Source: a virus
DNA: 33,809 nucleotides
IMG/VR virus record: IMGVR_UViG_3300042879_003265
Coordinates: 1-33,809 of that record
Direction: 5' to 3' (one strand)
The number at the start of each line of letters is the position of its first letter. Position 1 is the first letter of the stretch. This document shows, piece after piece, positions 1-33,809 of the stretch. The notes beneath the pieces are model-generated. The model had not been told where the DNA came from, did no database searches, and worked only from the letters and a program-made list of their open reading frames with translations. The translations under genes were made by a program, and so were the position numbers.

Positions 1-556
1 CAAAGATATACTTTTCATTCAATTCTATGTCAAAGCCCTTCTTCGCAAGGGAATTGACCGAATCGCTCCAAGGCACATTGGCCTTAATCTTCATAACCTC
101 TTGGTTCACAATGTAATTCTCAATGGCCTTCTGCGACTCCACCTCCTTCTGCTCCAACTTCTGCGTCAACTCCCCGGCCAAAGTCTCGTACTCGCCCTTC
201 TGCCTTTTCAGTTCAGCGAGTTGAGCCTTGTAAGCCTCATCGTCCTTCCCGCTGTTTTGGGCTTGAGTTTTCAGCTCATCCACTTGAGCTTGAATGCGCT
301 GCTGGGCAACCTCAAACAAATCCGACAACTTCTTCCCCTTGACATCCTCCTCGGTGAGGTTGAAGGAACGCTTAAACTTGGTCTCAAGGCTTCCGAGCGT
401 CTTGCCCGTTACCTTGTTGCGGATGTCCTCGTCATCAACGGCCACCTCACGAGCGACATATTTCTTGGCGAGTTCCTCCTTGAATTGGTCAAGGCTTTCA
501 AAATCCTTCTCTTGGTCAAACAACCATTTGGCCATCTCTTTGGAGTCTATGCTCAT
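1..556 (-). CDS. Scaffold-like head protein (3' end beyond window)
   Basis: The first 185 residues are visible and the gene runs off the left edge. It starts with MSIDSKEMAKW and soon becomes a highly charged, Gln/Glu/Lys-rich helix (roughly residues 75-150) typical of coiled coils. This composition and its place after portal and MuF-like genes match phage scaffolding proteins, which direct capsid assembly and then leave the procapsid. The start is set by an ATGA overlap with the stop of the upstream gene. The major capsid gene would be expected further left. The family is inferred from composition and position; no catalytic motif is visible, and a capsid-protease/scaffold relative is an alternative. 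Confidence 0.6.
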   Translation of the reverse strand, partial: MSIDSKEMAKWLFDQEKDFESLDQFKEELAKKYVAREVAVDDEDIRNKVTGKTLGSLETKFKRSFNLTEEDVKGKKLSDLFEVAQQRIQAQVDELKTQAQNSGKDDEAYKAQLAELKRQKGEYETLAGELTQKLEQKEVESQKAIENYIVNQEVMKIKANVPWSDSVNSLAKKGFDIELNEKYIF

Positions 557-918
557 TTTCTACGGGTTTTAGTGGTTGTGGTTTCTTCGGTTGGAATCTC
601 GGCCTGCTCCTCTTCGGTCGCTACCTCTTGCTCAAACACCTCTTCATCGGCAGGGACTTCGGGGGTCTGATCCATAAACTCCTGCGTTGAAACAACGGCC
701 ACAGGCTCTTGGGCCACCAACATCGGTCTGCGCTTAGGCAATTCCGGGATAGAAGCCGAGAAGGTTTCGGGAGTGGCGTGGAGCATCGTTTCGTCAAGAA
801 TACGCATACCGTACTTTTTGAGAAACTCGGTGTTTTTCGCAACCGCAATGGTCACGAGAATCTGCTCTCCATCCGCACGGAGAACAGGGACGCATCGTCC
901 TGTAATTCTTTCGTTCAT
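553..918 (-). CDS. Small acidic protein in the head module, function unknown
   Basis: A 121-residue protein. The N-terminal half has a short beta-rich pattern (GRCVPVLRADGEQILVTIA). The C-terminal half (about 70-115) is a Glu/Thr/Val-rich, probably disordered tail ending in a basic KTRRK. It lies between the MuF-like and scaffold-like genes and shares an ATGA with the latter, so it is probably translated with it. A TATATTTG box lies 34 bases upstream, and the leader carries the CCTAAA-type motif seen before many genes in this window. It could be a head accessory or completion protein; I do not recognise the family. Confidence 0.7.
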   Translation of the reverse strand: MNERITGRCVPVLRADGEQILVTIAVAKNTEFLKKYGMRILDETMLHATPETFSASIPELPKRRPMLVAQEPVAVVSTQEFMDQTPEVPADEEVFEQEVATEEEQAEIPTEETTTTKTRRK

Positions 919-951
919 AAGGTTAAAGGTTTAGGTTTTAGGTTTGTACCG

Positions 952-959
952 CAAATATA
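952..959 (-). promoter_or_regulatory. Bacteroidota-type promoter -7 box before the 121-aa head gene
   Basis: TATATTTG on the minus strand, in the short gap after the MuF-like gene. A TTTG lies upstream with a spacer of only 12 bases, shorter than the usual -33/-7 spacing, so only the -7 element is a firm match. It would start a transcript for the 121-aa gene and the scaffold-like gene. Confidence 0.5.
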
Positions 960-975
960 AACAATAATGGGCAAA

Positions 976-1782
976 CTAAACTTGAGGGACAAGCCAATGC
1001 CTGCAACGATAGCCTCCTAAGTAGATAAAAATGGTGGATTCATCGGTGCCGACAATCTTACCCTTCCAATCTCCTAATTTGCCCCAGGAGCGCACTTCTT
1101 CCTTCGTGAATACCTTACCATCCCTCGCCACACAAAATGGCCGAGAATCGTTTATTAAGCCTCCTGCGTACAAATATTTCTTAATGCCCAAAGCCTCGCC
1201 CATCGCAAAGGTGAAGGAGCGATCAATGACCGCAAACATCGTGTCAGCCGTAAGCGTGGCCGTGTCAAAGAGCAACCCCTTTTTTCCAGCACCCCCTTTC
1301 ACGATTTGGGCAATGCCCTCCTCCAAAGCGGTTCGGTCAGAGCCAGCGGCAATAGATGCAAGGATAAAGTTTCTCAAGGCCGTTGAAAAGCCCGACTTAA
1401 AGTTCGTCAAGTCTTCAAGCGTAGAGGTCATTTGAGCCTCGTAATCAATGCCCGAAATAGCATCGGGGTCAAGGCCCATCTTGCGGTACATCTCTCTGGT
1501 AAGTTCGGCCTGGGCATCCACCTTGTCCATCAAGAAAACCAAGGCATCAAAATACTTGCTCCCGGCAACGGCCCCATCCACTCCATCCATAAAGGCATTG
1601 ACACGAGCATAATTGGCCGTGTCAAAAGATATATTGCCGTTCTTGTCGTAACTGAATAAAGCGAGCAGGGCAATAATAAGAGGCAGAACCTCGTTCTGCG
1701 ACTCCTCCACCTGCTTGCCAAACTCCTCGCCAATTGTGTCCAAGTTCTTCTGCTTCTTGGACTGAATTTGCTCTAAAGTCAT
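976..1782 (-). CDS. MuF-like minor head protein
   Basis: A 268-residue protein directly after the portal gene. The C-terminal part carries the usual MuF/SPP1 gp7 layout: a 'NDSRPFCVARDGKVF' segment (Cys217) followed by 'GGYRCRHWLVP' (about 256-266), the C...C-x-H pattern that ends this domain. The N-terminal 200 residues are mostly helical. Proteins of this family sit at the portal vertex and help head assembly or are ejected with DNA. Portal followed by MuF followed by scaffold is a standard phage order, which supports the call. The family assignment is by motif and context. Confidence 0.8.
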   Translation of the reverse strand: MTLEQIQSKKQKNLDTIGEEFGKQVEESQNEVLPLIIALLALFSYDKNGNISFDTANYARVNAFMDGVDGAVAGSKYFDALVFLMDKVDAQAELTREMYRKMGLDPDAISGIDYEAQMTSTLEDLTNFKSGFSTALRNFILASIAAGSDRTALEEGIAQIVKGGAGKKGLLFDTATLTADTMFAVIDRSFTFAMGEALGIKKYLYAGGLINDSRPFCVARDGKVFTKEEVRSWGKLGDWKGKIVGTDESTIFIYLGGYRCRHWLVPQV

Positions 1783-1783
1783 A

Positions 1784-3631
1784 TTACGATTCGTCCTCCT
1801 CGCCCTCTTCGTCCTCGTCCTCTGCCTGTGCAGGAGGGATAGCCGTCCGTGCGTTCATAACGCTTTGGGGAGTCATCCTGGATGAACCCTCATCCTCTGG
1901 CACCAACTTCTTGGCCATCTCTATCAACACCGCCTTCTGCTCGGCCAAGGTCAGCGTCAAGAACTCCTCGTTCTCCGACAAAGCCTCCTTAATCAAGGAC
2001 TCCAACTCAAAGTGCATTATCGCCTTCCACTTGGGGGCAATGCCCGAAGCAACCAACGCCAAGACATCCCTCGTTTCAAGATTGAAGAAGGGGTCAACCT
2101 GGACGCTCAACTTCATTATCGCACTTTTCTCCTCCTGGATGGGGAAGCGAGTGTCAAGGTATTGCTGGGCCAACATCGCCTTGGAAAAGGTCGGGGCCAA
2201 CTTAATCTCTGCGGTCAACTCCGCATCGGTGCGCATCTCAAAGTTCTGCGGATAGCGAACCGCAGGCATCTTCCAAGCATCCCCATAACGCATCCTCCCA
2301 ATCGTGTCCATAGCGAACTCATAGTCGGCAAAGATGGTGTTGGCAAAGCGGAGAAGGAAGGAATACAGTTCCTCCCGGTCAATGGCCTTACCGGTGGCGG
2401 TCTCACGGCCCGAAATCTTCTCGTTGTTCATTACATCAATGGACAACAACTCAAAGGCCATCTGGATATTGGTAATGACTTGCTTGTTTAGGAAGTCAAG
2501 GATTTGCGGATCCAACTCAATGAACCCAGCAGGAGGGATGTTCACCTTGGTCTCCACCTCGGTCGTGAATCGGTTCGGGGTCTGCACCTGGTACACAGAC
2601 ATCGGCCCGAACATCCGCTTCGTGCCAGAGCCTCCGCAATTAGAGCAGGCAATGGCCACTTTCTCCTCAAAGCCTAACGCCTCCTCAATCTGCCCAGAGC
2701 CGTTGCACTTGTCGCACTCATCCACATACTCCCACTTCTGCAAGAAAGCGTGGCTGAACTTGGACATCTGCAAGGTGCTGAAATCGCACACGGCTTGGTC
2801 CAAAGCAGGGATGGCAGGGGTATAGAAGGACTGGAAATAGTAATCGCCGTGTTCCTGCACCGAAATGCCTCCGAGCCTCGTACAAGGCAAATAGCCGAGG
2901 TTGTGGCGATAGTAAAGGCCAATCTCAAACTCGTAATCGCCCTTCTTGCCGATTTGCTTGGCTATCTGAATCTCGTTCTTGTCAAAGATGTAGAAAACCA
3001 AGCCATCATCCGTCTTGGTACGGCCATGCTCAACCTCGGAGCCGTAATCGGCCTTTAGGAAGGCATACTCGCCCTCCTTCCACCCCCACACTCGCTTGGA
3101 GTGAAAGCAATGGGCCACGGGCGTGGTTTCAATGGTATCGTTAAAGGTGCCGTCCTCAAAGTATTGGAGGTCGGTAGGCATAATGGCCAAGACCGCATTG
3201 GGGTCGGTCAAGGTCATAAAGCTCACAATCTGTTGGAAATAGTTCTCCAACGAGCCAAAGCGAGGATAGTCCTCGTTGAAATACCTTTCTTGGGAAGCAT
3301 CCTCAAAGCGAACCTCGTAATTCTGCCGGTTCCACACTCGCCCAGCGATGTTTACGGCCTTATGGAAATAAGGCACCGTGATGGGCTTGTAGATGTTCTT
3401 CCGATAATTGAACTCGTGAGGGAGTTCGTTGGGGGCTTTCTCCCTAAACAACTTTTCGGGGAAGGCATCGTAATCGGAGTGGATCCGAAGCCTCATCTCC
3501 ATTTCCACGCAAGACTGATAGGTCGGGTAGAAATCGGGGATGTAAAACTTGTCAGACTTTTTCTTAACCTCGTACTTTTTGTACTCCGTTATGATTTTGT
3601 CTAACAGGGGGAGAATTTCCTCTGTTGTCAT
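1784..3631 (-). CDS. Portal protein with a DnaJ-type zinc-finger-like insert
   Basis: A 615-residue protein in the size range of large portal proteins, which form the dodecameric channel for DNA entry and exit. The N-terminal region and the later helix-rich region ('NKQVITNIQMAFELLSIDVM', then a 'SGRETATGKAIDREELYS' stretch) resemble portals, and the MuF-like gene follows two bases later. Between them, at about residues 304-340, are two CxxCxGxG-like motifs (Cys306/Cys309 with NGSG, Cys329/Cys332 with GGSG), which could bind zinc. The C-terminus is a long acidic tail ending in DEDEEGEEDES. Its own TAATTTTG promoter lies upstream. The portal call is strong from context and size; zinc binding is inference. 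Confidence 0.82.
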   Translation of the reverse strand: MTTEEILPLLDKIITEYKKYEVKKKSDKFYIPDFYPTYQSCVEMEMRLRIHSDYDAFPEKLFREKAPNELPHEFNYRKNIYKPITVPYFHKAVNIAGRVWNRQNYEVRFEDASQERYFNEDYPRFGSLENYFQQIVSFMTLTDPNAVLAIMPTDLQYFEDGTFNDTIETTPVAHCFHSKRVWGWKEGEYAFLKADYGSEVEHGRTKTDDGLVFYIFDKNEIQIAKQIGKKGDYEFEIGLYYRHNLGYLPCTRLGGISVQEHGDYYFQSFYTPAIPALDQAVCDFSTLQMSKFSHAFLQKWEYVDECDKCNGSGQIEEALGFEEKVAIACSNCGGSGTKRMFGPMSVYQVQTPNRFTTEVETKVNIPPAGFIELDPQILDFLNKQVITNIQMAFELLSIDVMNNEKISGRETATGKAIDREELYSFLLRFANTIFADYEFAMDTIGRMRYGDAWKMPAVRYPQNFEMRTDAELTAEIKLAPTFSKAMLAQQYLDTRFPIQEEKSAIMKLSVQVDPFFNLETRDVLALVASGIAPKWKAIMHFELESLIKEALSENEEFLTLTLAEQKAVLIEMAKKLVPEDEGSSRMTPQSVMNARTAIPPAQAEDEDEEGEEDES

Positions 3632-3684
3632 GGCTATCGCTTTTTACCGCCTCTGCATTTGCACATTGGGAATGGTTTTATGCT

Positions 3685-3692
3685 CAAAATTA
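3685..3692 (-). promoter_or_regulatory. Promoter -7 box for the portal/head transcript
   Basis: TAATTTTG on the minus strand in the 70-base gap between the methyltransferase gene and the portal gene, 54 bases before the portal start. A TTG lies 13 bases further upstream. It would separate expression of the head genes from the sugar-modification block. Confidence 0.5.
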
Positions 3693-3702
3693 AGACATTT
3701 CC

Positions 3703-4236
3703 CTACAACTTTACTATCCAGCTGTTATCCGAAAACAACTCCAAAGGCTCGCCAAGACAATCCCGAACCGCCGAAGCAACCTCTTCCATATAAAAGTCGT
3801 GTCCAGCGATATAACCGCCCGGCTTGACCTTGCTCTTCCAATCGTTTATATCCGCTACAACCGCATGGTAAGTGTGGTCAGCGTCAATGTAAACCATATT
3901 CAAGGAAGCGTCCTCAAAGAAAGAAGCGGCATCCGAGCCGGTCATCTGCATCTTTTTGATATTGGGGTATTCAGGCAAAATTGCATCAAACATCCTCTCG
4001 GCCTCTTTGGTTTCCTGCCAAGCCCAAGGGTCAACGCAATAAAGCGTCTTGCAATGCAAGGCAAGCACTCTGCTACTAACCCCCGAAAACGAACCAACCT
4101 CAACAACAAGGTCTTTTGCTTTTAGATACTTGGAACAAAGGTCAATGAGGCCATCAACCAAGTTTCCAGGGGCAATAGGCACGAAATAAACACGAGGAAC
4201 ACCCCTTAGTGACTCAATCTTTTCTTTTTTATTCAT
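3703..4236 (-). CDS. SAM-dependent methyltransferase (Methyltransf_24-like)
   Basis: A 177-residue class I methyltransferase. Motif I is 'VVEVGSFSGVSS', followed by the acidic strand end in 'YCVDPWAW' and by 'MVYIDADHTY' and 'KPGGYIAGHDFY'; this run is characteristic of the Methyltransf_24 family, often found in sugar and polysaccharide loci. The ATG at 4236 is preferred to an upstream TTG because it gives an 8-base overlap with the preceding glycosyltransferase gene. As last gene of the glycosylation block it could cap or decorate a sugar by O- or N-methylation. The fold call is firm; the substrate is inference. Confidence 0.85.
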   Translation of the reverse strand: MNKKEKIESLRGVPRVYFVPIAPGNLVDGLIDLCSKYLKAKDLVVEVGSFSGVSSRVLALHCKTLYCVDPWAWQETKEAERMFDAILPEYPNIKKMQMTGSDAASFFEDASLNMVYIDADHTYHAVVADINDWKSKVKPGGYIAGHDFYMEEVASAVRDCLGEPLELFSDNSWIVKL

Positions 4237-4963
4237 GGTTTTTGATTTGCTCAAAGTTATTAATAAGATACTTTTCTTCTTCGTGGTTTACCAAGACATC
4301 GTTTATGAACACCGATTTAAGTCCGTTCTCCAACATATAAGGCCGAACTCGCTCCCACAAATCGCCATCAGCAGGCATTGATCCATCCATCGTTAACTCG
4401 TAAACATCCCGAAACAAAAAAGGGATTTTAGAAAAGTTCATACACACGGTGGCCGTATTCAATTCCCCAAACTTAGGGTAATGCTCAAAATACCTCCATC
4501 CCATTGGAACGGGGGGAGAAGGGAATGTATTGCCATTCAAATAAATAGCCTTGCAAAAAACAAAGTCAGCCCCTGTTTCTAAAATGCAATCATTTACCGA
4601 TTCAAGGTATTGTGGGTAATAAAAGTCATCGTGGTTCTGAAGGCAAATATGCGTGAAACCATCCCCCATAGCGGCTTCTATTCCTGTATTCATTGCGTTG
4701 ACACCGCCATAGTTCCAAAGCAAAAACGAATCCTTGTACTTATCCCTCTCCTTAGCGTAGCTTAAATTAATGGCTTTAAGCCTATCGTCATAGCTATCGG
4801 CGATATTCGTAAACTCATAGCCATCGTAATACTTGTCCCCAATCATATAAACCACAAAGTCTTGGTGCGTCTGATTGTAAATGCTATCAAGCAATCTGCG
4901 AACATAAAAGCCGCTTTTGCCGTCTGGCCGATAATAGGTCGGAAATACAATAGGAAGCGTCAT
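4229..4963 (-). CDS. GT-A family glycosyltransferase (GT2-like)
   Basis: A 244-residue protein with the GT2 layout: an N-terminal 'LPIVFPTYYRP' strand, 'LLDSIYNQTHQDF', then 'GGVNAMNTGIEAA' (about 86-98) and 'LQNHDDFYYP', whose HDD (111-113) takes the place of the DxD metal and nucleotide-sugar site. It is shorter than many GT2 enzymes and has no membrane segment, so it is probably cytoplasmic. It overlaps the methyltransferase by 8 bases and is one base from the next gene upstream, as in a translationally coupled operon. Base composition looks more AT-rich than the tail and portal genes, suggesting separate origin. Confidence 0.8.
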   Translation of the reverse strand: MTLPIVFPTYYRPDGKSGFYVRRLLDSIYNQTHQDFVVYMIGDKYYDGYEFTNIADSYDDRLKAINLSYAKERDKYKDSFLLWNYGGVNAMNTGIEAAMGDGFTHICLQNHDDFYYPQYLESVNDCILETGADFVFCKAIYLNGNTFPSPPVPMGWRYFEHYPKFGELNTATVCMNFSKIPFLFRDVYELTMDGSMPADGDLWERVRPYMLENGLKSVFINDVLVNHEEEKYLINNFEQIKNHE

Positions 4964-4964
4964 A

Positions 4965-5708
4965 TCAAAAGAAGCGAGAATAATTCACTATTGGCATTCT
5001 ATCCCATATCTGCCCAATAACCGCTTTCTTCCACTCGTAATAGGGGTTGCCATCAAAATACAAGTCCCAAGTCAAATGATAGGATTGGCTTCTTCCACAA
5101 ACAAGCCATTGCCCACCCATACTTAAAACCGCATTATGGATATAGACATCTATGTAGTGAATGCTTTTCAAGAAATCAATTTGACTTGTCCTGTAAGTCA
5201 AAAAACAATTTGAGGTAATGCCCTCATAATGCGAAAGAGGAATGGATTGTCTTTCTTTTTGCCTGGCCAAAAAAATGTCCGTTCCTACAACCCGATGCTC
5301 TCCTCTATCGTAATTGTTTTCTAAATAAAGAGGGACTGAACTAACAACGCATCTTGGGTTATTAAAGGCCAAGACAAGTTCATCCATTGCATTCTTTATG
5401 TCATACATAAAGAAATCCCCATCCGTAATTGTCAAATACTCGTATTGCTTAATAAGCGAATCAAAATCAACCAAGAAACAATCTATGGAAGTGGCAGATA
5501 TATTTTGCTGAAACTGAATATAGCCAACCAAATTGTCTGCCGTTTGCTTCTTTCCCTCAAAGTAATTCCGAATGGCAATGGAGTTCTCGGATATGTTTTC
5601 AACAATGAAATAGTCAAAAGATTCATCGTAAACCGAATCAAAACTCTTTTTTATGATGTCCTCTTGCTGAAAGGCCAAGAACACGATTAAATGTCTATTT
5701 TGACTCAT
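4965..5708 (-). CDS. Putative glycosyltransferase (GT-A-like)
   Basis: A 247-residue protein beginning 'SQNRHLIVFLAFQQEDIIKK'. The clearest enzyme signature is 'YLTITDGDFF' (about 91-100), a DxD-type motif in the expected central position after a Rossmann-like half. A later part includes 'RVVGTDIFLAR' and several aromatic residues that could line a sugar pocket. The ATG at 5708 is chosen over an upstream TTG; it leaves a 14-base overlap with the acyltransferase gene. Placement inside a run of sugar enzymes supports the call, but sequence similarity to a named family was not evident by eye, so the acceptor and donor are unknown. Confidence 0.65.
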   Translation of the reverse strand: MSQNRHLIVFLAFQQEDIIKKSFDSVYDESFDYFIVENISENSIAIRNYFEGKKQTADNLVGYIQFQQNISATSIDCFLVDFDSLIKQYEYLTITDGDFFMYDIKNAMDELVLAFNNPRCVVSSVPLYLENNYDRGEHRVVGTDIFLARQKERQSIPLSHYEGITSNCFLTYRTSQIDFLKSIHYIDVYIHNAVLSMGGQWLVCGRSQSYHLTWDLYFDGNPYYEWKKAVIGQIWDRMPIVNYSRFF

Positions 5709-6258
5709 CCTCAAGTCTTTTGGATAACTCAACCATTTCTCTTTTTCTGTCCTTTACCTTTCTCAGAGGGCTTCCAACACAAACGCTATAAGGCTCAACA
5801 TCCGAACTTACAAGCGACAACGCCCCAATAGCCGCTCCTTCACCAATGTTCACGCCAGGCAAAACAACGGTGTTGCACCCTAAAATCACATATTTCCTCA
5901 AAAAGACAGGGGAATCCTTGACATTGCTGAAGCCTTTCGGTAAGGTTGGTCCAATAAGGTACTTTCCCGAAAAATCATCCGAGGAGCTATAAATAGAGCA
6001 TTTACCCGATACATTGCTGAAATCTTCAAGTGTAATTTTGGCCGCACCAATCATCGTTACCATACAGGCAATATGGACATAGTTTCCAATATAAATACCT
6101 CCACTTCCTGCGCTAAGGATGCAGAAATCGTCAATCCTTACATTAGAGCCAACATGGATGTTCTTCGCATTGTAAATGCTTGCCTTGTCGCTAATAAGGA
6201 CATTATCGCCAATGCTCCCAAAGCCGATAGACCATAGTTGTTCTTGAGTGTAAAACAT
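5695..6258 (-). CDS. Left-handed beta-helix hexapeptide acyltransferase
   Basis: A 187-residue protein with repeated hexapeptide turns: 'ISDKASIYNAKNIHVGSNV' near the start, 'GIYIGNYVHIA', and at the C-terminal side 'VILGCNTVVLPGVNIGEGA' followed by 'CVGSPLRKVKDR'. This is the pattern of the WbbJ/NeuD/FdtC group that transfers acetyl or other acyl groups from CoA to sugars. It is immediately downstream (TAATG overlap) of a DegT-type aminotransferase; this pair is known in other systems for making N-acylated amino sugars such as those in O-antigens. Fold call firm; sugar identity is inference. Confidence 0.88.
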   Translation of the reverse strand: MFYTQEQLWSIGFGSIGDNVLISDKASIYNAKNIHVGSNVRIDDFCILSAGSGGIYIGNYVHIACMVTMIGAAKITLEDFSNVSGKCSIYSSSDDFSGKYLIGPTLPKGFSNVKDSPVFLRKYVILGCNTVVLPGVNIGEGAAIGALSLVSSDVEPYSVCVGSPLRKVKDRKREMVELSKRLEDESK

Positions 6259-6884
6259 TATTGCTTGTAAATATCAAACTTAGACAAATTGGGATAAGGG
6301 AGTTCTAAATCATCGTTTTGCTTTTTGCTTCCATCCGCATTGTAAAACTGATTCATCAACAACAACCCCCTGGCCGCAAGTTCCGGCATCATATAGAAAT
6401 TCCATCCGAGCATATCAAAGGAGTCATCGTGATAACTGCACTCCCTCCTACCGCTATACCTTGCCCTTCTAAACCACGCATAAGCGTCCTCGTTGTCCGT
6501 GAGTATCGCTCCTCCCTTGGATAGCCTAAAGTGCTTGTATGGCCCTGTAAACGATATGCACATAAAGGTATTGGGTATATACATATCTCCCGTGAATCTC
6601 AAAGCACTATCCCAAACCCTGCTCGGTTTGAGTTGGTATGCCCCCTTCAAGGTCGTGCCATCAACGGGGGAAAAATTAACCTTTGCTCCTGCGTGGATAA
6701 TCTCGCACGGCACCGATGGGTAGGTCCGTTCTGGAATGGTTATCGTTGTCCCAGCGACCTTTTCGTACATAAGGGCCAAAAAAAGGCCATTGGATTGGTT
6801 GTCCAAGGCAACGGCGTAAGGAGAACCCGTATAATCGGCAATGCGTTTCTCAAACTCATTGGTAATGTCGTAAACGGTTTTCAT
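6258..6884 (-). CDS. Compact DegT/DnrJ/EryC1-type sugar aminotransferase
   Basis: A 208-residue homologue of PLP-dependent sugar aminotransferases, about half the usual 370. Recognisable blocks are 'EFEKRIADYTGSPYAVALDN' near the start, 'IPERTYPSVPCEIIHAGA', 'VWDSALRFTGDMY' (place of the conserved Asp), 'CISFTGPYKHFRLSKGGAIL' (candidate PLP lysine in PYK) and 'GWNFYMMPELAARGLLL'. The segment between the second and third blocks is shortened, and the small C-terminal domain is missing. It could be a minimal enzyme, a partner of a host protein, or inactive. Reading frame is intact and overlaps neighbours by one base (TAATG) at each end, so it does not look like a decayed gene. Confidence 0.78.
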   Translation of the reverse strand: MKTVYDITNEFEKRIADYTGSPYAVALDNQSNGLFLALMYEKVAGTTITIPERTYPSVPCEIIHAGAKVNFSPVDGTTLKGAYQLKPSRVWDSALRFTGDMYIPNTFMCISFTGPYKHFRLSKGGAILTDNEDAYAWFRRARYSGRRECSYHDDSFDMLGWNFYMMPELAARGLLLMNQFYNADGSKKQNDDLELPYPNLSKFDIYKQ

Positions 6885-7447
6885 TATGCGGATAAGTATT
6901 TACGTTTAATGTACTCCATCTCTTGCATTGGTGTTTTGCCATCAATCTCCCAATTAAAAGAACTCACGGGCTGAATGTGACGCATTTCATAATCACAACA
7001 CAGCCAAGGCGATTCGCCATAGATTTTTGCCCAAAGATGATCTAAGCCCCACGAAGACTTTGACTCCTTCATATATGGAGCTATTGTCTCATAAAAGTCT
7101 ATCCGAAACACAGGGGCCATCACCTCAACAAAAGGAATCCTATGCCAACCGGTTCTTTTATTGCGAAACAAGAAGTCGTGAGATCCATACGAATCATCCG
7201 ATAAAGCCAACTGAAAATGATTCCCAGGAGAACCATCAATGGCCATGGCTAAATCATTGTAATCCAAGACCACATCGTGAGGCTGATACATAAGCCACAA
7301 AGCGTCTGGGTCGGCTTTGTATAAGTCCATAAATTCCCCATATCCACGGGTGATTCCTAAATATGGCATCTCAAACACGGTAACCCCACACGGATAATCC
7401 GTAATAGATGCAACCTTGCTTTGAGTGGCCTTAATGACCTGTATCAA
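6884..7447 (-). CDS. Putative glycan-modifying protein, DUF707-like
   Basis: A 187-residue protein. 'FVEVMAPVFRIDFYETIAPYM' followed by 'SWGLDHLWAKIYG' resembles the DUF707 pattern (a polysaccharide-linked family), but the match is by eye only. 'YQPHDVVLDYNDLAMA' would occupy the place of a nucleotide-sugar site. The start is a TTG in a TTGA overlap with the previous gene's stop, consistent with the tight packing of this operon; the first internal ATG is 26 codons later and would cut into the fold. It probably works with the flanking transferases. Confidence 0.55.
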   Translation of the reverse strand: MIQVIKATQSKVASITDYPCGVTVFEMPYLGITRGYGEFMDLYKADPDALWLMYQPHDVVLDYNDLAMAIDGSPGNHFQLALSDDSYGSHDFLFRNKRTGWHRIPFVEVMAPVFRIDFYETIAPYMKESKSSWGLDHLWAKIYGESPWLCCDYEMRHIQPVSSFNWEIDGKTPMQEMEYIKRKYLSA

Positions 7448-8103
7448 GGAATGCAGCTTAAAAATTCAGACCTCAAAACAACGGCATTTTGGTCATTGCT
7501 CCTATGGATGTTCTTCTCATTGTAAAACTTGGTTCTTTCCCAATCGTCATGGGCAATGGCTCTAAGCCCGTTTTGAAAGCCTAATTGCCGTAACCCCATC
7601 TGTTCAAGCCTTTCGCAAAACACGACATCTTCAGACCCCCATCCATTCGCCTTTTCATTGTACCCCTTTGCCATTAAAAAATCTTTTTTCCATATCATAC
7701 AAGAGCCAGAAGTTCCCGCTCCAAGATTGCACAAACCATTATTCCATCCGCTAACAAAGGCGTTGTCGCAAAGGACTTTTATTTTGTGGTAATTCAAGAA
7801 AAAATGGCTCGTCATAAGCACATCCGCATCAACGAACATAAGGGTATCGGACTTCTCGGAAGCGGCCAAGGCACCGATGTTTCTTGCGTGGCTAAGGTTA
7901 AACCCTTCGGACTCGTGCCTTACCGCACGGACTCGTGGGTCGTTCAGGTCCTCAACATAATCGGCACTTTTATCGGGGTCTCCATAGTCCACCACGATAA
8001 TCTCGTAATTGTTCCCCTCTTGGGCAAGCCAAGTCGGTAACGCCTCTTTCAAATGGTGCATACGGCCCTTACAGGTCGTAATCACCGATATGAATCCGCT
8101 CAT
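7444..8103 (-). CDS. Glycosyltransferase with GT7 C-terminal galactosyltransferase motif
   Basis: A 219-residue GT-A enzyme. It shows 'ISVITTCKGRMHHLKEALPTW' split over the first 25 residues, the metal-binding 'FVDADV' (about 90-95), and 'GWGSEDVVFCERL' (about 154-166), the Glyco_transf_7C signature of beta-1,4-galactosyltransferases and chondroitin-polymerase-like enzymes. It is therefore likely to transfer a hexose or HexNAc from a UDP-sugar. An in-frame extension up to 8355 exists but lies inside the upstream gene in another frame; the ATG at 8103 gives an ATGA overlap and begins exactly at the first beta strand, so it is preferred over the ATG at 8109. Confidence 0.85.
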   Translation of the reverse strand: MSGFISVITTCKGRMHHLKEALPTWLAQEGNNYEIIVVDYGDPDKSADYVEDLNDPRVRAVRHESEGFNLSHARNIGALAASEKSDTLMFVDADVLMTSHFFLNYHKIKVLCDNAFVSGWNNGLCNLGAGTSGSCMIWKKDFLMAKGYNEKANGWGSEDVVFCERLEQMGLRQLGFQNGLRAIAHDDWERTKFYNEKNIHRSNDQNAVVLRSEFLSCIP

Positions 8104-9047
8104 TTCCATCGTATCAGCTGCTTTTGTTGTCCTGCGTGCTTTTGCCTTACAAGGCTGTGCCACTTGTATTGGTGCGTCATCCCGAATCTCGCATGATACT
8201 CTCCAAGCAAGGCGCAAGAATGCTCCCAGGCAGAATCGTGGGAGAACCCAGGGCCACCATAAAGTCCGAGAATGTAATAGTTCTCCATCATCCAAGGAAT
8301 AATCTTGGGGGATAAAGCGTTTCGGTATTGGAAGTAAACGGGATTCACGCCACAAAAGGGGTCAATCTTGTATTGGGCGCAGGCGATGTTGAAGGCAAGT
8401 TCATCGGGGTAAGTGCCTCCCCAAGGCATTTTAAGCATATCTATCGGTATGCCATTGTCAATGTTGTCCCTTACTTGCTCAAAGAACTCCGTGAGCTTCT
8501 CGCCCTTGCGAAGGAACATAAACGAACTGTTTATGGCCACAACCTCGGCATCATCGTCAAGCTTGTGGAACTCCCAAATGGTATCAAGGGTAGCCCATTG
8601 CATCGCAGGGAAATCAGCTCCATCCCTTTTTAGGTTGCCCTTGGGCGTTCCTCCCCTTGGATCATCCCAAGACGCTACCTGGGAATAGAAATACCCGCTC
8701 TCTGGCAACGCAAGGAGCATATCAATCAGCGGTTGCAAGGATTTGAGCGCAACGCCATCCGTGTCAAAGTATAGGTTGTTGTCAAAGGCCATATACTTGT
8801 CCATCCTCGTCTTGGCCCTGCCAGGACTGAAACCATAGCCCGAATACAAGTCATCTTGCTCAATAATCGTAATGATGTCAAAGACCCAATAATTGTGAGG
8901 AATCAACATATCCCTTTTGTCGCATATCAACTGAATGGGGAGGTCTCTATCAAATGCTTTCACCGATATTGCGAAGTTGTAGGCCATTTCGTGATAAGCT
9001 GACTTTCCAAAAGCCATAATCACTATCCCTGTTGTTTTTGCACTCAT
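8100..9047 (-). CDS. GT8-like glycosyltransferase, first gene of the sugar block
   Basis: A 315-residue protein starting 'TTGIVIMAFGKSAYHEMA', with 'RMDKYMAFDNNLYFDTDGVA' around residues 81-100. The DTD is a classical metal and nucleotide-sugar site as in GT8/GT-A enzymes, and a 'NSSFMFLRKG' strand and 'YPDELAFNIACAQ' helix follow as in that family. It heads the block running down to 3703. A TATCTTTG box ends just 6 bases upstream of the ATG, so the message may be nearly leaderless, or the ATG at 9017 may be used. A strong terminator just before the promoter isolates this block from the gene upstream. Confidence 0.75.
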   Translation of the reverse strand: MSAKTTGIVIMAFGKSAYHEMAYNFAISVKAFDRDLPIQLICDKRDMLIPHNYWVFDIITIIEQDDLYSGYGFSPGRAKTRMDKYMAFDNNLYFDTDGVALKSLQPLIDMLLALPESGYFYSQVASWDDPRGGTPKGNLKRDGADFPAMQWATLDTIWEFHKLDDDAEVVAINSSFMFLRKGEKLTEFFEQVRDNIDNGIPIDMLKMPWGGTYPDELAFNIACAQYKIDPFCGVNPVYFQYRNALSPKIIPWMMENYYILGLYGGPGFSHDSAWEHSCALLGEYHARFGMTHQYKWHSLVRQKHAGQQKQLIRWK

Positions 9048-9052
9048 CTGTG

Positions 9053-9060
9053 CAAAGATA
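9053..9060 (-). promoter_or_regulatory. Promoter -7 box for the glycosylation block
   Basis: TATCTTTG on the minus strand, beginning at the T-run of the preceding terminator. A TTTG lies 15 bases upstream. The box ends 6 bases before the ATG of the first sugar gene, leaving almost no leader. Confidence 0.55.
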
Positions 9061-9090
9061 AAAAAAATCCCCGACCAAAGGCCGAGGATT
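9060..9090 (-). terminator. Intrinsic terminator after the 192-aa virion gene
   Basis: On the minus strand, AATCCTCGGCC pairs with GGTCGGGGATT around a TTT loop (11 pairs, two of them G-U), followed by a run of Ts. The two wobble pairs would be mismatches on the other strand, so this works for leftward transcripts only. Confidence 0.85.
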
Positions 9091-9110
9091 CAAAAAAACC
9101 AAACCGAAAC

Positions 9111-9689
9111 TTAAACTCCGAAGATAGAGGATGCGTTGGAAGGCGCATTGACTTTCTTGGGTAATTGGTCTGGGCCGAGCGAAGCACGGGCCGTACAGTT
9201 GAACATCTGAAGCTCCTTGTTGGAAGCAGGGACATTAACCGGTAAGCACACATAATTCACGGGCTGGGTGATGAACATCACCTCATCGGAGCCACACAGG
9301 TACAGAATCAATCCCGTTACACGCTTGTTGAGTGCGCTATAAAAGGCAATGGTTCCATCGGTTGTGTTGGCATCCATCCAGGTAGCGGTAAAGTCAAACC
9401 CAGCCAAGAGCGAGGTTGGGCCACATCCAACCGGGTTGTCAACATCTACGGGAGATGCATCAGGTACCGTTCCACGAACATTCTTGATAATTTTGAGGTC
9501 ACCAGCGTTGATAGCGGTGGTGTATTTTGCTGCGGTGCTGAAGTCAGCGTCCGTTGCAAAAGTAGTGCCAGGGCCAAATGCGTCCTCCTCAAGAATACCA
9601 ATCGCAGAGATACCGCCACGCAGATAATTGCCACAAAGGACAAGTTCATGGTCTGGTAAAGCACCACATCCATATTCTAAATAAGCCAT
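9111..9689 (-). CDS. Putative abundant virion protein (major tail protein candidate)
   Basis: A 192-residue, mostly beta-type protein rich in Thr, Ala, Val and Asn with several cysteines ('MAYLEYGCGALPDHELVLCG', 'VGCGPTSLLAGF', 'LYLCGSD'). It is the only gene in the left arm with both its own promoter (TATCTTTG at 9760) and its own strong terminator, an arrangement expected for a product needed in many copies. It follows the tail genes, and no other gene in this window fits a major tail tube protein, but its position after the tape measure is not the usual one. I do not recognise the family; a decoration protein or spike is possible. Confidence 0.6.
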   Translation of the reverse strand: MAYLEYGCGALPDHELVLCGNYLRGGISAIGILEEDAFGPGTTFATDADFSTAAKYTTAINAGDLKIIKNVRGTVPDASPVDVDNPVGCGPTSLLAGFDFTATWMDANTTDGTIAFYSALNKRVTGLILYLCGSDEVMFITQPVNYVCLPVNVPASNKELQMFNCTARASLGPDQLPKKVNAPSNASSIFGV

Positions 9690-9759
9690 TTTGTTAAAAA
9701 TTAAAGGATTTCAATCTCGTCATTTATTGGCAGACAGGCCACAACGCACGATGTAATTG

Positions 9760-9767
9760 CAAAGATA
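9760..9767 (-). promoter_or_regulatory. Promoter -7 box for the 192-aa virion gene
   Basis: TATCTTTG on the minus strand, 70 bases upstream of the start, in the gap after the 579-aa tail gene. A TTG sits 13 bases before it, short of the usual spacing. Confidence 0.55.
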
Positions 9768-9797
9768 ACGAATCGCCACGCAATTATCCTATCTCAG

Positions 9798-9847
9798 GAC
9801 AAGGCTCACAAGTCGTTTCGCAGACAAGGCTCACAAGTCGTTTCGCA
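9798..9847. repeat. Perfect 25-bp tandem duplication at the 3' end of the 579-aa tail gene
   Basis: Two identical adjacent 25-base copies (9798-9822 and 9823-9847). Because 25 is not a multiple of three, the second copy is read in another frame and changes the protein end: the tail now finishes CEPCLRNDL, while one copy would give CEPCPEIG with a TAA at 9784-9786. Confidence 0.9.
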
Positions 9848-11545
9848 GTCTTCGGGATTAACGGGCAAACCATCGCAACAAGGGTCTTTGCGTAAGTTCT
9901 GCTCCTTCACCTCAACCTCAAGGAAGGCCGGGGCAACGCTCCGTGTCCGAACCCAGGTCGGAGAGTACGCCTCCGAGCGAGTGAAGTAATCGGCAGCAGG
10001 AAGGATGAGGTCGTTCATGTTGAAGATGTCGTGCCTGCAAGCGAGGCGCATAAAGTTGTGGACATACCTGGGCGATAGGTTCACGACCAACTCCACGAAC
10101 TCCCGACTCTCCGCATACACGACCCTCTTGCGGCCTGCGCTATCCTGATAGGACACGACCTCGCCATCGTATTGCGGATTCCTCAACTCACCATAGATTC
10201 TGGTGCGATGAAAGAAGCCAGCTGGTAATGCGCTGCTGGAGGGATAGTTGAATCCAAAAGCGCAAGCCCCCTTCGTGTCGGTCACATTTTGGGATGCCAA
10301 GACTCGGATGGTGTTGCAGGGATCGGTAATCCATTTGTACTCTTCGCTCAAGCAATACCAATCACTCCCCCCATCATAAGTGTCTTGAGTAATTATTATC
10401 CTAAAGCAATCGTCCTTATTGAATCCGGCGTTTGGATTATTTGATACAAAATGAAAAGTGCAGAAAAAAGTGTCACCATAAAAAGACTCCGAGTCAACTT
10501 GGGTCTTTATGCTTTTATAGAAAGAATCAAAAGCAGGATTAGACCATATCAAATCGGAAGGAAGAAGAGTAGCCGTATATCCACCGAGTTCGTCAACCCT
10601 TACATTGCTAATCCTCATCTTTACTTTTCCATTCGCATTTGTCCTAATGCTAAAGTTTAGATTCGTACCCGTTAGGTAGCTTGTGCCGGTGTATGTAAAG
10701 TAATGAACGTAATCTCCTGGACAAATAGCGTCATCGGTAAAAGAAGCCGCCGCAGGATTAAGCACGCCAAGCGTGTTAACAAAGCCACAAAACTCTCCCC
10801 CTATCTCTTCTAATGTATATGAAATTCTGTATCTTTTTCCATTGATCAGCGGAGAAGAAAAAAGACCATTTACAAAACCATTGTACGTTCCTGCACTTGG
10901 GTAGCAATAATTCAAATCAACGCCACAAACAGGCGTTGTGTCTATTGATCCCCATCCAGCGGTTAATGTCCATTCGGGGTTTCCATCGCAAATGCTGTAA
11001 AGGAGGTTTTTGAACATAAGCGCAGGAGCCTGGAAACTGAGTGACTCAGATGTCCAGCCAGAGCCATTGAACTCCGTCAATATCGGTTGCTGATAATCCC
11101 CCGTCTTGCAATTATCGCAATCCTCGCTTTCGGATACGCAAAATACCTGGACGCTTTTTATTGTGAATTGAAGTGTCGTGTTTCCTGCTAATTCAAAATT
11201 AAAAGTGGCTGTGGATATTGGTATTTGATATATTCCATTATCATCTATCTCTATGCCATTATAGCCATAGATGTATAGCACATTTCCTCCTGTTTTTGTA
11301 AAATTGGAAATCTCAATTCTAAGAATAGCGTTTTTACAGGTGGTGGCTGGATTTACATTGTAATTAACCGCACAAAATCTTGCTCCAGAGCCACCGAATG
11401 TTATTCTAACAAACCCCGTGAGATTATCCTTTGTCACGCTCATTCCGCTGGTCGTATAATAAGACAAGTTAGTTGCTGCGTTAGCAGGAGCGTTATTCGT
11501 TGCCGTACTTGGCACGCACGATATTGGTTGATTCGGTGTAATCAT
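9806..11545 (-). CDS. Large tail protein (tip or receptor-binding candidate)
   Basis: A 579-residue, beta-rich protein, rich in Asn, Ser, Thr and Gly in its first 350 residues, where short repeats of the type 'NGKVKMRISNVRVDELGG' and 'LQFTIKSVQVFC' resemble carbohydrate-binding or jelly-roll modules. The later part ('YNFP'-type strands, 'RTRIYGELRNPQYDGEVVSY') is more baseplate-like. The C-terminus is Cys-rich (DPCCDG...CETTCEPC). It starts in an ATGA overlap with the 594-aa tail gene. Position after the tape measure and another tail protein fits the tail tip or a receptor-binding protein. The extreme C-terminus has been altered by a 25-bp duplication. Confidence 0.7.
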   Translation of the reverse strand: MITPNQPISCVPSTATNNAPANAATNLSYYTTSGMSVTKDNLTGFVRITFGGSGARFCAVNYNVNPATTCKNAILRIEISNFTKTGGNVLYIYGYNGIEIDDNGIYQIPISTATFNFELAGNTTLQFTIKSVQVFCVSESEDCDNCKTGDYQQPILTEFNGSGWTSESLSFQAPALMFKNLLYSICDGNPEWTLTAGWGSIDTTPVCGVDLNYCYPSAGTYNGFVNGLFSSPLINGKRYRISYTLEEIGGEFCGFVNTLGVLNPAAASFTDDAICPGDYVHYFTYTGTSYLTGTNLNFSIRTNANGKVKMRISNVRVDELGGYTATLLPSDLIWSNPAFDSFYKSIKTQVDSESFYGDTFFCTFHFVSNNPNAGFNKDDCFRIIITQDTYDGGSDWYCLSEEYKWITDPCNTIRVLASQNVTDTKGACAFGFNYPSSSALPAGFFHRTRIYGELRNPQYDGEVVSYQDSAGRKRVVYAESREFVELVVNLSPRYVHNFMRLACRHDIFNMNDLILPAADYFTRSEAYSPTWVRTRSVAPAFLEVEVKEQNLRKDPCCDGLPVNPEDCETTCEPCLRNDL

Positions 11546-13326
11546 TCGGTCAGAAGTTCAAAGGTTGTCATTCCTGTTTTGAGGTTATGCTCCACGCTCA
11601 TAATCCATCCTCTTGTGCCGTTCACAACGATATAGTTCGTTGGGTTGTTGCTTATTTGATTGAATTGCGCTCGGTCAAGGGGATATTCAAATGAGAGTGA
11701 TTTTGCTATTTTGATTGGCAAGTTATTACTCAAAAAGTACCCAGCATAACGGAGGCCCAATGGCGCACGAAACAAATAATTTCTGGCCGCAAATGGATGG
11801 ATGCACGAACCGGCATAGGTGAAGGAAATAGGGTCCGCAATGATGGCGTTTTGTTGATTGTTGGAACTCGTGGTGCCTGTATGAGCCATATTCAACACGG
11901 TCTTCGGCGTTGTCAGAAGGTCGGTATTCTCTTCAAGCAAAATCCACTTGTTCTCTTGGTTTACCGAAAAGCCATAGTACAAACCTCCTATTGGGGCAGG
12001 CGAAACAATACTGCCGTTGTAATAATCATTGGGGATAAGAAAATATGGCGTTGTTCCTGCATCGCTTTCTGCGCATTGAGTGGAAGCATAGCCTGCATCT
12101 TGGTAGAAGATGGATGCATTGTTCAGCGTGGCATTGCTGTAATTCAGCACCGAGAATACCAATGGGTTGTCGGTCTTCAGCATCACATCTTTCGCATCGC
12201 TGATGGATGCGGATTGAGCGTTGCTGAAGAAATAAGGTTGCGTGTCGGCCCTTAGATACAACTGCGTCCCAGCCCTCGTGAACGAAAGGCTCAAATTAAA
12301 GAATGCGTTCATCCCCATAAAGAGCTGAGTGAAGGATATGGACGGCATTGATACGGCTGGCTCTATCAGCGAGGTGTTGGTCGTGTATAGGTTTTTTGCT
12401 CCGTAGGTAGCATCAACTGTTGACACAACAGTCACCGTGCTGGCTCCTGCAAGAACATTGATTTCCGTGAAGGTTGTTCGGTGGTAAAAATAGACCTCAA
12501 CGAAATCGCCAACTCCATCAGTCGTTGCCCGTGCCGCATAAGGGAACACAATGTCTTGATAGCTATTACCTCCGCTATCTGTAAAGACCTGTTGATTCAA
12601 CACGGTGGCAATGGCCTGGGCATAGGTCGCATTATCAACAGGAGGGGCTAAGACGGGTCCCGTACCAAAGACTCTTGTAATCTCGTTGCCATAAACATCA
12701 ATCCACTTCATCTCTAAGGGAAACCCTGCTCCTCCGGCATAAACACATTTAAGTTGAATGAATTGAGGTCGGTAATTGGTATTGGTGAAAATGTCGCTTT
12801 GAAAGATGGTGGTATTGTCGGTCAGGTAGCTAACGACATACTGAAACAACTCCGACATCTTAAAGGCAAACCTATTGCCGTAGGTTGGCCCGGTAGCAAA
12901 TTGATAGGATGCACAGTTGCTCAATCCTTGCCCATTTACGGTTTGCCCATTCACCGAGTTGATTGGAACAAGCAAGTCCTTCATCCGAATCAATCTCCCT
13001 TGAACGGTATCGTCCTCCACCGAGCAAGTCGCAATGCACTTGTATGAATTGAACTCCACATCGCTCAAGTAAATCAAGCCACGAAAGTTCAAGCCATCGT
13101 TGCAGTCCTCAATGATTTGGCAGGAAACCTCTTTGCATAAGTCGTTGGCCTGGTAGTAGGCATAAAGAATCTCATAGCCATCGCCCCAGAACTCCAAGTC
13201 CGAAACCATCGTTGTGAATAGGCCAGGCAAGTCCTCGTTCCGCTGGATGGAGATGGCCGTGTCCTGTAAACCCATTGGCTCGTTGGCCAAGGTCTGCCCG
13301 TCAAGTATTACCGTGAAACTCGCCAT
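11542..13326 (-). CDS. Tail protein downstream of tape measure (distal tail or baseplate-like)
   Basis: A 594-residue protein beginning 'ASFTVILDGQTLANEPMGLQ'. The N-terminal 150 residues show alternating strands ('DLEFWGDGYEILYAYY', 'FRGLIYLSDVEF', 'YKCIATCSVEDD') typical of distal-tail/baseplate hub proteins; the rest is beta-rich with many Asn, Thr and Tyr. The ATG at 13326 forms TAATG with the tape-measure stop and is preferred over a TTG two codons upstream. Genes in this position usually encode the distal tail protein or the tail-associated hub. Family assignment is from context and general composition. Confidence 0.7.
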   Translation of the reverse strand: MASFTVILDGQTLANEPMGLQDTAISIQRNEDLPGLFTTMVSDLEFWGDGYEILYAYYQANDLCKEVSCQIIEDCNDGLNFRGLIYLSDVEFNSYKCIATCSVEDDTVQGRLIRMKDLLVPINSVNGQTVNGQGLSNCASYQFATGPTYGNRFAFKMSELFQYVVSYLTDNTTIFQSDIFTNTNYRPQFIQLKCVYAGGAGFPLEMKWIDVYGNEITRVFGTGPVLAPPVDNATYAQAIATVLNQQVFTDSGGNSYQDIVFPYAARATTDGVGDFVEVYFYHRTTFTEINVLAGASTVTVVSTVDATYGAKNLYTTNTSLIEPAVSMPSISFTQLFMGMNAFFNLSLSFTRAGTQLYLRADTQPYFFSNAQSASISDAKDVMLKTDNPLVFSVLNYSNATLNNASIFYQDAGYASTQCAESDAGTTPYFLIPNDYYNGSIVSPAPIGGLYYGFSVNQENKWILLEENTDLLTTPKTVLNMAHTGTTSSNNQQNAIIADPISFTYAGSCIHPFAARNYLFRAPLGLRYAGYFLSNNLPIKIAKSLSFEYPLDRAQFNQISNNPTNYIVVNGTRGWIMSVEHNLKTGMTTFELLTE

Positions 13327-16300
13327 TACCAAGCCCTCCTTCTATGGACCTTGTGTGCCGTCCTTGGTTTGCGGAGAACTTTGTCAAAGTCATCCCAATT
13401 CGCAATCTTCACGCTCTTGTTCTTTCGGATAGCATCAATCATCTCAAAGTTGTTCAGTTCAAGGGATGCTCCAACATTGTCGGCAAAGGAACGCTTGGTG
13501 CCGCTCATTGCGTCAATGTATCGCTTGGAGACAAACTCCTCAAAGTTATTGTCACGGATGGCTTGAAGGACGGGCTTGTATCGCTTTGTTTCATCGGCAG
13601 TCATCACCGACTCGCCACGAGAGAGCCTCGCAGGAATGCTGTCGGATGTGCCGGTGCCTGGGCCGTTCAAGTCAATAACCCCCTCCTTGAATCCCTCTGG
13701 GAACTGAGCCGAATCAATAAGACTCATTTGCTTGATCGCCATAGCCCCAATCGCAAAGGCCGCAAGCGCACCGCCAATCGGCCCAAGTTCGCTGAAGGCA
13801 CGAACAATAGCGGATGCGCTATTTATTAAGACATTTACCTTTTGGGTCTTCTTATTTTGCTCAAATTGTTTTTTCTCAATATCCGCAAGTTCTGCGTTGT
13901 ATTGTTCCTCTGAAATTAATCCTTGGGCAAGCTTGTTGTCAAGAGCGGTCTTTTGGTTATTAAACTCCATCTCTTGAAGCTGGGTGAATTGGCCGTATAA
14001 ATCACCAGCAGCATTAACGAATTTGCCGACCTCTTTTACATTCTCCTCAAACAAGGCTTGGTCACGATTTTTGGCAAGAGCATCAATCTCTTCTTTAGTC
14101 CTGCCATAGACCTTCGCTTCTGCAATCAGTTCTCCATAGTATTTGCGAATAGCCTTCAGTCGCTTGTCCAGGGAATTTCCCTCATACCCATCCAGGCCGT
14201 CTTGCAGTCGCTTGTAGAACTCGGCGTAATCCTCGGCCTCCTTCTTCTTGCCATCGTTAAAGTCGGTGTCAAGCTTTTGCATTTCAATGTTGGCCTTGGC
14301 GAAGATGGCCTCAATCTCTTTGACCGATTTGCCTTGTATCTCAGCATTCTTAGCGGCGAGTCTTGCCTTAGCCATCACCAACGCTTTCTCAAGTTCAAGC
14401 CTTCGGTCCGTTCCTTCTTCGTGAAACTGAATCTCTGTTTCAATTCCTGCAACAACATCCTCCAGGCGTTGAGCGGTCAAGTCTTTGATGTCTTTGCTGA
14501 GTTTCTCATAAGCCTCAAATGACACGGCTACTTCCTCGGTGAAATCGGGTGCATTAGGGTCAAAGGATCCAATCATCTTCGTTGCCTTCTCCAGGTCTTT
14601 GTCAAGCTTTGCAAGGCTTAATCCCATCGCTTGTGGCGTGTCCCTTTGTTCAATCTTGGCCAGGTTCTTGCGTGCCTCAATAACTTTTATGAGTTGGTTG
14701 TAGTAGGCCGTGGTTCCTTCGGTCGTGGCTACAAGCCTCGTTTCTTCGGCGGCCAGCAATTCTTTGGCGGCAGCGATTTCGGCCTTTTTGGTATCTGCTG
14801 AAACTTTTTCTTGCTCCTCTTCTCTTTTTTGAGATAATTGCCCAATGGCCGTAATAAGGCCCTGAGTAAACTCTATCTCCTTCTCCTTCTGCTTGACCAA
14901 CTCCTTTTGTTGTTTAAGGGCTTCTTTTGCCCCAACGACATCAGCCATGCCACTCATCCCTGCGGTTCCTGGCTGTCCGACATTGGCTGTCCTTGCTTTT
15001 TTAAGAGCAATTTCTCTTCTTTCAAGTTCCTTGTTTAACTCCTCAAGCTCCTTTCGCTGCTCTGTAATCCTATCCGTTTCGCCACTAATAGCTTTTTCGG
15101 TGCTTACCCCTTGCTTTGCGTAAAGTTCCGCCCTTTGTTTTATCCTATTCTCAATGTCCTTTTGCTCCCTTTCAGCCTTTGCCGTTTCTGCCGCACGGAC
15201 AATTTCAAGTTTTGCTAATTCAGAATCAAAAGCCGCAAAATTGCCACTTGCTGCAAGTGCCCCAAGACGAACAAAGTCTTTAAATCCCGCCTCCATCATC
15301 GTGTTTAAGCTTCCGAAGAAATCGGACAAAGTGTTTGCAACCGCTTTGGTTGGCAAGAAATTGGCCAAGGCCAACTTGAATCGGTCAAGTTGAGTCGTTA
15401 CCCTGTTAATGGATGCGTCAAGCGAGTTCTGCTTTCCCGAAAGGGCAGGGGCAAAAACCTCCTCAACGACATTGGCAAATTCGGGCAAGATTTCAGCGGA
15501 TATGATTTTGCCGTCCTCAAGCAGTTTAGTGAACTGCCTGTTGGTAATTTCTTGCGCTGGATGAAGGCGGTTGTATGCCTTGGTCATCAAGTCGGATGCG
15601 CCAGGCAATGCCTCGCCAAGCTGCCTTCTTAATTCTTCCGCCGCAACCACACCCTTGGACAACATTTGCTGCAAGGCGTAAAAGGAACGCTGCGTCTGAA
15701 GTGAGCTTGCGCCAGAAGCTCGCAATGCAACAGCCACCTTTCCAAACATACTCTCGCTCTCGGAGGCCGAAAATCCAGCCATCTTTGCAGCAATACCAAA
15801 ACTCGCAAAACCTTCGGCAAGAGATGTAAATTCAATACCCAAGCGAATGGACATTTCACGGAGGCGGTTAAATGCAAGCGTACCGCCCGTTGCGGAGTCA
15901 AAGACGAAGTTGATTCGGTTTTGAAGAATCTCCATTTTTCGCTCAACATCCACGATTGATTTGGCAAAGCCAACAACAGAATCAATAGCAAAGTAAGCGG
16001 CCACTCTTGCGGCAACACGCTTGAGCAAAGAGTCAAACACGGTAATACTCTGCTTTACCGAGTTGACTTGTTGGCCCATTCGGTTAAAGCTATTGGTCGT
16101 GTTGTTCAGTTGGGCATTGACCTGGGTGAGGTTCGTGTTCACCTGGGCCAAGACATTGACCGTAGTGTTGAACGAGTTGTTGATGTTGTTAATCGTACTC
16201 AGCCCTTGGGCCGAGGCGATGTTGGAAAGGGCTTTAGCAGCAGCGGTGGCGTAGGCCGATAGTTCTTTGTTCTTAGCGATAAGCTCGTCAAGCTTTCGCT

Positions 16301-16349
16301 TCATATCGTCTATATTCGCATCGTAACTTACCGATATTTTATCAGCCAT
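13326..16349 (-). CDS. Tail tape measure protein
   Basis: A 1007-residue protein that sets tail length. The tape-measure domain is clear at about 110-320 ('VDVERKMEILQNRINFVFDS', 'LAEGFASFGIAAKMAGFS', 'ALQQMLSKGVVAAEELRRQL', 'GEALPGASDLMTKAYNRL'). A long charged coiled-coil region follows (about 360-820), then a hydrophobic stretch near 'SAIVRAFSELGPIGGALAAF' and a 'PARLSRGESVMTADETKRY' segment often seen near the end of such proteins. The start overlaps the stop of the upstream chaperone-type frame. At roughly 1.5 angstrom per residue it would suit a tail of about 150 nm (family rule of thumb, not measured). Confidence 0.93.
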   Translation of the reverse strand: MADKISVSYDANIDDMKRKLDELIAKNKELSAYATAAAKALSNIASAQGLSTINNINNSFNTTVNVLAQVNTNLTQVNAQLNNTTNSFNRMGQQVNSVKQSITVFDSLLKRVAARVAAYFAIDSVVGFAKSIVDVERKMEILQNRINFVFDSATGGTLAFNRLREMSIRLGIEFTSLAEGFASFGIAAKMAGFSASESESMFGKVAVALRASGASSLQTQRSFYALQQMLSKGVVAAEELRRQLGEALPGASDLMTKAYNRLHPAQEITNRQFTKLLEDGKIISAEILPEFANVVEEVFAPALSGKQNSLDASINRVTTQLDRFKLALANFLPTKAVANTLSDFFGSLNTMMEAGFKDFVRLGALAASGNFAAFDSELAKLEIVRAAETAKAEREQKDIENRIKQRAELYAKQGVSTEKAISGETDRITEQRKELEELNKELERREIALKKARTANVGQPGTAGMSGMADVVGAKEALKQQKELVKQKEKEIEFTQGLITAIGQLSQKREEEQEKVSADTKKAEIAAAKELLAAEETRLVATTEGTTAYYNQLIKVIEARKNLAKIEQRDTPQAMGLSLAKLDKDLEKATKMIGSFDPNAPDFTEEVAVSFEAYEKLSKDIKDLTAQRLEDVVAGIETEIQFHEEGTDRRLELEKALVMAKARLAAKNAEIQGKSVKEIEAIFAKANIEMQKLDTDFNDGKKKEAEDYAEFYKRLQDGLDGYEGNSLDKRLKAIRKYYGELIAEAKVYGRTKEEIDALAKNRDQALFEENVKEVGKFVNAAGDLYGQFTQLQEMEFNNQKTALDNKLAQGLISEEQYNAELADIEKKQFEQNKKTQKVNVLINSASAIVRAFSELGPIGGALAAFAIGAMAIKQMSLIDSAQFPEGFKEGVIDLNGPGTGTSDSIPARLSRGESVMTADETKRYKPVLQAIRDNNFEEFVSKRYIDAMSGTKRSFADNVGASLELNNFEMIDAIRKNKSVKIANWDDFDKVLRKPRTAHKVHRRRAW

Positions 16350-16590
16350 TGGTGTCTTGTTTAGCTTTGCGTTGCCTTTCCTCTTGGAAATGCTTGAGCA
16401 AAGTTAAGACATCCTCAACGGATGTTTTCATATACTCCTTGTACAGGAATATATCGCCCTTCGCTAAGAAAACGAAGAACTCACGCCAATTTAAGTCGTT
16501 GAGGTAGAGTTCCGAGCCGAGATTTCGGATTTCAGGAGTTCCCTCGTCTGCTCCAGCCGGGAGGAGGCCATCTCCCAGAAGATTATCCAA
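16342..16590 (-). CDS. Second frame of the tail assembly chaperone (probable -1 frameshift product end)
   Basis: An open frame of 82 codons from a TTG, ending 8 bases inside the tape-measure start. It lies in the -1 frame relative to the 214-aa gene that it overlaps by 100 bases, and this frame stays open upstream past 16650. It has no good start codon or leader. In many siphoviruses the gene before the tape measure is extended by a -1 frameshift (lambda G/GT), and a TTTTTTC slippery heptamer sits in phase at 16644-16650. The likely product is the first 164 residues of the upstream gene plus about 100 residues from this frame. Confidence 0.6.
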   Translation of the reverse strand: MDNLLGDGLLPAGADEGTPEIRNLGSELYLNDLNWREFFVFLAKGDIFLYKEYMKTSVEDVLTLLKHFQEERQRKAKQDTNG

Positions 16591-17135
16591 TCTTCTTCTA
16601 AATGTTCTATATTGGGAAAGAACTGACTCAGCCCGGCTAAAACGAAAAAATCGTACAACTCCTTGCCCTTGTACGCTTCCCTAAACGCCTCCACCTTCTT
16701 TTGCTCAAACTCGTTGTTCCACTCGCCTGGGTTTTGGTCTTCACGGATCAACACCGCCCCCGCCAACTCCATCATCACTTCGGGGTGAACGAGCATATCC
16801 TTCCTCCTGCGCATCTCCCCGACAAGGAAGCCAATCTGCGCCAGGTTCTTCACGGCGGTGCCATCCACGGCCTTGTTCAAGGCCCCCTCCATGTTCTCCA
16901 GGAAGACATCCAGCTCTTCCCTTGAAACCATCCGCTGCAACTGAATCACGAGGTCTTGGATCCGTCCCATTCGGTCAATGGGGATGTCAAAGATGTTCTG
17001 GTAAATGAAATACCGGTGGCCCTGGCAGGTCAACGCAAACTTCAAGCCACGCATCTTGTCGGGCTTGTAGGTATCGTCCCACACCATTTGGGTCAGCTCC
17101 TTCTTGAAAAGCTTGTAAACGAGTTTGTGTATCAC
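16491..17135 (-). CDS. Tail assembly chaperone-like protein
   Basis: A 214-residue, largely helical protein ('IQDLVIQLQRMVSREELDVF', 'NLAQIGFLVGEMRRRKDMLV', 'KKVEAFREAYKGKELYDFFV') directly upstream of the tape measure, the usual place of the tail assembly chaperone, which coats the tape measure during tail assembly. The start is GTG within a GTGA overlap with the upstream gene. Codons 163-164 (TTT TTC, preceded by T) form a possible -1 slippery site, and the -1 frame is open to the tape-measure start. No sequence family was recognised; the call rests on position, size, helical content and the overlapping frame. Confidence 0.65.
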   Translation of the reverse strand: MIHKLVYKLFKKELTQMVWDDTYKPDKMRGLKFALTCQGHRYFIYQNIFDIPIDRMGRIQDLVIQLQRMVSREELDVFLENMEGALNKAVDGTAVKNLAQIGFLVGEMRRRKDMLVHPEVMMELAGAVLIREDQNPGEWNNEFEQKKVEAFREAYKGKELYDFFVLAGLSQFFPNIEHLEEDWIIFWEMASSRLEQTRELLKSEISARNSTSTT

Positions 17136-17437
17136 GAGAGTTTAATGAGGATGAAATTGAGGGTTACGCCCACGAGCATCACGACACCCATTTGCAGGAG
17201 GTCAAAGCCCATCAGCGGGGCGGTTACAAGGTAGAAGATGCCTCCCCATACCGAAGCCATACAACCCACGCACCCATAAATAGGTTTGTGAAGGTTGGGA
17301 AACTTATGCGGGGGGATGGTTTTCTTGAACCACTTGCCCACCTTGCCGAGGAGTTGTTCCTCCTCAAGCATAATGGACAACGATACGGTCATCAGGCTTA
17401 CAACCAAAGCCCGTGCCAGCGTGTCAAGAGATGTCAT
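17132..17437 (-). CDS. Small membrane protein, DUF1360-like
   Basis: A 101-residue protein with a hydrophobic N-terminal segment (about 8-22), then 'YGCVGCMASVWGGIFYLV' with paired cysteines entering a second hydrophobic helix, and a third (about 80-98). The CxxCxSxW-type motif resembles DUF1360, found in phages and bacteria. It overlaps the holin-like gene by ATGA and the chaperone-like gene by GTGA. It may act with the neighbouring small membrane protein in lysis or may be an accessory membrane protein; no enzyme motif is present. Confidence 0.65.
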   Translation of the reverse strand: MTSLDTLARALVVSLMTVSLSIMLEEEQLLGKVGKWFKKTIPPHKFPNLHKPIYGCVGCMASVWGGIFYLVTAPLMGFDLLQMGVVMLVGVTLNFILIKLS

Positions 17438-17595
17438 TTCTTCTTCTCAAAGGTCATCCAAAGGACGCTCACGAGAGAAATGGTTGCACCAACGATTTCG
17501 GTAACGGACGATTCGTCCAAATAGCCTTTCGCAGCGAGTAAACCGCCAGCAAAGGTCAATGCGTGGCGCAGGAGGGGGAGAATTAGGTTTTTCAT
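17434..17595 (-). CDS. Holin-like small membrane protein
   Basis: 53 residues: a basic start (MKNLILPLLRHALT), a hydrophobic helix 'FAGGLLAAKGYL', a short acidic turn (DESSVTE), a second hydrophobic helix 'IVGATISLVSVLWMTF' and a basic EKKK end. Two short membrane helices with a charged tail is the pattern of small class II-type phage holins, which form membrane lesions at lysis. The ATG at 17595 is chosen because it overlaps the previous stop as ATGA; an upstream TTG in the same frame would add 11 residues. No endolysin is visible in the window, so the lysis role is inference. Confidence 0.6.
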   Translation of the reverse strand: MKNLILPLLRHALTFAGGLLAAKGYLDESSVTEIVGATISLVSVLWMTFEKKK

Positions 17596-17963
17596 GGATT
17601 GATATATTTGAATTGAAAGGAAAAGCAAGATTCTGCGGTTGGGTAAGTCGGAGCGAGGGTCAGCGGTAATCCAACGCCATCCAGGTTCGGCGAGGCACCG
17701 CCGGTGTAACTCGCATAAGCCCTTACCTCGTAGGTTCGGCCAATGGCGAAATACGCTTGGAGGTCATCAATCGTTGCGTTGGGGATGGTGATCGCTCCCG
17801 ACACGGGCGTGGCCATCGTGAAACGGAAGGGGCGGTCAAGGGCCACATCGGTAATCACAACGGCAACAGCTGCGCTTGGCGTGGTATAGCCAATCACAAC
17901 GCTATCGGCACAGATGTCAAAGGTGCCAATATCGGGGCAGTCGGTGCATTCAAGACAACTCAT
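17592..17963 (-). CDS. Small beta-rich protein after terL, function unknown
   Basis: A 123-residue protein with a Cys-rich start (MSCLECTDCPDIGTFDIC) followed by beta-type sequence rich in Thr, Ala, Val and Pro ('VAVVITDVALDRPFRF', 'RTYEVRAYASYTGG'). It has no signal peptide or membrane helix. It overlaps terL and the holin-like gene through ATGA junctions. The composition suggests a small virion component such as a head or tail decoration protein or a neck factor, but no family was recognised. A TATCTTTG box lies inside the end of terL, 100 bases upstream. Confidence 0.7.
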   Translation of the reverse strand: MSCLECTDCPDIGTFDICADSVVIGYTTPSAAVAVVITDVALDRPFRFTMATPVSGAITIPNATIDDLQAYFAIGRTYEVRAYASYTGGASPNLDGVGLPLTLAPTYPTAESCFSFQFKYINP

Positions 17964-19327
17964 CGGCTTGGTGTTTTAAGTTCGGGGACAAAATTGTTGT
18001 TAAAGTGTGTGTAACCGCTCTTTTTGAGGTGTTTAAGGTACCATTCGCTCAAGAAGCTGTTGCAAAGATACCGAAAACAGTCGGCAAAGTCGGATTGTTG
18101 GGTAATGATATATCGGTTTCGCTTTATGATGTTGCCAGCGGCATCGCACGCCACCATCTTCATGTCCCTCGCCACGCCGGGGGCCGTCTTGGGGTTTATC
18201 TTGATGTCGGGGTGGAATTGGAGCAGGTAATTGCATTGCGCCCGGCTGTTCTCGTGCTTCGGGTTCGGAGCGACCTTGATTTGCCGCTGCGCCAATCCAA
18301 GGCCCCTTGCTAATTGTTCGTAGTAGTTGGCATTGTCCCTCTGCGATAAATCGCCCCGCTTGCCCATCGCATCGCCCGTGAGCAGGCAGGAGAACAGGAA
18401 GGGGGCGTACTTGGCCTTAATGGTGTCCACCATCTTGGGGATGCTCCCATCAACGACCTGGAACTCGTCAACGATGTGAACGTGGTCCCCTTGGCTATCC
18501 GTCCACATCTGCGCCACCAGACCGCAGAAGGGTTGTAAGTTGAAGTCAAGGGAGATGTAAATGGGGAGGTTCGGGTTGAAGGAAGCGTTGTGGGTTTCGT
18601 GCTTCTTCGCTTCGTAAGAGATGAAGAAGGGGTTTTCGGGTTTCTCCTGCACCTCCCAATCGCCCTCCACGAATCGCTTGTACTCGTATTCGGGCATATT
18701 GTCCCGGAGGGATTGAAGGTAATCTTCGGGGATGTGGGGGTTGTCGGTAATCTTGGAGGGGATGTACGCCCAGGTGGGGGGAAGGTCGTTCTCCTTCCAC
18801 TTGTCGTAAATCAACTCCTTCACCCAATTATTGCTTGGGTTGCAAGTGGCCATCACCACAATGGGCGGTCGGCCTTCGCAATTCAGCCACGAACCGGCAC
18901 GCTCCAAGACCTTGTAAAGGAGTCCTTCCTGGCACTCGTTAATCTCGTCAATCCCACCGCCGTTAATCTCCAAGCCCTTGAATCGGTCAAAGTCTTTATC
19001 GGTATCGTAATTCTCGCCCATAAAGATCAACTCGGATCCGTTGGTGAACCGCACAATCTGGGCCTGCTTGTCCCAAGACGCAACGTGCATCCCTAAGCCT
19101 TGGTTCATCAGGGATGTGAAGGTCACAAGCGTTGTACGCTGAAGCGTGGGCATACTCTGCCTGATGATCACCCACCTGCTGCCGGGATATTTGGAGCAGA
19201 GGGAGATATAGGTTAGAAGGAGGCAGTAAGTCTTCCCGCCTCGGATCGCTCCACCAAAGAGGATGAATTGCTTCTCCCCCGACAAAGCCATCTTATACGC
19301 CTGACTCTGCCTCGCCGTTAGTTTCAT
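17960..19327 (-). CDS. terL: Terminase large subunit (packaging ATPase-nuclease)
   Basis: A 455-residue two-domain packaging motor. The ATPase part has Walker A 'GGAIRGGKT' (25-33), Walker B 'GGGIDEIN' (123-130) and the coupling motif 'TCNPSNN' (161-167). The nuclease part has 'ISLDFNLQPF' (Asp261), 'LLTGDAMGKRG' (Asp319) and 'SDFADCFRYL' (Asp413/Asp416), the three acidic positions of the RNase H-like fold. The ATG at 19327 is preferred to a TTG two codons upstream; the gene overlaps the small-terminase candidate by 35 bases. Confidence 0.95.
   Translation of the reverse strand: MKLTARQSQAYKMALSGEKQFILFGGAIRGGKTYCLLLTYISLCSKYPGSRWVIIRQSMPTLQRTTLVTFTSLMNQGLGMHVASWDKQAQIVRFTNGSELIFMGENYDTDKDFDRFKGLEINGGGIDEINECQEGLLYKVLERAGSWLNCEGRPPIVVMATCNPSNNWVKELIYDKWKENDLPPTWAYIPSKITDNPHIPEDYLQSLRDNMPEYEYKRFVEGDWEVQEKPENPFFISYEAKKHETHNASFNPNLPIYISLDFNLQPFCGLVAQMWTDSQGDHVHIVDEFQVVDGSIPKMVDTIKAKYAPFLFSCLLTGDAMGKRGDLSQRDNANYYEQLARGLGLAQRQIKVAPNPKHENSRAQCNYLLQFHPDIKINPKTAPGVARDMKMVACDAAGNIIKRNRYIITQQSDFADCFRYLCNSFLSEWYLKHLKKSGYTHFNNNFVPELKTPSR
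18063..18070 (-). promoter_or_regulatory. Possible internal promoter -7 box in the end of terL
   Basis: TATCTTTG on the minus strand with TTTG 14 bases upstream, 100 bases before the 123-aa gene. It lies within coding sequence, so it may be chance; the match is exact and the same octamer is used at 9053, 9760 and 22317. Confidence 0.35.
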
Positions 19328-19697
19328 CCACAATTGGTTCAGTCAACTCAAGCACAAAAGGCCCCGTGTTCGGTGCGGTGGTCTGCTGCTGGGGCTTGCC
19401 ATACAAATAGGCCAAGGCCAATTCCATCGCCCGCATATTGCCACGAATCGCCTCCGTGACCAAACGGGCAATCAACGCATCCATCCGCTTCACACCGCCA
19501 ATCGTCCTGTCCAAGTCGGCATCAAGCAAGTCCCGAATATCTCGCCTCGTGACCGTCTTAGGCTTCATAGAACGAGAGTTCAAGAGAACAGGTATCTCTG
19601 CCTTCGGTTCAGCACTCGGAACGCTCTCAGGGGCATTAGAATCATCCTCCTCAATAATCTCCACCTTCTTCTTCTTTACAAACTCATGTATCGCCAT
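19293..19697 (-). CDS. Small terminase subunit candidate
   Basis: A 134-residue protein directly before terL. A basic start and an acidic, Pro/Ser-rich linker (about 12-40) lead to a helical domain 'VTRRDIRDLLDADLDRTIGG' and 'LIARLVTEAIRGNMRAMELA' (about 85-105), ending in 'YLYGKP'. The last part resembles the helical domain of DUF5681-like proteins found next to terminases. Small terminase subunits bind the packaging site and hand it to terL. The call rests mainly on position; no clear helix-turn-helix is visible, so confidence is moderate. Confidence 0.6.
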   Translation of the reverse strand: MAIHEFVKKKKVEIIEEDDSNAPESVPSAEPKAEIPVLLNSRSMKPKTVTRRDIRDLLDADLDRTIGGVKRMDALIARLVTEAIRGNMRAMELALAYLYGKPQQQTTAPNTGPFVLELTEPIVDETNGEAESGV

Positions 19698-19704
19698 GCA
19701 CCCA

Positions 19705-19712
19705 CAAAATTA
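19705..19712 (-). promoter_or_regulatory. Promoter -7 box for the terminase/late transcript
   Basis: TAATTTTG on the minus strand, 7 bases upstream of the start of the small-terminase candidate. A TTTG lies 23 bases before it, inside the usual -33/-7 range. This probably starts the long late transcript toward position 1. Confidence 0.55.
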
Positions 19713-19740
19713 CCACAAGTCAAGTTTAATTCGCCCAAAA

Positions 19741-19760
19741 AAAATGGGGGGTACCCCTTT
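19741..19760. terminator. Weak bidirectional terminator next to the late promoter
   Basis: GGGG and CCCC arms around a short loop, with A-runs on the left and T-runs on the right, so both strands could form a short hairpin plus U-tract. It sits just upstream of the late promoter and would shield it from leftward read-through. The stem is short. Confidence 0.35.
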
Positions 19761-19821
19761 TACACAAAAAAGGTGTTTTTTCCCACAAAGGGCGCAATTT
19801 GTTTTTTATCCCTTACTATAT

Positions 19822-19913
19822 ATATAAGTGTCTATATACTATATAGACATCTATATTTAATATAGACATCTATATAACATATAGACATCTATATAGAATA
19901 TAAACACTTATAT
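19822..19913. repeat. Five-unit array of 16-bp near-palindromes at exact 19-bp spacing
   Basis: Units start at 19822, 19841, 19860, 19879 and 19898. The three central units are identical (ATATAGACATCTATAT); the first reads ATATAAGTGTCTATAT and the last ATATAAACACTTATAT, which is nearly the reverse complement of the first. The whole array is therefore roughly symmetric about its middle unit. Spacers are 3 bases (ACT, TTA, AAC, AGA). This looks like a protein-binding array: operators for the late promoter 110-200 bases to the left, or replication iterons. Confidence 0.85.
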
Positions 19914-20153
19914 TAAATCTTATGCTCATTTTTTTTTGAGTCGCATTTTGGACACCAAAAAGAGTCTAAAAACAGCGTCAAAAAGGTACCCGATTTTAGC
20001 CATTTTGTCAAACTGTGTTAAGGGGTGAGAAATAATGTGGGGAGGGGAACTCGCCCCACTGTCCACAAAAATGGGCGGGTTTGTCCTATTTACTATACAC
20101 TACGGGCGGGCCGGGCATACGGGCCACAGGGCCACAGCTTGCAGGGCCTGGGC

Positions 20154-20520
20154 AATTTGGGGCCCTTTGTTTTCGCCCCTATTGCAGGGCCACGGCTACA
20201 GAGCCACAGCCACAGGGCCAGAACCTGGGCCAGACATCCAAGCCAGAACCTGGGCCGATCGTCCCAAATTATGGGCCCTTTGTTTTATCCTCTCTTTTGG
20301 ATGTCATCCAGGCGCTGGGCCTGATCACCGGGCCAAAGGTCACCGGTCAAGGTCACCGGCCCAAAGCAGGACGGCCCAAATTAGGGGTCCTTATTTTCGG
20401 CCCCTATTTTGGGGATCGCTTAGGCAAAGTTAGTTTTTTGGGGCGGGGTCTGTTTGGTGGGACCTCAGCCCCTACGACATGTCAACCCCTGAACCCGTCA
20501 ACCCGCCCAAATTACAGGCC
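20154..20520. repeat. Four diverged repeats spaced about 113-130 bp in the GGNCC-rich block
   Basis: A block resembling CAAATTAGGGGCCCTTTG, mostly followed by TTTT and a C-rich end, occurs at about 20154, 20266, 20378 and (shorter) 20506. The first three centres are 113 and 112 bases apart, the last about 130. Sequence between them is diverged but keeps GGGCC/GGCCC motifs. On the plus strand the first three can form hairpins from GGNCC-type arms followed by T-rich sequence. The terminator at 20850-20874 is built from similar sequence (CTAAATTGGGCCCC). Confidence 0.6.
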
Positions 20521-20546
20521 AAAAAAAAAGACCCCATATAGGGGCC
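20521..20546 (-). terminator. Intrinsic terminator after the 66-aa gene
   Basis: On the minus strand GGCCCC-TATAT-GGGGTC forms a six-pair stem (one G-U) followed by nine Ts. It ends the short early minus-strand transcripts before the non-coding block. Confidence 0.85.
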
Positions 20547-20572
20547 TCTCTTTTCGCTTCGCTTGGTCTCTC

Positions 20573-20773
20573 TTAGTTTTCGTATCCGAACACTAAGGGC
20601 GCGCCGCTGTTGTCGTTCTCGTTATCGTCGGCGAACATACGCCCTTTCTCTCTGGCTGTTTGTATGCTTTGTAGGGCTTCAGCCTTGGTAATCCTGGTAA
20701 ATTTGGTCTCGTAATCGTCAAACCTTTTCATCCAGGTTCCTGTTTGGGTTCTCTTTAGGGTGATTGTTTCCAT
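20573..20773 (-). CDS. Small hypothetical protein with its own promoter and terminator
   Basis: 66 residues (METITLKRTQTGTWMKRFDD at the start, an acidic 'ADDNENDNSG' stretch and 'VFGYEN' at the end). The in-frame extension up to 20851 is rejected because it begins with a TTG inside the upstream terminator; the ATG at 20773 lies 23 bases after a TATATTTG promoter box. Transcript boundaries on both sides are clear, so this is a single-gene unit. The short beta-hairpin-like start followed by a helix resembles small regulatory or inhibitor proteins, but no family was recognised. Confidence 0.7.
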   Translation of the reverse strand: METITLKRTQTGTWMKRFDDYETKFTRITKAEALQSIQTAREKGRMFADDNENDNSGAPLVFGYEN

Positions 20774-20795
20774 TTGTTGGGCTGTTTTGTTGACA

Positions 20796-20803
20796 CAAAT
20801 ATA
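20796..20803 (-). promoter_or_regulatory. Promoter -7 box for the 66-aa gene
   Basis: TATATTTG on the minus strand, downstream of the terminator at 20850-20874 and 22 bases before the ATG. No clear -33 element. Confidence 0.55.
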
Positions 20804-20849
20804 GGGGCTTGTTTCTGATTTGCAGCCGTTTGAGATAAATTTTTTTAAC

Positions 20850-20874
20850 AAAAAAAGGGCCCTAAATTGGGCCC
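20850..20874 (-). terminator. Intrinsic terminator after the clamp-like gene
   Basis: On the minus strand GGGCCC-AATTTA-GGGCCC (six G-C pairs) followed by seven Ts. Strong, leftward. Confidence 0.9.
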
Positions 20875-20899
20875 CTTGTTTTCGCTGTTGTTGTTGTCT

Positions 20900-21619
20900 T
20901 TATTCCTGCATGGCTTCAGCTTCCTGTTTGCGCTCTTGCGCTTTCTCGTATGCCTGGGCTAATTTGGCGTTAAGGTTCTGGCGTTGTTTTTCTCTCTCGT
21001 CCATGTTGTGGAGCATGAGCGGCATGATTAGACCTTGGGTGGTGCCGTTGTCCTCCGGGTTGAAATATTGAACGATAACGGCCCGGTTTGCGTCTCTAAA
21101 GGTTACGATCCAGGGGCCCGCTTCCATGATTTGAGCAGCCCGGCCGATTAGCTTGGGACTTAGGCCGATTTGTCCCCCGGTTAATTGGGTCTCGGTGGAT
21201 GTTGGGAGTACGGCGGTCCATTGCGGGTATTTACCGGGGCCGTTCGCCATATCCACGGGGTCAAGGTACGGCAGGACGTCTAAGGTATTGCCTGCTTTGT
21301 CTTTGGTTTGGATCGTCTTTTGGTCCTGGTTGCAGGCTATTAGGTAAACTTTGGATCCTGTTAACTTCTTGTATTGGTCGGCGTGCAGGTAGAAATCAGC
21401 GGGTAATATTTCGGAATTACTTAGGACCTCGGATACATTGAGCCAGAATAAAGTATGGGCGTCCGTGGCTGTTGCGTACATGCCAGCGGGGCCCTGGGGT
21501 CCTTCGGGCAAAGTGCAAAATTCAACGTAATTCATGGCCTGGCGAAATGGGTCTTTACTTGCGCTAAGGTGGATTTTTGCGAAGGCTTGAGAAACGAGGG
21601 ACAAAATTTGGTTTTTCAT
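20900..21619 (-). CDS. Compact sliding-clamp-like protein (DNA polymerase III beta homologue)
   Basis: A 239-residue protein with beta-clamp landmarks in order: 'MYATATDAHTLFWL' (like the VATDGHRLA strand of clamp domains), 'KYPQWTAVLP' (like FPDYxxVLP at a domain start), 'LSPKLIGRAAQIM', a 'VTFRDANRAVIVQYF' strand pair, and 'GLIMPLML', the clamp terminal motif. Bacterial beta has about 366 residues in three domains; this length suits two, as in PCNA or T4 gp45, which form trimers. A charged helix (about 206-239) extends past the usual end. It would tether a polymerase to DNA. The homology is by eye; subunit number is inference. No polymerase gene is in the window. Confidence 0.7.
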   Translation of the reverse strand: MKNQILSLVSQAFAKIHLSASKDPFRQAMNYVEFCTLPEGPQGPAGMYATATDAHTLFWLNVSEVLSNSEILPADFYLHADQYKKLTGSKVYLIACNQDQKTIQTKDKAGNTLDVLPYLDPVDMANGPGKYPQWTAVLPTSTETQLTGGQIGLSPKLIGRAAQIMEAGPWIVTFRDANRAVIVQYFNPEDNGTTQGLIMPLMLHNMDEREKQRQNLNAKLAQAYEKAQERKQEAEAMQE

Positions 21620-21662
21620 GGTTTGGGGTTTTTAAGGGTTTAGGGTTGTTTTGGGTTTTGGT

Positions 21663-22277
21663 TTATTGTTCGTTTGGTACCTGCACTAAGGTTAGGCGGT
21701 CGTTTATTATGCGGCTCTCGTAGGTCTTAACGGTGAACGGGTTGTAATTGGGGACCTTCAAAGCGTTGATCGCTTCAATATCAAAGCGAATTTTATTAAA
21801 TCTGTTTTCGGTTCCTTTGGTGTTTGCGGCTTGGGTCAATTCCTTGAGCGGTTCGGCAAAATATGGCTTCATTTTGTCCCAATCAGAACCGCAATAAACA
21901 ACTTGAGCCTTTGCGCTTACTTTGCTGTGGAATATCATATTAATATATATATATTCTATTTCTTGAGCGGTAAACAAGGCGAAAATTTCAGGGCGTGCCA
22001 AAAATTCGGCGGTTTTATTGATTTCTTTTAAATCTCTAATATCCCTGGCTTGCGTCTTAACGTGGCCGGATTCGTTTCGGTACATTAATAAGATATCATA
22101 ATATACGTCCTTTTTAGGGGCGTTTGGGCGGCCCGTCTTGGGGTTGATCGTTTGGCTGCAATGCCTGAAGCCTTTTTTGGGGCTAAATTCTAGCCAATCG
22201 GTTTTGGTGGTTTTGGCCGTGTATCCGTATGGGTAATTTTGGGAAACGAGGCGGGCGGCGGTTGGGGTGTAATTCAT
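21663..22277 (-). CDS. Hypothetical early protein upstream of the clamp-like gene
   Basis: A 204-residue protein with a basic N-terminal half ('YTAKTTKTDWLEFSPKKGFR', 'NPKTGRPNAPKKDVYYDILL') and a helical middle ('EINKTAEFLARPEIFALFTA'). It is cotranscribed with the clamp-like gene 43 bases downstream and is the first gene of the leftward early unit; a TATCTTTG box lies 40 bases upstream and the leader carries CCCTAAA units. The basic, aromatic-rich first part could contact nucleic acid. No family was recognised. Confidence 0.75.
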   Translation of the reverse strand: MNYTPTAARLVSQNYPYGYTAKTTKTDWLEFSPKKGFRHCSQTINPKTGRPNAPKKDVYYDILLMYRNESGHVKTQARDIRDLKEINKTAEFLARPEIFALFTAQEIEYIYINMIFHSKVSAKAQVVYCGSDWDKMKPYFAEPLKELTQAANTKGTENRFNKIRFDIEAINALKVPNYNPFTVKTYESRIINDRLTLVQVPNEQ

Positions 22278-22316
22278 GGGTTAAGGGTTTAAAGGGTTTA
22301 GGGTTGTTTGTTGGTT

Positions 22317-22324
22317 CAAAGATA
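22317..22324 (-). promoter_or_regulatory. Promoter -7 box for the leftward early unit
   Basis: TATCTTTG on the minus strand, 40 bases before the start of the 204-aa gene. No obvious -33 TTG within the usual distance, so it may need an activator. Confidence 0.5.
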
Positions 22325-22459
22325 CGGCGGGCCCTACCTGTTGCGACCTTTGCCCTAAAATATTTTTAAGATATTTTTTGTGGGGCTGTTGCATTCCTTA
22401 TATATATACCTTTGGGCCCGGTCTTGGTTCTGGTCCCCGGCATGGATCCGCCGGGCTTG

Positions 22460-22580
22460 TCTGGTCCTGCTGTTGGTCCCTGGTTCTGGTCCTGCTGTTG
22501 GTCCTGGTCCCTGGCTTGACCTTTGGACCTTTGGATCTTTGGACCTTTGGACCGGTTGACCTTTGGACCCTGGACCTGGA
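22460..22580. repeat. GGNCC-rich tandem repeats with foldback potential
   Basis: The 20-base block at 22460-22479 (TCTGGTCCTGCTGTTGGTCC) recurs exactly at 22485-22504, and a TTTGGACC octamer recurs several times in 22520-22570. GGTCC dominates the left half and GGACC, its complement, the right half, so single strands could form a long imperfect hairpin of roughly 120 bases beside the divergent promoters. Confidence 0.7.
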
Positions 22581-22599
22581 CCCCTGCACCCTCCAGGCC

Positions 22600-22698
22600 T
22601 TGACGATTGACGATTGACGATACCTTGACGATTGACGATTGACGATAAAAAAAATAATAAAATAATTTGAAGATAGTGGTGCATTTGACGATTGACGA
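22600..22698. repeat. Eight TTGACGA heptamers in three tandem clusters
   Basis: Exact 7-bp tandem copies at 22600-22620 (three), 22625-22645 (three) and 22685-22698 (two), each cluster ending TA. The last cluster runs into the rightward promoter (-7 box at 22702). Candidate operator sites for an early regulator, or origin iterons. Confidence 0.85.
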
Positions 22699-22701
22699 TA
22701 T

Positions 22702-22709
22702 TAACTTTG
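22702..22709 (+). promoter_or_regulatory. Rightward early promoter -7 box
   Basis: TAACTTTG on the plus strand, 30 bases before the first rightward gene, with TTTG 14 bases upstream inside the last TTGACGA cluster. The overlap suggests repression or activation through those heptamers. Confidence 0.5.
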
Positions 22710-22739
22710 TTTTACACTTAACCCCTAAACCCTAAACCC

Positions 22740-22919
22740 ATGAACAAGCCAACAAAAAAAGAAATTCAGCACGAACGCACCAAAGATGGTTATTTGCTAT
22801 TGACCATTTGGATAGCGGGCTATCCCCTAAAGGCCAAATACCTTGGCTATACCATAAAAGAGGCCAAAAACCGATTTTGGAATACTTTGTTGACGAATCC
22901 ACTATCCCTAAATTATTAA
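22740..22919 (+). CDS. First rightward early gene, small basic protein
   Basis: 59 residues, basic (MNKPTKKEIQHERTKDGYLL at the start, then 'YLGYTIKEAKNRFWNTL'). The short strand-turn-helix ending in an aromatic/basic helix could be a small DNA- or protein-binding fold. It is preceded by the rightward promoter and a CCCTAAACCC leader directly before the ATG, the same leader type as the next genes. No family was recognised. Confidence 0.65.
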   Translation: MNKPTKKEIQHERTKDGYLLLTIWIAGYPLKAKYLGYTIKEAKNRFWNTLLTNPLSLNY

Positions 22920-22954
22920 CCCTAATTAACCCCTAAACCCTAAACCCTAAAACG

Positions 22955-23425
22955 ATGACAACGAAAACGATTAACCTGTACGAATTTGACGAACTTGACG
23001 ATACCGCAAAAAACAAGGCGGTTGACGATAACCGCTGTATCAACGTTGATTATTGGTGCTGGTGGCATAACGTTTGTGACAATGCCAAAACAATAGGGCT
23101 GGATATTACAGACTTTGACCTGGGCCGAAACGATATTAAAGGCCGGTTCATTGACGGCGGAGCCTACGATGTAGCCAATAAGATTAAGGTTGAGCATGGC
23201 TTTGATATGCCAACATACGAGCTTGCTGACGAATTTTTGAAGGATTACGCTAAGGCTGACGATGATGATATTGACGATTTATCTGACGAATTTTTGAAGG
23301 CTTTGTTGGAGGAATATCGTATCATATTGACGAATGAATTTGAATGGTTGACTTCTGATGAATGCGTTATTGATACCATGCGGGCCAACGAATACGAATT
23401 TAACGAGGATGGCTCCCTGGCTTAA
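22955..23425 (+). CDS. Acidic early protein of a widespread phage family, function unknown
   Basis: 156 residues, strongly acidic (stretch 'ADDDDIDDLSDEF' near 101-113). The N-terminal part 'INLYEFDELDDTAKNKAVDD' followed by 'INVDYWCWW' and 'GLDITDFDLGRN' matches a pattern I recognise from hypothetical proteins common in phages and bacteria ('LYSFDELSxxAKxKA...INVDYxWWD...FDLDR'), whose function is unknown to me. Its net negative charge and early position would fit a DNA mimic or an inhibitor of a host nuclease, but this is inference. The leader is three CCCTAAA-type units followed by ATG. Confidence 0.8.
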   Translation: MTTKTINLYEFDELDDTAKNKAVDDNRCINVDYWCWWHNVCDNAKTIGLDITDFDLGRNDIKGRFIDGGAYDVANKIKVEHGFDMPTYELADEFLKDYAKADDDDIDDLSDEFLKALLEEYRIILTNEFEWLTSDECVIDTMRANEYEFNEDGSLA

Positions 23426-23495
23426 ATTGGTTATCTGACGAGGCCACAAGGCCGAAACAGCCCTACGGGGCTGTAATAACCTAAACCCTAAAACA

Positions 23496-23762
23496 ATGAA
23501 CCAAGAGACCGCCTATCACTACACGATTACCAACGTTTGGTTTGACCCTGACACCAAGGAACGAAACGAGAATGTCTTCACCTGCGATGACGATGGCCAA
23601 GTCCCCAATTACATTTACTGCCATGACGAGGTTGACGAATTGCCCGGCCCTGGCGTTGACTATACCACCGTTGTGGAGCAAGTTTTCACCTTTGACGAGG
23701 GTGACGATATTACCCCCGGCGATTACCGGTTAATCAAAAAATCCACCAAAATCTTAATCTAA
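23496..23762 (+). CDS. Small acidic early protein
   Basis: 88 residues, acidic, with a beta-type layout ('YHYTITNVWFDPDTKERNEN', 'DGQVPNYIYCHDEVDEL', 'VVEQVFTFDEGDDITPGDYR') and a basic end. Preceded by CCTAAACCCTAAAACA before the ATG. It lies in the early region between two other small acidic genes. No family recognised; possible host-takeover or antidefence product by position only. Confidence 0.7.
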   Translation: MNQETAYHYTITNVWFDPDTKERNENVFTCDDDGQVPNYIYCHDEVDELPGPGVDYTTVVEQVFTFDEGDDITPGDYRLIKKSTKILI

Positions 23763-23772
23763 ACCCCAAACC

Positions 23773-24018
23773 ATGAAAGACGGACAAACATTTGGCCAAT
23801 GGCTGAACTGGGACTTTAAGACCAATGGGGACCTTGAAATTATAGACAAAAATAACCATCGTGTCTATGGTGAAGATTCAAGTGGATATTGGTTTAAATC
23901 CAAATTTGATTTTTATGGCGATGTCATCTACTTTGAGGATTCAGTTGGTGCAATCGTTGACAACCGCACTCCCGAAATCATCGAACACAACGGACGCAAA
24001 TACCAACTAATACCCTAA
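23773..24018 (+). CDS. Small acidic early protein
   Basis: 81 residues with a beta-rich, WG/WF-type pattern ('FGQWLNWDFKTNGDLEIIDK', 'SSGYWFKSKFDFYGDVIYFE'), ending 'NGRKYQLIP', which looks like a compact beta barrel or sandwich. The ATG follows an AAACCCCAAACC leader 10 bases after the previous stop. No family recognised. Confidence 0.7.
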   Translation: MKDGQTFGQWLNWDFKTNGDLEIIDKNNHRVYGEDSSGYWFKSKFDFYGDVIYFEDSVGAIVDNRTPEIIEHNGRKYQLIP

Positions 24019-24039
24019 CCAAACACTAAACCCCCCACC

Positions 24040-24309
24040 ATGACAATCAAGCAAGTATTGAAGTCCAGGCTTCCAGAACCCATCGCAAACTCAGCGATTT
24101 TTGCCATCCAAATGCAACACATCGGCCCCAAGCAAATCCCCCACGATGCTGACGATGTATGCACCAACGATAGCCTTGACGAGGCCCTGCACTCGTTCCA
24201 TTGGGATTCCACGGACGAAGGCCACCAGTATTGGTACGCCATCCACAAGAAGTATGTCCGGGATGACGAGCGGGATTCCTTTGACAACATCTTCGCCTCA
24301 GAGAACTAA
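24040..24309 (+). CDS. Small early protein, function unknown
   Basis: 89 residues. Helical start (MTIKQVLKSRLPEPIANSAI), His-containing middle ('HSFHWDSTDEGHQYWYAIHK') and an acidic end. Phage-type small soluble protein; the histidine cluster could bind a metal but no known motif is formed. The leader is C/A-rich (ACTAAACCCCCCACC). Confidence 0.7.
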   Translation: MTIKQVLKSRLPEPIANSAIFAIQMQHIGPKQIPHDADDVCTNDSLDEALHSFHWDSTDEGHQYWYAIHKKYVRDDERDSFDNIFASEN

Positions 24310-24311
24310 CG

Positions 24312-24602
24312 ATGCCCGCCTTTGACGATGATGCCCTCAGCGATGGGCTTGCTATGTCCACGCCATCCCGGAGGAGGACGATTTCCCTTGACTTCTACAT
24401 CTGGAAGAACAAGGCCAAGTCGCTGACCGACCCCGAAGAACTGTCGTTGATGATGGACGATTATTACATGGCCCAAGCCGAAACGATCAAGGATCCCCAA
24501 CTGAAGGCTTTGACGATTCTGGCCGTTGGGAATATTGATTGGTACGCCATCGCCGAGGAGCTGATTACGACAACGAATTTCAAGGCCGAGACCAAGAACT
24601 GA
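24312..24602 (+). CDS. Small early protein, function unknown
   Basis: 96 residues starting two bases after the previous stop. The protein has an acidic start (PAFDDDALSDGL), a short basic turn (SRRR) and a helical remainder ('DPEELSLMMDDYYMAQAETI', 'NIDWYAIAEELITT'). Probably a translationally coupled partner of its neighbours. No family was recognised. Confidence 0.65.
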   Translation: MPAFDDDALSDGLAMSTPSRRRTISLDFYIWKNKAKSLTDPEELSLMMDDYYMAQAETIKDPQLKALTILAVGNIDWYAIAEELITTTNFKAETKN

Positions 24603-24603
24603 G

Positions 24604-25284
24604 ATGCACAATTCTAAGGGCATTAAGGGCGATATACGCCTTGATTTTGACGAAGCGAACCAACTGCTCATCGCATTGAGGAAAGCCGATTTGGAAGGCT
24701 CCCTGGCGTTCAAGGTGGTGCATCGCAAGGTCCGGGAGATTGTTGATTATCACCTTTACAAGGCCGCTAAGGGAGAGATGAAGTTGGCCAATAAGTATTT
24801 CTGCAACAAGAAGATGAAGAACGGCGTGAAGCGTGCAGAGGTTGGTCCTTGGTTTCCTTTGCCCCCCGTGTTGGTCTATGACCTTCGCAGGCACCTGGCC
24901 GCCGGTGACATCGTGCGGATTGCGAACGAGAATAATTGGAATTACAAGACCGTGAGGCATTGCCTTGATTTGCCTTCGGTGACGGTCACTCCAAGAGGCG
25001 TGACGAAGGTCAGGGATGCACCCCTCCGCTATCCCTTGGCCGTGATTAACCAACTGCTGAAGGCCGCTGAGAACAACCGAAGACCGGTGAAGCACACCCG
25101 AAGAAAACAAGTGCGATTGCGAGTTTACATTGAAAAAAACCTTAAACCCTTTTACCATGAATTTGACATCATTGAACCCTACATCCCAGGAACCCCTCGC
25201 CAGCTGGCTAAGGCACATAAAGAGAGCGTGCAAGCGAAGTATAAAGCCGGATTACTCCGAGGTGAAGTCCCCGTTCAGGATTGA
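24604..25284 (+). CDS. Basic protein, possible DNA-binding
   Basis: 226 residues. A helical first part ('FDEANQLLIALRKADLEGSL'), a basic stretch ('FCNKKMKNGVKRAEVGPWFP'), then 'DIVRIANENNWNYKTVRHCL' (about 101-120), which has the spacing of a helix-turn-helix, and a basic 'NRRPVKHTRRKQVRLRVYIE' segment. It starts one base after the previous stop and ends inside a second small frame (25157-25330) read differently. Likely a regulator or nucleic-acid-binding early protein; the call is tentative. Confidence 0.6.
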   Translation: MHNSKGIKGDIRLDFDEANQLLIALRKADLEGSLAFKVVHRKVREIVDYHLYKAAKGEMKLANKYFCNKKMKNGVKRAEVGPWFPLPPVLVYDLRRHLAAGDIVRIANENNWNYKTVRHCLDLPSVTVTPRGVTKVRDAPLRYPLAVINQLLKAAENNRRPVKHTRRKQVRLRVYIEKNLKPFYHEFDIIEPYIPGTPRQLAKAHKESVQAKYKAGLLRGEVPVQD

Positions 25285-25330
25285 TTGGGCCTTGTATGGC
25301 CGCTACCTGGACGCAAAAAAAGCCATTTAA
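25157..25330 (+). CDS. Possible small overlapping gene
   Basis: 57 residues (MNLTSLNPTSQEPLASWLRH at the start, 'FRIDWALYGRYLDAKKAI' at the end). The ATG follows a CCTTAAACCCTTTTACC leader very like those before accepted genes, and the frame runs 46 bases beyond the stop of the 226-aa gene. Against it: 128 bases overlap the 226-aa gene in another frame. Either both are made, or the end of the longer gene is not what it seems. Confidence 0.4.
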   Translation: MNLTSLNPTSQEPLASWLRHIKRACKRSIKPDYSEVKSPFRIDWALYGRYLDAKKAI

Positions 25331-25352
25331 TCAACCCTCAAACCCAAACGAG

Positions 25353-25544
25353 ATGAACCATCCCCTATACGATTTGAGGGAGGCGGCGCAATACCTAAGA
25401 CTGTCCACCCACGGCGTTCGGTATGCCGTACGAAACGGCTACCTAAACAAACTGCAACCACGGCCTGGGTCAAAAATCAGATTCACCAAGGCGATGTTGG
25501 ACGCATATTTATCAGGAAACAATAACCCCCAAACCAAACCATGA
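25353..25544 (+). CDS. Helix-turn-helix protein of the HTH_17/excisionase type
   Basis: 63 residues. 'YDLREAAQYLRLSTHGVRYA' followed by 'VRNGYLNKLQPRPGSKIRFT' and 'AMLDAYL' is the classical MerR/excisionase-like winged HTH_17 fold (helix-turn-helix, then a two-strand wing with a G-x-K-x-R-F core). The in-frame extension back to 25281 overlaps the previous genes and is rejected; the ATG at 25353 follows a CCCTCAAACCCAAACG leader. In phages such proteins act as excisionases or transcriptional switches. No integrase is visible in the window. Confidence 0.8.
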   Translation: MNHPLYDLREAAQYLRLSTHGVRYAVRNGYLNKLQPRPGSKIRFTKAMLDAYLSGNNNPQTKP

Positions 25545-25981
25545 AACCAAAACCACAAACCGTTACCCGGCCCGAAGCCATCAAAATCCTGATGAAGCGT
25601 ATGGGCCTAACCCTGGACGAAATCGCCAAAGAGTGCGAGGTCTCCATATCCACCGTGTTCTGGTGGAGCCAAGGCATCACGAGAATCAAGCAATTTGATG
25701 CGATTGATGCCTATTTCAAAGTCGTATGCGATGAGTACGAACCGGCATCGCCCAGAGTCATCAAAGCCTGCCTGACCAAGCCCGACCTCACGATGCCCCT
25801 CCGAGATGATGAGTATCGGAGGCTATTGATGGCGAGGAATAAGACGAGCATTGACAAAATCGCCCGAACCCTCAACATTGACCGCAATTATGTGTACCAA
25901 TGGAGCCACGGGATTGGGAAGAAACAGGATGTCAATAAAATTATTGAAAATAATTTTTCCAAGGTGGCGCAAGCAGGGTAA
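25541..25981 (+). CDS. Protein with two helix-turn-helix domains
   Basis: 146 residues with two similar HTH units: 'LTLDEIAKECEVSISTVFWW' (about 22-41) and 'TSIDKIARTLNIDRNYVYQW' (about 101-120), each followed by a short G-containing turn (SQGI, SHGIGK). It is a candidate regulator for repeated operators such as TTGACGA or the 19-bp array, which would suit a protein with two recognition heads. It overlaps the HTH_17 gene by ATGA, so the two are likely made together. Targets are inference. Confidence 0.75.
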   Translation: MKPKPQTVTRPEAIKILMKRMGLTLDEIAKECEVSISTVFWWSQGITRIKQFDAIDAYFKVVCDEYEPASPRVIKACLTKPDLTMPLRDDEYRRLLMARNKTSIDKIARTLNIDRNYVYQWSHGIGKKQDVNKIIENNFSKVAQAG

Positions 25982-25988
25982 GACCCGC

Positions 25989-25996
25989 TATATTTG
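25989..25996 (+). promoter_or_regulatory. Internal rightward promoter -7 box
   Basis: TATATTTG on the plus strand in the gap after the double-HTH gene, 37 bases before the next ATG. No clear -33 element. Confidence 0.45.
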
Positions 25997-26032
25997 TTCA
26001 CACTTTCGTTCATAACCCTAAACCCTAATCTT

Positions 26033-26155
26033 ATGACACACGAAACCAAGGCCAAAATAAAGGCCGCCATTGCCACGGGCTACATTATGCTGACCACGAT
26101 GCTGGGCATTGCATTCTTTGGCCGATTCATCCTCGCTTTAATCCTTAACCCCTAA
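26033..26155 (+). CDS. Very small membrane protein
   Basis: 40 residues: a charged start (MTHETKAKIKAAIATG) and one long hydrophobic stretch ('YIMLTTMLGIAFFGRFILAL') ending NP. Single-pass membrane protein by pattern. The leader is CCCTAAACCCTAATCTT before the ATG and a promoter box lies upstream. Function unknown; small phage membrane proteins of this type sometimes alter host envelope properties or exclude other phages, which is inference only. Confidence 0.6.
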   Translation: MTHETKAKIKAAIATGYIMLTTMLGIAFFGRFILALILNP

Positions 26156-26165
26156 ACCCTAAACA

Positions 26166-26387
26166 ATGAACCTATTACAACAAATGAACGCAGCGGAGTA
26201 TAAGAAGCTCCTTGAGTTCAAAGAAAAATTCCCGACCCTTGGCGAGGACTTGATAAAAGTCTTGACCGACAAAATTGTTGTCATCCACCTAACCGTTGCC
26301 GAGTATGTCAGCCTATGCGATGCCTTGGGAATTTATTGCGCCCCGGCATTAAACCAAGTATTTCAAGCCTTTAAATCCAAACCATGA
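26166..26387 (+). CDS. Small helical protein before the Rad52-like gene
   Basis: 73 residues, mainly helical ('MNLLQQMNAAEYKKLLEFKE', 'GEDLIKVLTDKIVVIHLTVA'). It has a CCTAAACCCTAAACA leader and overlaps the next gene by ATGA, so it is probably coexpressed with the recombination module. No family was recognised. Confidence 0.7.
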   Translation: MNLLQQMNAAEYKKLLEFKEKFPTLGEDLIKVLTDKIVVIHLTVAEYVSLCDALGIYCAPALNQVFQAFKSKP

Positions 26388-27040
26388 AACAAAACCTCAC
26401 CGCAGAGCAGCTCGCTAAGATAGCCGAGCCTCTACCACCCGAAGCAATTTCGGCCCACCCAACAAGAACCGGGATGTCCACGATTAAGGGCATCTTCGTC
26501 ACCGAGCGACTCAACGAGGTCTTTGGTGTTGGGGAATGGATGGTCAAGACCAAACTCTTGGCCCCAATCTCCATCATCGTCAAGACAACATCCTCTGGCA
26601 GGGAGCGCACCGAGTACACCGCTCTCTCCAAGACCATCCTTGAAATCCCATCCGCAGGCATCTATTACGAGTGCATAGCCTCGTCCACGAACGATGATAT
26701 GGGCGATGCTGCGAAGGGAGCGACAACGGATGCCATCACCAAAATCGCCTCTTGGATTGGGATTGGGATTGATGTTTACAAAGGCAAGCACGGTGCGCCG
26801 GTCATCCCTGCAAAGCCCTATCAAGCCCCTCCAAGGAACGATGTGGCTCCTCCAACCAAGACCCGCACCACGGCACCCGTCATCATCCCTGCCGGTCTGC
26901 AAAAGATTCACCAAGAATACATCTTGGAGCGTGCGGTCAAGGCCACCGACCAAGAACGCAACGACCCACGGTTCGCCCCGACCGAGGATTGGACTGAAGA
27001 GCGTTACCGCAAGGGGATTGAATACTTTAAAAATCGTTAA
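26384..27040 (+). CDS. Rad52-family single-strand annealing protein
   Basis: 218 residues. The core signature 'STIKGIFVTERLNEVFGVGE' then 'WMVKTKLL' and 'YYECIASSTNDDMGDAAKGA' with 'TTDAITKIASWIGIGIDVYK' (about 104-133) is the Rad52/22 annealing domain; the 'GDAAKGA-TDA' run and 'GIGIDVY' are its clearest marks. Such proteins anneal complementary single strands in phage recombination and replication restart. A Pro-rich linker leads to a small C-terminal helical part ('ERYRKGIEYFKNR') that could bind partners such as SSB. It is followed by a 147-aa gene 2 bases later. No exonuclease partner sits alongside; the VRR-NUC gene at 33239 may act in the same pathway. Confidence 0.88.
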   Translation: MKQNLTAEQLAKIAEPLPPEAISAHPTRTGMSTIKGIFVTERLNEVFGVGEWMVKTKLLAPISIIVKTTSSGRERTEYTALSKTILEIPSAGIYYECIASSTNDDMGDAAKGATTDAITKIASWIGIGIDVYKGKHGAPVIPAKPYQAPPRNDVAPPTKTRTTAPVIIPAGLQKIHQEYILERAVKATDQERNDPRFAPTEDWTEERYRKGIEYFKNR

Positions 27041-27042
27041 TT

Positions 27043-27486
27043 ATGGAACTCGTATCTATACCCAGGAGTGATGTCGGCAAGGCCGACATCGCACTCCTCA
27101 CCACCAACCTGGTGGATCGCATCAACGAAGGGCATATCAATGCCCTGGAAGCCCACATCAAACTCAAAGCCATCCACAAGGCGATTGAGGCCGTTATCAA
27201 GCAGACGGAAGAAACTGTTGCTGATGAGGCCGCCAAGCATCCCGGCAAGTCCTTTGATGTTTACGGAGCGAGTGTTCAGATAAGGGAAGGATCCCTTGGC
27301 CCGAACTGCGACCAAGACCCGATATACTCCCAAATGAAAGCGGCCCTCAAAGACCGAGAAGAACTGCTGAAGCTTGCGTTCAGGCAGGCAGGCAAGTCAA
27401 TGATTGTGGACCCTAACACGGGTGAAGAAATCCCCGTGTGCGAAGCCAAGGCCACCAAATCGTCCATCGCAATAACCTTCAAATAA
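27043..27486 (+). CDS. Hypothetical protein linked to the annealing protein
   Basis: 147 residues, helical ('LTTNLVDRINEGHINALEAH', 'IKAVIEAVIKQ'-like stretch, 'EELLKLAFRQAGKSMI') with 'VDPNTGEEIPV' near the end. Phage genes of this size and composition next to single-strand annealing proteins are common and usually of unknown role. It begins two bases after the Rad52-like stop, so it is probably translationally coupled. No nuclease motif is visible. Confidence 0.7.
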   Translation: MELVSIPRSDVGKADIALLTTNLVDRINEGHINALEAHIKLKAIHKAIEAVIKQTEETVADEAAKHPGKSFDVYGASVQIREGSLGPNCDQDPIYSQMKAALKDREELLKLAFRQAGKSMIVDPNTGEEIPVCEAKATKSSIAITFK

Positions 27487-27710
27487 TGAGCAATATGACC
27501 GCAATGGAATGGCTAATCAAGGAATTACGCCTCCGAAAATTGGAAGATATGGAAAGGGACAACGGTGAGTTTTTCCTTACCGAAACCTTAGAATCCGCTT
27601 TGGCTCGTGAAGCCGAGCAGAGAGACGCTGATTACCAGCGTGGATTGCAGGAATGCACCGAAGAACACGAAGCCAACCAGGGCAACACGATTGATGATTT
27701 ACCCAATTAA
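27486..27710 (+). CDS. Small charged helical protein
   Basis: 74 residues with alternating charges ('MEWLIKELRLRKLEDMERDN', 'LESALAREAEQRDADYQRGL'), probably one or two long helices. The ATG at 27486 overlaps the previous stop (TAATG); an upstream frame continuation is ignored. Function unknown. Confidence 0.65.
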   Translation: MSNMTAMEWLIKELRLRKLEDMERDNGEFFLTETLESALAREAEQRDADYQRGLQECTEEHEANQGNTIDDLPN

Positions 27711-27732
27711 CCAACCCTTAAATCCAAAAACA

Positions 27733-28014
27733 ATGAGAAAACTAACTTTAAAACACGATGGAAATTGTGCTTTTGACGCTACCATTGAGCATAATGGTCA
27801 ATGCGACCCAAAAGAATCATATCTCGCCATAACCCTAAAAGACCAAGGAAAGTTTCGGGCAAAAGTTGAATGCATTGGCAACAGCGAAGACCCAAGCCAA
27901 ATATCCGAGGTAAGGCTCGTTTTTCTTGGAGCAGAAGAGAAATCCGCAATGGCAAGAGTTTTTAAGGAGTTTGCCAAAGAACTTGAAGACAACCTTTTCT
28001 TTTTTCCTATCTAA
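27733..28014 (+). CDS. Small beta-type protein, function unknown
   Basis: 93 residues ('MRKLTLKHDGNCAFDATIEH' at the start, 'VRLVFLGAEEKSAMARVFKE' near the end). Looks like a beta-sheet domain with one C-terminal helix. The leader CCAACCCTTAAATCC-AAAAACA directly precedes the ATG and is nearly identical to that of the next gene, so the two may be expressed at similar rates. Confidence 0.7.
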   Translation: MRKLTLKHDGNCAFDATIEHNGQCDPKESYLAITLKDQGKFRAKVECIGNSEDPSQISEVRLVFLGAEEKSAMARVFKEFAKELEDNLFFFPI

Positions 28015-28036
28015 CCAACCCTTAAACCCAAAAACA

Positions 28037-28522
28037 ATGAACACGAATCTATTTGAAACAACCCCCAAGACCCGCTACGCCCCCGCCAAGCCAAAGGTAT
28101 TTGGCTCCGAGCAAGACCGCTACAACCGCAAGGTCAAAGCGTTCTGGATGATTTGGACCGCCTCCTTCAATGGAGTTAGGAACCTTGACATCAACAAGAT
28201 TATGACCGACAACAATGTGGGTCGCACCTTCTACCTAACAATGCGTGACCAAGGCATCATCGCCAAAGGCTCTCGTCCAGGGCAAAACAAGTCGCTGTAT
28301 TACTCCGACTTCAACAAGGTCCCTACCCAAGAGGACATTGATAAGTGCATCAACGAGCAAAGCGTGAAGATCAAGGAAGTGTTCAAGACCTTCAAGGCCA
28401 AGCGAGCCGTTGTCCAGAAGCCCAACGAGATGGACGCTACCCTCAAAGACCTTCTGGCGAAAGCCGAGGAAGCCAACAAGCGTGTTGCCGAGTTGCTCTC
28501 AAGGTATCAATCAAGATCGTAA
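28037..28522 (+). CDS. Hypothetical protein, possibly winged-helix
   Basis: 161 residues. Basic first 45 residues ('PAKPKVFGSEQDRYNRKVKA'), then 'DINKIMTDNNVGRTFYLTMR' and 'DQGIIAKGSRPGQNKSLYYS', which could form a winged-helix DNA-binding unit, then a long charged helix to the end ('DLLAKAEEANKRVAELLSRY'). Leader: CAACCCTTAAACCC-AAAAACA before the ATG. Domain call is tentative. Confidence 0.6.
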   Translation: MNTNLFETTPKTRYAPAKPKVFGSEQDRYNRKVKAFWMIWTASFNGVRNLDINKIMTDNNVGRTFYLTMRDQGIIAKGSRPGQNKSLYYSDFNKVPTQEDIDKCINEQSVKIKEVFKTFKAKRAVVQKPNEMDATLKDLLAKAEEANKRVAELLSRYQSRS

Positions 28523-28714
28523 ATGCGAACCATCCTCCTCCTATTCCTGCTCACGGCCTGCACCAACAATCGCCCCTGGAGGGTGATTGAGGTGCGGGCC
28601 AAGGGGGATGCTTGTGAGTATGTGCTATCCCGTAGCAACGGATTCGGGCCGCAGATGAAGACCCTGACCGATTCGTGTGGTGCGTACAAACTATTTCAAA
28701 CCTTAAGCCTATGA
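28523..28714 (+). CDS. Small predicted lipoprotein
   Basis: 63 residues. Start 'MRTILLLFLLTACTNN' is a signal peptide with lipobox LTAC (Cys13), so the mature protein should be lipid-anchored. The rest ('RPWRVIEVRAKGDACEYVLS', 'TDSCGAYKLF') has further cysteines. Small phage lipoproteins in non-lysis positions can block superinfection or modify the surface; a spanin-type role is less likely here because no lysis genes are nearby. It directly follows the previous stop and overlaps the next gene by ATGA. Confidence 0.7.
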   Translation: MRTILLLFLLTACTNNRPWRVIEVRAKGDACEYVLSRSNGFGPQMKTLTDSCGAYKLFQTLSL

Positions 28715-28953
28715 AACCAGAAATTGAAAACCTAAAAGCACAGATAAGAGGCGTCAAGCTTGACTTCTACCAAAAAGGGTTGGCACTTGATGAATTTTAC
28801 AAATTAATTGATTATGTAACTGAACTTGAAAAATTGAGCCAACCGCTTGTTAGCAGTTCGGTTTGCACTTGCAGAAATGCCGAAACGGAAAGGGATTCAT
28901 TATTCCCAGTATTTTGCACGAATTGCAAGGCTTATGTGCAAACTGACCGCTAA
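28711..28953 (+). CDS. Small protein with Cys4 zinc-ribbon pattern
   Basis: 80 residues. A helical first half ('IENLKAQIRGVKLDFYQKGL', 'DEFYKLIDYVTELEKL') and a C-terminal pair 'CTC' and 'CTNC' (about 53-73) that could bind zinc. Starts in an ATGA overlap with the lipoprotein gene. Function unknown. Confidence 0.65.
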   Translation: MKPEIENLKAQIRGVKLDFYQKGLALDEFYKLIDYVTELEKLSQPLVSSSVCTCRNAETERDSLFPVFCTNCKAYVQTDR

Positions 28954-29011
28954 CTCGCTCATTCGTGAACCCACCGTCAGCCTATAACCTTACCAATCAA
29001 ACCTTAAGCAT

Positions 29012-29215
29012 ATGAAACGATTCTTAGTATTTGCAGGTGATGCCTATTATCCTGAAGGAGGGATGAATGATTTTCAGGAGGACTTTGACACCTTGGAAGA
29101 GGCCAAAAGTTTTGAAGCAAAAATCATAGAAAAGTTTAAACTTTTATGGAAGGACAGCTGGAAGAATTTCAAATGGAGTGCCATTTGGGATTCGGAAACG
29201 CGAACGCACGTTTAA
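29012..29215 (+). CDS. Small phage protein of a common hypothetical family
   Basis: 67 residues. 'MKRFLVFAGDAYYPEGGMND' followed by 'FDTLEEAKSFEAK' matches a pattern I recognise from small hypothetical proteins common in phages ('FAGDxYYPxGGxxDF...FDTLEEA'); the function is not known to me. Leader: ATCAAACCTTAAGCAT before the ATG. A small alpha-beta fold is likely. Confidence 0.75.
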   Translation: MKRFLVFAGDAYYPEGGMNDFQEDFDTLEEAKSFEAKIIEKFKLLWKDSWKNFKWSAIWDSETRTHV

Positions 29216-29300
29216 TATGCAATCGGATACAATGAATGAGAAATCGGTCAATAAGCACCCTTATCGCATATAATGAATGATTAATCCGTCAGCCCATAGC

Positions 29301-29507
29301 ATGAAAACGATATACTTTCAACCAAAGGGAATAAACCCGAAATTTTGCGAAGCAGGTGTCATTCACGAAAGCGACAATGAATCTATCCGCTACTTAAGTG
29401 AACCTTGCAAAGTGTCAATTAATGATGTAAAAATCATACCAAACGAGAGCGTCACTTATGATGAAAAAAATGGGTTATATCTTGTTCGGGAAAGTACTCA
29501 TTCGTGA
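29301..29507 (+). CDS. Small beta-type protein, function unknown
   Basis: 68 residues ('MKTIYFQPKGINPKFCEAGV' at the start, 'GLYLVRESTHS' at the end). The ATG at 29301 follows the CGTCAGCC repeat block, like two other genes here; an ATG at 29277 would add 8 residues with no leader. Its stop lies in a CTCATTCGTGA copy of the dispersed repeat. Confidence 0.6.
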   Translation: MKTIYFQPKGINPKFCEAGVIHESDNESIRYLSEPCKVSINDVKIIPNESVTYDEKNGLYLVRESTHS

Positions 29508-29585
29508 ACAAATCGTCAGCCTCTATTCTTACCAAACCTCCCCCAGCGTCAGCCTATAAACTGACCAACCAAACCCCTAACCCTA

Positions 29586-30176
29586 ATGCGACCCAACCCC
29601 GAATGCTACCTTGACCAGGACGAGTATGTCAAAGACCTGGAGGATTATGTGGACAAAATTGAGCGAGAAAACTTGATTTTTCAACAAAACCTCCTATATA
29701 TATATAATTATATAGACAATTCTATACATATAAATAATACTAATACTCTAAACACTCTAAAGGGTAGAGATAAAGGAGGGGGTGTGGGGGAGGAAAAAGA
29801 GAAGGGAACGTCCAAATACTCCAACAAAAACATCCGCAGGAACTCTAAACACTCCCAAGAAGAAATGATGGCTATGTTTGAGGGCTTCTGGAACTTCTAT
29901 GACAAGAAGGTCGGTAAGGACAAAGCCATCCTCGCTTGGTTCAAACTGAGCGATGAAGAGATTGAGAAAATCCGCAATACCCTTCCGACCTATTTAGAGG
30001 CTCACAGAGAGCGTAAGTTCCGTAAAGACCCCGTAAGATACCTAACCCATAAAGCGTTCAATGACGAGCTTCCTACGCAGTCTGGAGGCCATTCCCAACA
30101 CAAACCCTACCATTCAACCCAAAACGATGAACAACCACTCCGATTTTACACGCCTCCCAGCGGAATTGTACGCTGA
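29586..30176 (+). CDS. Replication initiation or helicase-loader-like protein
   Basis: 196 residues. A coiled-coil start ('YVKDLEDYVDKIERENLIFQ'), an Asn/Ile-rich low-complexity linker, and a C-terminal domain with 'FEGFWNFYDKKVGKDKAILA' and 'FRKDPVRYLTHKAFNDE', a pattern often seen at the end of phage replication proteins that recruit the DnaB helicase. The helicase gene starts inside it, 50 bases before its end. The linker is encoded by a very AT-rich tract (29690-29755) that could be the origin, as in lambda O. The domain call is by motif; the origin idea is inference. Confidence 0.65.
   Translation: MRPNPECYLDQDEYVKDLEDYVDKIERENLIFQQNLLYIYNYIDNSIHINNTNTLNTLKGRDKGGGVGEEKEKGTSKYSNKNIRRNSKHSQEEMMAMFEGFWNFYDKKVGKDKAILAWFKLSDEEIEKIRNTLPTYLEAHRERKFRKDPVRYLTHKAFNDELPTQSGGHSQHKPYHSTQNDEQPLRFYTPPSGIVR
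29690..29755. other. AT-rich tract inside the replication gene, possible origin
   Basis: About 65 bases almost free of G and C, containing ATATAGACAATTCTATA (29710-29726), close to the unit of the 19-bp array at 19822-19913 (ATATAGACATCTATAT). AT-rich unwinding sequence in a replication gene next to the helicase gene fits a phage origin. Confidence 0.45.
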
Positions 30177-31497
30177 ATACCAAGACCGACTCCTCGGCAT
30201 CCTCATTTGCGAAATCATCAAGCCGGGGGATATCGTCCTCCAACTCCGAGAGGAGTATTTTGATGAAGGAATCCGCAAGAATACCTTCAAAGCCATTCGG
30301 AGCCTTCGGGCCGAGGACAAGCCCATCAACACGCTGACCGTCCGTTCACGGATGATTGAGATGAATGTCCCCACCGATGTGGTGTTCCTTGCAAGCCTTG
30401 ACTCAGGGCTTTATTCCCACGATGGATGGAAGGTGTACCGGTACGAATTGCATTGCCGGTACATCCACGACCAAATTGAGAAGACCAAGATTGACTTTCT
30501 CAAGCACCAGGATGTTGATCGCCTCTACAAGGAAATCCAAGACATCAAGTCTTTAGACCCCGACCCGATTGCTACCGAGGTTCACGAATTGCTCTTGGGC
30601 TTTATGATGGGCCTCAACGAGGTCATCACGGGAGCGAAGGACAACAGCATCACCCGAACCTTTCATCACAACACCGACAGCCTGATAACGGGCTTCAAGC
30701 CTTCGGAGTTCATCATCCTGGGTGGCCGTCCTGCAATGGGCAAAACCACCTTGGCCCTGCAATACGCTCTCAACCAAGCGATGAACAAAAAGCCTGTGGC
30801 CTTCTTCACCTTGGAGATGTCCACGGAGCAACTGATGACCCGATTGGTTTCCAACCTTGCCGAGGTGGATGGAGAGGTCTTCCTGGACATCAAGGAACGG
30901 ATGAATGGTCAAGACTTTTTGGCCATCTCTCAGCACATTGATAAGGTCAAAGGCGCACCGTTGCACGTTGTGGATGTCCCCGGCATTGACCCTCAGCGGA
31001 TGGAATTGGAGTTGATAAAACTCATCAAGAAGCACAAGATTGAAGGGGCATACATTGATTACCTCCAACTGATTTCTCCCCTGCCAGAAGACCGAGGCAA
31101 GCCCCGAATTGACCAAGTGACCAACATCTCCAAGTACATCAAGACCATCTGCAAGAGGCTCAACATTTGGATTTGCTTGGTGTCATCGTTGTCCAGGGGC
31201 GTGGAGCAGAGGGACTCCAAGCGTCCCAAACCGAGCGACCTGCGTGAAACGGGCCAACTTGAATATGATGCCGACAAGATTCTGTTCGTGTATCGTCCTT
31301 CCGAGTATATGGAAGACCACGATCCCCAAAAGCAAGAACTCATTGACCTCCTTGAAATCCTTGTGAGGAAGAATCGGAATGGGAAGATTGGCACGGCTAT
31401 GGGGAAAATTAAACTTCAATACACAAAAGTGTTGGATTTTAATGGAAACATTCCTACCTTTGAGGAGAAGATTCAAACCCTAAAAGCGCCATTCTGA
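30127..31497 (+). CDS. Replicative DNA helicase, DnaB-like
   Basis: A 456-residue DnaB-family helicase. The N-terminal domain (about 1-115) is followed by a linker, then the RecA-like motor: Walker A 'GGRPAMGKTT' (199-208), 'FTLEMSTEQLMTRLVSNLAE', Walker B 'AYIDYLQL' (308-315), 'SSLSRGVEQRDSKRPKPSDL' (353-372), 'ETGQLEYDADKILFVYRP' and 'VRKNRNGKIG' with the arginine-finger region. The ATG at 30127 follows a CAACCCAAAACG leader and overlaps the loader-like gene by 50 bases; an earlier in-frame start is less likely. Unwinds DNA ahead of the fork as a hexamer. Confidence 0.93.
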   Translation: MNNHSDFTRLPAELYAEYQDRLLGILICEIIKPGDIVLQLREEYFDEGIRKNTFKAIRSLRAEDKPINTLTVRSRMIEMNVPTDVVFLASLDSGLYSHDGWKVYRYELHCRYIHDQIEKTKIDFLKHQDVDRLYKEIQDIKSLDPDPIATEVHELLLGFMMGLNEVITGAKDNSITRTFHHNTDSLITGFKPSEFIILGGRPAMGKTTLALQYALNQAMNKKPVAFFTLEMSTEQLMTRLVSNLAEVDGEVFLDIKERMNGQDFLAISQHIDKVKGAPLHVVDVPGIDPQRMELELIKLIKKHKIEGAYIDYLQLISPLPEDRGKPRIDQVTNISKYIKTICKRLNIWICLVSSLSRGVEQRDSKRPKPSDLRETGQLEYDADKILFVYRPSEYMEDHDPQKQELIDLLEILVRKNRNGKIGTAMGKIKLQYTKVLDFNGNIPTFEEKIQTLKAPF

Positions 31498-31745
31498 TGA
31501 AATTACTTGAAAGAATTATTGAAACCTATCCAGACGAGCAGTTCTTGAAAGCCGATGGATTAGATGACGCTATCATAGGCGTGGATGAAAAGTCAATGGT
31601 ATTGATTTATAGCGTGTCCAAGTGCATAGACATTCTTGCAGAGAAGATTGGTTCTGTTGAGGAGGCCATTGAATACTTTTCCTTTAACGTATCGGGGGCC
31701 TATATGGGAGAGAAAACCCCGATTTGGTGCCAAGACCTTTATTGA
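31497..31745 (+). CDS. Conserved small phage protein, function unknown
   Basis: 82 residues. 'DGLDDAIIGVDEKSMVLIYS' with 'VSKCIDILAEKI', 'EEAIEYFSFNVSGAYMG' and 'EKTPIWCQD' is a well-conserved pattern among phage hypothetical proteins. Starts one base inside the helicase stop (TGATG). Its steady partnership with replication genes suggests a role there; biochemical function is not known to me. Confidence 0.8.
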   Translation: MKLLERIIETYPDEQFLKADGLDDAIIGVDEKSMVLIYSVSKCIDILAEKIGSVEEAIEYFSFNVSGAYMGEKTPIWCQDLY

Positions 31746-31752
31746 ATTTGAT

Positions 31753-31911
31753 ATGAAATACGTTGGAAAGTGCGATAAGCACGGCCTGATACAACACGAT
31801 GTGACCCAGGCACAAATAGACATCAAGGGCGGTCCGTATTGCCCCTATTGCGGTTCTCTCGTTGATGTCATCGCAAAAAACACCGACAACAAAAAGCCCA
31901 AGACCAAATGA
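31753..31911 (+). CDS. Small zinc-ribbon protein
   Basis: 52 residues with Cys7, His10 and 'CPYCGS' (about 29-34), followed by a basic Lys/Asn tail. Looks like a single small zinc ribbon. The ATG at 31753 is 7 bases after the previous stop; a longer in-frame extension would lie within the preceding gene and is rejected. It overlaps the next gene by ATGA. Confidence 0.65.
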   Translation: MKYVGKCDKHGLIQHDVTQAQIDIKGGPYCPYCGSLVDVIAKNTDNKKPKTK

Positions 31912-32429
31912 TAGGAAAGATTGAACACACAATGGCCGAAGACATTATCGGCATTGTATCGGATTACTACGGAATCCACAAGGACAAGTTGTTCAGCAAG
32001 ACCCGTTTGTGGGATGTCGTTCACGCAAGGCAAGTGGCCTGCTATATGATTCGCAAGTACACCAACATCCCCAAGCTTGCGATTGGAAGGCAATACTTCA
32101 ACCAAGACCACTCCACCATCATCCATTCAATTCGGGCGGTTGAGAGGGATATTATGACCGATTACCGAGGCACGGAACGAGATGTCCAGGCCATCACCCA
32201 GGCGATTGAAGACCAACAGTCTGTCAGGATAAAAAAAGACCAAAGCAAGTATGTTGTCTTGCTGAAATTCAAGGCCGAGCCAGAGATGTATTTTGGCCCA
32301 GAGATGTATTTTGGCCCTTGGGAAACCGCTGAAATAGCGAACCAAATGTTGCAAGACAGAATAAAGCCGATGTTGGATATGAATGAGTGTGAGTCGGCTA
32401 CCGTTATCAAAGTGACTTCCATAGAATGA
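31908..32429 (+). CDS. Stand-alone DnaA domain IV-like DNA-binding protein
   Basis: 173 residues. Residues 10-82 follow the C-terminal DNA-binding domain of DnaA: 'IVSDYYGIHKDKLFSKTRLW', 'VVHARQVACYMIRKYTNIPK', and 'AIGRQYFNQDHSTIIHSIRA' with the DHST (67-70) of the DnaA-box-binding signature. There is no ATPase domain, so it cannot act as a full initiator; it might bind origin boxes, help load the helicase, or compete with host DnaA. The second half is unrelated and holds a six-residue in-frame duplication (PEMYFG twice). Overlaps both neighbours by ATGA. Confidence 0.82.
   Translation: MIGKIEHTMAEDIIGIVSDYYGIHKDKLFSKTRLWDVVHARQVACYMIRKYTNIPKLAIGRQYFNQDHSTIIHSIRAVERDIMTDYRGTERDVQAITQAIEDQQSVRIKKDQSKYVVLLKFKAEPEMYFGPEMYFGPWETAEIANQMLQDRIKPMLDMNECESATVIKVTSIE
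32281..32316. repeat. 18-bp in-frame tandem duplication
   Basis: CAGAGATGTATTTTGGCC repeated exactly twice (32281-32298, 32299-32316), giving PEMYFG-PEMYFG in the DnaA-domain protein. Confidence 0.9.
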
Positions 32430-32752
32430 GATTCCGAAGAAAATCAACCCCGATAGAGCTATTGTTGGATTGGCTATCCACGCTGCCCCCTTTGGTCACC
32501 AAGCAAGATGTTGTCAAGCGAGTGATGAAGATGAAGGAAACTGAAACCAAGCACCTCGTGAGTGCTTATCAGGAGGGCTATGATGCATATTCGCATCCCA
32601 AGAATTACACGGTCTCTGCCTCTGAATGGTACTCTCATAGGTATAGACGAGTTGAAGAAAGAGGGTACCGCAAACAAAAACCACACCATAAAATCGTAAA
32701 AAATGTCAAACCAATCAAATCAAAAAGTGTACGCAAAGGGGATTTACATTAA
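32426..32752 (+). CDS. Small basic protein, function unknown
   Basis: 108 residues, basic, with a helical start ('IELLLDWLSTLPPLVTKQDV') and a Lys/Arg-rich end ('IVKNVKPIKSKSVRKGDLH'). Begins in an ATGA overlap with the DnaA-domain gene and overlaps the next gene by 50 bases. Charge and context suggest a nucleic-acid-linked role; no family recognised. Confidence 0.65.
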   Translation: MRFRRKSTPIELLLDWLSTLPPLVTKQDVVKRVMKMKETETKHLVSAYQEGYDAYSHPKNYTVSASEWYSHRYRRVEERGYRKQKPHHKIVKNVKPIKSKSVRKGDLH

Positions 32753-32978
32753 CAAGAAAATCATCTCCGGGAAGGAGTTGTTTGAGATGTCTTGTAATGT
32801 GGATCAGTTCATCGCCTTCCTCCAAGAGCATCGGGACGAAAAGGGCTATGTCCGTATCGCCTGTTGGCCGAAGCGTGAAGCCGACAAGTATGGCACCCAC
32901 AATGCCGAGTTGAACACCTGGAAGCCTAATTCGGCTCAAGCCTCTGCCCCTGCTCCTAAAGACGATATGCCGTTCTAA
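32703..32978 (+). CDS. Small protein with an SSB-like acidic tip
   Basis: 91 residues. The first 75 ('KGIYINKKIISGKELFEMSC', 'FIAFLQEHRDEKGYVRIACW', 'HNAELNTWKPN') resemble a small conserved phage family, followed by an Ala/Ser/Pro linker and DDMPF at the very end. This is the layout of single-stranded-DNA-binding proteins, whose tips (DDDIPF) recruit repair and replication enzymes. An SSB-like OB fold cannot be proved by eye. It overlaps its upstream neighbour by 50 bases. Confidence 0.65.
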   Translation: MSNQSNQKVYAKGIYINKKIISGKELFEMSCNVDQFIAFLQEHRDEKGYVRIACWPKREADKYGTHNAELNTWKPNSAQASAPAPKDDMPF

Positions 32979-33232
32979 TGGGGGTATTCGCAAAATGGCC
33001 GACATTGCTCTCAGCGGTGTTGTGCGTGGTGAAGTTGTTGTTGCCAAGTTCGGGGTTGACCTGGATGTGGTGCTTTGCTCCGCTTTGGATAACATTCGGG
33101 TTCATCTTCGTGTTCGTGTCGCTCGTGTTTGTTATCGCTCTAATCATCTCGGACGAGAAGAAAGGCTCTAAGCCTTTCTCTCACCGGGTGAGGAATGTCT
33201 TTGGCAAACGATACACAACGACAACGACCTAA
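32978..33232 (+). CDS. Small membrane protein, function unknown
   Basis: 84 residues with two hydrophobic stretches (about 9-22 and 31-56), a basic segment (SDEKKGSKPFSHRVRN) and a TTTTT end. Two-helix membrane protein by pattern. The ATG overlaps the previous stop (TAATG). Position in the replication region is unusual for a holin, so another membrane role is possible. Confidence 0.65.
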   Translation: MGVFAKWPTLLSAVLCVVKLLLPSSGLTWMWCFAPLWITFGFIFVFVSLVFVIALIISDEKKGSKPFSHRVRNVFGKRYTTTTT

Positions 33233-33238
33233 CAAAGA

Positions 33239-33643
33239 ATGAAGAAATGCCCAAGCCCAAAGGTTCCCGTACAATCCGAATACGACCTCCAAAAGAGCCT
33301 ATGCCTCTACATCCGACTCAATTACCCACAAGCGATATTCACTTCTGACTTATCGGGCATACGATTGCCAATGGGCCTTGCCGTGAAAACCGCTAAACTC
33401 CGCTCGTCAAGAGCGATACCAGACCTGCTCATCTTTGAGCCAAGGAAAGGGTATCACGGCTTGTTCATTGAACTGAAGCGTCCAGGGGTGCGGTTCTTCA
33501 AGAAGAATGGCCAACCAGCAACGGAACATTTTGCCGAGCAATGGGAGATGATTCAGCGGCTCTTGAAGAAGGGCTATCTCGCTTGCACGGCCAACTCCTT
33601 TGATTCGGCCAAGGCCATCATAGACAGCTATTTCACCGAATAA
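33239..33643 (+). CDS. VRR-NUC domain nuclease
   Basis: 134 residues matching the phage VRR-NUC nuclease form: an early 'QSEYDLQKSLCLYIR', then 'AIPDLLIFEPRKGYHGLFIE' with Asp62, Glu78 and Lys80 (the PD-(D/E)xK core), and 'EQWEMIQRLLKKGYLACTAN' with Gln101. Such enzymes act on branched or structured DNA, for instance Holliday-junction-like intermediates. It would fit with the Rad52-like and helicase genes in this arm. The ATG is 6 bases after the previous stop. Confidence 0.85.
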   Translation: MKKCPSPKVPVQSEYDLQKSLCLYIRLNYPQAIFTSDLSGIRLPMGLAVKTAKLRSSRAIPDLLIFEPRKGYHGLFIELKRPGVRFFKKNGQPATEHFAEQWEMIQRLLKKGYLACTANSFDSAKAIIDSYFTE

Positions 33644-33660
33644 CCACTAATTTTGAGCCT

Positions 33661-33809
33661 ATGAAACGAATAGTCATCAAGGAAGGAAAGAATTGGGCCG
33701 AGAACGACCCGATGCTCCCAACAATAGGCACGGTATGGCGGAGGGAATACGAGTTCACGGAGTCTTGCCTTTACAAGCAAACAGGATTGGAAGGCTATGG
33801 CATCAACAA
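33661..33809 (+). CDS. Hypothetical protein (3' end beyond window)
   Basis: At least 49 residues ('MKRIVIKEGKNWAENDPMLP' at the start), truncated by the window end. The leader CACTAATTTTGAGCCT precedes the ATG. No family recognised from the visible part. Confidence 0.5.
   Translation, partial: MKRIVIKEGKNWAENDPMLPTIGTVWRREYEFTESCLYKQTGLEGYGIN

What the first reader, a model, noticed from the sequence alone, without database searches (positions are those of the whole stretch)
19822..19913. Perfectly phased 5 x 19-bp array with overall dyad symmetry
Five 16-bp near-palindromes start exactly every 19 bases; the three middle units are identical and the outer two are near reverse complements of each other, so the whole array mirrors about its centre. 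Such regular spacing, not a multiple of the 10.5-bp helix turn, places successive sites on different faces of the DNA. The array lies upstream of the late promoter. It looks like a deliberate protein-assembly site: operator, iteron origin or partition-like centromere.
Basis: seen in the sequence. Interest (0 to 1): 0.72.

Follow-up and report, generated by a model that had tools for sequence, protein, structure and literature searches.

The report
Probable twin phage replication-origin repeat array
A regular run of five palindromic repeats next to the DNA-packaging genes of an uncultured freshwater phage is probably a landing pad for the phage's DNA-copying machinery, because the same motif and the same easily melted DNA recur inside the gene for the replication-initiation protein.

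Summary
The array is real: five 16-bp near-palindromes at exact 19-bp steps, 19822-19913, far above shuffled DNA. It lies 125 bp upstream of a TerS-like gene in a lytic tailed phage (probable Bacteroidota host). About 28 close relatives keep it with invariant units and variable spacers. More distant relatives keep the core TATAGA-NN-TCTATA but switch to a 16-bp period with 5-9 copies. The 19-bp step and overall dyad are therefore clade features, not the essence.

The same core, two copies 18 bp apart, recurs inside the replication-initiation gene just before DnaB in several relatives, once with an in-frame 39-bp duplication. In G005/G006 the block flanking the array region, AAATTGAGCGAATAAGAT, has its only near-copy (17/18) in that gene. 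In all four genomes holding both places, these are the two least stable 60-bp windows of the genome. The array-to-TerS distance varies from 125 to 900 bp, and no ParA or integrase was found.

Best reading: an iteron origin or initiator-binding locus paired with an in-gene origin, organised like SPP1 oriR/oriL. The binding protein is unproven. In the window's own clade the in-gene sites are degenerate and the initiator lacks the predicted winged helix.

The parts
19822..19913 (.). Array of five 16-bp near-palindromic units, 19-bp period; core TATAGA-NN-TCTATA in the three middle units
   Evidence: conserved in L006-L034
19817..19826 (.). (TA)5 tract abutting the TerS-side end of the array; part of the AT-rich, easily melted stretch
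   Evidence: window 19817-19876 is the second least stable 60 bp of the window, next to 29694
19915..19932 (-). Flanking block AAAATGAGCATAAGATTT, counterpart of AAATTGAGCGAATAAGAT of other clades
   Evidence: in the window's own clade this block has no good second copy
19705..19712 (-). Bacteroidota-type promoter -7 box TAATTTTG just before the TerS start (TAnnTTTG conserved in all clades)
   Evidence: sequence; consensus from own knowledge
19293..19697 (-). TerS-like gene (weak DUF5681 match), followed by TerL 17960-19333
29694..29753 (+). In-gene partner element: AT-rich linker DNA with TATAGA-N4-TCTATA half-sites; least stable 60 bp of the window; relatives carry two clean motif copies 18 bp apart here
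29586..30176 (+). Replication initiation protein gene (phrog_270, E 1e-13), directly upstream of DnaB
30061..31497 (+). DnaB-like replicative helicase
   Evidence: PF03796, 1.6e-64
31908..32429 (+). Protein with a DnaA C-terminal DNA-binding domain; candidate origin-binding factor
   Evidence: PF08299, 3e-20
24604..25284 (+). Conserved early protein with a predicted HTH-with-strands region; candidate binder of the array (low-confidence model)
25541..25981 (+). Double-HTH early protein; candidate binder, but its identity across clades does not track the array core

Best explanation
The array is an iteron-type binding site for a phage replication-initiation complex, with its own AT-rich unwinding stretch. 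It is one of two origin-like loci in this phage lineage: this expanded one in the intergenic region beside the terminase genes, and a short one inside the replication-initiation gene next to DnaB. Shown by sequence: the conserved units, the shared motif, the flanking block shared in the G005/16-bp clades, the genome-wide melting minima, and the gene context. Inferred: that a phage protein (the initiator complex, or an early HTH protein acting with it) binds the units cooperatively and opens the neighbouring TA-rich DNA for DnaB loading. Also inferred, by analogy with SPP1, that one locus starts theta replication and the other serves as a second origin or a fork barrier that starts concatemer replication.
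For: Units are nearly invariant while 3-bp spacers vary in 21 aligned sequences. The core persists as the period changes from 19 to 16 bp and the copy number from 5 to 9. The same core lies inside the initiation gene: TATAGATGTCTATA and TATAGATAACTATA 18 bp apart in L070/L071/L119; two TATAGATAACTATA copies (the reverse complement of the end unit of the 16-bp arrays) in L125/L151/L152; a 39-bp in-frame duplication in L123. In 175 kb of contigs of the 16-bp clade, motif hits with at most 1 mismatch lie only in these two places. The flanking block has its best second match in the initiation gene in G005 and G006 (17/18) and in L041 and L039 (14/18); the G005 local alignment scores 25 against a null of 12.9 +/- 1.8. 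In W, G001, G005 and G006 the array region and the in-gene element are the two least stable 60-bp windows of the whole record. Ile codons of the in-gene stretch are ATA in 4/4 (window) or 5/5 (L070), against 18% genome-wide. The gene is a replication-initiation protein family member next to DnaB. SPP1 has the same layout: 44 kb, oriL inside gene 38, oriR in an intergenic region among late genes, each with direct repeats plus an AT-rich region (PMC6316719, PMC3485210).
Against: In the window's own clade the in-gene copy is degenerate (half-sites 4 instead of 2 bp apart), the flanking block is not shared, and the local alignment is not clearly above the null (19 forward, 21 reverse, null max 19). 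GC3 skew around both loci was weak and inconclusive. DnaA-box-like sites are not strictly conserved. Low DNA stability does not by itself find an origin: lambda ori is not among lambda's ten least stable windows. No binding or replication data exist.
Confidence: 0.66

Rival explanations
1. Operator of a late-gene regulator: an early HTH protein (double-HTH 25541-25981, or 24604-25284) binds the array to control the late promoter before TerS.
For: The array lies 125 bp upstream of TerS with its conserved TAnnTTTG promoter box; the early operon encodes several HTH proteins.
Against: The array-to-TerS distance ranges from 125 to 900 bp, with tRNA genes between them in some relatives. The motif recurs inside the initiation gene, far from a late promoter. 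The double-HTH protein is only about 29-30% identical between the two clades that share the same array core, but 62-66% identical between two clades whose arrays differ.
Confidence: 0.14
2. Packaging initiation site (pac-like): TerS binds the array next to its own gene.
For: The array lies upstream of TerS in every relative where both are present; many contigs end in this region; G001 is circular as assembled.
Against: TerS is about equally similar between clades with an array and the G005 clade without a clean one. The motif also lies in the initiation gene. Contig ends are scattered, with no common nucleotide, and the region is hypervariable. The distance to TerS varies.
Confidence: 0.12
3. 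Centromere-like partition site of a phage-plasmid.
For: A regular array of palindromes resembles small plasmid centromeres (general knowledge, not a tool result).
Against: No ParA-type ATPase (PF13614) and no integrase (PF00589) in six relatives, including one complete circular map.
Confidence: 0.03

Closest known systems
Bacillus phage SPP1 oriL/oriR with initiator gp38 (PMC6316719, PMC3485210)
   Same: About 44-kb lytic phage; two loci of repeats plus AT-rich DNA, one inside the initiator gene near the replicative helicase, one in an intergenic region by late genes; distance about 9-10 kb here against 12-13 kb; also encodes a Rad52-type annealing protein and a VRR-NUC-like protein (weak match).
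   Different: Iterons here are 14-bp palindromic cores at 16, 18 or 19 bp steps; the host is probably Bacteroidota; one clade lacks the initiator's N-terminal domain; homology to gp38 was not tested (SPP1 record not held).
Phage lambda ori, four iterons inside gene O
   Same: Repeats inside the initiator gene followed by AT-rich DNA; iteron starts 20-24 bp apart (record NC_001416).
   Different: Lambda has a single ori; here the larger array is intergenic; no sequence relation of the iterons.
Iteron plasmid origins (RepA-type)
   Same: Tandem repeats next to AT-rich DNA.
   Different: No plasmid Rep gene next to the array; the repeats are nearly palindromic and no plasmid match was found.
Flavobacterium phage 11b
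   Same: Nearest sequenced TerL (30% identity).
   Different: No comparable array; no isolated pair of low-stability outliers.

Membership tests
SPP1-type dual replication origin | Two separate loci with related repeats and AT-rich DNA | tested here: met
   (clear in the 16-bp and G005 clades; in the window's clade the in-gene repeats are degenerate but the AT-rich outlier remains)
SPP1-type dual replication origin | One locus inside the initiator gene, close to the replicative helicase gene | tested here: met
SPP1-type dual replication origin | Initiator binds the repeats at both loci | not testable with these tools
   needs footprinting; the 16-bp-clade initiator has a low-confidence predicted winged helix, the window's initiator lacks it
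SPP1-type dual replication origin | Initiator homologous to gp38 | not tested
   SPP1 record not available
SPP1-type dual replication origin | Theta start at one locus, switch to concatemers at the other | not testable with these tools
   inference by analogy only
Late-promoter operator | Fixed distance to the controlled promoter | tested here: not met
   125-900 bp; tRNA genes between in some
Plasmid-type partition centromere | ParA/ParB-type partner genes | tested here: not met
   (ParA only; small RHH or ParR partners not searched)
pac site bound by TerS | TerS specificity changes together with the array | tested here: inconclusive
Iteron plasmid origin | Adjacent plasmid Rep initiator | tested here: not met
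   neighbouring genes are terminase and hypothetical genes

The most novel reading that the evidence does not exclude
A dual-origin replication system in an uncultured Bacteroidota phage lineage in which the array's period is re-set between clades (19, 16 and 18 bp) while the core is kept, and in which the initiator's DNA-binding half was exchanged: fused N-terminal domain in one clade, lost in the other, where a separate small protein (window 27926-28522) is encoded instead.
Probability: 0.3. Interest if true: 0.65.

Novelty: new variant of a known kind. Interest (0 to 1): 0.5.

Why it matters
Experimentally known twin origins in a phage rest, as far as I could read here, largely on SPP1. A natural series of relatives, with copy number 5-9 and periods of 19, 16 and 18 bp around one core, would let one test how iteron spacing and number set initiator assembly, and whether a second origin beside the packaging genes triggers the switch to concatemers. 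It also gives an origin marker for an uncultured freshwater phage group.

Tried and rejected
GC and GC3 skew as origin evidence: weak, confounded by gene direction. DnaA boxes: the only exact TTATCCACA in G001 lies in the initiation gene near the in-gene sites, but synonymous changes break it in relatives, so it is not counted. A TTTGTKKAAAA motif flanking both loci in the window's clade was found after the fact and its letters vary; not counted. AlphaFold models of the initiator and of the 24604 protein have mean pLDDT about 50, and Foldseek gave only non-significant hits, winged-helix proteins among them. Genome-contig scan for two cores within 30 bp: 5 stretches; not followed up and not used. 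Plasmid and phage collections: no similar array. Two-core pattern in 2.9 million viral contigs: 38 stretches, and the array analysis places them in this phage lineage. SPP1 record could not be fetched. Low stability as a general origin finder fails on lambda.

Full report
OBSERVATION. The array is exactly where described: 16-bp units at 19822, 19841, 19860, 19879 and 19898, three identical in the middle, the outer two reverse complements except for one base. Shuffling the same AT-rich DNA does not reproduce its periodicity or palindromy. The window is an IMG/VR virus record of 33,809 bases. Its genes are those of a tailed phage: TerS-like and TerL, tape measure and other structural genes leftward; early genes rightward, with HTH proteins, a Rad52-type annealing protein, a replication-initiation protein, DnaB and a DnaA-C-domain protein. 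The nearest sequenced TerL is that of Flavobacterium phage 11b, 30% identity. The TAnnTTTG promoter type is also Bacteroidota-like (own knowledge), so a Bacteroidota host is likely but not shown.

RELATIVES. TerS-based search gave 50 loci. All close relatives whose contig reaches the site (TerS 86-95% identical, L006-L034) keep five units at 19 bp. Units 2-5 are almost invariant while 3-bp spacers vary more. Relatives with TerS about 70% identical keep the core TATAGATGTCTATA, but with one 19-bp step and then 16-bp steps, 5-9 units; L038 has 18/19-bp steps. The G005/G006 clade (TerS about 65%) has only a degenerate AT-rich version; reading it by eye, units at 16-bp steps can still be seen. The pattern of two cores within 30 bp, scanned over 2.9 million viral contigs, gave 38 stretches, which the array analysis places in this lineage.

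THE SECOND PLACE. The gene 29586-30176 matches a replication-initiation family (phrog_270) and precedes DnaB. In relatives its linker-coding DNA holds the same motif: TATAGATGTCTATA and TATAGATAACTATA 18 bp apart in L070/L071/L119; two exact TATAGATAACTATA 18 bp apart in L125/L151/L152, equal to the reverse complement of the last unit of the 16-bp arrays; and a 39-bp in-frame duplication of it in L123. In G005 and G006 the 18-bp block beside the intergenic region has its best other match in the genome (17/18) in this gene; in L041 and L039 the best other match (14/18) is also there. In 175 kb of contigs of the 16-bp clade no other place carries the motif with at most one mismatch. In every record that holds both places (W, G001, G005, G006) they are the two least stable 60-bp windows, and in G003 and G004, which lack the TerS side, the in-gene place alone is the outlier. 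The linker uses ATA for Ile almost throughout, against 18% in the window's other genes, which suggests selection on the DNA. Lambda was run as a yardstick: its ori is not a stability outlier, so this measure supports but does not prove an origin.

MECHANISM. The layout, two repeat-plus-AT-rich loci about 9-10 kb apart, one inside the initiator gene next to the helicase, one intergenic beside late genes, matches SPP1 oriL/oriR (PMC6316719, PMC3485210). G001 carries an exact 99-bp terminal repeat, so it reads as a complete circular map of 44,367 bp. I therefore think the array is an initiator-assembly site that opens the adjacent TA-rich DNA, acting as a second origin or as a fork barrier for the switch to concatemers. 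The binding, the melting and the switch are inferred. The reader protein is unknown. The 16-bp and G005 clades have an N-terminal domain in the initiator that models as a winged helix at low confidence. The window's clade and L070/L071 lack it and instead carry a separate small protein (27926-28522); the two are mutually exclusive over 57 loci, many from the same contigs, but this is one split between two clades and not independent evidence. The 24604 protein, conserved in all clades, is another candidate.

RIVALS. A late-promoter operator is disfavoured by the 125-900 bp variable distance with tRNA genes in between. A TerS/pac site is not excluded. A partition site is disfavoured by absence of ParA. 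No integrase was found either, in keeping with a lytic phage.

WEAKEST POINTS. In the window's own clade the in-gene sites are degenerate (TATAGA-N4-TCTATA) and the flanking block is not shared. Skew is inconclusive. All of this is sequence evidence.

Noticed in passing
window 22598-22704; L115, L118, L123, L124, L127, L129: Runs of TTGACGAT(T) octamer repeats in the intergenic stretch before the early genes, present in all clades looked at. Function unknown.
   Followed up: no
L118:1655-1736, L124:6054-6128, L127:1480-1556: A different 19-bp-period array (palindromic GGACACTGTCC type in L118) in the same intergenic region upstream of early genes; the window has GACCTTTG repeats at 22518-22577 instead. 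Might be an early operator array.
   Followed up: no
window 19705-19712 and all relatives: TAnnTTTG promoter box lies only 4-7 nt before the TerS ATG in every clade, suggesting a leaderless late transcript.
   Followed up: partly
L041:9195-9274 and 9531-9600, L043, L047, L051: tRNA genes or tRNA-like genes inserted between the array and TerS in members of the 16-bp clade.
   Followed up: partly
window about 22280, 22745, 22930, 23480: CCCTAAACCC-type leader repeats directly before many early start codons (and their complement before leftward genes), visible in the sequence.
   Followed up: no
window 3703-6884: Sugar-transfer and aminotransferase-like gene island not found in the relatives compared; it holds a chance-like near copy of the array unit at 5140-5155.
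   Followed up: no
window 27926-28522 versus the N-terminal part of the initiator in L041/L045: Mutually exclusive distribution between clades: 32 loci with the small protein, 25 with the fused N-terminal domain, none with both.
   Followed up: yes
about 1.3 kb upstream of TerS in L006-L055: Many contigs end in this hypervariable stretch, at scattered nucleotides; could reflect strain variation or packaging ends.
   Followed up: no

Follow-up and report, generated by a model that had tools for sequence, protein, structure and literature searches.

A widespread phage protein reduced from the DnaN sliding clamp keeps the partner-peptide pocket positions and lacks the ring interface

The viral record IMGVR_UViG_3300042879_003265 (33,809 bases, classed linear, and analysed here over its full length as the window) encodes a 239-residue protein that alignment identifies as a reduced form of the bacterial beta clamp DnaN. 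It carries three of the six DnaN motifs, followed by a charged C-terminal helix. The parts that form the partner-peptide pocket of the clamp are kept and those that close the ring are lost, both in this protein and in a large set of short phage relatives. We tentatively favor the view, to which we would give a little less than an even chance, that the protein is a soluble or partner-bound module capturing clamp-binding peptides and not a ring of the DnaN type. The gene and the segments of its product are located as follows.

20900..21619, minus strand: half-clamp coding sequence, 239 residues, stop included, an ATG-started ORF
21437..21613, minus strand: motif 1, residues 3-61, corresponding to the first beta-alpha-beta-beta-beta motif of DnaN domain 2 (alignment and AF2)
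21203..21412, minus strand: motif 2, residues 70-139, corresponding to the second motif of DnaN domain 2 (alignment and AF2)
21008..21175, minus strand: motif 3, residues 149-204, corresponding to the second motif of DnaN domain 3 (alignment and AF2)
20906..21007, minus strand: charged C-terminal helix, residues 205-238 (AF2 helix 206-238, pLDDT about 68-82)

The 239-residue protein described in the initial annotation is the product of a real gene. The coordinates of the ORF are exact, it starts with ATG and it is found in 12 other viral contigs with 77-88% identity. Pairwise dN/dS values against the window are 0.13-0.26 in nine of these contigs, L004, L005 and L007 having been left out. The ORF is thus a selected, functional coding gene.

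The link of this protein to DnaN is transitive and goes through a phage family. On its own, the window protein matches no Pfam family and no NCBIfam family. A profile of eight full-length clamps does not match it, and a sequence search of the PDB only returned a chance match to SPT16 (E 1.3). The protein does match phrog_3007 of PHROGs with an E-value of 8.9e-8, and the same match is obtained in all eight related records tested. When a profile was made from short phage clamp proteins that do not belong to the window clade (23 sequences), the clamp ORF was its sole match among the 248 ORFs of the window (E 1e-7 at Z=10000); 2000 shuffled sequences gave no match. On the other side of the link, the phrog_3007 profile matches residues 136-302 of E. 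coli DnaN with an E-value of 6.5e-24. Compared profile to profile, 14 short phage proteins and four full-length DnaN proteins give a probability of 99.7% and an E-value of 2.3e-26; the probability is only 5.3 when the ten closest members of the window clade are compared alone with DnaN. The DnaN central domain, PF02767, is recognized in all 12 full-length records and in 17 of the 21 short-form ones, and is not matched in the window. Through the phage family, these profiles assign the protein to the beta-clamp superfamily, so that the earlier proposal of a short bacterial-type clamp is upheld as far as a DnaN-like homologue is concerned. The beginning, middle and end motifs of DnaN that had been claimed for the protein are also present. 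In the alignment with E. coli DnaN, R26/M29 correspond to R152/L155, T52-D53-A54-H55 to T172-D173-G174-H175, G129-x-Y-P132 to G239-x-F-P242 and M199-P200 to M362-P363.

The architecture was derived from an alignment of 33 short phage proteins, including that of the window, with eight full-length clamps. Motif 1 holds the pocket residues R26, M29 and T52-L57, and is modeled as strand 3-6, helix 10-19 and strands 31-37, 46-52 and 57-61. Motif 2 (strand 76-79, helix 80-83, strands 93-97, 102-106 and 112-117) has at its C-terminal end the G-K-Y-P-Q-W...V137 element. The first motif of DnaN domain 3 is missing before motif 3. The latter, which ends with the L-I-M-P-L-M-L element, is modeled as helix 155-164 and strands 170-173, 181-186 and 194-199, its first strand being absent from the model assignment. 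All 33 short proteins show these three motifs, without DnaN domain 1 and without the first motif of domain 3. The columns from P249 to G318 of E. coli DnaN illustrate the second loss: 8-12 residues are found there in the five short members measured (12 in the window protein) against 68 in DnaN. The profile-profile alignment accordingly has one long gap at the place of this motif. The protein had been described as being of two-domain size, but its core of about 204 residues amounts to one and a half domains, and about 35 of the 239 residues form the tail.

The charged tail helix, already pointed out as an added feature in the initial annotation, is predicted at residues 206-238 by AF2 and is absent from EP23-type relatives in the alignment. 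The ten proteins of the window clade are 238-242 residues long and the other 23 are 165-220 residues long. The tail helix and loops account for the difference from the shortest relatives, and those of 165-182 residues are entirely devoid of a tail. We rejected the idea of an amphipathic packing helix, since the hydrophobic moment of the tail was equalled or exceeded in 545 of 2000 shuffles.

Structure prediction had been put forward as a check of the clamp assignment, to be refuted if no clamp fold was predicted; a clamp fold is what it returned. The window protein was modeled twice with AF2 (pLDDT 62.5 and 71.4; pTM 0.64 and 0.68); both models show three motif units and the helix at 206-238, and support with moderate confidence a fold built of beta-alpha-beta-beta-beta motifs. 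With the first model, beta clamps occupy all 50 matches listed, counting entry 5x06, titled 'DNA replication regulation protein', which we take to be a clamp complex from its matched range. The best structural Z-score is 11.6, to bacterial beta clamps, in the lists of both models (in the second, with rmsd 4.0 and 177 residues aligned). A few archaeal PCNA structures appear in the list of the second model, for instance 1rwz (Z 9.4, rmsd 3.9, 169 residues aligned). About 165-181 residues are paired in the structural alignments, over a span of two DnaN domains. A minority of these alignments, such as those with 8dj6_A and 1vpk, put the model on domains 1-2, so that the identity of the kept motifs is fixed by sequence alignment and not by structure alone. 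With Foldseek, superposition on DnaN gave an rmsd of ~13 Å and TM-scores <0.41 among the matches listed. Among predicted viral structures, the closest come mostly from phage proteins about 160-215 residues long, and several of these bear the name pol III beta chain.

We then considered what the retained parts do in DnaN, using the E. coli pocket (18 residues), dimer-interface (13 residues) and DNA-contact (six residues) lists given in PMC11139829. With this list, all 18 pocket positions are occupied in all 33 short proteins. Of the 20 retained positions with the highest conservation, ten belong to the pocket, which accounts for 18 of the 145 retained columns overall, and the entropy of the pocket positions is lower than that of the other retained columns (1.18 vs 2.22, Mann-Whitney p 1e-5). 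In the window protein, eight of the 18 listed pocket residues are identical to those of E. coli, against 21 of the 127 other retained columns (Fisher p 0.011). Several changes are conservative, and R176, R246 and R365 are replaced. Over the same positions, identity to E. coli is 6-9 of 18 in the ten members of the window clade and 10-16 of 18 in the 23 others. The window clade thus appears to have the most altered pocket of the set. Because the three arginines are lost, its protein may bind something else, or little.

The interface and the DNA contacts behave differently from the pocket. The listed interface positions are K74, I78, R96, R103, R105 and F106 on one side and I272, L273, E298, E300, E301, E303 and E304 on the other. 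Twelve of these 13 are empty in all 33 short proteins. The position of E303 is occupied in 15 of the 33, by what we read as linker residues, and is empty in the window protein. Five of the six listed DNA contacts, all in the missing domain 1, are empty in every short protein; the sole position present, Q149, is an aspartate in the window. Compared with a full-length DnaN, the window protein therefore has neither the three domains nor the dimer interface. A split clamp, with its other half in another gene, was also considered and rejected. In a profile search of 33 records, PF00712, which describes DnaN domain 1, was matched in none of the 21 short-form records, window included, and in 11 of the 12 full-length ones, the test having missed one full-length clamp, so that it may overlook a half that has diverged strongly.

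In DnaN, it is the three motifs retained here that build the peptide pocket used by Pol III, by the clamp loader subunit delta and by other partners, and the lost parts are those that close the DnaN dimer ring and provide most of the named DNA contacts. A ringless pocket of this kind would bind the clamp-binding peptides of host replication proteins, as a decoy or as an adaptor. As a decoy, it would deprive host DnaN of delta or Pol III alpha by titrating them. As an adaptor, it would pass these host enzymes on to the replisome that the phage assembles with its DnaB helicase. According to PMC11139829, a monomeric DnaN mutant binds delta ~50 times tighter than the dimer does; a pocket protein that forms no ring could therefore be efficient at titration. 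Several observations weigh against this reading. Pocket conservation is also seen in full-length clamps, and the pocket alone can therefore not separate an adaptor from a ring. The pocket of the window clade is degraded, and a direct profile link from DnaN to the window protein is missing. The family A polymerases and the phage PhiXhv-1 gene order described below would fit a processivity factor. More tentatively still, the proposal may be extended to hundreds of tailed phages: they would carry a pocket-only half-clamp that catches clamp-binding peptides of the host, chiefly those of delta and Pol III alpha, so that host replication is halted or diverted. Within this set, the window clade would be a branch that has diverged far, gained a helix and changed its pocket.

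The polymerase content of the records bears on these questions. Profiles of family A, B and C polymerases have no match in the window, in line with the initial annotation, which saw no polymerase there, although the record may be incomplete. Among the 33 records surveyed, several of which are fragments, family C and family B polymerases are absent throughout (0/33). Family A polymerases occur in nine of the 21 short-form records and in none of the 12 full-length ones (Fisher p 0.012, uncorrected for shared ancestry). In Xanthomonas phage PhiXhv-1, the gene order is helicase, short clamp, 'DNA polymerase I'. Judging from gene content, the short clamp is independent of a phage polymerase of families A, B and C, though it often stands alongside one. 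Clamp-binding peptides, the search for which had also been suggested earlier, are not enriched in the window's own proteins (one pentamer-type match vs 3.3 expected and two hexamer-type matches vs 2.6), so no phage partner was identified.

Clamps have a whole number of domains per subunit, with two subunits of three domains in bacteria and three subunits of two in phage T4 and in eukaryotes. A widespread phage form of one and a half domains breaks this rule, and would be either a new kind of ring or a fragment with another job. The main rival to the peptide-capturing module is a new ring, a true sliding clamp closing as a homotetramer, which we hold to be unlikely. Since motifs alternate in direction around a clamp ring, neighboring subunits would probably need opposite orientations, and both faces of the ring would then be the same. 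Three motifs in each of four subunits would make up the twelve motifs of known rings, in keeping with the six domains ascribed to every clamp ring, regardless of subunit number, in PMC9690074. The association of short forms with family A polymerases also suits such a ring. However, the five domain-1 DNA contacts and 12 of the 13 interface positions are absent, so that new interfaces would be needed; the ring would require a loader; and the window phage, like 11 other short-form records, lacks a family A polymerase. The loss of the ring interface and the presence of these polymerases, together with the PhiXhv-1 gene order, could also point to a non-ring processivity subunit sitting directly on a polymerase, like herpesvirus UL42. 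We regard this as distinctly improbable. Non-ring clamps are described in PMC9690074 as rich in positive charge and as binding DNA directly, but the window protein has a net charge of -4 and the members of its clade -2 to -7, an acidic character that makes a UL42-like subunit less likely, and no polymerase is seen in the window, even if the record may not be complete.

Three further readings carry much less weight. A role in phage late transcription would follow the precedent of T4 gp45 with gp33 and gp55, reported in PMC9690074. It draws on the short gene being placed among structural genes in EP23, C1, RS10pmA, Shewanella phage 1/41 and Bcep781. In those five phages, however, the short gene has the reverse orientation to the structural genes around it, and the leader of the window clamp resembles that of the early-looking right-hand genes and not that of the structural genes; we see this role as very unlikely. 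A two-domain clamp trimerizing like PCNA or T4 gp45 had been proposed in the initial annotation. PCNA and gp45 share the clamp fold and a total length close to 239 residues, and the structural matches listed for the second model include archaeal PCNA chains. Yet PCNA and gp45 are trimers of two full domains, that is four motifs, while the window protein and its 32 relatives have three; about 35 residues of the total are tail helix, which the relatives of 165-182 residues do without. A gp45-like trimer would thus contain nine motifs and not twelve, and the argument from size fails. This leaves the trimer scarcely credible, and the supposed evolutionary bridge between DnaN and PCNA or gp45 gives way to a reduced DnaN with three motifs and no domain 1. 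Finally, the name attached to phrog_3007, and carried over into RefSeq phage records, is that of a RusA-like Holliday junction resolvase. We give this identity practically no credence: the profile of that very family matches E. coli DnaN, a Pfam scan of a 12-member set with E up to 10 returned only P22_portal and DNA_pol3_beta_2 and no RusA family, and both AF2 models match clamps. The PHROGs label is apparently wrong for the phrog_3007 family.

In PHROGs v4, phrog_3007 and phrog_12598 are both named 'RusA-like Holliday junction resolvase' and both match DnaN-type clamps; this common database label is probably wrong for many phage proteins. As to the five phages above, which look unrelated (L024, L025, L026, L042, L043), the short clamp stands alone and reversed inside the structural block of each, like an inserted extra gene.

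Short phage proteins annotated as 'DNA polymerase III beta subunit' are already widespread. Those of phrog_3007, for example Shigella phage EP23 p08, Burkholderia phage Bcep781 gp15 and Vibrio phage 1.115 gp46, share the three-motif architecture and the profile family of the window protein, which is about 14-22% identical to the other short clades. The Bcep781 record itself reads 'DNA Pol III b subunit fragment'. With the Vibrio phage 1.115 protein as a query, tblastn (E up to 1) found matches in 290 records out of 50,697 from phages; in 142 cases, the match spanned 80% or more of the query. Compared with other phrog_3007 proteins, the window clade has gained the long charged helix and lost R176, R246 and R365 of the pocket. 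With DnaN (E. coli dnaN; PF00712/PF02767; phrog_947), the window protein shares domain 2 and the second motif of domain 3, whereas domain 1 and the first motif of domain 3 exist in DnaN only. A search of mainly open-access literature, judged by titles and abstract starts, found no paper describing a three-motif phage clamp. Gp168 of Staphylococcus phage Twort inhibits the host clamp. This protein, whose complex with the beta clamp (PDB 7evp) is listed among the structural matches of the first model, would offer a functional parallel if the window product targets the host clamp system, with the difference that Gp168 binds the clamp while the window protein is itself derived from one. The combination of a kept pocket and a lost ring interface makes the fragment reading directly testable, and a pocket-only clamp, if true, would be a natural counterpart to drugs directed at the clamp pocket.

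The clamp gene lies between the terminase gene and a block of right-hand genes. The elements of this neighborhood are the following.

17960-19333: terminase large subunit, the clamp ORF being upstream of it
21632..21645, minus strand: leader made of CCCTAAA repeats, immediately 5' of the clamp start codon
21663..22277, minus strand: 204-residue ORF of no assigned function, upstream of the clamp on the same strand (ORF list)
22723-22736, 22931-22951, 23479-23492, 26016-26029 and 26150-26163, plus strand: other CCCTAAA repeats
26384-27040: Rad52-like protein, in the right-hand gene block adjoining the clamp
29586-30176: replication-initiator-like protein, right-hand block (PHROGs)
30061-31497: DnaB-type helicase, right-hand block

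The DnaB-type helicase is confirmed, in line with the replication type ascribed to this phage. The 204-residue ORF next to the clamp has a match in eight of the 12 related contigs and was not found in L002, L008, L013 and L014; searches of Pfam and PHROGs gave no clamp-family match for it. Several CCCTAAA repeats stand 3-13 bases before a start codon. With one mismatch allowed, CCCTAAACCCTAAA has seven copies in the window against 0.01 expected, and copies are found directly upstream of the clamp start and of the right-hand ORFs at 22740, 22955, 23496 and 26166. The 12 related contigs contain 73 copies in 98,865 bases, and a CCCTAAAC-type leader also precedes their clamp genes. As this leader is common to the clamp and to the right-hand ORFs, the clamp is probably expressed together with the right-hand genes. 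The repeats are perhaps a leader, an operator or part of a promoter.

A scan with a Bacteroidota-type promoter consensus gave four matches (19705-19739, 12867-12900 and 1-34 on the minus strand, 22212-22241 on the plus strand) against 1.4 expected, and five of 100 shuffles had as many. This is a weak hint of a Bacteroidota host. A scan of genome contigs with the ten closest clamp members gave 122 pattern matches and no relatives, and no prophage or host was identified.

The clamp gene is more variable than its surroundings. Its identity of 77-88% across the 12 related contigs compares with mostly 95-99% in neighboring genes, and its dS is 0.51-0.80 against 0.09-0.27 in the terminase gene, the Rad52-like gene and orf24604. 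Two terminase dN/dS rows (L001 and L013) were dropped as artefacts, with dN ~1.7 despite 97-98% protein identity. Diversifying selection on the clamp was considered and rejected. With a dN/dS of 0.13-0.26 and with dS raised too, allele exchange and looser constraint explain the variability better. Taken together, the clamp and the adjoining ORF (20900-22277) have dS values of 0.2-0.8, far above those of the three reference genes. With this high dS, and with the adjoining ORF not found in four of the 12 contigs, sequence comparison marks the segment as a local exchange hot spot.

Two other ORFs of the window deserve mention. At 33239-33643 (plus strand), a weak match to a VRR-NUC nuclease (E 0.0031) falls below the cut-off. 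Downstream of the DnaB helicase gene, 31908-32429 (plus strand) encodes a 173-residue protein that corresponds to a free-standing DnaA domain IV (Bac_DnaA_C, E 3.1e-20); the phage is thus predicted to encode a domain that binds DnaA boxes and lacks the ATPase.
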